38,350 bases of DNA, taken from contig JAJPHW010000168.1 in NCBI GenBank assembly GCA_021325035.1, forward strand, positions 1-38,350, read 5' to 3'. Both the position numbers and the translations under genes were made by a program. Below the pieces are notes generated by a model. The model searched no databases, was not told where the DNA came from, and saw nothing but the letters and a program-made list of their open reading frames with translations. Below are positions 1 through 38,350 of this stretch, one piece after another. Within the stretch, counting starts at the first letter, position 1, and each line of letters opens with the position of its first letter. The DNA comes from Terriglobia bacterium. Lineage in GTDB: Bacteria > Acidobacteriota > Terriglobia > Terriglobales > Acidobacteriaceae.

Positions 1-13
1 AAAAATGAATGGA

Positions 14-30
14 GCCCAAACGTTTTGGGC
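14..30 (-). terminator. Probable intrinsic terminator of pyrG
   Basis: A perfect 7-bp inverted repeat (GCCCAAA and TTTGGGC, 3-nt loop) lies about 24 nt beyond the pyrG stop codon. Read on the minus strand it is followed within a few bases by a T-rich run (ATTCATTTTT). Hairpin plus T-tract at this place fits Rho-independent termination of pyrG. Confidence 0.6.
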
Positions 31-53
31 CCCTAAAGAACGAAGTTTCCCGA

Positions 54-1745
<1,692 letters not shown>

Positions 1746-1763
1746 TCAAATTGTTTTGGAAAG

Positions 1764-1794
1764 TTGTGCAGGCTGGGGTGCACAATCAATTATG
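1764..1794 (-). promoter_or_regulatory. pyrG leader inverted repeat and candidate extended -10
   Basis: On the minus strand, TGGCATAAT (bases 1797-1789) resembles an extended -10 element upstream of pyrG; no good -35 is visible. Just downstream, where the 5' end of the transcript should lie, is a perfect 7-bp inverted repeat: TTGTGCA at 1764-1770 and TGCACAA at 1779-1785, with an 8-nt spacer. It could be an operator or a leader hairpin. The promoter call is tentative; the inverted repeat is directly visible. Confidence 0.4.
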
Positions 1795-1843
1795 CCAGAA
1801 AAAGTTTAGGACGAAAAGAAAAACCAGAAAATGGAGCCACAGT

Positions 1844-2242
1844 TCAACGCAGCCAATTCTCACGTCGCAGATCGCCGACCCTGGCAAATTCTTTTTCGTT
1901 GTCCGTGATGATTGTGTGTCCCAGTGCCAACGCCTGCGAGGCAATGAGCATGTCATTGCCGCCGATTGGTTTGCCTGCACGTTCAAGCCCGGCACGAAGC
2001 AATCCGTAAGCTACATCTGCCGGTGCCTCGAACGGCAGAACTTCCAACGCTCCCAGTATCGCTTCAAGCTGCGCAGACAGCCGTGGCGAGTTTTTCATCG
2101 CAGCCCCGTAACGCAGTTCGGACGCGACTATGATGCTGGTACACACTTGTCCCTCGCCAACCTTGCGAATATGCTCTGCCACTTTTCCTTGTGGGTTGCG
2201 GACCAGATCAGACACGATGTTGGTATCTAAAAGATAGCGCAT
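1844..2242 (-). CDS. vapC: PIN-domain ribonuclease toxin, VapC family
   Basis: Predicted endoribonuclease toxin of a type II VapBC module. VapC toxins cleave specific RNAs, often initiator tRNA or rRNA, when freed from their antitoxin. The 132-residue protein is a complete PIN domain: N-terminal YLLDTNIVSDL with Asp6, then Glu42, Asp97 in GGNDMLIA and Asp114 in ITDNEKEF, the four acidic positions that bind Mg2+. It starts 3 nt after the stop codon of the antitoxin gene (TGA then CGC then ATG), the usual tight coupling with antitoxin first. The RNA target cannot be read from sequence. All catalytic residues are present, so the toxin is probably active. Confidence 0.95.
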   Translation of the reverse strand: MRYLLDTNIVSDLVRNPQGKVAEHIRKVGEGQVCTSIIVASELRYGAAMKNSPRLSAQLEAILGALEVLPFEAPADVAYGLLRAGLERAGKPIGGNDMLIASQALALGHTIITDNEKEFARVGDLRRENWLR

Positions 2243-2245
2243 GCG

Positions 2246-2521
2246 TCAGAGATTCACCGGATCCGGCGAGACGTCATGGATGGATGGGAAGTCTTCGTCC
2301 AGCTTCCCCAGGGTCGCCAGTACAGCCATGAGGGACTTCGGGGGAGCGGGCTCGATAATAAGCCGGGTGCCGTCCTTTCGCATGACGGCGTCTTCACCGG
2401 GAAATTCGAACTCACGCGGTATCCGGACCGCCTGGTTTCGGCCGTTGCGAAACACTTTGACGTGACGTTCCAAGTTTACGGTGGCCTTCTTTGGTAGATG
2501 CTTTGGCATATGCCTTAGCAT
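2246..2521 (-). CDS. vapB: VapB antitoxin, AbrB/SpoVT-fold
   Basis: Labile antitoxin that neutralises the adjacent VapC and should autoregulate the pair. The 91-residue protein has the swapped-hairpin AbrB/MazE-type DNA-binding signature (VKVFRNGRNQAVRIPREFEF, about residues 21-40). It has an acidic C-terminal tail of the kind that wraps around the toxin. The start is uncertain: ATG at 2521 gives 91 residues and has a GAGG element 12 nt upstream; an in-frame ATG at 2509 would give 87 residues beginning MPKHLPKK. Both start codons sit inside the perfect palindrome at 2505-2526, the likely operator. Confidence 0.92.
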   Translation of the reverse strand: MLRHMPKHLPKKATVNLERHVKVFRNGRNQAVRIPREFEFPGEDAVMRKDGTRLIIEPAPPKSLMAVLATLGKLDEDFPSIHDVSPDPVNL

Positions 2522-2526
2522 ATGCC
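2505..2526. promoter_or_regulatory. Perfect palindrome over the vapB start, candidate VapBC operator
   Basis: Two perfectly complementary 9-bp arms, GGCATATGC (2505-2513) and GCATATGCC (2518-2526), are separated by 4 bp. The site covers both possible vapB start codons. VapB and VapBC complexes bind palindromes near their own promoter, so an autoregulatory operator is the natural reading. In RNA the same palindrome could fold over the start codon and limit vapB translation. Confidence 0.55.
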
Positions 2527-2592
2527 AATACGGCCTCGGTGTCTACAACATTCGTACGTGTTTACCACGAGGTCTTTTTGGCCCCCGCTCAA

Positions 2593-3039
2593 CTATTTGC
2601 TCACCAAGATGGGCCGGTCTATCTGTGTCTTCAGCACGATCGTCGCCTCGGTCTGTTCAACACCCGGAATTTGACGTAACTGTTCCGTCAACATCAATAA
2701 GTCTTCGGTTTTGCCGACGCGCACTTTTAGCATCATGGCCAACTGCCCAGCAACAGAGTGACATTCTTCAATACAAGAAATTGCCAACAATCCATCGAGC
2801 AATTCAGAACAGGGCCGCGTCGCACGCACACCCACAAAGGCCGTCACGCCTAAACCGACGGCGGACGCATCGAGATCAATCGTCCATTTACGGATGACTC
2901 TTTCCTTCTCCAGCCTACGCAGCCGCTCGTGCACAGACGAAGGCGCAAGCTTTACCAAATGCGCCAGGTCTTCTAGGCGACGGGAGGCGTTTTCCTGCAA
3001 GGCATCAATGAGGGCGAAATCTTTTTTGTCCAAGTCCAT
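2593..3039 (-). CDS. Lrp/AsnC family transcriptional regulator
   Basis: A 148-residue one-domain-pair regulator of the feast/famine family. Residues about 1-60 form the winged helix-turn-helix (DLDKKDFALIDALQENASRR, then LVKLAPSSVHERLRRLEKE). The remainder is the RAM effector-binding and oligomerisation domain, with the typical ending in which VEQTEATIVLKT forms the last strand. Such proteins bind amino acids or small metabolites and wrap DNA as octamers. It is divergent from an isochorismatase-family gene, and the 117-bp gap contains three inverted repeats. The obvious inference is autoregulation plus control of the neighbour. The effector is unknown. Confidence 0.95.
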   Translation of the reverse strand: MDLDKKDFALIDALQENASRRLEDLAHLVKLAPSSVHERLRRLEKERVIRKWTIDLDASAVGLGVTAFVGVRATRPCSELLDGLLAISCIEECHSVAGQLAMMLKVRVGKTEDLLMLTEQLRQIPGVEQTEATIVLKTQIDRPILVSK

Positions 3040-3062
3040 ATTGGGTCTATTTTAAGCCACGT

Positions 3063-3081
3063 TTCCGAATATATTTCGGAA
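3063..3081. promoter_or_regulatory. Inverted repeat 1 in the Lrp/hydrolase intergenic region
   Basis: Perfect 7-bp arms TTCCGAA (3063-3069) and TTCGGAA (3075-3081) around an AT-only 5-bp centre. Size, symmetry and AT-rich core resemble sites bound by Lrp/AsnC dimers. It lies 24 bp from the start of the regulator gene, the best candidate operator for autoregulation. Confidence 0.55.
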
Positions 3082-3086
3082 TTATC

Positions 3087-3107
3087 AAATAATTATAATA
3101 ATTATTT
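3087..3107. promoter_or_regulatory. Inverted repeat 2 in the Lrp/hydrolase intergenic region
   Basis: Perfect 9-bp arms AAATAATTA (3087-3095) and TAATTATTT (3099-3107) with a 3-bp spacer, composed only of A and T. It follows inverted repeat 1 with its centre 25 bp away. A smaller third repeat, ATATG and CATAT at 3112-3123, follows again. Tandem sites at short spacing suit a multimeric Lrp-like protein, though AT-only palindromes can arise by chance. Confidence 0.45.
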
Positions 3108-3156
3108 CAGCATATGTGCATATCACCATAATCTAATTCGACAAGGAGGTTCCATC

Positions 3157-3717
3157 ATGCAAGCTCTTATTGTCGTTGATGCCCAAAACGAATTTTCCGC
3201 CAAAGGAAAGCGCCCGGTTCCCAATCACGCCGAAGCCCTTAAGCAAATCCAAATGCACGTCGAGCAAGCCCGCCGGGAAAAACGCCCTATCGCCTGGATT
3301 CGCCATCACAACCGCCCCAACGAATCGTCCGCGTTCATGCCGGGCACTTGGGGAGCAGAGCTTTCCCCGGGACTCGGCGAAGCCACGGGTTTCGGCCCGG
3401 AAAAATCGTTTACCAAAGACGTATTTGGGGCGTTCACCGGAACTTCGATTGAAGAATGGCTGCGTTCTCTGGGCGTTAGCAGCCTATTGATCGCGGGCTT
3501 CTATGCGCACATGTGCGTTTCAACCTCTTCCCGCGAGGCGCTGATGCGCGGCTTCGATGTCGCGATTGATCCGCTTGCGGTCGGATCCTGCGATCTGGAG
3601 GATGAAATATTGGGCCGCCAATCCGCCGACGAAGTCCGCCGTTCTGCTTTGCTCCACCTGAAGCAGATGGGCGTGACGATTTTGCGGGAAAAAACCGCAG
3701 AGAAGAGCATCGCTTAA
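3157..3717 (+). CDS. Isochorismatase-family cysteine hydrolase
   Basis: A 186-residue alpha/beta hydrolase of the isochorismatase/nicotinamidase superfamily, which cleaves amide or vinyl-ether bonds through a Cys-Lys-Asp triad. Asp8 is in LIVVDAQNEF, a lysine is at 83 or 87 in GPEKSFTKDVF, and Cys120 is in GFYAHMCVSTSSREA. The ATG has an excellent ribosome binding site (AAGGAGGT, 6 nt spacing). It is divergently transcribed from the Lrp-type regulator and likely controlled by it. Pairing with an amino-acid-sensing regulator suggests an amidase-like role in nitrogen or amino-acid catabolism, but the substrate cannot be assigned; nicotinamidase is not supported by any specific motif. Confidence 0.93.
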   Translation: MQALIVVDAQNEFSAKGKRPVPNHAEALKQIQMHVEQARREKRPIAWIRHHNRPNESSAFMPGTWGAELSPGLGEATGFGPEKSFTKDVFGAFTGTSIEEWLRSLGVSSLLIAGFYAHMCVSTSSREALMRGFDVAIDPLAVGSCDLEDEILGRQSADEVRRSALLHLKQMGVTILREKTAEKSIA

Positions 3718-4045
3718 CGCGCGGCATACTTCGATAGCAGGCATTTTTCCCGCCTGAAGTTTGAAATGCCTTGTTTTCATGTACTTACAATGATGTACCA
3801 ATGTGTAAATTTTGAGCCCTTAACTTGTTGATTTTGTTTGACTTATATTCGCGAGTTAAATCGAGTTAATAAGCGATTAGAGAAGGCGGAAGTGAGCAGG
3901 AGGGAAAATTCCCTGCCTTGCGCTCGATTTTTGCATCCTGGCGGCTCCTGAACGCAGTGCGAGGCATTCCTGAAAGTCATTCAACCGACGAATCCGAGAA
4001 GACACATCAGAGAATAAATTGCTCAATGCCAATTTAAGGAAATTT
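3718..4045. other. Intergenic stretch without a gene
   Basis: About 330 bases between the hydrolase and the tRNA, AT-richer than its surroundings in the first half. Reading frames here are short and show no ribosome binding site or protein-like composition. A short inverted repeat (AGGGAA and TTCCCT, near 3901-3916) is the only structure seen. No T-tract terminator for the hydrolase or the tRNA could be recognised. Confidence 0.5.
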
Positions 4046-4121
4046 TGGTGGACCTGGTCGGGATCGAACCGACGACCTCTTCCATGCCATGGAAGCGCGC
4101 TCCCAGCTGCGCCACAGGCCC
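4046..4121 (-). tRNA. tRNA-Ala, anticodon GGC
   Basis: The minus strand folds into a complete cloverleaf. The acceptor stem is GGGCCTG with CAGGTCC, including the G3:U70 wobble pair that is the alanine identity element. The anticodon stem CTTCC/GGAAG carries the loop ATGGCAT, so the anticodon is GGC (plus-strand bases 4086-4088), reading GCC and GCU alanine codons. The T arm is GTCGG, TTCGATC, CCGAC. The discriminator is A73 and the 3' CCA is encoded in the DNA (4046-4048). Mature length is 76 nt. It stands alone. Confidence 0.98.
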
Positions 4122-4289
4122 ACATTTGAAGGGAGCCGAACCAGTGAACGATTCGGCCTCATCAATTCTCGCCTACATAGCTTTCTGAGTCAAACTTCTG
4201 CGTCAAACATGTTGAGATGGAAGCCCTTCCGCGTCTCAGAAAGTTTGCCAAAGCGGGGAAAATCAGTATTCTTAAATGGAATCTAACCG

Positions 4290-5003
4290 ATGAAGCGAAA
4301 AAGCACACTCGGCTGTTTATCAGCGGCGGTTCTTACGTTTGCGGCCGCGCTCCATGGTCAGTCACCGGCGCCACAGTCTGCCGAGCCTGTCGCTTATGCT
4401 TCGGTCAACCAGCTCAATCAGTTATTGGAACAGTTGCAGAAATTCTCCGACTCGTCACAGGCTGATTTGAGCAAGCTACGCATTGAACACTGGAAAACGG
4501 ACTCGAACACGCGCAAGCAAACCCAAGGCAATGTGGATTCGCTCACGCGCAATCTGCACGACGCGTTGCCTGAAATGATTTCCACTTTGCGCAGCTCGCC
4601 GGAAAATTTGGGAGCAACCTTCAAGCTCTATCGGAATCTGGATGCGCTCTACGACGTCTTTGGTTCGGTGGCGGAGTCCGCGGGAGCCTTCGGCTCAAAA
4701 GATGAATTCCAATCTCTCGACAATGATCTGAATGTGCTCGAACAATCGCGCCGCGCCTTCGCGGACCGCATGGCAGATTTGGCTTCCACAAAAGAAAACG
4801 AGATTGCGAATCTAAGAACGAAGCTGCAACAAGCGCAAGCGGTGACTCCCGCAACTCCAGTGAAAAAGACCGTTGTGGATGACGCGGCCCCTGCCAAAAA
4901 ACCTGCCACCAGCAAGACAGCCAAGAAGAAAACCGTGCCCAAACCGCCGGCTTCTGATGCGGCCAATTCCACGGCAACCCCTGCATCCAATCCGAACCAA
5001 TAA
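4290..5003 (+). CDS. Secreted protein of unknown function with Lys/Pro/Ala-rich tail
   Basis: I do not recognise a family. The 237-residue product begins with a signal peptide (MKRKS, then a hydrophobic stretch ending ALHGQS, cleavage near residue 24). The middle, about residues 35-175, is predicted helical, with heptad-like segments such as VNQLNQLLEQLQKF and NEIANLRTKLQQAQ. The last 60 residues are a low-complexity tail of Lys, Ala, Pro and Thr, rich in KK and KP pairs, probably disordered and basic. No ribosome binding site is obvious before the ATG. A periplasmic structural or envelope-associated role is plausible but unsupported. It precedes the ECF sigma operon by 174 nt in the same orientation. 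Confidence 0.8.
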   Translation: MKRKSTLGCLSAAVLTFAAALHGQSPAPQSAEPVAYASVNQLNQLLEQLQKFSDSSQADLSKLRIEHWKTDSNTRKQTQGNVDSLTRNLHDALPEMISTLRSSPENLGATFKLYRNLDALYDVFGSVAESAGAFGSKDEFQSLDNDLNVLEQSRRAFADRMADLASTKENEIANLRTKLQQAQAVTPATPVKKTVVDDAAPAKKPATSKTAKKKTVPKPPASDAANSTATPASNPNQ

Positions 5004-5047
5004 ATCGCGCAATCGTAAGTAATTGATAAATAAACAGTTGCATACAT

Positions 5048-5076
5048 GGAACTCTTGCATGGTTCCCGGGGTCTAT
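5048..5076 (+). promoter_or_regulatory. Candidate ECF-type promoter for the sigma/anti-sigma operon
   Basis: GGAACT at 5048-5053 and TCTAT at 5072-5076, 18 nt apart, resemble the GGAAC and TCTA elements recognised by RpoE-like ECF sigma factors, which commonly drive their own genes. It would give a leader of roughly 90-100 nt before the GTG start. The match is by eye. Confidence 0.35.
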
Positions 5077-5177
5077 ATCAACGTAGGTTCGTTTCGTTAT
5101 CACTTGCGTGACCGCAGCGGGCATTACTTTTAAGGTTTCGCAAAGAGCAGCGCGAATCTATAATCGGAGGTAGTCCG

Positions 5178-5927
5178 GTGACCGTAATGGCGGGAACAAC
5201 CAGTTTGGGCGACCTCGCAAATGCAATTGCAGTTCGGTCAGAGGAATCTGCCATTGTGGCGGAATTGCAAGCGGGATCCGAAGAAGCCTACGCCTGGCTC
5301 ATTAAAGAATTCCACCAACCCATCTACAGTCTTGTGTATCGGATTTTGTCCGACCCGTCAGATGCCGCCGATACCACGCAGGAAGTTTTTCTAAAGGTCT
5401 TTCGCGGCGTGCGTCACTTTCACGGCAAATCCAGCCTGAAGACATGGATCTACCGCATCGCACTGCATGAGGCATCGAACCGGCGCCGCTGGTGGTTCCG
5501 TCACAAGGCCAAAGAAACTCCGATTGATCCCACGCAGGAAAATGCCACCGATGAATCCGGCTATGCGCTTCCGCTGAAAGAATTGATGGATGGCGGCGAA
5601 TCGCCATTCGAAAATTTTGCGCATGAAGAAGTGCGCGCGCGGGTGGAGCAGGAGTTGAGGCAAATTCCGGAACCCTATCGCACGACTGTGATTTTGCGCG
5701 ACATCGAAGAAATGTCGTATGAGCAGGTCGCGGAAATTACAGAAGTATCGCTGGGCACGGTGAAGTCGAGGCTCACGCGCGGAAGAGAAGCTTTACGTCA
5801 GCGGCTTGTAGAGTATGTCCGGCAGGCAGGCCCTGAGCTGGGATTGAAGTCTCCACTTGAACGCAAATCGAAACGGGCTGCGGCCACGGGCTTTGCCGCA
5901 AAACCGGGGATTGAGGTGGCGTCATGA
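5178..5927 (+). CDS. RNA polymerase ECF sigma factor, RpoE-like
   Basis: A 249-residue extracytoplasmic-function sigma factor. Region 2 spans about residues 45-105, with the -10 recognition helix DAADTTQEVFLKVFRGVRHF and the core-binding SSLKTWIYRIALHEASNRRR. Region 4 spans about 160-212 (IPEPYRTTVILRDIEEMSYE, VAEITEVSLGTVKSRLTRGR), the -35-binding helix-turn-helix. A charged linker and a 30-residue basic tail make it slightly longer than a minimal ECF factor. GTG at 5178 is chosen because CGGAGG lies 8 nt upstream; the next ATG (5187) would be 17 nt away. Its stop overlaps the start of the anti-sigma gene (ATGA), so the pair is translationally coupled. Confidence 0.96.
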   Translation: MTVMAGTTSLGDLANAIAVRSEESAIVAELQAGSEEAYAWLIKEFHQPIYSLVYRILSDPSDAADTTQEVFLKVFRGVRHFHGKSSLKTWIYRIALHEASNRRRWWFRHKAKETPIDPTQENATDESGYALPLKELMDGGESPFENFAHEEVRARVEQELRQIPEPYRTTVILRDIEEMSYEQVAEITEVSLGTVKSRLTRGREALRQRLVEYVRQAGPELGLKSPLERKSKRAAATGFAAKPGIEVAS

Positions 5928-6586
5928 AGTGTACTCAGGCCCAATCTTTGTTTTCGCCCTATCTTGACGGAATGCTTACGGGCAAGGAAATGCTCGGGCT
6001 GACCAAGCATTTACGGGAATGCGAATCATGCGATCAGTCATATGTGAGTTTAAAGCGGACGCAGCAGTTGTTGACCAAAGTGGGGCCACGCAAAGTTCCG
6101 GCTGATCTGGAATTGAAGTTGCGTCTTGCCGTTTCGCGGGAAGCAGCACAGCAGAATCTTCGCTTGCATGCATTGCGAATTCAATTGCGTCACGCCATGC
6201 AAGCGTTCATGGTTCCCGCCAGCGCAGGTTTGGCTGCGACGGTCGTACTTTTTGGCGTGCTCATGGCCTTCCTGACTCCGCCCTTGCAGGCAAACAATAG
6301 CGATGTTCCGTTGGTGATCCAGACCGCGCCGCAGTTTCAGCAATCTGCGTTCGGTACGCCGGTAAACAGCATTAAGGAAGACTCACTGGTGATTGAGGCC
6401 TATGTAGATTCGAACGGGCGAGTGGAGGATTACCGCATTCTTTCGAATCCGGATCAACATGAAGATCTGCCGGTGCCGATTAAGAACATGCTGATCTTCA
6501 CGACGTTCCGCCCGGCGACTTTGATGGGGCATCCCACCTCTGGGCGGGCCGTGATGTCTTTTTCAAAAATCAACGTAAAAGGGTAG
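5924..6586 (+). CDS. Membrane anti-sigma factor with zinc-finger domain and TonB-like C-terminus
   Basis: Predicted to hold the upstream ECF sigma factor inactive at the inner membrane and release it on an envelope signal. The 220-residue protein begins with a zinc-binding anti-sigma (ZAS) motif: Cys3, then His29-x3-Cys33-x2-Cys36 in KHLRECESCDQ. One transmembrane helix lies at about residues 91-113 (PASAGLAATVVLFGVLMAFL). The periplasmic part ends in a segment resembling a TonB C-terminal domain: VIEAYVDSNGRVEDYRILS, then FTTFRPATLMGHPTSGRAVM. In TonB such a fold contacts outer-membrane receptors; here it may be the sensing end. The overlap with the sigma gene is 4 nt. Confidence 0.88.
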   Translation: MKCTQAQSLFSPYLDGMLTGKEMLGLTKHLRECESCDQSYVSLKRTQQLLTKVGPRKVPADLELKLRLAVSREAAQQNLRLHALRIQLRHAMQAFMVPASAGLAATVVLFGVLMAFLTPPLQANNSDVPLVIQTAPQFQQSAFGTPVNSIKEDSLVIEAYVDSNGRVEDYRILSNPDQHEDLPVPIKNMLIFTTFRPATLMGHPTSGRAVMSFSKINVKG

Positions 6587-6632
6587 GTTGATTCCTTCGC
6601 GTCGAATGATCCCATGCAGGCTGAAAGACGGC

Positions 6633-6663
6633 TTGCATGAGCGTCTTGGCCATCGCGTATAAT
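6633..6663 (+). promoter_or_regulatory. Candidate promoter for the DyP peroxidase gene
   Basis: A perfect -10 consensus TATAAT at 6658-6663 is preceded by TTGCAT at 6633-6638 with a rather long 19-nt spacer. It would start a transcript near 6670 and leave about 60 nt of leader containing the 14-bp direct repeat. Confidence 0.4.
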
Positions 6664-6675
6664 TTTTCCTCTTTT

Positions 6676-6702
6676 GATTCGCAATTACTGATTCGCAGTT
6701 AC
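6676..6702. repeat. Direct repeat of period 14 in the DyP leader
   Basis: GATTCGCAATTAC at 6676-6688 is repeated as GATTCGCAGTTAC at 6690-6702, 12 of 13 bases identical. Tandem half-sites just downstream of a candidate promoter could bind a repressor, but a chance local duplication is equally possible. Confidence 0.5.
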
Positions 6703-6730
6703 AAATATTTCAGGGAAATGTGACGCTATC

Positions 6731-7687
6731 ATGATCCCATTAGGCGCAGAAGAGACAATCCCCGCTCCTCAACCTGTTCTTGCGCCGCTCACCAGTGCAG
6801 CGATATTCCTTGTGATGTCCATCAAGCCGGGGCGCGAGAGCTATGCCACCGTGCGCTCGCTCTGTGCCGATCTTCCGGGAATTTTCCGGGCCGTTGATTT
6901 TCGCCGCATCGAAGGAGGCCTCTCGTGCGTCGCGGCATTCGGATCGGAGGCATGGGACCCACTCTTCGGCAAACCCCGGCCCGCCGAACTGCACCCATTT
7001 CGCGAGATCAAGGCAGGAGAACGGCACGCCGTCTCGACTCCTGCTGACTTGTTGTTTCATTTACGCGCCAAACGAATGGATTTGTGCTTCGAGTTGGTCA
7101 CCCAAATCATGCAGCGGATTGGCGGGGCCGTCTCCGCCGTGGACGAGACCCACGGCTTCCGCTACTTCGACGATCGCGACCTTCTTGGATTCGTGGATGG
7201 AACAGAAAATCCGCGGGGCGCAGCGGCGTTGAATGCCGCGCTGGTCGCCGGAGAAGACCCTGCGTTTGCGGGTGGAAGCTACGTGATTATTCAGAAGTAT
7301 TTGCACGATATGGCCCGGTGGAACGCCCTCTCTACGGAAGAGCAAGAGCGGATCGTGGGGCGCCAAAAGCTAACCGATATCGAATTGAGCGATGAGGTGA
7401 AACCATCTTCCGCGCACAATGCCCTGACCACGATTGTGGAGGATGGCAAAGAGGTCAAGATTCTCCGTGACAACATGCCCTTTGGGAAACCCGGTCAAGG
7501 CGAGTTCGGGACCTATTTTATTGGGTACAGCCGAACGCCAAAAACAACCGAACAGATGCTTCAGAATATGTTTATCGGAAAACCACCGGGCAACTATGAC
7601 CGGCTCCTGGACTTTAGCCGCGCCGTGACAGGAAGTTTGTTTTTTGCGCCGTCGGCAACGTTTCTGGAGAACTTGGAGGATGAGTAA
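6731..7687 (+). CDS. Dye-decolourising (DyP-type) heme peroxidase
   Basis: A heme peroxidase that oxidises organic substrates or porphyrins with H2O2. The 318-residue protein carries the family signature LLGFVDGTENPRG with catalytic Asp156, a likely proximal heme ligand His229 in PSSAHNAL, the distal Arg246 in KILRDNMPFG, and the C-terminal GTYFIGYSRTP strand. Length and order fit the bacterial class B (YfeX/DypB-like) group. No signal peptide or twin-arginine motif is present, so it should be cytoplasmic. There is no encapsulin gene beside it and no C-terminal cargo-type extension. The ATG at 6731 has only a weak ribosome binding site. Confidence 0.95.
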   Translation: MIPLGAEETIPAPQPVLAPLTSAAIFLVMSIKPGRESYATVRSLCADLPGIFRAVDFRRIEGGLSCVAAFGSEAWDPLFGKPRPAELHPFREIKAGERHAVSTPADLLFHLRAKRMDLCFELVTQIMQRIGGAVSAVDETHGFRYFDDRDLLGFVDGTENPRGAAALNAALVAGEDPAFAGGSYVIIQKYLHDMARWNALSTEEQERIVGRQKLTDIELSDEVKPSSAHNALTTIVEDGKEVKILRDNMPFGKPGQGEFGTYFIGYSRTPKTTEQMLQNMFIGKPPGNYDRLLDFSRAVTGSLFFAPSATFLENLEDE

Positions 7688-7709
7688 CGTAGCAGTAAGA
7701 GCGGTGTGG

Positions 7710-7789
7710 TTTGTACTTCACACTCGAATGCGGAGATGATTTCTGATTCTAGATCGCCGGAGACGTTTGTTGGCGAATTCAGTGGTTCC
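7710..7789. repeat. Direct repeat A, copy 1
   Basis: An 80-bp sequence that recurs at 7949-8027 with most bases identical, including a 28-bp exact core starting at CTGATTCTAGATC. A 1-bp length difference separates the copies. It lies directly after the DyP stop codon. Read in one frame both copies begin VCTSHSNA, but no gene-length frame continues from it. Confidence 0.9.
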
Positions 7790-7846
7790 CACTCTTGCGC
7801 AACGAACGCGCAAGAATGGGCCACCCATCCATTTGATGTGATGCAC

Positions 7847-7878
7847 GCAAAACCGGCGGCTTGTGTGGGCCACCCGTC
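7847..7878. repeat. Direct repeat B, copy 1
   Basis: A 32-bp sequence beginning GCAAAACCGGCGG that recurs at 9108-9139 with 30 of 32 bases identical. The two copies flank the TPR gene at 8041-8820 in the same orientation. Confidence 0.9.
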
Positions 7879-7948
7879 ATTCAGGCCGTATTTGGCTTGA
7901 GTGGGGAGTAAGAAAGCTAGATTCAACGAATGCTAGCGGTTTGTGCAG

Positions 7949-8027
7949 TTTGTACTTCACACTCGAATGCGGCGATTATTCTGATTCTAGATCGCCGGAG
8001 ACGTTTGTCGGAAAATTCAGTGCTTCC
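7949..8027. repeat. Direct repeat A, copy 2
   Basis: Second copy of repeat A, 239 bp downstream of the first and in the same orientation. It ends 13 bp before the most likely start of the TPR gene, so it may supply that gene's promoter or leader. Confidence 0.9.
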
Positions 8028-8040
8028 TAAGAATTCTAGT

Positions 8041-8820
8041 ATGAACGATGCAATCGAACATGCTCATCGTTTGTGTTATTCAGGAAAGTTCGATGAAGCC
8101 TTAGCTCAGTTCAAAGGTCTGGAATCGGACAGCGTCGATGCGGCTGATAAGGCGGGTTTCTTGCTCGACCAAGCAACCTGTTATTCGGAGTTAGGCAGGA
8201 TGGAGGAAGCTCGGGCCTGCGTCGCAAAAGCCAAGCCACTCATCATAGGCGATTTAGAAGCTTCCGTGCAGATCGATCTGTTTGCAGCTAAATTATTCAT
8301 GAAGGAAGGGAACAATGAAGATGCTATTGAGGCTCTTTCGTGTTTACTAGGTACATATGCTGAATGGTTAAGCACGAAACAAGGTGAGAGTCTCTATCAA
8401 GAGATACAAACAGAGCGCGCGTTTACTCTAATGCATATACCACGCTACGAGGAGGCTCGGCCAATCCTAGAAAGCGTAGTTAAGTTCCCGTTGGACAAGG
8501 AAATCGAAGCATGTGCGCGCTGCCACCTCGGTCGCTGCTATTTTGAGTTGAAAGAAGACTCCCTAGCTAAAGAACAATTCTTAGAAGCGAATCGCATCGG
8601 TGTGCCAGAAGATTGGGAAGCTAACTTCCATTTCCACTTTGGCTACACGCTTTACAACCTGCGATCGTTTAAAGAAGCAAACCGGGAATTCGTTTTATGC
8701 CTGCAATCGGGACCTCCCGGCCCACCAACGTCTTTGACGTATAAGATGCTCGCTGCAACAAGTCGCAAGTTGGGCGAGTTCGCTCAAGCACGCCTCTTCG
8801 ACAAAATGGCTGAATCTTAA
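8041..8820 (+). CDS. TPR-repeat protein of unknown function
   Basis: A 259-residue soluble protein made of tetratricopeptide-like helix pairs along its whole length. Examples are LLDQATCYSELGRMEEARA near residue 42, ARCHLGRCYFELKEDSLAKE near 160, FHFGYTLYNLRSFKEANREF near 200 and MLAATSRKLGEFAQARLFD at the end. No signal peptide or membrane segment is seen. ATG 8041 is preferred because the frame upstream of it translates the non-coding repeat A; no convincing ribosome binding site is present. Codon use is AT-richer than the neighbours (more CTA, TTA and AGA-type codons), which together with the flanking direct repeats suggests acquisition from elsewhere. TPRs mediate protein contacts, so no enzymatic function can be inferred. 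Confidence 0.75.
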   Translation: MNDAIEHAHRLCYSGKFDEALAQFKGLESDSVDAADKAGFLLDQATCYSELGRMEEARACVAKAKPLIIGDLEASVQIDLFAAKLFMKEGNNEDAIEALSCLLGTYAEWLSTKQGESLYQEIQTERAFTLMHIPRYEEARPILESVVKFPLDKEIEACARCHLGRCYFELKEDSLAKEQFLEANRIGVPEDWEANFHFHFGYTLYNLRSFKEANREFVLCLQSGPPGPPTSLTYKMLAATSRKLGEFAQARLFDKMAES

Positions 8821-8901
8821 AAGATCAGTATGATTCCAGGGCGAGGGGCTGGCCCATGCAATGCTCGCGGATTTTCTTCTCGCATCTTAATCTACTGGGG
8901 A

Positions 8902-8935
8902 TGCCCCATGCTTCGCGGTTTTCGAAGCGTGGGCA
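8902..8935. repeat. REP-like palindrome 1
   Basis: Imperfect inverted repeat: TGCCCCATGCTTCG (8902-8915) and CGAAGCGTGGGCA (8923-8935) around a 7-nt loop. It belongs to the same sequence type as the elements at 9021, 36251 and 36360. Confidence 0.75.
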
Positions 8936-9020
8936 CCACGGCCCTCGAAGCAATCAATTCCGGAAGTATAAATCGGGGCCTTATTAGGAGACAGGAAAAA
9001 CCGGTTTATCGGGTTCATCG

Positions 9021-9054
9021 TGCCCACCCTTCAAAAACCGTGAAGGGTGGGGCA
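9021..9054. repeat. REP-like palindrome 2
   Basis: Near-perfect inverted repeat: TGCCCACCCTTCA (9021-9033) and TGAAGGGTGGGGCA (9041-9054), one bulged base, 7-nt loop. It shares the TGCCC...TTC arm pattern with palindrome 1, 119 bp away in the same orientation. Confidence 0.8.
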
Positions 9055-9107
9055 TCCCCTTTTAATGAGGCTACAAAGAATGAGAATTTCAAAGCTGGGC
9101 CAGCACT

Positions 9108-9139
9108 GCAAAACCGGCGGCTTGTGTGAGCCACCTGTC
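9108..9139. repeat. Direct repeat B, copy 2
   Basis: Second copy of repeat B, 1,261 bp downstream of the first, differing at two positions. Together the copies bracket the TPR gene, repeat A copy 2 and the two palindromes. Confidence 0.9.
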
Positions 9140-9192
9140 CGCCCTCGCGTTGACCCTCCTTCGATAACCTCATAAACTGGCTCTAACATGTT

Positions 9193-10731
9193 GTGCGTAT
9201 CCCGGAGGTTCGTCTGACCCTGCGTTTCCGTCTTGCGCTTGTACTGGCATGGGCTGGCATGATTGCAATGCCGCTCGCGGCCCAGAACACATCGGCCGTC
9301 ACATTGGACACAAGCGAAACCCTCTTTTCCATTCTCGCGGGAATGAACGCCTGCGGATACGACGCGGAGCTGGCTGCCTCCGATCCGCTGCGTATGCAAG
9401 TCCGCGCGGAAATTGCGAAGAACGTAAAAGCTTCGGCAGCCGCCAACGATGCCAGCCAAACGCTGTGCCAGTTCTATACGGACCATCAAGCGTCGGACAA
9501 TGGACGCAACCTTGCCCAGTACGTATCGCTCGCGCTCTACACAACGCCTCCGCCGGAACTATCCATCAAGGGCAAAGATACTGATTTACCGCCGGATGCT
9601 TCCGGCGTGGCTGGATTTCTGCCGTTTTTACAGAAGTTCTATACCGAAGCAGGGTTGCATGCGATCTGGATGACGCACCGGGCTGCTTATGCCGAGTTGA
9701 CGCAGCGTTATCACGAGCCGGTTTCGAAGATGTTGTTCGACACTGAGGTCTATCTGAAATTGCCGTCGGCGGGCTATCTTGGCCACAGCTTTACGGTCTA
9801 TCTCGATCCTTTGGGCGCTCCCGGCCAAACTAATGCGCGCAATTATGGCGCAGATTATTTTGTCGTCATTTCGCCGGGCAAAGAGACCTCTTTAAAAATG
9901 GAGCAGGTGCGGCACACTTACCTGCACTACTTGCTGGATCCGATGGCGCTCAAGTATCCGGACTCGATCAAGAGGCTCGACCCGCTGCTCGAAACGGTGA
10001 AGAATGCGCCCATGGATGCGAGCTTCAAAAGCAGCTCTTCCCTGCTTGCTACTGAGTCGCTCATCCGGGCCATTGAAGCCCGCACTTCCGGCTCGAGCAA
10101 AGCGCCGGAAGCGGAGCGTCAACAGGCGGTGCAGGAATCCATGGAACAGGGCTATATTTTGACGCAATACTTTTATGATGCCCTGTTGCGTTTCGAAAAA
10201 GACAACGCCGGATTCCGCAATGCCTATGGCGTCATGCTGGCGAGCATTGATGTCGGCAAAGAGAAAAAAACGGCAGAGCAAATTCAGTTTGCCGGCCAAG
10301 CTGATCCGGAAGTCTTGCGGCTGGCGCAGCCGATGCAGGGCAAATTGCTCGTCACGGCGGAACAGCGGTTAAGCGCGGGAGATGCCGCCACGGCACAAAA
10401 ATTAGCACAGGAAGCTTTGGACGCAAAAAACGAGGATTCGGGGCGCGCCTTATTTATCATGGCCCAAGCTGCCACCATGGAGCGTGACATGGACGGGGCG
10501 AAGAAATACTTCGAGCAAACGCTCGGTGTTTCGCATGAACCCAAGCTGGTGGCGTGGTCTCACATTTATCTGGGAAGGATTTTTGACTTGCAAGAGGAGC
10601 GTGAAGCGGCGTTGGACCATTACCGCGCGGCGCTGAGTACGGGCAGCGCGATGCCTGAGGTTAAAGCAGCGGCGGAACGGGGCATTCAAAAGCCGTATGA
10701 GCCTCCAGTACCGGCGCAGCCCCAGCAGTAA
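9193..10731 (+). CDS. Secreted TPR-containing protein of unknown function
   Basis: A 512-residue exported protein. The N-terminus is a signal peptide (RFRLALVLAWAGMIAMPLAA, cleavage near AAQ). The central part contains YGADYFVVISPGKE followed by QVRHTYLHYLLDPMALKYP, a pattern seen in acidobacterial proteins that look like degenerate metallopeptidases, but no HExxH is present. The C-terminal third is TPR-like (ALFIMAQAATMERDMDGAKK, HIYLGRIFDLQEEREAALDH). The start is uncertain: GTG 9193 is used, while the only strong GGAGG (9203-9207) lies inside the frame, ahead of a CTG at 9214. It is followed 61 nt later by another secreted TPR protein, suggesting a shared envelope-related operon. Confidence 0.82.
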   Translation: MRIPEVRLTLRFRLALVLAWAGMIAMPLAAQNTSAVTLDTSETLFSILAGMNACGYDAELAASDPLRMQVRAEIAKNVKASAAANDASQTLCQFYTDHQASDNGRNLAQYVSLALYTTPPPELSIKGKDTDLPPDASGVAGFLPFLQKFYTEAGLHAIWMTHRAAYAELTQRYHEPVSKMLFDTEVYLKLPSAGYLGHSFTVYLDPLGAPGQTNARNYGADYFVVISPGKETSLKMEQVRHTYLHYLLDPMALKYPDSIKRLDPLLETVKNAPMDASFKSSSSLLATESLIRAIEARTSGSSKAPEAERQQAVQESMEQGYILTQYFYDALLRFEKDNAGFRNAYGVMLASIDVGKEKKTAEQIQFAGQADPEVLRLAQPMQGKLLVTAEQRLSAGDAATAQKLAQEALDAKNEDSGRALFIMAQAATMERDMDGAKKYFEQTLGVSHEPKLVAWSHIYLGRIFDLQEEREAALDHYRAALSTGSAMPEVKAAAERGIQKPYEPPVPAQPQQ

Positions 10732-10792
10732 GAGTTGAACTGTATATTTCTCCGTTCAGCATAAAATGCAATACGGAGCATACGAGGAAATT

Positions 10793-11674
10793 ATGAATCA
10801 ACTATCTCTGGCAGCGGTTCTCACGTTAACGGCAGTTTGTTTTGGCCAGCAGACGAGCACGCCTGTGGCCACGCAAAGCACACCAGTAGCGACAACAGCA
10901 GCCGCACCACAACAAGGGAAACGGCCTCCACAAGCAAAAACGCAACCGGAGTTCGATGCGTACAAGGCCGCTGCTGCCAATACCGATCCGGCGGCGATGG
11001 AGAAAGCCTCGGATGATTTCGCCGCGAAATTCCCTGACAGCGAATTACGCGTGATCCTCTACCGCGCCACCATGCGTGCCTATCAGAATGCGAACAATGG
11101 CGACAAGATGCTCGATGTCGGCCACAAAATCCTAGCGATTGACCCCGATGATCCGGAAGCTTTGATTGGGGTAGCGGAAGTCCTGACCGAGCGCACCCGC
11201 GATACCGACCTGGATAAAGATCAACGCTACGACGAAGCCATGAAGGCAGCCCAGAGATCCATTCAAACCGTGGATACTGACATCATCATTCCGCCGGGAA
11301 CTTCACAGGAAAAGGTGGACGAGTATAAAGGATCGCTCCGATCGACCGCCTATTCCATCATTGGAGCGATTCAATTAAATTCCTCGAAGTACGCCGAAGC
11401 TGAAGCCAGCTTTCACAAGTCTATTGACGCATTCCCTTCTTCGCCTGATCCGGTTGTAGTCTTACGTCTGGCCATCGCCCTCGACAAACAAAACAAATAT
11501 CCCGAAGCGCTGAAAGAAGCCAATCGTGCCGTCGAATTGACGCAAGACAACACGCCCTCAGGCACTTTGGCCCGTCGAGAACGTGACCGGTTGGTGCAGT
11601 TGACCGGCGGTAGCGCTCCAAATGCTGCGCCAGCCGCGGCACCGACTGCTCCCGCAAAAGCTCCTGGGGCGTAG
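10793..11674 (+). CDS. Secreted TPR-domain protein
   Basis: A 293-residue exported protein. ATG 10793 is chosen over an in-frame ATG 27 nt upstream because CGAGGAAA precedes it at proper distance and it gives a clean signal peptide (MNQLSLAAVLTLTAVCFGQQ). Residues about 20-50 form a Thr/Ala/Pro/Gln-rich linker. The rest is TPR-like, with segments such as KMLDVGHKILAIDPDDPEAL, YSIIGAIQLNSSKYAEAEAS and LAIALDKQNKYPEALKEANR. The C-terminus is a short Ala/Pro tail. Its order after 9193-10731 and 26 nt before rnc suggests cotranscription. The partner proteins are unknown. Confidence 0.88.
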   Translation: MNQLSLAAVLTLTAVCFGQQTSTPVATQSTPVATTAAAPQQGKRPPQAKTQPEFDAYKAAAANTDPAAMEKASDDFAAKFPDSELRVILYRATMRAYQNANNGDKMLDVGHKILAIDPDDPEALIGVAEVLTERTRDTDLDKDQRYDEAMKAAQRSIQTVDTDIIIPPGTSQEKVDEYKGSLRSTAYSIIGAIQLNSSKYAEAEASFHKSIDAFPSSPDPVVVLRLAIALDKQNKYPEALKEANRAVELTQDNTPSGTLARRERDRLVQLTGGSAPNAAPAAAPTAPAKAPGA

Positions 11675-11700
11675 AGGGTCTGGATCAATTAACGCCCCAT

Positions 11701-12504
11701 ATGAAGTCGCATGACAATGCGAACTTGCAACGCGAGTTGGGCCATCGTTTTGTCCGCGCGGAATTGCTGGATCAAGCCCTAACCCACACGTCCCACGCGC
11801 GTGAGGCGGAAGCGGCCCAATCCCTGGAGCCTTCCGCTGATCAACTCGTTGCAACGAGTGACAACGAGCAATTGGAGTTTCTTGGCGACGCCGTGCTCGG
11901 GCTGGTGACCACGGAAGAACTGTGCCAGCGTTTTCCGCATTTCCGCGAGGGCAAGCTGTCCAAATTGCGGGCCCATCTTGTCAGTGAAAAACACCTCATT
12001 CAGGTAGCGCAAGAACTTCAACTTGGCTCTTACCTTCGCCTCGGCCGGGGAGAGGAAAAAAGCGGCGGTCGAAATAAGACCGCCATGCTGGTGGATGCTC
12101 TCGAAGCTTTGCTGGCAGCGCTCTATCTTGATGGCGGACTGGAAGCTGCCCGCAATTTTATTGTTCGCAGAATCGTAGCTCCCGAGTTGGACAAAATTGC
12201 CGGGGAAGGCGGAGTCATGCCGGTCACCGACTACAAGTCAACTTTGCAAGAGAGGCTACAGGCCCACTCCCGTCCGCAGCCTACTTACATACTGGTCAAG
12301 GAACACGGGCCAGAACACAGCAAGACATTCACGGTAGAAGTTCGTTTGCAGTCCGCTGTGGGCAATTTCCCTGAATTTGTAGGAAAATCTGAAGGAAACA
12401 CAAAAAAGAACGCCGAGCAGGGCGCCGCACGGCAAGCGCTCGAATACCTCGCTTCCTTACCGGCGTCGGAGCAAGAGGTTACGAGGAAATCGCGGTCGAA
12501 GTAA
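11701..12504 (+). CDS. rnc: Ribonuclease III
   Basis: Double-strand-specific endoribonuclease that processes rRNA precursors and structured mRNAs. The 267-residue protein has the RNase III signature NEQLEFLGDAVLGLV with Glu59 and Asp63, and the second metal-binding pair Asp132/Glu135 in LVDALEALLAALYLDGG. A C-terminal double-stranded RNA-binding domain runs from about residue 178 to 255 (YKSTLQERLQ ... KKNAEQGAARQALEYL). An insert of about 18 residues rich in Ala and Glu precedes the signature, longer than in E. coli. The gene sits 61 nt ahead of lepB in the same direction; rnc and lepB are neighbours in many bacteria. Confidence 0.98.
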   Translation: MKSHDNANLQRELGHRFVRAELLDQALTHTSHAREAEAAQSLEPSADQLVATSDNEQLEFLGDAVLGLVTTEELCQRFPHFREGKLSKLRAHLVSEKHLIQVAQELQLGSYLRLGRGEEKSGGRNKTAMLVDALEALLAALYLDGGLEAARNFIVRRIVAPELDKIAGEGGVMPVTDYKSTLQERLQAHSRPQPTYILVKEHGPEHSKTFTVEVRLQSAVGNFPEFVGKSEGNTKKNAEQGAARQALEYLASLPASEQEVTRKSRSK

Positions 12505-12565
12505 TTCGCATCTGATATTGCTGGAACAACAACGCAGCACGGTCTAGTAACATAATGCTGTAGCC

Positions 12566-13312
12566 ATGGAAGCAGCACATTCACCCGCGCAATCAGGATG
12601 GCCCGGAGCGACACAGGCGCTTCTGACGACCGTCATCATAGCGGTATTCGTGGTTACGTTTATTGTGCAGGCTTTCCAGATTCCTTCGCCCTCGATGGAA
12701 AACACGCTGTTAGTCGGCGATTATCTTTTAGTCGATAAACTGCGCTATGGGAGCGGGTTCTTTGATCAGCTTATGCCGTACCATACGGTGCAGCGCGGCG
12801 ACATTATCGTGTTCCATTATCCCGTGGACCCGACCCAACATTTTGTGAAGCGGGTCATTGGCGTGCCGGGAGATCATCTGCGACTTATTAACCGGAAGGT
12901 TTACATCAACGGCAATCCGATCACGGAAAATTACGTACACTACATTTCGAACCAGCATGACCCTTTTCGTGATGATTTCCCCAAAGTCAATATTCCCGTC
13001 CCCGGGCTGGATGGAAAATGGTGGCTGCAAATGCGCAAGCTGGTGGATGACGGGCAACTCATCGTCCCCGATGGCTACTACTTCGTCATGGGCGATAACC
13101 GCGATGATAGCCAGGACAGCCGGTATTGGGGGTTTGTGCCCCGCGCCAACATTGTCGGGAGGCCATTGGTAATCTATTGGTCAGTAAAATCGAACAGCGA
13201 TGATATGCCGTACGCTCCCAGTCCGGGTGATAAACTACTGCATCTCGCCTATGCGGTGACTCACGTAGTACAAATTACGCGGTGGAACCGCACCTTGCGC
13301 ATCATTTACTGA
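12566..13312 (+). CDS. lepB: Signal peptidase I (first copy)
   Basis: Membrane-bound serine protease that removes signal peptides from exported proteins. The 248-residue protein has one N-terminal transmembrane helix (about residues 18-38, LLTTVIIAVFVVTFIVQAF). It is followed by the catalytic motif PSPSMENTLLVGD with Ser43, the general base Lys95 in HFVKRVIGVPGD, and box E GDNRDDSQDSRYWG near residue 175. It ends TRWNRTLRIIY, close to the second copy's TRWRRTLRVIR. Both copies keep the catalytic dyad, so both are probably active. Confidence 0.97.
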   Translation: MEAAHSPAQSGWPGATQALLTTVIIAVFVVTFIVQAFQIPSPSMENTLLVGDYLLVDKLRYGSGFFDQLMPYHTVQRGDIIVFHYPVDPTQHFVKRVIGVPGDHLRLINRKVYINGNPITENYVHYISNQHDPFRDDFPKVNIPVPGLDGKWWLQMRKLVDDGQLIVPDGYYFVMGDNRDDSQDSRYWGFVPRANIVGRPLVIYWSVKSNSDDMPYAPSPGDKLLHLAYAVTHVVQITRWNRTLRIIY

Positions 13313-13335
13313 AGATAAAAATTAAGGAAACATCT

Positions 13336-14100
13336 GTGGCCAAGAAAGTTAAGCAGGAAGAAAAACCGCGCGAAACTCCAGTCGAATTTTTGACTTCGCT
13401 CGCGTCGGTCCTCGTGACTGGTTTATTCATCATCACATTCATTTTCCAGGCCTTTGAAATTCCATCGAGCTCGATGGAAAACACGCTGCTGATTGGCGAT
13501 CACGTATTCGTCAACCGCGTGCGTTTCGCGCCTCCCAGTCAATGGGTGGGCCCGTTGCTTCCCTACCGCGACATCAAGCGCGGAGATATTTTTGTATTTC
13601 TGTCTCCCGCGGAACCCGGCCTTTATATTGTGAAGCGGTGCATCGGCCTGCCCGGTGATCGAATTCATCTGCGCGATGGCGCGGTTTACCGAAATGGCGT
13701 GAAGTTGGACGAACCGTACGTCATTCACAGCTCTAACGATGGCTACAACCCTTATCGGGACAATTTCCCCGCGGTGTCTCCTTCGGATTTCTACAATGTT
13801 TCTCCGCAATGGCAGGAGGAGCTTTCCAAACATATTGAAGGGGAAGACTTAGTCGTACCACCGAATTCTTATTTTGGCATGGGCGATAACCGCGACGTGA
13901 GCCTGGATAGCCGCTTCTGGGGCTTTATTCCCCGTGAAAACGTGATTGGGCGCCCCATGTTCATTTATTGGTCGTTCGAGACCCCGCCCCTACAGTATTT
14001 GCAAACCGGCATTGGCGACAGAGTTGGGTTTATGGCAAAAGTGATTCTACATTTCTTCGATGAAACTCGCTGGCGCCGCACTCTAAGGGTGATTCGTTGA
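13336..14100 (+). CDS. lepB: Signal peptidase I (second copy)
   Basis: A second type I signal peptidase directly behind the first (23-nt gap). GTG 13336 is chosen: AAGGA lies 7 nt upstream, whereas the longest frame (13282) would overlap the previous gene. The 254-residue product has a cytoplasmic Lys/Glu-rich start, one transmembrane helix at about 22-40, catalytic Ser46 in IPSSSMENTLLIGD, Lys100 in YIVKRCIGLPGD and GDNRDVSLDSRFWG. It carries differences in the substrate-facing loops (APPSQWVGPLLPY insert), consistent with duplication followed by divergence. Its last bases overlap the TTG start of the AsmA-like gene. Confidence 0.95.
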   Translation: MAKKVKQEEKPRETPVEFLTSLASVLVTGLFIITFIFQAFEIPSSSMENTLLIGDHVFVNRVRFAPPSQWVGPLLPYRDIKRGDIFVFLSPAEPGLYIVKRCIGLPGDRIHLRDGAVYRNGVKLDEPYVIHSSNDGYNPYRDNFPAVSPSDFYNVSPQWQEELSKHIEGEDLVVPPNSYFGMGDNRDVSLDSRFWGFIPRENVIGRPMFIYWSFETPPLQYLQTGIGDRVGFMAKVILHFFDETRWRRTLRVIR

Positions 14101-15668
14101 GTTTTTTGCCATGGCGATTTTGGCGTACGAAACGTGGCATTCTGATACTGGTCTCGTTTCTACTTCTCATTCTGTTCTTCGTTCGTCCCGGCGTCAAAGC
14201 TCTTCATAACCGGATTACGGCAGAAATCAGCCTAGCGGTTGGCCGCCAGGTGGAAATTTCTGATGCTACGTTCCGCTTGCTGCCACGCCCCGGCTTTGAT
14301 CTAAATAATTTTGTCGTATATGACAATCCTGCATTTGGTGCGGAGCCCATGCTGCGCTCAGCGCAGGTCACCGCAGATTTGCGGTTCATCTCATTGCTGC
14401 GGGGAAGACTGGAAATTTCCCGTCTTAAACTAAACGAGCCCAGCCTGAACTTGGTGCGTAACAGTCAAGGGCACTGGAACCTGGAAGATCTTCTGGAGCG
14501 CAATGCTCAAATTCCAGCTGCGCCGACCAGCAAGGCAAAGACCGAGCGCCGTCCGGGATTTCCTTATATTGAGGCCAGTCAGGGACGCATCAACTGTAAG
14601 CTGGGCCAGGAAAAAACTCCTTATTCACTGACTGACGCAGACTTTTCGCTATGGCAGGATTCAGAAAACTCCTGGGGTATGCGCCTGAAGGCCGTGCCGC
14701 TGCGTACGGATCAAAACGTCAGCGATACTGGACTTCTAACAACTGAGGGCACCTGGCAACGATCGACCGCTCTGCGAGAAACACCGTTGCAATTCCAACT
14801 TCAGTGGGACCGCGCGCAACTTGGGCAGTTCACCAAACTGATTCGCGGTTATGATGCGGGCTGGCGCGGCACTATCAGGCTGAACGCAACTCTCACGGGC
14901 AATCCCGGAAATTTGCACATAGCATCCACTGCTTCTATTCGGGACTTTCGCCGTTTTGACATTGTGAGCGGGGGCGAATTGCGGCTGGCTGCGAGCTGCA
15001 CAGCCACATACAGTTCTGGGGATCATTCCATCTCTGATTTGGATTGCCACGCGCCGGTTGGGTCCGGAGCAATTTCTGTCAATGGAAATATTGCGAATTT
15101 GGCTGGGATGCGCCGTTACGATTTGAATTTTGCGGCGCAGAAGTTGCCAATGCAATCGTTGGTGTCGCTGGCAACTCACACAAGGAAAAACATTCCGCAG
15201 GACCTTCGTGCTGAAGGGACGTTAGATGCCAGCTTCAAACTTCAGCCCGAAGATGACCGGGATGGCAAGATATGGCAGGGTGAAGGAAGTACGAACCAAC
15301 TACGATTCATTTCAAGTTCGGCGAATGCGGACTTTGTGTTGGGCAATGTACCGTTTTCGTTTGCTCCAAGCGCTCAAACTCAACACAAGAAAAGTACTGC
15401 AACGTCAGCTGCCGCCGAAACGCGCCTCAACATCGGGCCATTTCACATTTCGACGGGACGTCCAACCCCGCTTAGTGTTCAAGGATGGGTTTCGCGCACA
15501 GGCTATGGGTTTACTCTTCATGGCGATACGCAGCCCCAACAATTTCTCACCGTGGCTCAATCTGTGGGATTTGCGGTGCCCAAACCTGGCGGCAATATGA
15601 AACTTAAGAACATGCAAATTGCCGGAACATGGTCGGAAATGCAGCCGCAGAGCAGCATCAAGAATTAA
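14097..15668 (+). CDS. AsmA-family membrane-anchored protein
   Basis: A 523-residue protein with an N-terminal membrane anchor (GILILVSFLLLILFFVRPGV) followed by an AsmA-like periplasmic beta-rich domain. The start of that domain is typical: AEISLAVGRQVEISDATFRL, then FDLNNFVVYDNPAFG and LRFISLLRGRLEISRLKLNE. AsmA-like proteins belong to a group thought to move lipids between bacterial membranes; this member's role is not known. The TTG start overlaps the lepB stop by 4 nt, implying translational coupling, and no better ATG exists in frame. It is shorter than E. coli AsmA and stops soon after a domain begins (MKLKNMQIAGTW), so a C-terminal shortening is possible. Confidence 0.85.
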   Translation: MSFLPWRFWRTKRGILILVSFLLLILFFVRPGVKALHNRITAEISLAVGRQVEISDATFRLLPRPGFDLNNFVVYDNPAFGAEPMLRSAQVTADLRFISLLRGRLEISRLKLNEPSLNLVRNSQGHWNLEDLLERNAQIPAAPTSKAKTERRPGFPYIEASQGRINCKLGQEKTPYSLTDADFSLWQDSENSWGMRLKAVPLRTDQNVSDTGLLTTEGTWQRSTALRETPLQFQLQWDRAQLGQFTKLIRGYDAGWRGTIRLNATLTGNPGNLHIASTASIRDFRRFDIVSGGELRLAASCTATYSSGDHSISDLDCHAPVGSGAISVNGNIANLAGMRRYDLNFAAQKLPMQSLVSLATHTRKNIPQDLRAEGTLDASFKLQPEDDRDGKIWQGEGSTNQLRFISSSANADFVLGNVPFSFAPSAQTQHKKSTATSAAAETRLNIGPFHISTGRPTPLSVQGWVSRTGYGFTLHGDTQPQQFLTVAQSVGFAVPKPGGNMKLKNMQIAGTWSEMQPQSSIKN

Positions 15669-15718
15669 GCCATCGAAGGTATGTTATTTTCTAACTGCTT
15701 ATAGAAACGCGAGCCATT

Positions 15719-16531
15719 ATGCCCCGATACGAATATCGCAATATTATGCCGTCGCCTGCGGCGGAAAAAGCTTTTACGACCTGGATTGATTCGCTGGACC
15801 GTGAATTCGGCAACCCGGACCCTGCCCATCGCAGCGACGTTGTGCGCAATGCCTTGCACGAGCTCTATCTCGGCCAGCCTTATTCGGCGCCGGGTGCAAA
15901 TATTGGCCTGGCTGCGCAGACGATGATCCACTCTTTTGACCCACGCAACGCCTCATTGGAACCGGAATACTATGGTGACGTGGATGGCGCTAAATACGCC
16001 GAGCGCAAACCGCTCATCTGGTTCTGGATGATGTTTGACCGCTCACCTGCCGGCCTGAATCACTGGCTCGGATTTCGGGTTCGCTATATGCTGGCGCGGC
16101 ACATTTTCAAGCATGTGGGAAAAAACGTGAAGATATTTCACGGAGTGGAAGTTTCTTACGGTTACAACCTGACAGTAGAAGACAATTGCACCATCCATAA
16201 ATATGTGCTGCTCGATGATCGCGGCGAAATCATTATTCATGAAGGCTCTTCGGTTTCGGATTACGCGAATATTTACTCGCATGCCCACGATCTCAACGAT
16301 GGCATGATCGTCAGCAACGAAAAAACTGAAATTGGCCCGCGTGCGCGAATCACCTATCACGCCACGGTGATGAGCGGAGTAAAAGTTGGTGAGCACGGAA
16401 TGGTCGGTTCTATCGGCGTCGCGGCCAAAGATGTCGCGCCTTACATGATTGTCGGTGGAGTACCGGCCAAACCGCTGAAAGTGAAATCTATCGCGCCGGA
16501 AGAAGCGAAAAAGGCGTTCGAGAAGAAGTAG
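15719..16531 (+). CDS. Left-handed beta-helix (hexapeptide repeat) acyltransferase
   Basis: A 270-residue protein of the LbH acyltransferase superfamily. The N-terminal 130 residues are an unusual helical segment (EYRNIMPSPAAEKAFTTWID onward). The C-terminal half shows imperfect hexapeptide repeats: VGKNVKIFHGVEVSYGYNL, IIIHEGSSVSDYANIYSHAH, TEIGPRARITYHATVMSGVK, then VGSIGVAAKDVAPYMIVGGV. The His in YSHAHD is the likely catalytic base, and VPAKPLK is the usual exit motif. Acceptor and donor are unknown; sugar O-acetyltransferases have this layout. It stands 50 nt after the AsmA-like gene and before a hairpin. Confidence 0.88.
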   Translation: MPRYEYRNIMPSPAAEKAFTTWIDSLDREFGNPDPAHRSDVVRNALHELYLGQPYSAPGANIGLAAQTMIHSFDPRNASLEPEYYGDVDGAKYAERKPLIWFWMMFDRSPAGLNHWLGFRVRYMLARHIFKHVGKNVKIFHGVEVSYGYNLTVEDNCTIHKYVLLDDRGEIIIHEGSSVSDYANIYSHAHDLNDGMIVSNEKTEIGPRARITYHATVMSGVKVGEHGMVGSIGVAAKDVAPYMIVGGVPAKPLKVKSIAPEEAKKAFEKK

Positions 16532-16557
16532 CCTGCATACTGCGCGAAGCCTGCGTT

Positions 16558-16576
16558 CGCGGGCGGAGCGCCCGCG
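16558..16576. terminator. GC-rich hairpin after the acyltransferase gene
   Basis: Perfect 8-bp arms CGCGGGCG (16558-16565) and CGCCCGCG (16569-16576) with a GAG loop, 27 nt after the acyltransferase stop. No T-tract follows, so it is either a T-less terminator or a GC-rich extragenic palindrome. Confidence 0.4.
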
Positions 16577-16621
16577 CCATAGGGGTTGAATAGGGCGTGT
16601 TAGTATCGAAATCAGCCTGTA

Positions 16622-17305
16622 ATGACGCTACAACATGTCAACATTTTGTTTCAGCTGATCGCTTTTGTCTTTGCGATTAGCGTGCATGAGTCCGCTCACG
16701 CGTGGATGGCCAATCTGCGCGGCGACCCGACTGCGCGCATGTTGGGACGCGTCACCCTGAATCCCCTCAAGCATATTGATCCCGTGGGAACAGTTTTGTT
16801 GCCGCTGATTGCGGCTTTTACTCACTTCCCGGTCATCGGGTGGGCGAAGCCAACACCTGTCAATCCTCGGAATTTTAAGAACCCGGTGCTCGATGATGTT
16901 CTTACGTCCGTCGTTGGCCCTGCCAGCAATTTTGCCGTCGCAACCGTCGCAGTGACCCTGCTGATGATCATCAAGCACACGTCGGCATTCGGTGCGCAAG
17001 TTGTTTATGGCATTCCGCAAGGATTTGTTTCGCTGCAATCCGATTCGTTTCTTGTTCCCGCGTGCTTGCTGCTCTATCAATTCATGGTTGTAAACATCGT
17101 GCTGGGCGTTTTTAATCTCATTCCCGTACCTCCATTGGACGGCAGCCATGTTCTACGACATTTTTTGCCGGCCAACCTGCTTCGTATTTACGACACGGCG
17201 GGGATCTTCATGCTGATGGCTTTAGTGTTTCTTGGAGGCGGCCTTCTGGGCAGGCTGATTTACCCGGTCATCGGGATCTTTGATGCAGTGCTTCTCGGGG
17301 TTTGA
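16622..17305 (+). CDS. Site-2 protease-like M50 membrane metallopeptidase
   Basis: A 227-residue polytopic membrane protein of the small bacterial M50 group. The zinc site HESAH is in the first transmembrane segment (FVFAISVHESAHAWMANLRG, about residues 13-32). The third ligand is in the conserved NLIPVPPLDGSHV near residue 164. Five or so hydrophobic segments are visible. No PDZ domain is present, unlike RseP. The gene's TGA overlaps the ATG of trpS by one base, and small M50 genes sit ahead of trpS-scpA-scpB in many bacteria. Whether it processes a transmembrane regulator is not shown; the membrane anti-sigma factor at 5924 would be a speculative substrate. Confidence 0.93.
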   Translation: MTLQHVNILFQLIAFVFAISVHESAHAWMANLRGDPTARMLGRVTLNPLKHIDPVGTVLLPLIAAFTHFPVIGWAKPTPVNPRNFKNPVLDDVLTSVVGPASNFAVATVAVTLLMIIKHTSAFGAQVVYGIPQGFVSLQSDSFLVPACLLLYQFMVVNIVLGVFNLIPVPPLDGSHVLRHFLPANLLRIYDTAGIFMLMALVFLGGGLLGRLIYPVIGIFDAVLLGV

Positions 17306-18333
17306 TGACTATTTCTACTCCTCGTAAACGTGTTCTTAGCGGCATGCGCTCGACGGGCAAGCTGCATCTTGGCAATTTTGTCGGCGCGCTCGAAAACTGG
17401 GTCAAGATGCAAGACCAGTACGAATGTTTCTTTTTTGTGGCTGACTGGCATGCTTTGACCACCGATTACGCCGATACCTCGCGCGTGAAACAGAATTCGC
17501 TGGATGTTGCCATTGACTGGCTCGCTGCGGGACTCGACCCTGATCGCTGCACGATGTTCATTCAGTCGCATGTGCCACAACATGCCGAATTGCATCTGCT
17601 TTTCTCGATGATCACGCCGCTGGGCTGGCTGGAACGCGTTCCGACTTACAAAGAGCAGCGCGAAAACATCACGGAAAAAGACCTTGGCACCTACGGATTC
17701 CTTGGATACCCACTACTGCAAGCGGCGGATATTCTGATTTATAAGGGCGATTTCGTGCCAGTCGGTGAAGATCAGGTCGCGCATATCGAACTGACGCGTG
17801 AAGTAGCGAGACGCTTCAATCAGTTCTACAAAATCAAGGGCAAAGAAGTTCTTCCTGAGCCGCAGCCGCTGCTCACGCCAACACCGAAGCTTCCGGGTAC
17901 CGATGGCCGCAAGATGTCGAAATCGTATGGCAATACGATCATGCTTTCCGATCCTGAGCCGGTCGTTCGCCAGAAACTCAAGACCATGACGACGGACCCG
18001 GCGCGCGTGCGCCGGACAGATCCGGGCAACCCGGATGTTTGTCCCGTGGGCGATCTGCACAAGATATTCAGCGACAAAGCGACCATGGCCAAAGTGTACG
18101 AAGGCTGCCGCTCCGCAGGCATTGGGTGCATCGAGTGCAAGGGCTGGGCCGCAGATGCACTGGTTCAGGTGCTTAATCCCATGCAGGAACGCCGCAAGAA
18201 ATATGAGGAGAATCCGCGCCTCGCCTGGGATATCCTAGAAGCTGGCTCGGCGAAGGCACGCGAAGTTGCGAATGCGACCATGGAGCAAGTTCGCGAAGCG
18301 ATGCACATGTCGCTGAATGCGCCGCCGAAGTAG
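17305..18333 (+). CDS. trpS: Tryptophanyl-tRNA synthetase
   Basis: Class I aminoacyl-tRNA synthetase charging tRNA-Trp. ATG 17305 is taken as the start (an in-frame TTG lies one codon upstream), giving 342 residues, the usual bacterial size. The nucleotide-binding signature is TGKLHLGNFVGAL (residues 18-30) and the second signature is KMSKSYGN (203-210). The tryptophan/ATP-site segment PVGEDQVAHIELTREVARRF is intact. It is an operon member, starting on the last base of the M50 gene stop and followed 8 nt later by scpA. Confidence 0.99.
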   Translation: MTISTPRKRVLSGMRSTGKLHLGNFVGALENWVKMQDQYECFFFVADWHALTTDYADTSRVKQNSLDVAIDWLAAGLDPDRCTMFIQSHVPQHAELHLLFSMITPLGWLERVPTYKEQRENITEKDLGTYGFLGYPLLQAADILIYKGDFVPVGEDQVAHIELTREVARRFNQFYKIKGKEVLPEPQPLLTPTPKLPGTDGRKMSKSYGNTIMLSDPEPVVRQKLKTMTTDPARVRRTDPGNPDVCPVGDLHKIFSDKATMAKVYEGCRSAGIGCIECKGWAADALVQVLNPMQERRKKYEENPRLAWDILEAGSAKAREVANATMEQVREAMHMSLNAPPK

Positions 18334-18341
18334 TTCTTAAA

Positions 18342-19172
18342 ATGGCTGAACCCATCAAAACAGCGACCGAAGAACTTGCGCCGAAAAAACAAGCTGAGAG
18401 CGACTTCCCTTTCGCGGTCAGCGTCGGCCTGGTTTACGAAGGCCCGCTCGACCTGCTGCTCGATTTGATTCGCAAGCAGGATATTGACATCTACGACATT
18501 CCCATTGCGAAGATCACAGCACAATATCTGGCATACGTGGAGAAGCTGCGAGAGCTCGATGTAAATATTGCCGCGGAATTCATCTACATGGCGGCGGTGC
18601 TGATTCACATTAAATCGAAGATGCTGTTGCCGCGCGACCCGGCGGTTTCGTCGGAAGCGCAGGATGATCCGCGCGCTGAATTAGTGAATCGGCTGATTGA
18701 GCACGAGAAATTTAAGTCTGCGGCGCAAATGCTGCATCAGAAGCAACAAATTGAAGACGCGGTGTTGTCAAACCCGGCGCTCAAGGATTTTATCAACGCT
18801 GAAGGCACAGAGCCGGAACTCGCCGCGGACGTGATCGATCTAGTTAAGACGTTCCAGCAGATTCTCGACCGCGCGCGCACGCGCCCGATGATTCAAGTCG
18901 ATGAGGAAACCGTTACTGTCGGGCAGATGATTGATTATTTGAAACGGCGTCTATCTTTCGAAGACAAGCCTGTCCGCTTGAAGCAGATGTTGCGCAATAT
19001 CGAATCGCGGCAGGCTTTGGTCTGCATGTTTCTGGCTCTACTCGAACTGGTTCGTTTGCAGGCGATTCAACTCAGGCAAGATCGCACTTTCGGTGAAATT
19101 TTGCTTCGCAAACACGAAGGATTTGAAGCCGTCATGGCAGAACAATCGGCTGTACGCGATGATTGGAGATAA
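18342..19172 (+). CDS. scpA: Segregation and condensation protein A
   Basis: Kleisin subunit of the bacterial SMC condensin complex, joining SMC heads and binding ScpB. The 276-residue protein shows the N-terminal kleisin signature GLVYEGPLDLLLDLIRKQDI and DIPIAKITAQYLAYVEKL, then AAEFIYMAAVLIHIKSKMLL. A C-terminal winged-helix region contains VCMFLALLELVRLQAIQLRQ. An 18-residue extension rich in Glu, Ala and Lys precedes the conserved domain. It is followed immediately by scpB, the standard pairing. Confidence 0.97.
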   Translation: MAEPIKTATEELAPKKQAESDFPFAVSVGLVYEGPLDLLLDLIRKQDIDIYDIPIAKITAQYLAYVEKLRELDVNIAAEFIYMAAVLIHIKSKMLLPRDPAVSSEAQDDPRAELVNRLIEHEKFKSAAQMLHQKQQIEDAVLSNPALKDFINAEGTEPELAADVIDLVKTFQQILDRARTRPMIQVDEETVTVGQMIDYLKRRLSFEDKPVRLKQMLRNIESRQALVCMFLALLELVRLQAIQLRQDRTFGEILLRKHEGFEAVMAEQSAVRDDWR

Positions 19173-19210
19173 ATCTGGCTACTGATAATTGGCTACCGGC
19201 AACCAACTCT

Positions 19211-19954
19211 ATGAGCCTCAAAGCAAAACTCGAAGCGATTATTTACGCGGCAGAGACGCCCATCACGCTCGACCAACTCACGCAATTGACCAAGGAACCC
19301 GCGATCACTGAAGTCGGCAAAGACGATAGCAATGATGCGAAGTCGCGTGTGCGGGCTGCGTTGAATGAATTGATTGCCGAGTATGCGAGCCCCGCTCACG
19401 GGGTAGAAATCCGCGAAGTTGCCGGCGGCTATCGCATGTCCACCAAACCGGAGCAGCACGACGTAGTTCGTGCTTTTGCAAAAAGTTTGAAGCCTCCAAT
19501 CCGGCTTTCATTGCCGGCCCTGGAGACACTAGCCGTCATCGCCTACAAGCAGCCGGTCACTGTGCCCGAGATTAGTGATATTCGTGGAGTGGACTCCGGC
19601 GGCGTCATTGCGACTTTGCTCGACCGCAAGCTCATCACCACCGCGGGACGCAAACAGGTGATTGGAAGGCCGATTCTTTATAAGACCACGAAGGAATTTC
19701 TGCTTCGCTTCGGCTTGAAAGATGTGAATGAGTTGCCGAGCATGGAGGAATTCGAGAAGTTGGTTTCGGAATCATTTGAGAGCGATCTTCTTCCACTCGA
19801 TGGCGGCGTAGCCGATGCAACGGGTGTTCCATCCGCCGAAACGGCAATCGAAGAAAGCATCGAAACTGAAAATAACGAAGACGCGCCTCGCAACGATATT
19901 CATCTCGTTGCCTCCGGATCCACAACTGACGAGCCTCAAGAGTCTGAAGGGTAG
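19211..19954 (+). CDS. scpB: Segregation and condensation protein B
   Basis: Winged-helix partner of ScpA in the SMC condensin complex. With ATG 19211 the protein has 247 residues and begins with the usual ScpB N-terminus, LKAKLEAIIYAAETPITLDQ. A TTG at 19163 would add 16 residues and overlap scpA by 10 nt; neither start has a clear ribosome binding site, so the choice rests on family alignment. Conserved second winged helix: PALETLAVIAYKQPVTVPEI, RGVDSGGVIATLLDRKLI, IGRPILYKTTKEFLLRFGLK. The last 55 residues are an acidic, probably disordered tail. Confidence 0.95.
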   Translation: MSLKAKLEAIIYAAETPITLDQLTQLTKEPAITEVGKDDSNDAKSRVRAALNELIAEYASPAHGVEIREVAGGYRMSTKPEQHDVVRAFAKSLKPPIRLSLPALETLAVIAYKQPVTVPEISDIRGVDSGGVIATLLDRKLITTAGRKQVIGRPILYKTTKEFLLRFGLKDVNELPSMEEFEKLVSESFESDLLPLDGGVADATGVPSAETAIEESIETENNEDAPRNDIHLVASGSTTDEPQESEG

Positions 19955-19963
19955 GAACTTTCC

Positions 19964-20698
19964 ATGCCCGCAGAACGCCTGCAAAAAATCATTTCCGCCG
20001 CCGGTATTGCATCCCGCCGGAAATCCGAACAGCTCATTGCCGGAGGATTGGTTTCAGTTAATGGCAAAGTTGTCACTGAACTTGGCACGAAAGCCGATCT
20101 TGAACACGACCATATCCGTGTCAACGGCAAACTTCTCCGTGGCACGGAGCGACATGTTTATCTGTTGATGAACAAGCCGAAAGGCTATGTCACAACTTTG
20201 AACGACCCAGAAAAGCGTCCCACCGTCATGGACTTGCTGCGCGGTGTGAAAGCCCGCGTTTATCCTGTGGGGCGTCTGGATTATGCCAGTGAAGGATTGC
20301 TATTACTCACCAACGACGGGGAGTTTGCGAATTATCTAATGAAAGCTGCGTCGCACGTGCCGAAGACTTACATGGTGAAAATTTCAGGAACACCTGCGAA
20401 TGATCATCTCGATCGTTTGCGCGAAGGCCTTACTATCTCGACCGAGCGCGCTGGAAAACGGGTGCGGACGGCTCCGGCGCAGATCAAAGTAATTCGCGAG
20501 GGGGCAAATCCCTGGTATGAAGTCACGCTCATTGAAGGCAAGAACCGCCAGATTCGGCGGATGTTTGAAGAGATCGGCCATCATGTGGAGAAGATCAAAC
20601 GCGTGCGCTATGGCCCGCTGGAGTTGGATGTGCATCCCGGAAAATATCGACAACTCACATTGAAAGAAGTTGCGAGCCTTAAAGCCTCGGCAAAATAA
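19964..20698 (+). CDS. rluB: 23S rRNA pseudouridine synthase, RluB/RsuA family
   Basis: Isomerises a uridine in large-subunit rRNA (U2605 in E. coli for RluB). The 244-residue protein has an N-terminal S4 RNA-binding domain (residues 1-60, LQKIISAAGIASRRKSEQLI) and a RsuA-type catalytic domain with Asp106 in PVGRLDYASEGLLLLTNDGE. It also has the later motif GKNRQIRRMFEEIGHHVEKI. It follows scpB by 9 nt; scpA-scpB-rluB order is common, which supports RluB rather than RsuA or RluE. It ends one base before the stop codon of the convergent mutM. Confidence 0.96.
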   Translation: MPAERLQKIISAAGIASRRKSEQLIAGGLVSVNGKVVTELGTKADLEHDHIRVNGKLLRGTERHVYLLMNKPKGYVTTLNDPEKRPTVMDLLRGVKARVYPVGRLDYASEGLLLLTNDGEFANYLMKAASHVPKTYMVKISGTPANDHLDRLREGLTISTERAGKRVRTAPAQIKVIREGANPWYEVTLIEGKNRQIRRMFEEIGHHVEKIKRVRYGPLELDVHPGKYRQLTLKEVASLKASAK

Positions 20699-20699
20699 C

Positions 20700-21554
20700 T
20701 TACTTCTGGCACTTCGGGCAGTAGTGACTGCTTCTCCCCGCAATCACTACACGCTTGATTGGCGTCCTGCAAACCAGGCACAGCTCGCCTTCGCGACCAT
20801 AGACGCGGTGTTGCAGCTGGAAGAATCCTTCTTCACCGTCTGAATCCACGTAATCGGAGACGGTTGACCCGCCAAGTTTGATCGCCTCGCGCAACACTTC
20901 CTGAATGGCCGGATGCAGCCGCGCTAAATCATCTTTTTTCAGCGAAGCAGCTTTTCTTGTCGGGCGAACACCTGTACGAAACAACGATTCGTCTGCATAT
21001 ATGTTCCCCACACCGCGAAGCAATTTCTGATTGAGCAGTGCGCTTTTAATCGGCGTCTTTCGCCCTCGAAATAATGGAATGAAATCTTGGAGCGAGACAT
21101 CCAGAGGCTCTTTACCGCCCGGTTCAAATCCATAAGCAACACTCAGCCGCCCAAGACGCCGAGGATCCACAAAGCGCAGTTCCCTGCCCGATTTCAGAGT
21201 GGCAACCAGATGCGTGTGTTTAGCCAATTCGTCGGTGGGATCATTCACCAACATTCGTCCGGTCATGCCGAGGTGAACGACCCATTGGGCCTTTTCAGGG
21301 TGGTCACCCTTTGCTGATGATTTCTTCTTTGCGGACGGGGGCGTCCGCACCACACGATCTAAATCAAAAACAATATGCTTTCCGACGCGTTGGACGTCTG
21401 CGATCCGGCTGCCCTCAAGCACTTTGGCGATTTCCTTTGCTGGAGACTTCAACGGCTCGGGCTTGGATCCCAGCCATACCGATTCGATGACGTCTCCAAT
21501 AACCCGCTTTGCCAATCCGCGGGCAATGGTTTCCACTTCAGGAAGCTCAGGCAT
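20700..21554 (-). CDS. mutM: Formamidopyrimidine-DNA glycosylase
   Basis: Bifunctional base-excision repair glycosylase/AP lyase removing 8-oxoguanine and formamidopyrimidines. The 284-residue protein begins MPELPEVETIARGL, with catalytic Pro2 and Glu3. It has the helix-two-turn-helix NQKLLRGVGNIYADESLF and ends in a four-cysteine zinc finger (CLVCRTPIKRVVIAGRSSHY then CPKC). A lysine-rich insert of about 17 residues (PSAKKKSSAKGDHPEK) extends a loop before WVVHLGMTGRM, relative to E. coli Fpg. Convergent with rluB, one base apart, with no room for a separate terminator. Confidence 0.98.
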   Translation of the reverse strand: MPELPEVETIARGLAKRVIGDVIESVWLGSKPEPLKSPAKEIAKVLEGSRIADVQRVGKHIVFDLDRVVRTPPSAKKKSSAKGDHPEKAQWVVHLGMTGRMLVNDPTDELAKHTHLVATLKSGRELRFVDPRRLGRLSVAYGFEPGGKEPLDVSLQDFIPLFRGRKTPIKSALLNQKLLRGVGNIYADESLFRTGVRPTRKAASLKKDDLARLHPAIQEVLREAIKLGGSTVSDYVDSDGEEGFFQLQHRVYGREGELCLVCRTPIKRVVIAGRSSHYCPKCQK

Positions 21555-21623
21555 GTGAGATAGTGTACAAGCGTGTTCGGAAGGTCACGGAACTTTGATG
21601 TTTGAGTACGCGTAAAAGAATCA

Positions 21624-23138
21624 ATGCCTATGGAAGAAATGCGCGAGCGCCCCGACAGTAAGCCTGAAATTGTTGCTTTGCTTGCGATTGCGAGCGCAGT
21701 TACGCTCCTCCATCTGCTCACGAACAATCGCTATGGCATTCACCGCGATGAATTCCAGGTTCTTAGCGATGCGATGCATCTGGATTGGGGATTTGTGCCC
21801 TATCCTCCTCTGAACCCTTTTCTTACCAGCATCGGCTTGCATCTCTTTGGGCTTTCCCTCGTAGGACTAAGACTATTTTCGGTCATTGCTTGCGCAAGCG
21901 TCATCGTTGTTACCGGGCTTATGGCATATGAGCTTGGCGGAGGCCGCCTTGCACAAATCTCCGCAGCTCTCTCAGTTGCCTTGTCGGGACTTTCGCTGTT
22001 TGAGGGCACGGAATTTCAGTACACAACGTATGACTACTTGTGGTGGGTACTGATTGCATATTTCGTGATTCGGTTGCTGAAAACAGAAAACCCGCGCTGG
22101 TGGCTGGCGATTGGCGCTGCGGCAGGTTTGGGACTGCAATCGAAATATACGATGGCGTTTTTGCTCTGCGGCGTTTTGGGCGGCCTATTGCTGACCCGTG
22201 CGCGACGATTTTTACTCAGTATATGGTTTTGGGCCGGGGCCGGTCTGGCTCTTCTGATTTTTTTGCCGAATCTTCTCTGGCAGGTGCGTCACGACTTTAT
22301 CTCATTGCACTTTCTTCATCACATTCACGCGCGCGATGTGGGTCAGGGACGCGCTGACGGGTTCTTTGTGGATCAAATCCGCATTTGCACGAATTTCTTT
22401 GCCCTGCCGTTATGGATCGCCGGCTTAATCGGCTTTCTCCGCGACCGGCGTTACCGCATGCTCGCCTGGATGTATTTGATTCCACTTGCCCTCTTCATTG
22501 TTGGAAAAGGACGCGGTTATTACCTGGGCGCGGCCTATGCATCGCTGATTGCCATGGGCGCGGTTGCGGGCGAGCGATGGGTTCAGTCGTTGTCGAAAGT
22601 ACGAAGAAGCATCGCGGAATCGGTGTTTTTCGCCGGGCTTATTGCTTATGGGACTCTAATGATCGCCATCGTTGTCCCCCTTGCGACGCGAGGACCGCTC
22701 ATGAATTTTGCTCTGAAAAATAATGGCGATCTTCGCGAAGAGATCGGATGGGATGATCTGCTTAAAACTGTCGCTGGTATTCGCGATACGCTGACGCCAG
22801 AGCAGCAAGCAAGTTTCGGCATTATCGTCGGCAACTACGGGGAGCAGGGAGCGGTTGAGATTTTGGGACCGGCTTATCGTCTTCCCCCGCCTATTAGTGG
22901 AACAAATTCGGCTTGGTTTCGACGCTATCCCACTCCAGCGCCCACAACGTTAATCGTGCTGGGCCTATCCCGCGAGTACACGCAAAAAACATTCTCCGCC
23001 TGCCGCCTTGCGGGTCATTACGTCAATCACCTCGGCGTCAAAAACGAGGAAAGCAACGTGCATCCTGATATTTGGCTGTGCGGTCCTCCCGTCCAGCCGT
23101 GGCCGGGTTTCTGGAAAGATTTCCAAGATTTCGGGTAA
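21624..23138 (+). CDS. Integral-membrane glycosyltransferase, ArnT/PMT-like
   Basis: A 504-residue polytopic protein of the GT-C fold, which transfers sugars from polyprenyl-phosphate donors on the periplasmic side. The first loop carries the family's acidic motif in NRYGIHRDEFQVLSDAMHLD, followed by GFVPYPPLNPFLTSIGLHLF. About ten hydrophobic segments follow up to residue 350. The C-terminal 150 residues form a soluble domain containing IIVGNYGEQGAVEILGPAYR. Acceptor unknown: lipid A, protein or exopolysaccharide glycosylation are all possible. Two ATGs six bases apart could serve as start. It stands alone between mutM (divergent) and purA. Confidence 0.9.
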   Translation: MPMEEMRERPDSKPEIVALLAIASAVTLLHLLTNNRYGIHRDEFQVLSDAMHLDWGFVPYPPLNPFLTSIGLHLFGLSLVGLRLFSVIACASVIVVTGLMAYELGGGRLAQISAALSVALSGLSLFEGTEFQYTTYDYLWWVLIAYFVIRLLKTENPRWWLAIGAAAGLGLQSKYTMAFLLCGVLGGLLLTRARRFLLSIWFWAGAGLALLIFLPNLLWQVRHDFISLHFLHHIHARDVGQGRADGFFVDQIRICTNFFALPLWIAGLIGFLRDRRYRMLAWMYLIPLALFIVGKGRGYYLGAAYASLIAMGAVAGERWVQSLSKVRRSIAESVFFAGLIAYGTLMIAIVVPLATRGPLMNFALKNNGDLREEIGWDDLLKTVAGIRDTLTPEQQASFGIIVGNYGEQGAVEILGPAYRLPPPISGTNSAWFRRYPTPAPTTLIVLGLSREYTQKTFSACRLAGHYVNHLGVKNEESNVHPDIWLCGPPVQPWPGFWKDFQDFG

Positions 23139-23304
23139 TCACGCACGTTGCTCTCATTCTCCGTGCGCGGTATCATTATGAGTACACATCTCCGTACGTT
23201 TATCCCTGAATTTTAAGTTTTTTACAGTTGTAAGTGACGAGTGTGTATGGCCCGCAAAGCGGCGGTCATCCGTGCCGCGCGATCTTTTTTGAGGGAGTCC
23301 GCAT

Positions 23305-24645
23305 TTGAAACAAGGCAGCAGCGCAGTCGTTGTCGGCGCCCAGTGGGGCGACGAAGGCAAAGGCAAAATTGTTGATGTACTTTCGGAGAATTTCTCCGTT
23401 GTGGCCCGCTATGCCGGAGGCCACAATGCCGGCCATACCGTCATCATCAATGGCAAGAAATTTATTTTGCAGTTGGTACCGTGCGGGGTTCTGCGCGCCG
23501 GATGCCGTAGCATCATCGGCAATGGCGTTGTGCTTGACCCTATGGCTTTTCTCAAAGAAGTCGCCGCGCTACGCGAAGCTGGAGTTCCGGTTGATGGCCA
23601 TCTCTTCGTCAGCAATCGCGCACATGTGATTCTGCCTTATCACCGCATGATTGAACTGGCCTCGGAAAATGCGCCTGGCCGCGTAAAAATTGGCACGACA
23701 TCCCGCGGCATTGGCCCCGCTTACGAAGACAAAATGGGGCGACGTGGGTTGCGCGTCGCTGACCTGCTCGATCTCAAGCTACTCAAAACCCATATTGATA
23801 ACGCCTGCCGCGAGAAGAACATGATCGCGCACGCGCTCTTTAACTCCGAGCCGCTTGATCCCGATAAGATGTACTCCGAGTACGCGGAAGCATCCGCGAA
23901 GATCGCCCCTTTCGTCTGCGACACAGCTTTATTGCTCAATAACGCTTTGCGCGCAGGCGAATCCATCATGTTCGAAGGCGCGCAGGGCACTATGCTCGAT
24001 ATTGATCACGGCACTTATCCATTCGTGACTTCATCGAGTGCAACTTCCGGTGGCGCAGTCATCGGCACAGGCGTCGCGCCTACTTCCATCGGCGCCGTCA
24101 TCGGCGTGACTAAGGCCTACTGCACCCGCGTCGGAGGCGGCCCCTTCCCTACTGAACTTCTCGATGCTACCGGCGACCTGATTCGCGCCCGCGGCAACGA
24201 ATACGGCGCCGTCACTGGACGTCCACGCCGTTGCGGATGGCTCGACCTACCGCTGCTCCGTTATTCCAACATGATTAACGGAACTTCCTGGCTTGTCGTG
24301 ACCAAACTCGACGTACTCGACGAACTCGATGAAATTCCAGTTTGCGTCGGTTACAAGATCAATGGAATAGCGACAGACGAAATTCCTGCCCATGCCAGCG
24401 GATACGACAAAATTGAATGCGTCTATCGTTCGCTGCCGGGATGGAAGACGGCTACGCATGGGGTCACTCACTTCGACAAACTGCCAAAAGCGACGAAAGA
24501 CTATCTGGCATTTGTGGAGAAAGAGAGCGGCGCCCAGATTGGCGTGGTCTCCAACGGGCCGGACCGGAATCAAACTATTTTTTTGGATGAGTTCTCGGTC
24601 GCGTTAAAATCGCTGACACAACGCAAGGGCGCAAAAGCGCACTAG
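23305..24645 (+). CDS. purA: Adenylosuccinate synthetase
   Basis: Catalyses GTP-dependent condensation of IMP and aspartate, the first committed step to AMP. The 446-residue protein has the expected features: GAQWGDEGKGKIVD with catalytic Asp16, GGHNAGHT with His44, the IMP loop GTTSRGIGPAYEDKMGRRGL, and TGRPRRCGWLDL near the GTP-binding region. TTG 23305 is chosen as start because GAGGGAG lies 7 nt upstream and MKQGSSAVVVGAQWG is a standard PurA N-terminus. A small ABM-domain gene follows 28 nt later. Confidence 0.98.
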   Translation: MKQGSSAVVVGAQWGDEGKGKIVDVLSENFSVVARYAGGHNAGHTVIINGKKFILQLVPCGVLRAGCRSIIGNGVVLDPMAFLKEVAALREAGVPVDGHLFVSNRAHVILPYHRMIELASENAPGRVKIGTTSRGIGPAYEDKMGRRGLRVADLLDLKLLKTHIDNACREKNMIAHALFNSEPLDPDKMYSEYAEASAKIAPFVCDTALLLNNALRAGESIMFEGAQGTMLDIDHGTYPFVTSSSATSGGAVIGTGVAPTSIGAVIGVTKAYCTRVGGGPFPTELLDATGDLIRARGNEYGAVTGRPRRCGWLDLPLLRYSNMINGTSWLVVTKLDVLDELDEIPVCVGYKINGIATDEIPAHASGYDKIECVYRSLPGWKTATHGVTHFDKLPKATKDYLAFVEKESGAQIGVVSNGPDRNQTIFLDEFSVALKSLTQRKGAKAH

Positions 24646-24673
24646 CGAATCATTTCGAGGGAGCAAGTCTGGA

Positions 24674-24961
24674 ATGGTCGTGCTAGCCGTTACGTGGATG
24701 GCAAAAACTGGCCGCGAGTCTGAAGCTGCCGCACTGTTTTCGAAACTTACCGAGGAATCCCGCAAGGAACCCGGCTGCGTGATGTATCAACTGCACCGGC
24801 ACAAAACCGAGCCGCGACGCTTTTTCATATACGAGCAATATAAAGACGACGCTGCGTTGGAAGCGCATCGCGCCTCGCCGCATTTTATGCAATATGCCAA
24901 GAAAGAGTTGCCGAAAGTCGCCGATAGGATTGAAGGCAACCTTTACGAACCATTAAATTGA
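24674..24961 (+). CDS. ABM-domain monooxygenase-like protein
   Basis: A 95-residue single-domain protein of the antibiotic biosynthesis monooxygenase (ABM) superfamily, dimeric ferredoxin-like fold. Typical features are VTWMAKTGRESEAAALFSKL, then KEPGCVMYQLHRHKTEPRRF, then the strand FFIYEQYKDDAALEAHRASP with HFMQY. It resembles the quinol monooxygenase YgiN group, but the fold also includes heme-degrading and non-enzymatic proteins, so the reaction is not assigned. GAGGGAG lies about 10 nt before the ATG. Probably cotranscribed with purA. Confidence 0.9.
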   Translation: MVVLAVTWMAKTGRESEAAALFSKLTEESRKEPGCVMYQLHRHKTEPRRFFIYEQYKDDAALEAHRASPHFMQYAKKELPKVADRIEGNLYEPLN

Positions 24962-24974
24962 TTGCGATTTGTGC

Positions 24975-24999
24975 CGGGTAATTCGTTACGAATTACCCG
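24975..24999. terminator. Perfect hairpin between convergent genes
   Basis: Perfect 11-bp arms CGGGTAATTCG (24975-24985) and CGAATTACCCG (24989-24999) with a TTA loop lie between the converging ABM and tautomerase genes. It could stop transcription in both directions, although neither side has a real T-run. Confidence 0.6.
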
Positions 25000-25014
25000 C
25001 ACAACAAGATCAAC

Positions 25015-25200
25015 TTACTTGTCCGCCATCAATACGCCGCCGGACGCATAACTTTCCTTCGACACTTCATGGAAGGCGACTACAACCGCTTCCCGTTTTG
25101 CGCCTGCGTCTTCGACCATGGCATCGGTAATGCGCCGCGCCAGCTTTCTCTTTTGATCAGCAGTACGTCCAGCAAGCATCGTAATTTGCACGAGAGGCAT
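25015..25200 (-). CDS. 4-oxalocrotonate tautomerase family protein
   Basis: A 61-residue member of the tautomerase superfamily. Small hexameric or trimeric enzymes of this group use the N-terminal proline, here Pro2 in MPLVQITMLAGRTADQKRKL, as catalytic base for keto-enol conversion. The later VVVAFHEVSKESYASGG matches the family pattern. A ribosome binding site (TAGGAG) is built on the ndk stop codon 8 nt upstream, so translation is probably coupled. Substrate unknown; the context next to ndk and sucCD gives no pathway hint. Confidence 0.92.
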   Translation of the reverse strand: MPLVQITMLAGRTADQKRKLARRITDAMVEDAGAKREAVVVAFHEVSKESYASGGVLMADK

Positions 25201-25208
25201 ACTTGCTC

Positions 25209-25631
25209 CTAGATAGCCAGCTCGTAGCCGGCAAAGAAGAAGCTCAATTCAAAGCGGGCAGTGTCTTCAGCATCCGAGCCGTGAATTGCGTTGTACTCGA
25301 TGTTTGTCGCCCACTTCTTGCGGATCGTTCCCTCTTCCGCTTGAGCCGGGTTAGTCGCGCCCATCAACTTGCGCAGATCGGCGATGGCATTCTCTTTTTC
25401 CAGCGCAAGGGCGACAATGGGCCCACTCGACATAAAGTCCGTGAGTGAAGAGAAAAACGGACGGTTGACATGTACCGCATAAAATTGTTCAGCTTGATGT
25501 TTGGAAATTTCCAGCATCTTCATGGCAAGAATGCGGAAACCATTCTTTTCGAACTGCTCGATAATGTCGCCGATCGCATGCTTCTTCACCGCGTCAGGCT
25601 TAATAATGGTAAAAGTCCGTTGCAAAGTCAT
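25209..25631 (-). CDS. ndk: Nucleoside diphosphate kinase
   Basis: Transfers the gamma phosphate between nucleoside tri- and diphosphates through a phosphohistidine. The 140-residue length is standard. Motifs are [20 protein letters not shown] at the start, then [20 protein letters not shown], and the active site [12 protein letters not shown] with His117. It lies 58 nt after sucD and 8 nt before the tautomerase gene, within the minus-strand sucC-sucD-ndk run. Co-occurrence of ndk with succinyl-CoA synthetase fits the exchange of phosphate between the enzymes' nucleotide products. Confidence 0.99.
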
Positions 25632-25689
25632 AGTTCCGTTGGATTCCTTTTTTAATTTTTACAGAAAAATGTGCCGGCGCGGAATCAGC

Positions 25690-26574
25690 TCACGCCTTTG
25701 CTACCGTTCCTAAAACTGACATGAGTGTTTCGCCAATGGTTGCAGGAGATTTCGCTACTCGAATTCCTGCCGCTTCCATCGCCTTGATCTTTTCTTCGGC
25801 CGTTCCCTTGCCGCCGGAAATGATCGCGCCTGCATGGCCCATGCGGCGTCCGGGCGGCGCGGTCTGTCCGGCGATAAAGCCAACCACTGGCTTCTTCATA
25901 TACTTCTTAACGTATTCGGTGGCGGCTTCTTCTGCGTTGCCGCCGATTTCGCCGATCATAATTACGGCTTCCGTCTGCGGATCTTTATTGAACAGCTCCA
26001 ACGCATCGGTAAAGTTTGTCCCGATAATCGGATCGCCGCCAATGCCAATCGCGGTGGATTGCCCAACGCCTCGTGTCGTCAACTGATAGACCGCTTCGTA
26101 AGTCAAAGTACCTGATCGGGAGACGATTCCGACAGAACCTTCTTTGTGAATCCGTCCGGGCATGATGCCGATTTTGCATTTCCCGGGAGAAATAATGCCT
26201 GGGCAATTCGGTCCAATCAATCGCGACCGTCGCGTCTGCAAAAATTCCCAAGCTTTCACCATGTCGAGCGTTGGAATTCCTTCGGTAATGCAGACAATGA
26301 GTTCGACTTCTGCGTCCGCCGCTTCCATGATTGCGTCCGCGGCAAACGGTGGCGGAACAAAAATCATCGAACAATCGGCGCCAGTTTTTTCGACGGCTTC
26401 TTGTACAGTGTTAAAAATTGGGAAACTTTCGTGCGTGGTGCCGCCCTTGCCGGGTGTTACACCGCCGACAATCTTTGTTCCATATTCTGCGCAAGCTTTT
26501 GCATGGAACGTGCCTTCGCGGCCGGTAAGTCCCTGCACAATCACTTTGGTAGATTTATCAACTAAGACGCTCAT
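25690..26574 (-). CDS. sucD: Succinyl-CoA synthetase alpha subunit
   Basis: Binds CoA and carries the phosphohistidine of the TCA-cycle enzyme that converts succinyl-CoA to succinate with substrate-level phosphorylation. The 294-residue protein has the CoA-binding Rossmann N-terminus ([20 protein letters not shown]), the segment [20 protein letters not shown], and the active-site His247 in [19 protein letters not shown]. The gene follows sucC after 6 nt, the standard operon arrangement. Confidence 0.99.
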
Positions 26575-26580
26575 TGATCT

Positions 26581-27753
26581 TTAGCCTCGCGCCGCAGCGA
26601 CAACTTTCTCCGCTGCATCTTTCATGGTTTCGGCGACAATAAAATTCAATCCGGATTTCTGAAGAATCTCCCGCCCCTGCTCAACGTTGGTTCCTTCGAG
26701 TCTTAAAACGACTGGAAGCTGGATCTTTGTTTTGTTGGCCGCTTCCACGACGCCGTTGGCCAGCGTATCCACCCGCAAAATCCCGCCGAAAATATTGATC
26801 AGCACAGCTTTTACGTTCTTGTCGCTTAGCAGAATCTCGAATGCGTGCGTGACCTGCTCGGCATTGGCTCCACCGCCTACATCCAGAAAATTGGCTGGCA
26901 TACCGCCTGCATATTTGATGATGTCCATGGTCGCCATTGCCAATCCAGCACCGTTGACCATGCAACCCACATTGCCGTCGAGCTTGATGTAGTTCAAGCT
27001 GTATTTCGAAGCTTCGACTTCCAGCGGATCTTCCTCGCTCACATCGCGCAGCGCTTTTAAATCCGCGTGGCGGAACATGGCGTTGTCATCGAAATTCATT
27101 TTGGCATCGAGTGCGAACAGCCGTCCGTCACTGCACGTGATAAACGGATTGATTTCCATCAGCGAAGAATCCGTCTCTTCAAATGCCCGGTACAAGCCAG
27201 TCATCAACTGCACAGCTGGATTGATCTGCGCCGGCTTCAATCCCAGGGCGAAAGCCAGCTTCCGCGCCTGAAATGCCTCGAGGCCTAATCCCGGCTGAAT
27301 GTACTCCTTCAAAATTGCATCGGGATTCTCTTCCGCGACCTGCTCAATCTCCATTCCGCCAGCGGCGGAAGCCATGAACACGGGTCTCGCTTCGGTGCGA
27401 TCCAGTACGATGCCGAGGTACAGCTCTTTTTCAATGGGCAGCGTTTCCTCAATCAACAATCGCTGCACAATCTTGCCTTCCGGGCCTGTCTGATGCGTGA
27501 CCAGATTCATTCCCAGCATCTTGCCCGCAAGCTCGCTGGCTTCTTCGACGGATTTGGCGATTTTGACGCCCCCGCCCTTACCGCGGCCACCCGCATGGAT
27601 CTGCGCTTTGACCACAACTCCGGTCGCGCCGGCGTTGAACAAATTCTGCGCGGCCGCAACAGCTTGTTCGCGTGTCTCTGCCATCTCGCCGCGTGGCACT
27701 GGAACTCCATACTTCTTCAGAATCCCTTTTGCCTGGTACTCATGAATTTTCAT
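26581..27753 (-). CDS. sucC: Succinyl-CoA synthetase beta subunit
   Basis: Nucleotide- and succinate-binding subunit of succinyl-CoA synthetase. The 390-residue protein begins with the ATP-grasp domain ([20 protein letters not shown], then [20 protein letters not shown]) and contains [20 protein letters not shown]. It ends with the ligase domain [20 protein letters not shown] and [20 protein letters not shown]. First gene of the sucC-sucD-ndk-tautomerase operon. AGGAAC before the ATG is a modest ribosome binding site. The 165-bp gap to the divergent trpD must hold both promoters. Confidence 0.99.
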
Positions 27754-27918
27754 AATGGTTCCTGATTCAGGTCTTGCTTTTCAATTGTTCGGAAGGCGCA
27801 TGCTGGCAGGTCGCAGCAGGCAGCGAACTTTTGATTCTATCGGAGCATGGCGCATTGGGCAAACCCAGTTTTCGAGTTGGCTTCGATTTTAAGTAAACAA
27901 TGCTAATCTGAACGCTCC

Positions 27919-28965
27919 ATGATCCTCGACGCCCTTCAGACGGTGGTTGGTAAACATGAGTCGCTCTCCCGCCACGTTGCGCGGGCTGTTATGTCTGAAG
28001 TTCTATCTGGTCAATGCACAGACTCCCAAATCGCCGCTCTACTCATTGCGTTACGCATGAAAGGCGAGACCGTCGAAGAAATAGTTGGTTTTGCCGAAGC
28101 CATACGTGCCGCCGCGGCACCGCTTCCAGGCATCGCTGCGACGGTTAACGCCAGCGGAACCGGACGCGATGCGCTCGTGGACACCTGCGGTACCGGCGGC
28201 GATGCCAGCGGAACTTTCAATATTTCCACGGCTACTGCTTTTGTTGCCGCAGGAGCCGGGGTTCGTATCGCCAAACATGGCAACCGCAGCGTGACTTCAA
28301 AATGCGGCTCAGCCGATGTGATCGAATCTCTGGGCGTGAACTTGTCACTTTCTCCTGAGCAAATTTCTGTTTGCCTCGACAAAATAGGCATCGCCTTTCT
28401 GTACGCCCCTGCAATGCACTCTGCCGTGAAGCACGTACAGCGCGCCCGCCAGGAACTGCGCATGAGAACTGTTTTCAACCTGCTCGGCCCGCTGACCAAT
28501 CCAGCAAAAGCTTCGGCCCAGGTTGCAGGAGTCTATTCTCTCGAATTGGTTGAAAAACTGGCCGAGGCCCTCAGCATGTTGGGAGTTCGCCGTGCCCTCG
28601 TCGTTCACGGGCTTGATGGACTCGATGAAATCACCATTTCAGCACCCACGCGAATCGCGGAAGTCCGAGACGGAAATATCCGTACTTATGAAGTCACACC
28701 CGAGGAATTTGACCTAAAACGCGCCCCGCTGGAAGAAATCGCCGGAGGGGACGCTAATATAAACGCACAAATTATTCGGGAAGTCCTCAGTGGGGAGAAA
28801 TCTCCGCGCCGTGATGTCGTTGTGTTAAACGCGGCCGCGACACTGGTTGCCGCCGGCAAAGCGAATCATCTTTCTGAAGCGATGCCGATTGCAGTCCAAT
28901 CCATCGATTCCGGTGCAGCAAAAAAGAAACTCGAAGCATTGATCGATTTCACAACTTCCTCTTGA
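27919..28965 (+). CDS. trpD: Anthranilate phosphoribosyltransferase
   Basis: Transfers phosphoribose from PRPP to anthranilate, the second step of tryptophan synthesis. The 348-residue protein shows the PRPP-binding motif [20 protein letters not shown]. It is followed by the glycine/serine loops [20 protein letters not shown] and the anthranilate-binding region [20 protein letters not shown]. The rest of the trp operon is not here; the gene stands alone, divergent from sucC and convergent with the DinB-family gene 6 nt beyond its stop. Confidence 0.99.
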
Positions 28966-28971
28966 TTGAGT

Positions 28972-29460
28972 TCAATTCGCCTTCCGCCCAGCTTCTTTTT
29001 TCAATTTCTCAATCTGCTGCAAGTGATTGGGCCCGTGTGCGGCCATCCTTTCAACAATCTCCGCCACATTCATCTCTCGCTTGAACTCCGGATGATAAGC
29101 AGCCTTGCTTAAGTCTTCGACCTTAATCTTTCGCAATAACTGCAAATTCGCGTGACGATTCAGGCCATAGAGTGCAATCAACTCAGCAGGCGTCGATTGC
29201 ATGTATCCCAAATTCTTCGCCCAGTCGTCCTGATCGATCGGGGCGATCTCTGGCTTTTTGTCAGCGAGCATCTGGCGCACACGATACGCCAAAACGATCT
29301 CCATGTCTGCGAGATGGGCCAATATCTCCAAAATGCACCACTTGTTGGGCGAAGGCTTATAACGCAAAGTTGCATCGGGCAATCCTGCAACCGCGGCTGC
29401 AATTTCCTTCGGACTCTTCTCTGCCTGAGCCAAATGTTTTTTTAGCTCCGTCTCCGTCAT
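28972..29460 (-). CDS. DinB-family (four-helix bundle) putative metal-dependent protein
   Basis: A 162-residue DinB/YfiT-like protein. This superfamily of four-helix bundles includes bacillithiol-dependent and other thiol transferases. The metal-binding histidine pattern is present: His49 in ILEILAHLADMEIVLAYR, with His142 and His146 in RMAAHGPNHLQQIEKL. The N-terminal PSPNKWCILEILAHLAD is typical. Specific function unknown. Its ATG overlaps the stop of the upstream M1-like gene (ATGA), making it the last gene of the rlmB operon. Confidence 0.92.
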   Translation of the reverse strand: MTETELKKHLAQAEKSPKEIAAAVAGLPDATLRYKPSPNKWCILEILAHLADMEIVLAYRVRQMLADKKPEIAPIDQDDWAKNLGYMQSTPAELIALYGLNRHANLQLLRKIKVEDLSKAAYHPEFKREMNVAEIVERMAAHGPNHLQQIEKLKKEAGRKAN

Positions 29461-31139
29461 TGCACCCCCTGTTTTACTTCACCGATTTCATAAGTGTTGT
29501 TGCTGGTATCGCTCTCTGGTACGCTTCCGTCATTGATGACAATTTCCATCGGTTTTGACGGCGCCTGAATCCGCAATGTCGCTTTCGACTTTCCTTGCAC
29601 TTCAACCTTCTTATCAATCTGCCCTTCCTGCATTTTCAACGTCAGCGGCACTTCCGCCCCCGCTCCACCCAGATTCTCAACCGTAATTGTCACCAAATAT
29701 CCGCTGCTTATAGGTGCAACATTTACATAGCTCACGCGAAAATCCGGCAACCCACGATCGTGATAGACCCAGTCATCGAAAAACCATCCGAGATCGCGCT
29801 TAGTTGTCTTCTCAAGTATGCGCTGTAAATACGTCGGATCTTTATCTTCGGTCGATTTGTAATCGAGGAGCGCCAATCGTGGGTCCGTGCCGAGCATGTC
29901 CCGCAACATCCACCAGATATACATCGCCTTCGTTTGCAGATACAAACCGTCCGGGCAATTGATGAGCGACCGCGCGTCGCCGCCCAGCTGTTTTTCGGCC
30001 GCGATCAGTACCCCCTGATGGGATTGCAAATAGCTCAGCGCCGCTGCCGGATTTCCCTCCTGCTCGATAAATAAAACCTGCGCAAAATGCGCCAGCCCAT
30101 CCTGAATCCACGTTCGCGGCGATTTCACCGATATAAATGCCTTGGCATAAACAATATTCAACATCGCGTCATTCGTAATCGGAGATTTCAGCGGCATGAG
30201 CAACATGCCAGTCGTGACAAAAGGCGCGGCGTCCGGGTCGGGAAGCGAAAATATCCGCACATTTTCGGACCCGTGACTGACGGGCAACATTGGTTCAACA
30301 CTCACGAGCGCATCACCATAAGTTTTAGCCGCCCGTTCCTGACCTGAAGCAAAGAACACAAGCGAGTGATCATCCGCCGCAAGCTTCTGATAGTCGGCGA
30401 TAACGAACGTCGGCACGTCGATGCCAAGTCGTGGCAAATTGAACGCGCCTATTTTCGCAACATCTGCTTGCGCATTGATTGAGAACAGGCTCGGAGTCCC
30501 ACTGAAATATATGTCCGATTTGCTCGTGGACTCGAAATCCAGGTTCATCGCAGCTTCAGATTCCCGCACCTTCCATCGCCCAATCGCCGCTTCCACGCTC
30601 GTCCCTTCCGACAAGCTCGCCGATTCCACCGCCACTGGATACCACGTCACATACCCAATCCCCCGCACTCCGGAAAATGATTTGCGAATCTCATCCCATT
30701 CACTGTGCTTGGCTATGTTTTCGGGTATGCCAATGCGCACCAGTCGCGTCGCATCCTGCACAATTACGCCGTCGTATCCGATCTCCAATTCAACCGTATT
30801 TTTCGGCGCCACAGGCGTCGGCAGCGCCACAATTGCCTCACTTAGCCCTCCTGTGTGATCAATATCCGAGGCGTAATTTTGCGAAGCAAAATCTACTGGT
30901 ATGCCATCAACCTTGATGGACCGCCAATCGAGGCTCGAAGAAATTTGAAGGGATAAATTCTTCTGAGGAGTAAGGGAATCATTCCGCAGTATGATCTTCC
31001 CGCGAACCGCAAGCCGATGCTGCTCCGGTTCGATTCGTACATCAAGATCGTAATTTGTAAATGTGAATGCTTCGCGATCAACGGCGGCAGAAGCAAACAA
31101 AGGCCAGGCAAGAATCCAGAATATCCACAACCACTTCAC
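29457..31139 (-). CDS. M1 aminopeptidase-like secreted protein lacking the zinc site
   Basis: A 560-residue exported protein (signal peptide MKWLWIFWILAWPLFASAAV) with the layout of M1-family peptidases. It has an N-terminal beta-saddle domain (YDLDVRIEPEQHRLAVRGKI), a central region with PRTWIQDGLAHFAQVLFIEQ (residues 341-360) where M1 enzymes have the W-x-x-E-G-F-A strand, and a C-terminal segment ending in a CARDB-like beta domain (VTITVENLGGAGAEVPLTLK). No HExxH occurs anywhere, and the second zinc glutamate position is Asp347. It is therefore probably not an active zinc peptidase. GTG 31139 overlaps the rlmB stop (GTGA). Confidence 0.82.
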   Translation of the reverse strand: MKWLWIFWILAWPLFASAAVDREAFTFTNYDLDVRIEPEQHRLAVRGKIILRNDSLTPQKNLSLQISSSLDWRSIKVDGIPVDFASQNYASDIDHTGGLSEAIVALPTPVAPKNTVELEIGYDGVIVQDATRLVRIGIPENIAKHSEWDEIRKSFSGVRGIGYVTWYPVAVESASLSEGTSVEAAIGRWKVRESEAAMNLDFESTSKSDIYFSGTPSLFSINAQADVAKIGAFNLPRLGIDVPTFVIADYQKLAADDHSLVFFASGQERAAKTYGDALVSVEPMLPVSHGSENVRIFSLPDPDAAPFVTTGMLLMPLKSPITNDAMLNIVYAKAFISVKSPRTWIQDGLAHFAQVLFIEQEGNPAAALSYLQSHQGVLIAAEKQLGGDARSLINCPDGLYLQTKAMYIWWMLRDMLGTDPRLALLDYKSTEDKDPTYLQRILEKTTKRDLGWFFDDWVYHDRGLPDFRVSYVNVAPISSGYLVTITVENLGGAGAEVPLTLKMQEGQIDKKVEVQGKSKATLRIQAPSKPMEIVINDGSVPESDTSNNTYEIGEVKQGVQ

Positions 31140-31873
31140 GGTTTTCGCTTCCCGCGTTGTCGGACAATTTCATACAGCATAACGCCCGCAGCAACTGATA
31201 CATTCAGCGACGACACTTTCCCAAGCATCGGAATTGAAACCAGGAAGTCGCATTTGCGCGCTACCAGATCATGCAACCCACGTCCTTCGGCCCCAAGCAC
31301 GATCGCGCAATCCATGTTGTAATCCATCGCGTCATAAGGCTTCGGTCCACGCTCGTCGAGTCCAACCGTCCAAATGTTCTGCTCTTTTAAATCTTCGAGT
31401 GTCCTCGCAATATTGGTGACCTTCGCAATCGGCAAATGCTCGCTGGCTCCCGCCGATGCCTTGGCCACCAGTGCGGTCACGCTTGCCGCCCGCCGCTCCG
31501 GAATCACCGCGCCATCCGCGCCTGCCGCATCCGCCGTCCGCAAGACAGCGCCCAAGTTGTGCGGATCTTCAATTCCATCCAGCACCACAATCAGAGAATA
31601 TTCGCCACGCTTCGCGGCTACCACATCTTCGAGGTCGTTATATTGCTTCGCCGAAGTTACCGCGACCACGCCCTGATGGGCATTGTTTCCCGCCATGCGA
31701 TCGAGTTCATCGCGGCCAATAAAACGCACGGCGACGCCCTGCTTACGGCACTCTTCCACCACACGTTTCATACGGATGTCGTGCCGCTCTTTAGCGACGC
31801 CCACCCATGCAAACGCCCGCCCGCGCGCCTTCAGCGCTTCGGCTACCGCATTGATGCCATAGATGTAATTCAT
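31136..31873 (-). CDS. rlmB: 23S rRNA 2'-O-ribose methyltransferase, TrmH/RlmB family
   Basis: SPOUT-class methyltransferase using S-adenosylmethionine; RlmB modifies G2251 of 23S rRNA. The 245-residue protein has an N-terminal substrate-binding domain (MNYIYGINAVAEALKARGRA) and the three SPOUT motifs DGIEDPHNLGAVLRTADAAG, IVLGAEGRGLHDLVARKCDF and IPMLGKVSSLNVSVAAGVML. The MNYIYGINAVAEAL opening favours RlmB over other TrmH paralogues, but the exact target is inferred. First gene of the minus-strand operon with the M1-like and DinB genes. Confidence 0.95.
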   Translation of the reverse strand: MNYIYGINAVAEALKARGRAFAWVGVAKERHDIRMKRVVEECRKQGVAVRFIGRDELDRMAGNNAHQGVVAVTSAKQYNDLEDVVAAKRGEYSLIVVLDGIEDPHNLGAVLRTADAAGADGAVIPERRAASVTALVAKASAGASEHLPIAKVTNIARTLEDLKEQNIWTVGLDERGPKPYDAMDYNMDCAIVLGAEGRGLHDLVARKCDFLVSIPMLGKVSSLNVSVAAGVMLYEIVRQRGKRKP

Positions 31874-31937
31874 CGAATGTTCAGTGTAACGCCTTCTGCG
31901 CTTTGGCTGTCGTGATTGGCCCAGCTGCTAAACTTGA

Positions 31938-33128
31938 ATGGACATCATGAATGAAGTTTATATTCTCTCCGCAGCTCGCACGCCCATCGGAAAATTCGGA
32001 GGGGCGCTGGCTTCTCAAACCACCGCCGATATGGGTGTAGTCGCCGCCAAAGCCGCCATCGAACGGGCTAATTTGCAGCCAGCACAAATCGAAGAAACTA
32101 TTTTTGGCAATGCCCGCCAGGCAGGCGGCGGCCCCAATCCAGCACGACAGATTTCCATTCGTAGCGGAGTTCCCCAGGAAGTTCCGGCCTACACCGTCAA
32201 TCAGGCTTGTGCCTCCGGACTTAAATCCATCGCGCTGGGTTTTTCCGAAATCGCCACTGGCGATCTCGATTGTGTTCTTGCCGGCGGCACTGAATCCATG
32301 TCTCGACTCCCCTTTTACTTGGATGGCGCTCGCTGGGGCTATCGCCTCGGCAACCAGGAAATCGTAGATGGCATGTATCGCGATGGCTTCTTCTGCCCGA
32401 TGGCCAAGCTTCTCATGGGCGAAACCGCGGAAATCCTTGCCGAGCAGTATAAAATCACTCGCGAAGAGCAGGACAAATTTGCCTTGACCTCTCAAAGCCG
32501 CGCCGCTGCCGCGCTCGCCACTAACCGCTTCGCCGAAGAACTTGCACCGGTAAAAATTGAAACGAAAAAAGGCATTCAGGTCTTTGACCGCGACGAACAC
32601 CCTTTCGCCGGAGCCACGCTGGAAAAGCTCGCCAAGCTCCCGCCAGTATTCTCCAAAACCGGTACGGTCAGCGCTGGAAATTCATCCGGCATCACCGATG
32701 GCGCCGCCGCAGTCGTGCTGGCTAGCGAAAGCTTCGTAAAGAAGAACAACCTCAAGCCTCTGGCACGTGTCATGGCCTTTACTTCCGTTGGCGTCGATCC
32801 CCGCATCATGGGCATTGGCCCTGTCCCTGCTCTGCGCAAAATGGAAGAAAAGCACAGACTCGCCGTCAAAGACTTCGATCTCATCGAACTCAACGAAGCC
32901 TTCGCTGCACAGGTACTTGCTTGTGATCGTGAACTTCATCTCGATCACGACAAGCTCAATGTCAATGGCGGCTCCATCGCGCTCGGCCATCCGATCGGAT
33001 GCACCGGCACCCGTATCACAGTCACGCTTCTTCATGAAATGCTCAAGCGAAAAGCAAAACGCGGCGTTGCTACTCTCTGCGTCAGCGGCGGCATGGGCGT
33101 GGCTCTTGCCTTGGAAAATGCGGCCTAG
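31938..33128 (+). CDS. Acetyl-CoA acetyltransferase (thiolase)
   Basis: Thiolase II-type enzyme condensing two acetyl-CoA to acetoacetyl-CoA or cleaving beta-ketoacyl-CoA. The 396-residue protein has the nucleophile Cys91 in VNQACASGLKSIALG, the LNEAFAAQ segment, the active-site His in GGSIALGHPIGCTGTR, and the second catalytic Cys in ATLCVSGGMGVALALE. ATG 31938 is used; an in-frame ATG 9 nt downstream gives the more usual N-terminus and is an equal candidate, neither having a good ribosome binding site. No beta-oxidation partner genes are adjacent, so biosynthetic or degradative use cannot be told apart. Confidence 0.96.
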   Translation: MDIMNEVYILSAARTPIGKFGGALASQTTADMGVVAAKAAIERANLQPAQIEETIFGNARQAGGGPNPARQISIRSGVPQEVPAYTVNQACASGLKSIALGFSEIATGDLDCVLAGGTESMSRLPFYLDGARWGYRLGNQEIVDGMYRDGFFCPMAKLLMGETAEILAEQYKITREEQDKFALTSQSRAAAALATNRFAEELAPVKIETKKGIQVFDRDEHPFAGATLEKLAKLPPVFSKTGTVSAGNSSGITDGAAAVVLASESFVKKNNLKPLARVMAFTSVGVDPRIMGIGPVPALRKMEEKHRLAVKDFDLIELNEAFAAQVLACDRELHLDHDKLNVNGGSIALGHPIGCTGTRITVTLLHEMLKRKAKRGVATLCVSGGMGVALALENAA

Positions 33129-33129
33129 G

Positions 33130-33149
33130 ATATTACGCAAATATTACGC
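33130..33149. repeat. Two ATATTACGC repeats one helical turn apart
   Basis: ATATTACGC at 33130-33138 recurs at 33141-33149, an 11-bp period, just after the thiolase stop and about 45 bp before the next gene. Repeats on one face of the helix can be regulator half-sites; this is suggestive only. Confidence 0.45.
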
Positions 33150-33194
33150 GGCAAAATTGCACCCTTTGCTACTGTAGAAACGTTAAGGAACTCT

Positions 33195-33806
33195 ATGACT
33201 TCTCGATCTTCTTTTCTGCTTATCAGCTTTCTCTTTATAGTGGGTGCCGCGCTTTCCGCCCAAACCGAGTTCTCCGCCGAAGCCGTCAACTCCTTTGGTG
33301 GAACGAAGCAGCTCTCCAAGATTTTTGTGGACAAGGATAAGATGCGCATCGAGTCGCAGCTCACACATGAGTCCGGGCCGTCTATCATCGATCTCAGCAC
33401 GCGCACCACGCGCATCGTAATCTCTGACCACAAGACTTACATGGAAGCGCCGCCCGGCGTAAGCCTTCAGCGCGGCTACGCTTTCTTCCGTCCCGCTGAT
33501 GTCGAGAACGCCTGCGATCTCTGGCTGAAGCTGGTTTTCCGTCCGGAAAGTACTTGCCGAAAAATCGGTGATGTCACTATCAACGGCCGGGATGCGGTGG
33601 AGTATGAAGGCAAGTCTCCGGAGGGAGATGCCAGCCACGTCTGGATCGACGTGAAACTTGCTTTTCCCATCAAATGGGATAGCAAAGGCGGCTACGGCGA
33701 AGTGCGCAACATTCAAGAAGGCCCGCAAGCTGCCAATCTCTTCGAAATCCCCGCTGATTACACAAAAATCGAGGGCCTAAGCACCACCCATCATCACGCT
33801 CACTAA
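33195..33806 (+). CDS. Secreted protein, tandem paralogue 1
   Basis: A 203-residue exported protein with a signal peptide (SRSSFLLISFLFIVGAALSA, cleavage near SAQ). It belongs to an uncharacterised acidobacterial type resembling DUF4412 or LolA-like outer-membrane-associated folds. It is clearly paralogous to the next gene: shared blocks are VDKDKMRIESQ, CRKIGDVTINGRDAVEYEGK, SHVWIDVKLAFPIKWDSKGG and ANLFEIPADYTK. Two cysteines (ENACDLW and STCRKIG) are conserved in both paralogues and probably form a disulfide. The end is His-rich (TTHHHAH), a possible metal-binding tail not present in the second copy. TAAGGA precedes the ATG. Confidence 0.85.
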   Translation: MTSRSSFLLISFLFIVGAALSAQTEFSAEAVNSFGGTKQLSKIFVDKDKMRIESQLTHESGPSIIDLSTRTTRIVISDHKTYMEAPPGVSLQRGYAFFRPADVENACDLWLKLVFRPESTCRKIGDVTINGRDAVEYEGKSPEGDASHVWIDVKLAFPIKWDSKGGYGEVRNIQEGPQAANLFEIPADYTKIEGLSTTHHHAH

Positions 33807-33888
33807 GAATCAACGGCACAACTTCTTGCGGTTCAGAATCTTTGGTATCCTTCCCTACGTTTAGCGCACTATTTTGCCAAGGAGCCTC

Positions 33889-34530
33889 ATGAAAACTGCA
33901 CCCCTCACCGGAAAATTTGCATTCTGGTCGCTACTCGCTTTGATTCTTTCGTCGGCGACGCTCTACGCGCAAAGCGATTTCTCCGCCGATATTGTCAACG
34001 ATGCGAACAGCAGCGCACACAATGTAACCACCATCCATGTCTCCAAAGACAAAATGCGTGCCGATCCGCAGCAAGCCTCTGGGCATGGCAACGGCAGCGT
34101 CATTGTCGATTTCGCTACGGGCACGACTACGGTCCTCATGGCAGAACGCAAAATGTACATGCAAATGCCGCCGAACCAGGGCTTTCAGCGTGGCTTTACC
34201 CCCTTTCGCGTGGGTGACGTAGAAGACGCCTGTACCACCTGGCAAAAAATGGCCACCAAACCCGGCGGAAGCTGCCGCAAAATCGGCCATGCAACGGTCA
34301 ATGGAAGAGACACCATCGAGTACGAAGGCAAATCAGCCGACGGCGAAATCAACCACGTTTGGATAGACCCTAAAATTGCCTTTCCCATCAAATGGGACAC
34401 GAGCAAAGGCAGCTCAGGCGAATTGCAAAACATTCAAGTGGGTACGCAAGCGGCGAGTCTCTTCGAAGTCCCCGCGGGCTACCAGAAATTTGACATGGGC
34501 GGCATGATGCCGCAAATGCCTCAGCGTTAA
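33889..34530 (+). CDS. Secreted protein, tandem paralogue 2
   Basis: A 213-residue exported protein. ATG 33889 is chosen because AAGGAG lies just upstream; a longer frame from 33874 would translate that site. Signal peptide GKFAFWSLLALILSSATLYA. Same conserved blocks as paralogue 1: VSKDKMRADPQ, CRKIGHATVNGRDTIEYEGK, NHVWIDPKIAFPIKWDTSKG and ASLFEVPAGYQKFD, plus the two conserved cysteines. It ends in a Met/Gly/Pro-rich tail (MGGMMPQMPQR) instead of the His-rich one. Function unknown. Different metal-affine tails on otherwise similar domains hint at functional divergence. A hairpin terminator follows. Confidence 0.86.
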   Translation: MKTAPLTGKFAFWSLLALILSSATLYAQSDFSADIVNDANSSAHNVTTIHVSKDKMRADPQQASGHGNGSVIVDFATGTTTVLMAERKMYMQMPPNQGFQRGFTPFRVGDVEDACTTWQKMATKPGGSCRKIGHATVNGRDTIEYEGKSADGEINHVWIDPKIAFPIKWDTSKGSSGELQNIQVGTQAASLFEVPAGYQKFDMGGMMPQMPQR

Positions 34531-34540
34531 AAATTATCTG

Positions 34541-34562
34541 GGGCGGACACTTTTATCCGCCC
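34541..34562. terminator. Bidirectional intrinsic terminator
   Basis: Perfect 7-bp arms GGGCGGA (34541-34547) and TCCGCCC (34556-34562) lie between convergent genes. On the plus strand TTCTTTCATT follows; on the minus strand a T-rich run (ATAATTTTT) follows. It fits termination from both sides. Confidence 0.7.
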
Positions 34563-34567
34563 TTCTT

Positions 34568-36040
34568 TCATTCTCCGCGCAGCTTCTTCAACATCGCTAC
34601 GGCGTTCGTATTGTTGGGATTCAAATCCAAAGACTTCTGATAATTCTGGATCGCCAAGTCCTTCTGGCCGTTGTTCATGTAGGCCTCTCCGAGACTGTCA
34701 TAGACGTTTGACGACGTGGGATGCAATTCCACATTCTTCTGAAAAACCAGAATCGCATCCGCCAACTGTTTGCGCCCCATCAAGTTATAAGCATCCTGAT
34801 TGATGGCGTTCTCCGAAATGGCTCCGCTCGAGAGCGCAACCGAAAATTGCTTCAGCGCAGCCGTTGCTCCGTCCGTGCGTAGAGCGCGCGCGAACTGTAC
34901 GCCCGGCGAATCGTAGTTGTCATACTTCAGCCAATCGAACGCCGGCTGATCGCCACCCAAAGCATCGCTCACAATTTTCCGCGCAATCGAGAGTCCGTTT
35001 TCGCTATTCGCAAAGTAAACGACACCTGACTTCGCTTCCGGCAGGATGACGACATACGCCTTGAATACGCCGTTGTCACCCCAATGCCACAGCGATTCGC
35101 CCTGTGCGGTCTGTTGAATCCCCCATCCCAGTCCCCAAAAGAGAGTCTTCGATAATTCTTTCGGCACACGATCCGTACAGTTCGTACATGCCGGATCAAC
35201 CGCAATTTGGGCGGTCTCCATTTCACGCAGTGTCGCCGGCTTCAATCCCTTGCCCGTTAGCACTGCATCTACAAAAACTGCATAATCCCGCACGGTAGTG
35301 TCCAGGCTGGCGGCAGCGTTGGCTTCCTTCGGTTTGAATAAATCCACTGGAGTGCCATCAGCGTCATGGCCCGATGCGGCCGTATCGTCAAAGTCCTGTC
35401 GCCACACGTAACTGCTGCTGGTCATGCCCAGCGGCGCAAAAACCGCTTCCTGCATGTAATCGTTCAGCGGTTTGCCGGTGATTTGCTCCACCACTTTCTG
35501 CAAATAAACCATCCCCTCGCCGGAGTAGCTGAAGCGCTCTCCCGGAGTGAAATAAATTTTCAACGGATCATTATTGCGCCAGTTGGGGAACCCGGTCCGA
35601 TGGCTCAACGCGATGCGCGCAGTAATTTTTTGGAGGCGGTCATTCGTCTGCGGATCGCCTTCGACATATGGCTTGGACAAATATTTAGAGAGCGGCGCAT
35701 CGAGATCAAGCTTGCCATCATCCACCAGTTTCAACACGCCATAGGCAAAGACCGGCTTGCTCAGAGAACCGATGTTGAAGACGGTATCGTCATTCACAGG
35801 AGTCTTCGTTTTTGTATCTTTCACGCCATAACTTTGCAGCCAGAAAGTCTTGCCCTCGCGGACGACGGCAATCTGCATCCCTGGAATCTCTGCCTCTTTC
35901 ATCAGCTCAGGAATATCTTTTTGCAAGGCGGCCATAGCAGGATCATTGGCTGATGCTGGCTTCTTTTCGGCAGCAGCAAGCGGCATGGAAGCCAAACTAC
36001 AAACGATCGCAGCATAAGAAAATACGCGGAGTAAATTCAT
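34568..36040 (-). CDS. Serine beta-lactamase-like hydrolase with C-terminal TPR
   Basis: A 490-residue exported class C/DD-peptidase-fold serine hydrolase. ATG 36040 is preferred because GGAGG lies just upstream and a signal peptide follows (LLRVFSYAAIVCSLASMPLA); the longer frame to 36325 has no such features. Catalytic SxxK is Ser92-x-x-Lys95 in NIGSLSKPVFAYG, the tyrosine motif is Tyr172-Ser-Gly in FSYSGEGMVY, and the third motif is HWGDNG. After about residue 410 come TPR-like helices (VYDSLGEAYMNNGQKDLAIQ, NYQKSLDLNPNNTNAVAMLK). Such proteins are often esterases or peptidases rather than antibiotic-inactivating enzymes, so resistance should not be inferred. Confidence 0.92.
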   Translation of the reverse strand: MNLLRVFSYAAIVCSLASMPLAAAEKKPASANDPAMAALQKDIPELMKEAEIPGMQIAVVREGKTFWLQSYGVKDTKTKTPVNDDTVFNIGSLSKPVFAYGVLKLVDDGKLDLDAPLSKYLSKPYVEGDPQTNDRLQKITARIALSHRTGFPNWRNNDPLKIYFTPGERFSYSGEGMVYLQKVVEQITGKPLNDYMQEAVFAPLGMTSSSYVWRQDFDDTAASGHDADGTPVDLFKPKEANAAASLDTTVRDYAVFVDAVLTGKGLKPATLREMETAQIAVDPACTNCTDRVPKELSKTLFWGLGWGIQQTAQGESLWHWGDNGVFKAYVVILPEAKSGVVYFANSENGLSIARKIVSDALGGDQPAFDWLKYDNYDSPGVQFARALRTDGATAALKQFSVALSSGAISENAINQDAYNLMGRKQLADAILVFQKNVELHPTSSNVYDSLGEAYMNNGQKDLAIQNYQKSLDLNPNNTNAVAMLKKLRGE

Positions 36041-36250
36041 ACGTCCTCCAAATGTAAGCATTCTATGCCCGTCAGGGCTCTTCGGCAGGGCGGGGTTCAC
36101 ACACACGATACTTAGACGGACGACAAGGCGAAACGTGGGCACTGGTGCCCCAGAGCCTGCCCTGAGCAAAGCCGCAGGGTTAACCCTACTTTGGCTAACC
36201 TGGTGACGGGGGAACTTGAACTCTGCTGGAAGCGTCACGAAAGAGGCTGT

Positions 36251-36280
36251 CCCATCTTCGCGGGGTTCGAAGGATGGGAC
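36251..36280. repeat. REP-like palindrome 3
   Basis: Arms TCCCATCTTCG (36251-36261) and CGAAGGATGGGA (36269-36280) pair with one bulged base around CGGGGTT-type loop bases. The CTTCG...CGAAG core matches the elements near 8.9 kb. Confidence 0.7.
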
Positions 36281-36359
36281 CACGAACCTCCAGAAAGTGT
36301 TCTCTCCAGTCTTTACATCCGGCAATTTATACTGCCGGGGGATGATTGGGTTGAGATCG

Positions 36360-36396
36360 TGCCTCCCACCTTTCGAAAATCACGAAGCGTGAGGCA
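36360..36396. repeat. REP-like palindrome 4
   Basis: Arms beginning TGCCTCCCA (36360) and ending GCGTGAGGCA (36396) form an imperfect inverted repeat around TTTCG...CGAAG. Same type as the other three, more degenerate. Confidence 0.65.
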
Positions 36397-36473
36397 GCCT
36401 CAGAAGAGAAGATGCATAGAAACAAACTGCGGCGATTGGGCGGGCCAGCCCCCAACTGGGAGAGAGAATCGTA

Positions 36474-36794
36474 ATGGAGCTAACTCACAATTTGACTCGG
36501 ATTGATAAGCGATGGGCAGCCGCTAACGGATGTTCATTGATTATCGGAACCATTGTTAGGGCTATGCTTTCAAATCCATCTGGTGTTACTCCCTTGAATG
36601 GCCTTCAGTATAGTCATCTAGTCTCTCAACTTATTCATATTTTATTTAACCCGATAGCCTATTGCGTTGCAGCTCTTCTTCTTGTGTTTAGAGTTGTCCA
36701 GCTTAGGTGCATAGGGTTTTGGAGCATCCTATTTTCATTTGTAATCGGAGGCCTGCTCACCTCATCCGTCGTGACACTTGTTAGTCCATATTAA
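36474..36794 (+). CDS. Small hypothetical membrane protein
   Basis: No family recognised. The 106-residue product has a polar N-terminus, then two or three hydrophobic segments (SLIIGTIVRAMLSN weakly, FNPIAYCVAALLLVFRVVQL and FWSILFSFVIGGLLTSSVVT strongly). GGGAGAGAG lies about 8 nt before the ATG. Its codon composition is AT-richer than the surrounding housekeeping genes, and it sits between palindromes and another small membrane ORF, so it may be a recent arrival or an orphan. Reality as a gene is probable, not certain. Confidence 0.5.
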   Translation: MELTHNLTRIDKRWAAANGCSLIIGTIVRAMLSNPSGVTPLNGLQYSHLVSQLIHILFNPIAYCVAALLLVFRVVQLRCIGFWSILFSFVIGGLLTSSVVTLVSPY

Positions 36795-36921
36795 TGACTC
36801 ATCTCCCATTGTCCCAGAATTAAAGCAGTGGGCGCACCTGTCGGCACTTTGATTGATATAAAACTCGCGTGGGATGTTGCGACGCATGCTTACGGAGCTG
36901 TGAAATGCAGGTGATTCTAAA

Positions 36922-37176
36922 ATGAGCGAAAATAGTCCACTCTCAGTAAGGGACAGAATCTTTGGGTCTATAGCTGGTTTCAGCGGATTGTACTGTGTAG
37001 CCGTGATGTTTGAACTTTCGCTCCCCGGCGCCCGTGAACGCTTCGTCATTGCGCTTGCCATCTTTCTCGTTTCATTCTTGTTTGTCGAGTACAAGAAAGC
37101 AGTTGCCCTTGGCATCCTTGTATTCATTGCGCTGCGATTCGTGTGGGCGGGAATCGTTTTGCTGTGGCAGCATTAG
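36922..37176 (+). CDS. Small hypothetical membrane protein
   Basis: No family recognised. The 84-residue product has two to three transmembrane segments (FGSIAGFSGLYCVAVMFELS, RFVIALAIFLVSFLFVEYKK, ALGILVFIALRFVWAGIVLL). A ribosome binding site AGGTGA lies about 8 nt before the ATG. Positive residues between helices suggest a hairpin topology. It is 127 nt after the other small membrane ORF. A minus-strand frame over the same bases (36762-37127) is less protein-like and is rejected. Confidence 0.55.
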   Translation: MSENSPLSVRDRIFGSIAGFSGLYCVAVMFELSLPGARERFVIALAIFLVSFLFVEYKKAVALGILVFIALRFVWAGIVLLWQH

Positions 37177-37325
37177 CTCTTCAGGGAAGTAACTTATGTT
37201 TCGATTATTCTCCTGGATCATTCTAGGCACGAGGTTCTGCCGAACGAGGGGGAGCATTTTGCTTTCTCTATATACCACCCCTCCCGCTCGTTGACGCTCC
37301 CTCCCCACCCTCCTATACTTCTTTC

Positions 37326-38105
37326 ATGCCTCTTTCCGCCGTAATCGTGGACGACGAGCAACTCGCCCGCGACGAACTCGCCTTTTTGCTCAAGGGTGCG
37401 GGCGATGTTGACGTCGTCGCCCAAGGCAAAAACGGAGTCGAGGCCGTGAGCCTCATCCGCGAGCACAATCCCGATCTCGTTTTTCTTGATGTTCAAATGC
37501 CCGGACTCGACGGCTTTGGCGTTATTAAGAAGCTGCTCGACCGCAAGCATCCTTTGCCGAAAATTATCTTCGCAACGGCATTCGACCAATACGCGGTCAA
37601 AGCCTTCGAAGTCAATGCCGTGGATTACCTGCTCAAGCCCTTCGACAAAAAGCGCGTTGCGCAATCATTGCAGAAAGCCCGCACCAAAACCGACTCCGCC
37701 GCCGGATCATCCGACAGGCTCGAAACTCTAGTGAAGATGCTGGAAGCGCAAAAGCCGCAAGCTTCCAAGCTTTTGCTCAAAGCCGCTGGCCGCCTCTTTC
37801 TCGTCAATCAAAAAGACGTCTGTTTCGCTTCCATCGAAGATGGCATTATCACGGTCGTGACTGCTGGCGTTTCGGGAATGGAAGGTCAATCCAACTGCCG
37901 CACCCTCGAAGAATTGCTCGACAGCCTCGAGCCGAACCTCTTCTGGCGCGCGCACCGGTCGTATTTAGTGAACATCAATCGCATTAAAGAAGTCGTCCCA
38001 TGGTTTAAAAGCTCCTACCAGCTCCGCATGGACGATAAAAAGCAGACCGAAATTCCGGTCAGCCGCGCCCAAACCAAGCGCCTGCGCGAACTCTTCGGCC
38101 TTTAA
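37326..38105 (+). CDS. LytTR-family response regulator
   Basis: A 259-residue two-component response regulator of the LytR/AgrA group. The receiver domain (residues 1-120) has the acidic pair Asp9/Asp10, phosphoacceptor Asp55 in DLVFLDVQMPGLDGFG, Thr84 in IIFATAFDQYAVKAF and Lys104 in YLLKPFDKKR. The C-terminal LytTR DNA-binding domain (about 150-255) shows KLLLKAAGRLFLVNQKDVCF and FWRAHRSYLVNINRIKEVVP, ending SRAQTKRLRELFGL. The cognate LytS-type sensor kinase is not adjacent, so it is an orphan within this window. LytTR proteins often bind imperfect direct repeats; none was located with confidence nearby. Confidence 0.96.
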   Translation: MPLSAVIVDDEQLARDELAFLLKGAGDVDVVAQGKNGVEAVSLIREHNPDLVFLDVQMPGLDGFGVIKKLLDRKHPLPKIIFATAFDQYAVKAFEVNAVDYLLKPFDKKRVAQSLQKARTKTDSAAGSSDRLETLVKMLEAQKPQASKLLLKAAGRLFLVNQKDVCFASIEDGIITVVTAGVSGMEGQSNCRTLEELLDSLEPNLFWRAHRSYLVNINRIKEVVPWFKSSYQLRMDDKKQTEIPVSRAQTKRLRELFGL

Positions 38106-38148
38106 TTCCCTTCGTAGATTCCACTAGACTCTTAACGCTCTCTCTTGC

Positions 38149-38169
38149 ATACCATACCAGGTATGGTAT
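38149..38169. promoter_or_regulatory. Perfect palindromic operator and promoter of the CsoR/FrmR-type gene
   Basis: Perfect 10-bp arms ATACCATACC (38149-38158) and GGTATGGTAT (38160-38169) flank a single A. CsoR/RcnR/FrmR repressors bind AT-flanked palindromes of this kind in their own promoters. A -10-like TATATT (38167-38172) overlaps its right edge and TTGCAT (38145-38150) its left edge with a 16-nt spacer, so bound repressor would block RNA polymerase. Confidence 0.7.
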
Positions 38170-38180
38170 ATTACCCTTCG

Positions 38181-38350
38181 ATGAGCCACACCATTAAAGA
38201 CAAAGAGAAATTGCTCTTACGAGCAAAACGCATTCAAGGGCAGGTCGCGGCCCTCGTACGCACCCTCTCGGAAGAACGCGACTGTTCGGAAGTTCTGCAA
38301 GTAATGAGCGCCACCCGGGGAGCCATCAACAGCCTCATGGCTGAACTTCT
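38181..38350 (+). CDS. CsoR/RcnR/FrmR-family repressor, partial at window end
   Basis: The first 56 residues of a metal- or formaldehyde-sensing four-helix repressor; the frame is open to the window edge. Visible family features are LLRAKRIQGQVAALVRTLSE, Cys36 in EERDCSEVLQVMSATRGAIN, and NSLMAEL. In the family, the first cysteine of helix 2 and the later histidine define Cu(I), Ni/Co or formaldehyde sensing; the later residues are cut off, so the ligand cannot be called, though the spacing is closest to FrmR/RcnR-like members. No Shine-Dalgarno is present and the inferred transcription start lies at or next to the ATG. The expected partner (exporter or formaldehyde dehydrogenase) should lie beyond the edge. 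Confidence 0.88.
   Translation, partial: MSHTIKDKEKLLLRAKRIQGQVAALVRTLSEERDCSEVLQVMSATRGAINSLMAEL

Follow-up and report, generated by a model that had tools for sequence, protein, structure and literature searches.

A TPR gene between detached halves of a composite repeat with a REP-like hairpin in a Terriglobia genome

The locus described here raises the question of how a gene of unusual composition came to lie between two pairs of direct repeats. The window, the whole stretch of 38,350 nucleotides that was analysed, is contig C58 of a Terriglobia genome of 3.86 Mb in 232 contigs. It encodes on its plus strand, at 8041-8820, a TPR protein of 259 amino acids. A preliminary description of this DNA had reported a repeat A, present twice in front of the gene, and a 32-bp repeat B on either side of it, and had read the arrangement as a mobilised or duplicated cassette, or possibly a gene-family expansion site. 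Self-comparison of the window confirmed both repeats. The two A copies, A1 (7704-7789, plus strand) and A2 (7943-8027, plus strand), were approximately 90% identical, the duplication being made up of two adjacent blocks (7741-7789/7979-8027, 92%; 7704-7741/7943-7980, 89%). The 3' end of A2 was located 13 bp upstream of the TPR start codon at 8041, as previously reported. B1 (7847-7878, plus strand) and the core of B2 (9108-9139, plus strand) were identical at 30 of 32 positions (94%), and the genome search and the B model placed the whole of B2 at 9103-9139. An inverted repeat downstream of the TPR gene (8897-8936/9020-9059), which the preliminary description did not mention, was also found. 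No match to a transposase family was detected among the seven proteins scanned between 4290 and 11674, in agreement with the earlier remark that no transposase is present. A target-site duplication at B was considered and rejected, because the repeat is 32-37 bp long and has family members elsewhere in the genome.

The position of these elements might indicate a regulatory role, in which A would act as a promoter or leader and the inverted pair 3' of the gene as a terminator or mRNA stabiliser. The short distance between A2 and the TPR start codon and the terminator-like stems at 9043-9060 speak for this explanation. However, the sole promoter-like match within A2 was on the other strand, and promoter-like matches were no more frequent than expected by chance (2, where shuffled sequences had 1.3 on average), with 3 terminators against 1.5. 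Furthermore, there was no Rfam match at E ≤ 0.1 within 7600-9250, leaving a known RNA element unsupported. A regulatory explanation was consequently judged very improbable.

A and B are not two separate repeat families, as had been proposed, but form one composite repeat, A being its left half and B its right half, with copies on other contigs. When the region 7690-8040 was compared with the whole genome, nine matches were obtained, including itself. The copy on contig C13, used as a query, gave 20 genome matches at E ≤ 0.01, again including itself, several of which consisted of a hairpin alone. In the other genome copies, A, the hairpin and B follow each other in this order on one strand. Besides those in the window, whole or partial composite copies were found on C13 (A, hairpin and B), C91 (a shortened A, hairpin and B), C154 (hairpin and B), C78 (A and B but no hairpin) and C69 (two copies, each with A and hairpin only). 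The left part of A (7704-7759) had no match elsewhere with the 7690-8040 query, and was aligned to other copies by the A model (R3). Within the window, composite copy 1 comprises A1, a hairpin at 7783-7828 (plus strand; 67.2 bits with the hairpin model, R1) and B1. The inverted repeat downstream of the TPR gene consists of two further hairpins, at 8897-8938 on the minus strand (51.1 bits) and at 9018-9059 on the plus strand (51.0 bits).

The hairpin is REP-like. In an alignment of 15 hairpins from this genome, compensatory changes (one or more per pair) occurred in three of the seven consensus pairs. At least 80 R1 matches were present in the 3.86-Mb genome at E ≤ 0.01; the scoring covered 150 of 2024 candidates, under stricter filters, so that the figure is a minimum. 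R1 matches occurred in 24 of 25 genomes of the same family (own genome included), in one of 14 genomes of the same order from another family, and in neither of two genomes of the same class. R1, R2 and R3 were trained on some of the same copies that they subsequently found. In a sample of 20 sites of this genome, taken from the best-scoring ones listed, 11 hairpins overlapped no selected ORF of at least 60 aa, six overlapped ORFs of 65-165 aa and three were inside ORFs of 347, 392 and 974 aa, these ORFs being mechanical and not called genes; that the hairpins lie outside genes is thus likely, though not certain. The terminal GTAG tetranucleotide was seen in only one of the 15 aligned copies, and the hairpin was therefore filed as REP-like and not as a GTAG REP. 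The motif GGGGWSAS was present in none of the 15. Weaker R1 matches in the window, at 36243-36282 (minus strand, 13.2 bits) and 36360-36401 (plus strand, 23.7 bits), form a second inverted REP-like pair, just preceding the 500-base bin with the lowest GC content in the window (36501-37000, GC 0.44).

Three Y1_Tnp genes were found in this genome, on contigs C91, C51 and C50, and two of the three had R1 hairpins on both sides. The C91 gene sits between inverted hairpin copies; the C51 gene has a hairpin on either side and another inside the gene match (L078, 4466-4511). Against the REP-associated transposase model NF047646, with a cut-off of 80, the genes scored 65.1 (C91), 59.5 (C51) and 89.7 (C50), the C91 and C51 genes each covering only part of the model. 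The open frame of the C91 gene (L076, 3590-4182) corresponds to model positions 50-146, and by eye the N-terminal part appears to be in another frame. The C50 gene had no R1 match. It lies beside a different long palindrome, recognised by eye (L079, 4460-4576), given which a second REP-like family may be present in the genome. Across 33 Y1_Tnp loci, made up of these three and 30 of the 50 matches listed in eight relatives, hairpins were located within 400 bp on both sides in seven, on at least one side in 12 and on neither side in 21. Six of the 15 sequences used to train R1 had come from the C91 and C51 loci; among the 30 loci that remained when the three from this genome were left out, five had hairpins on both sides and ten on either side. 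For comparison, though not as a matched control, 169 kb of syntenic loci from relatives contained two R1 matches. REP-associated tyrosine (HUH/Y1) transposases probably account for the spread of the hairpin family.

As had been noted, the TPR gene is AT-richer in codon use than its neighbours. Its GC content (0.478) and GC3 (0.485) were the lowest among 34 ORFs of the window (at least 150 aa, without overlaps, the TPR ORF being counted from 8041), and it was the only one with a negative synonymous-codon score (-0.063). A longer ORF, 7930-8820, runs through A2, but this is probably not the real start, as the alignment with the homologue in genome G182 begins at the ATG at 8041. Matches to the protein at E ≤ 1e-5 were obtained in seven of 298 genomes of the order, including its own, and the best homologues in the other genomes were 40% and 28% identical. 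Homologues were present in the same-family genomes G182 and G149, and a scan of GTDB gave no more than three homologues, all distant (27-39% identical), of which two appear to be the G182 and G149 genes again. Within its own genome the protein had a single match at E ≤ 1e-8, which contradicts the suggestion of a gene-family expansion site, and this explanation was rejected. Neither a defence nor a phage cargo was supported: PADLOC gave no match at E ≤ 0.01, and there were no phage or plasmid relatives at E ≤ 1e-5. Judged from the TPR match, the product probably serves as a scaffold that binds proteins and takes no part in its own mobility.

The genus is represented by one genome in the collection, so that a direct empty site is lacking, and the locus was compared with those of relatives. 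Twenty such loci were picked among the best matches of the conserved 512-aa gene to the right of the TPR gene (9193-10731, plus strand). The conserved left neighbour is a zf-HC2 gene (5924-6586, plus strand; Pfam PF13490). In 17 of the 20 loci the matches to these two genes lay 83-396 bp apart, a spacing in which some matches start inside the protein. In the window they are separated by the TPR gene and by a gene for a DyP-type peroxidase (6731-7687, plus strand; Pfam and TIGR01413 matches), and neither had a match at E ≤ 1e-5 in the 20 stretches. As the outer neighbours adjoin each other in 17 relatives and the block is present in none of the 20, the DyP and TPR block is accessory. DyP matches at E ≤ 1e-60 were present in 20 of 200 genomes of the family, own genome included. 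By eye, over 13 junctions, similarity to the window restarts at about 9149, at a promoter-like stretch of the 512-aa gene (9150-9178, plus strand; the promoter scan count was at chance level). The DNA absent in the relatives extends from about 6587 to about 9148, and its left edge was not found. Of the loci in which the two neighbours were not seen together, L065 and L070 had no zf-HC2 match within the fetched stretch, L070 lying near a contig end. L060 (genome G305) carried a different insertion at the junction (817-5831, about 5 kb), containing phosphoesterase-like and TonB-receptor-like ORFs named by eye; given this insert, the junction may be tolerant of insertions. Neither of the two R1 matches in the syntenic loci was at this junction. 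Further to the right in the window, two adjacent signal-peptidase-I-like genes, named by eye, follow an RNase III-like gene (12566-14100). The TPR gene seems to be an acquired extra; it is absent at the loci of all 20 relatives, and its repeats are not confined to this site, so that neither a gene kept in place in relatives nor a repeat unique to this locus was found.

These results bear on the idea of a non-autonomous mobile cassette, in which the TPR gene would be the cargo, A and B or the REP hairpins the recognised ends, and a RAYT would act in trans. The gene is indeed accessory and compositionally odd, and it lies between repeats which are also found beside RAYT-type genes, such genes being present in the genome. 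A HEAT-repeat-like gene on C69, named by eye (L075, 3868-5465), is likewise placed between two direct composite copies, the starts of which are 1.37 kb apart. A mobile cassette would be expected in more than one copy or location, yet the TPR protein had its one match in the genome; no R1 match was seen in the fetched stretches of its three nearest homologues (L071/L121, L072/L123 and L122), and no plasmid or phage relative was obtained at the threshold given above. Moreover, B2 is only half of a repeat, and the DNA missing in the relatives exceeds the bracket, with the DyP gene outside it, so that the repeats do not mark both ends of the accessory DNA. The cassette proposed in the preliminary description thus stands in part, as an odd, accessory gene beside a locally duplicated repeat, and fails in taking pieces of a dispersed repeat for cassette ends. 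A mobile cassette was considered improbable.

The halves were then considered separately on the genome, with models for which 150 of 672 and 150 of 757 candidates were scored. The A model gave at least eight matches at E ≤ 4e-4, and one weak match on C160 (E 0.64); the B model gave at least six at E ≤ 2e-5, with another two, weaker, on C71 (E 0.07 and 0.85). A2 was the only one of the eight A copies adjoining neither a hairpin nor B, and B2 the only one of the six B copies adjoining neither a hairpin nor A. An A copy on C141, which appears decayed, reaches only something like the first hairpin arm. A2 and B2 lie on the same strand, in the order of the composite, on either side of the TPR gene, and enclose approximately 1.07 kb that contains this gene and the inverted REP pair. 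Part of the stretch between the TPR gene and B2 (8845-9061) has relatives on C69 and C13. For the copies in the window, the closest pairs were A1 with A2 (77 of 85 aligned positions, gaps uncounted) and B1 with B2 (30 of 32), by a narrow margin with gaps ignored; A2 and the C13 copy shared 65 of 73 positions, which is close to the value for A1 and A2. Leftward extension of B2 towards a hairpin was no better than chance, being reached in 37 of 500 shuffles.

It could be argued that this arrangement is a coincidence, in which an accessory gene lies amid clustered REPs, and A2 and B2 are copies that were truncated independently. REPs are abundant in this genome and several of the listed sites are close together, and the C78 composite without a hairpin and the decayed C141 copy speak for this reading. 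However, the one A copy that is clearly detached and the one detached B copy are 1.1 kb apart on the same strand and in matching order, and A2 is closest to A1 and B2 to B1, if narrowly. Coincidence was therefore regarded as unlikely, if somewhat less so than a cassette.

The simplest history is a duplicated composite with a split second copy, though the chance-level extension of B2 counts against it. The composite would have been duplicated locally, giving A1-hairpin-B1 and A2-hairpin-B2. A segment of some 1.07 kb (8028-9102), carrying the AT-rich TPR gene and the inverted REP pair, would then have landed in copy 2, at or near its hairpin, separating A2 from B2. The least certain step is the entry itself, for which recombination at repeat DNA is preferred to the transposition of a B-ended cassette. 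Taken as a whole, the explanation that A and B are halves of a REP-like composite, which was duplicated and had its second copy split by the TPR segment, is probably correct. A bolder proposal, which we consider unlikely, is that REP hairpins serve as landing pads for foreign genes in these Acidobacteria. The TPR segment would have entered the duplicated composite at its hairpin, where a RAYT may have cleaved a single strand; if this were true, separated repeat halves would mark the entry points of accessory genes. Should the composite indeed have been split, detached halves of a known repeat could locate insertions of acquired genes in genomes without close relatives. Repeats that surround an unusual gene are not necessarily its mobility ends, and here they belong to one scattered, hairpin-bearing family. 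The site seems for the most part to be ordinary scatter of such repeats in the genome, with one tidy but putative split-repeat scar.

Among known systems, REP/REPIN sequences with their RAYT (TnpA-REP) transposases are similar in being short imperfect hairpins in many copies, which here are single, in inverted pairs or in composites, and which lie beside Y1 transposase genes matching NF047646. They differ in that 14 of the 15 copies here have no GTAG tag, and in that the two hairpin-bearing genes of this genome are partial NF047646 matches below the cut-off. BIMEs are comparable in that REPs are joined with other repeat modules into composites, with linkers usually shorter, it seems, than the non-REP module A (approximately 85-100 bp). 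In Acidobacteria, according to one report, RAYT-like genes form a defined TIRYT group flanked by terminal inverted repeats (TIRs); one of three such inverted repeats in Koribacter versatilis is a repeat family (ORF1552), and some TIRs have a common GGGGWSAS motif (PMC3733652). In Solibacter usitatus, structures associated with class 3 TnpA-Y1 genes are present in about 600 copies, according to a second report (PMC6006769). The TIRtrons/TIRYT group resembles the present family in belonging to the same phylum and in having RAYT-like genes with flanking inverted repeats able to form a family (PMC3733652); the GGGGWSAS motif of that report is missing here. The repeat family thus agrees in kind with known REP/RAYT-type systems, those of Acidobacteria included, yet GTAG occurs in only one of its 15 copies and GGGGWSAS in none of 15. 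The site is best read as a REP-like family of known kind around an acquired gene, with one neat but putative split-repeat scar.
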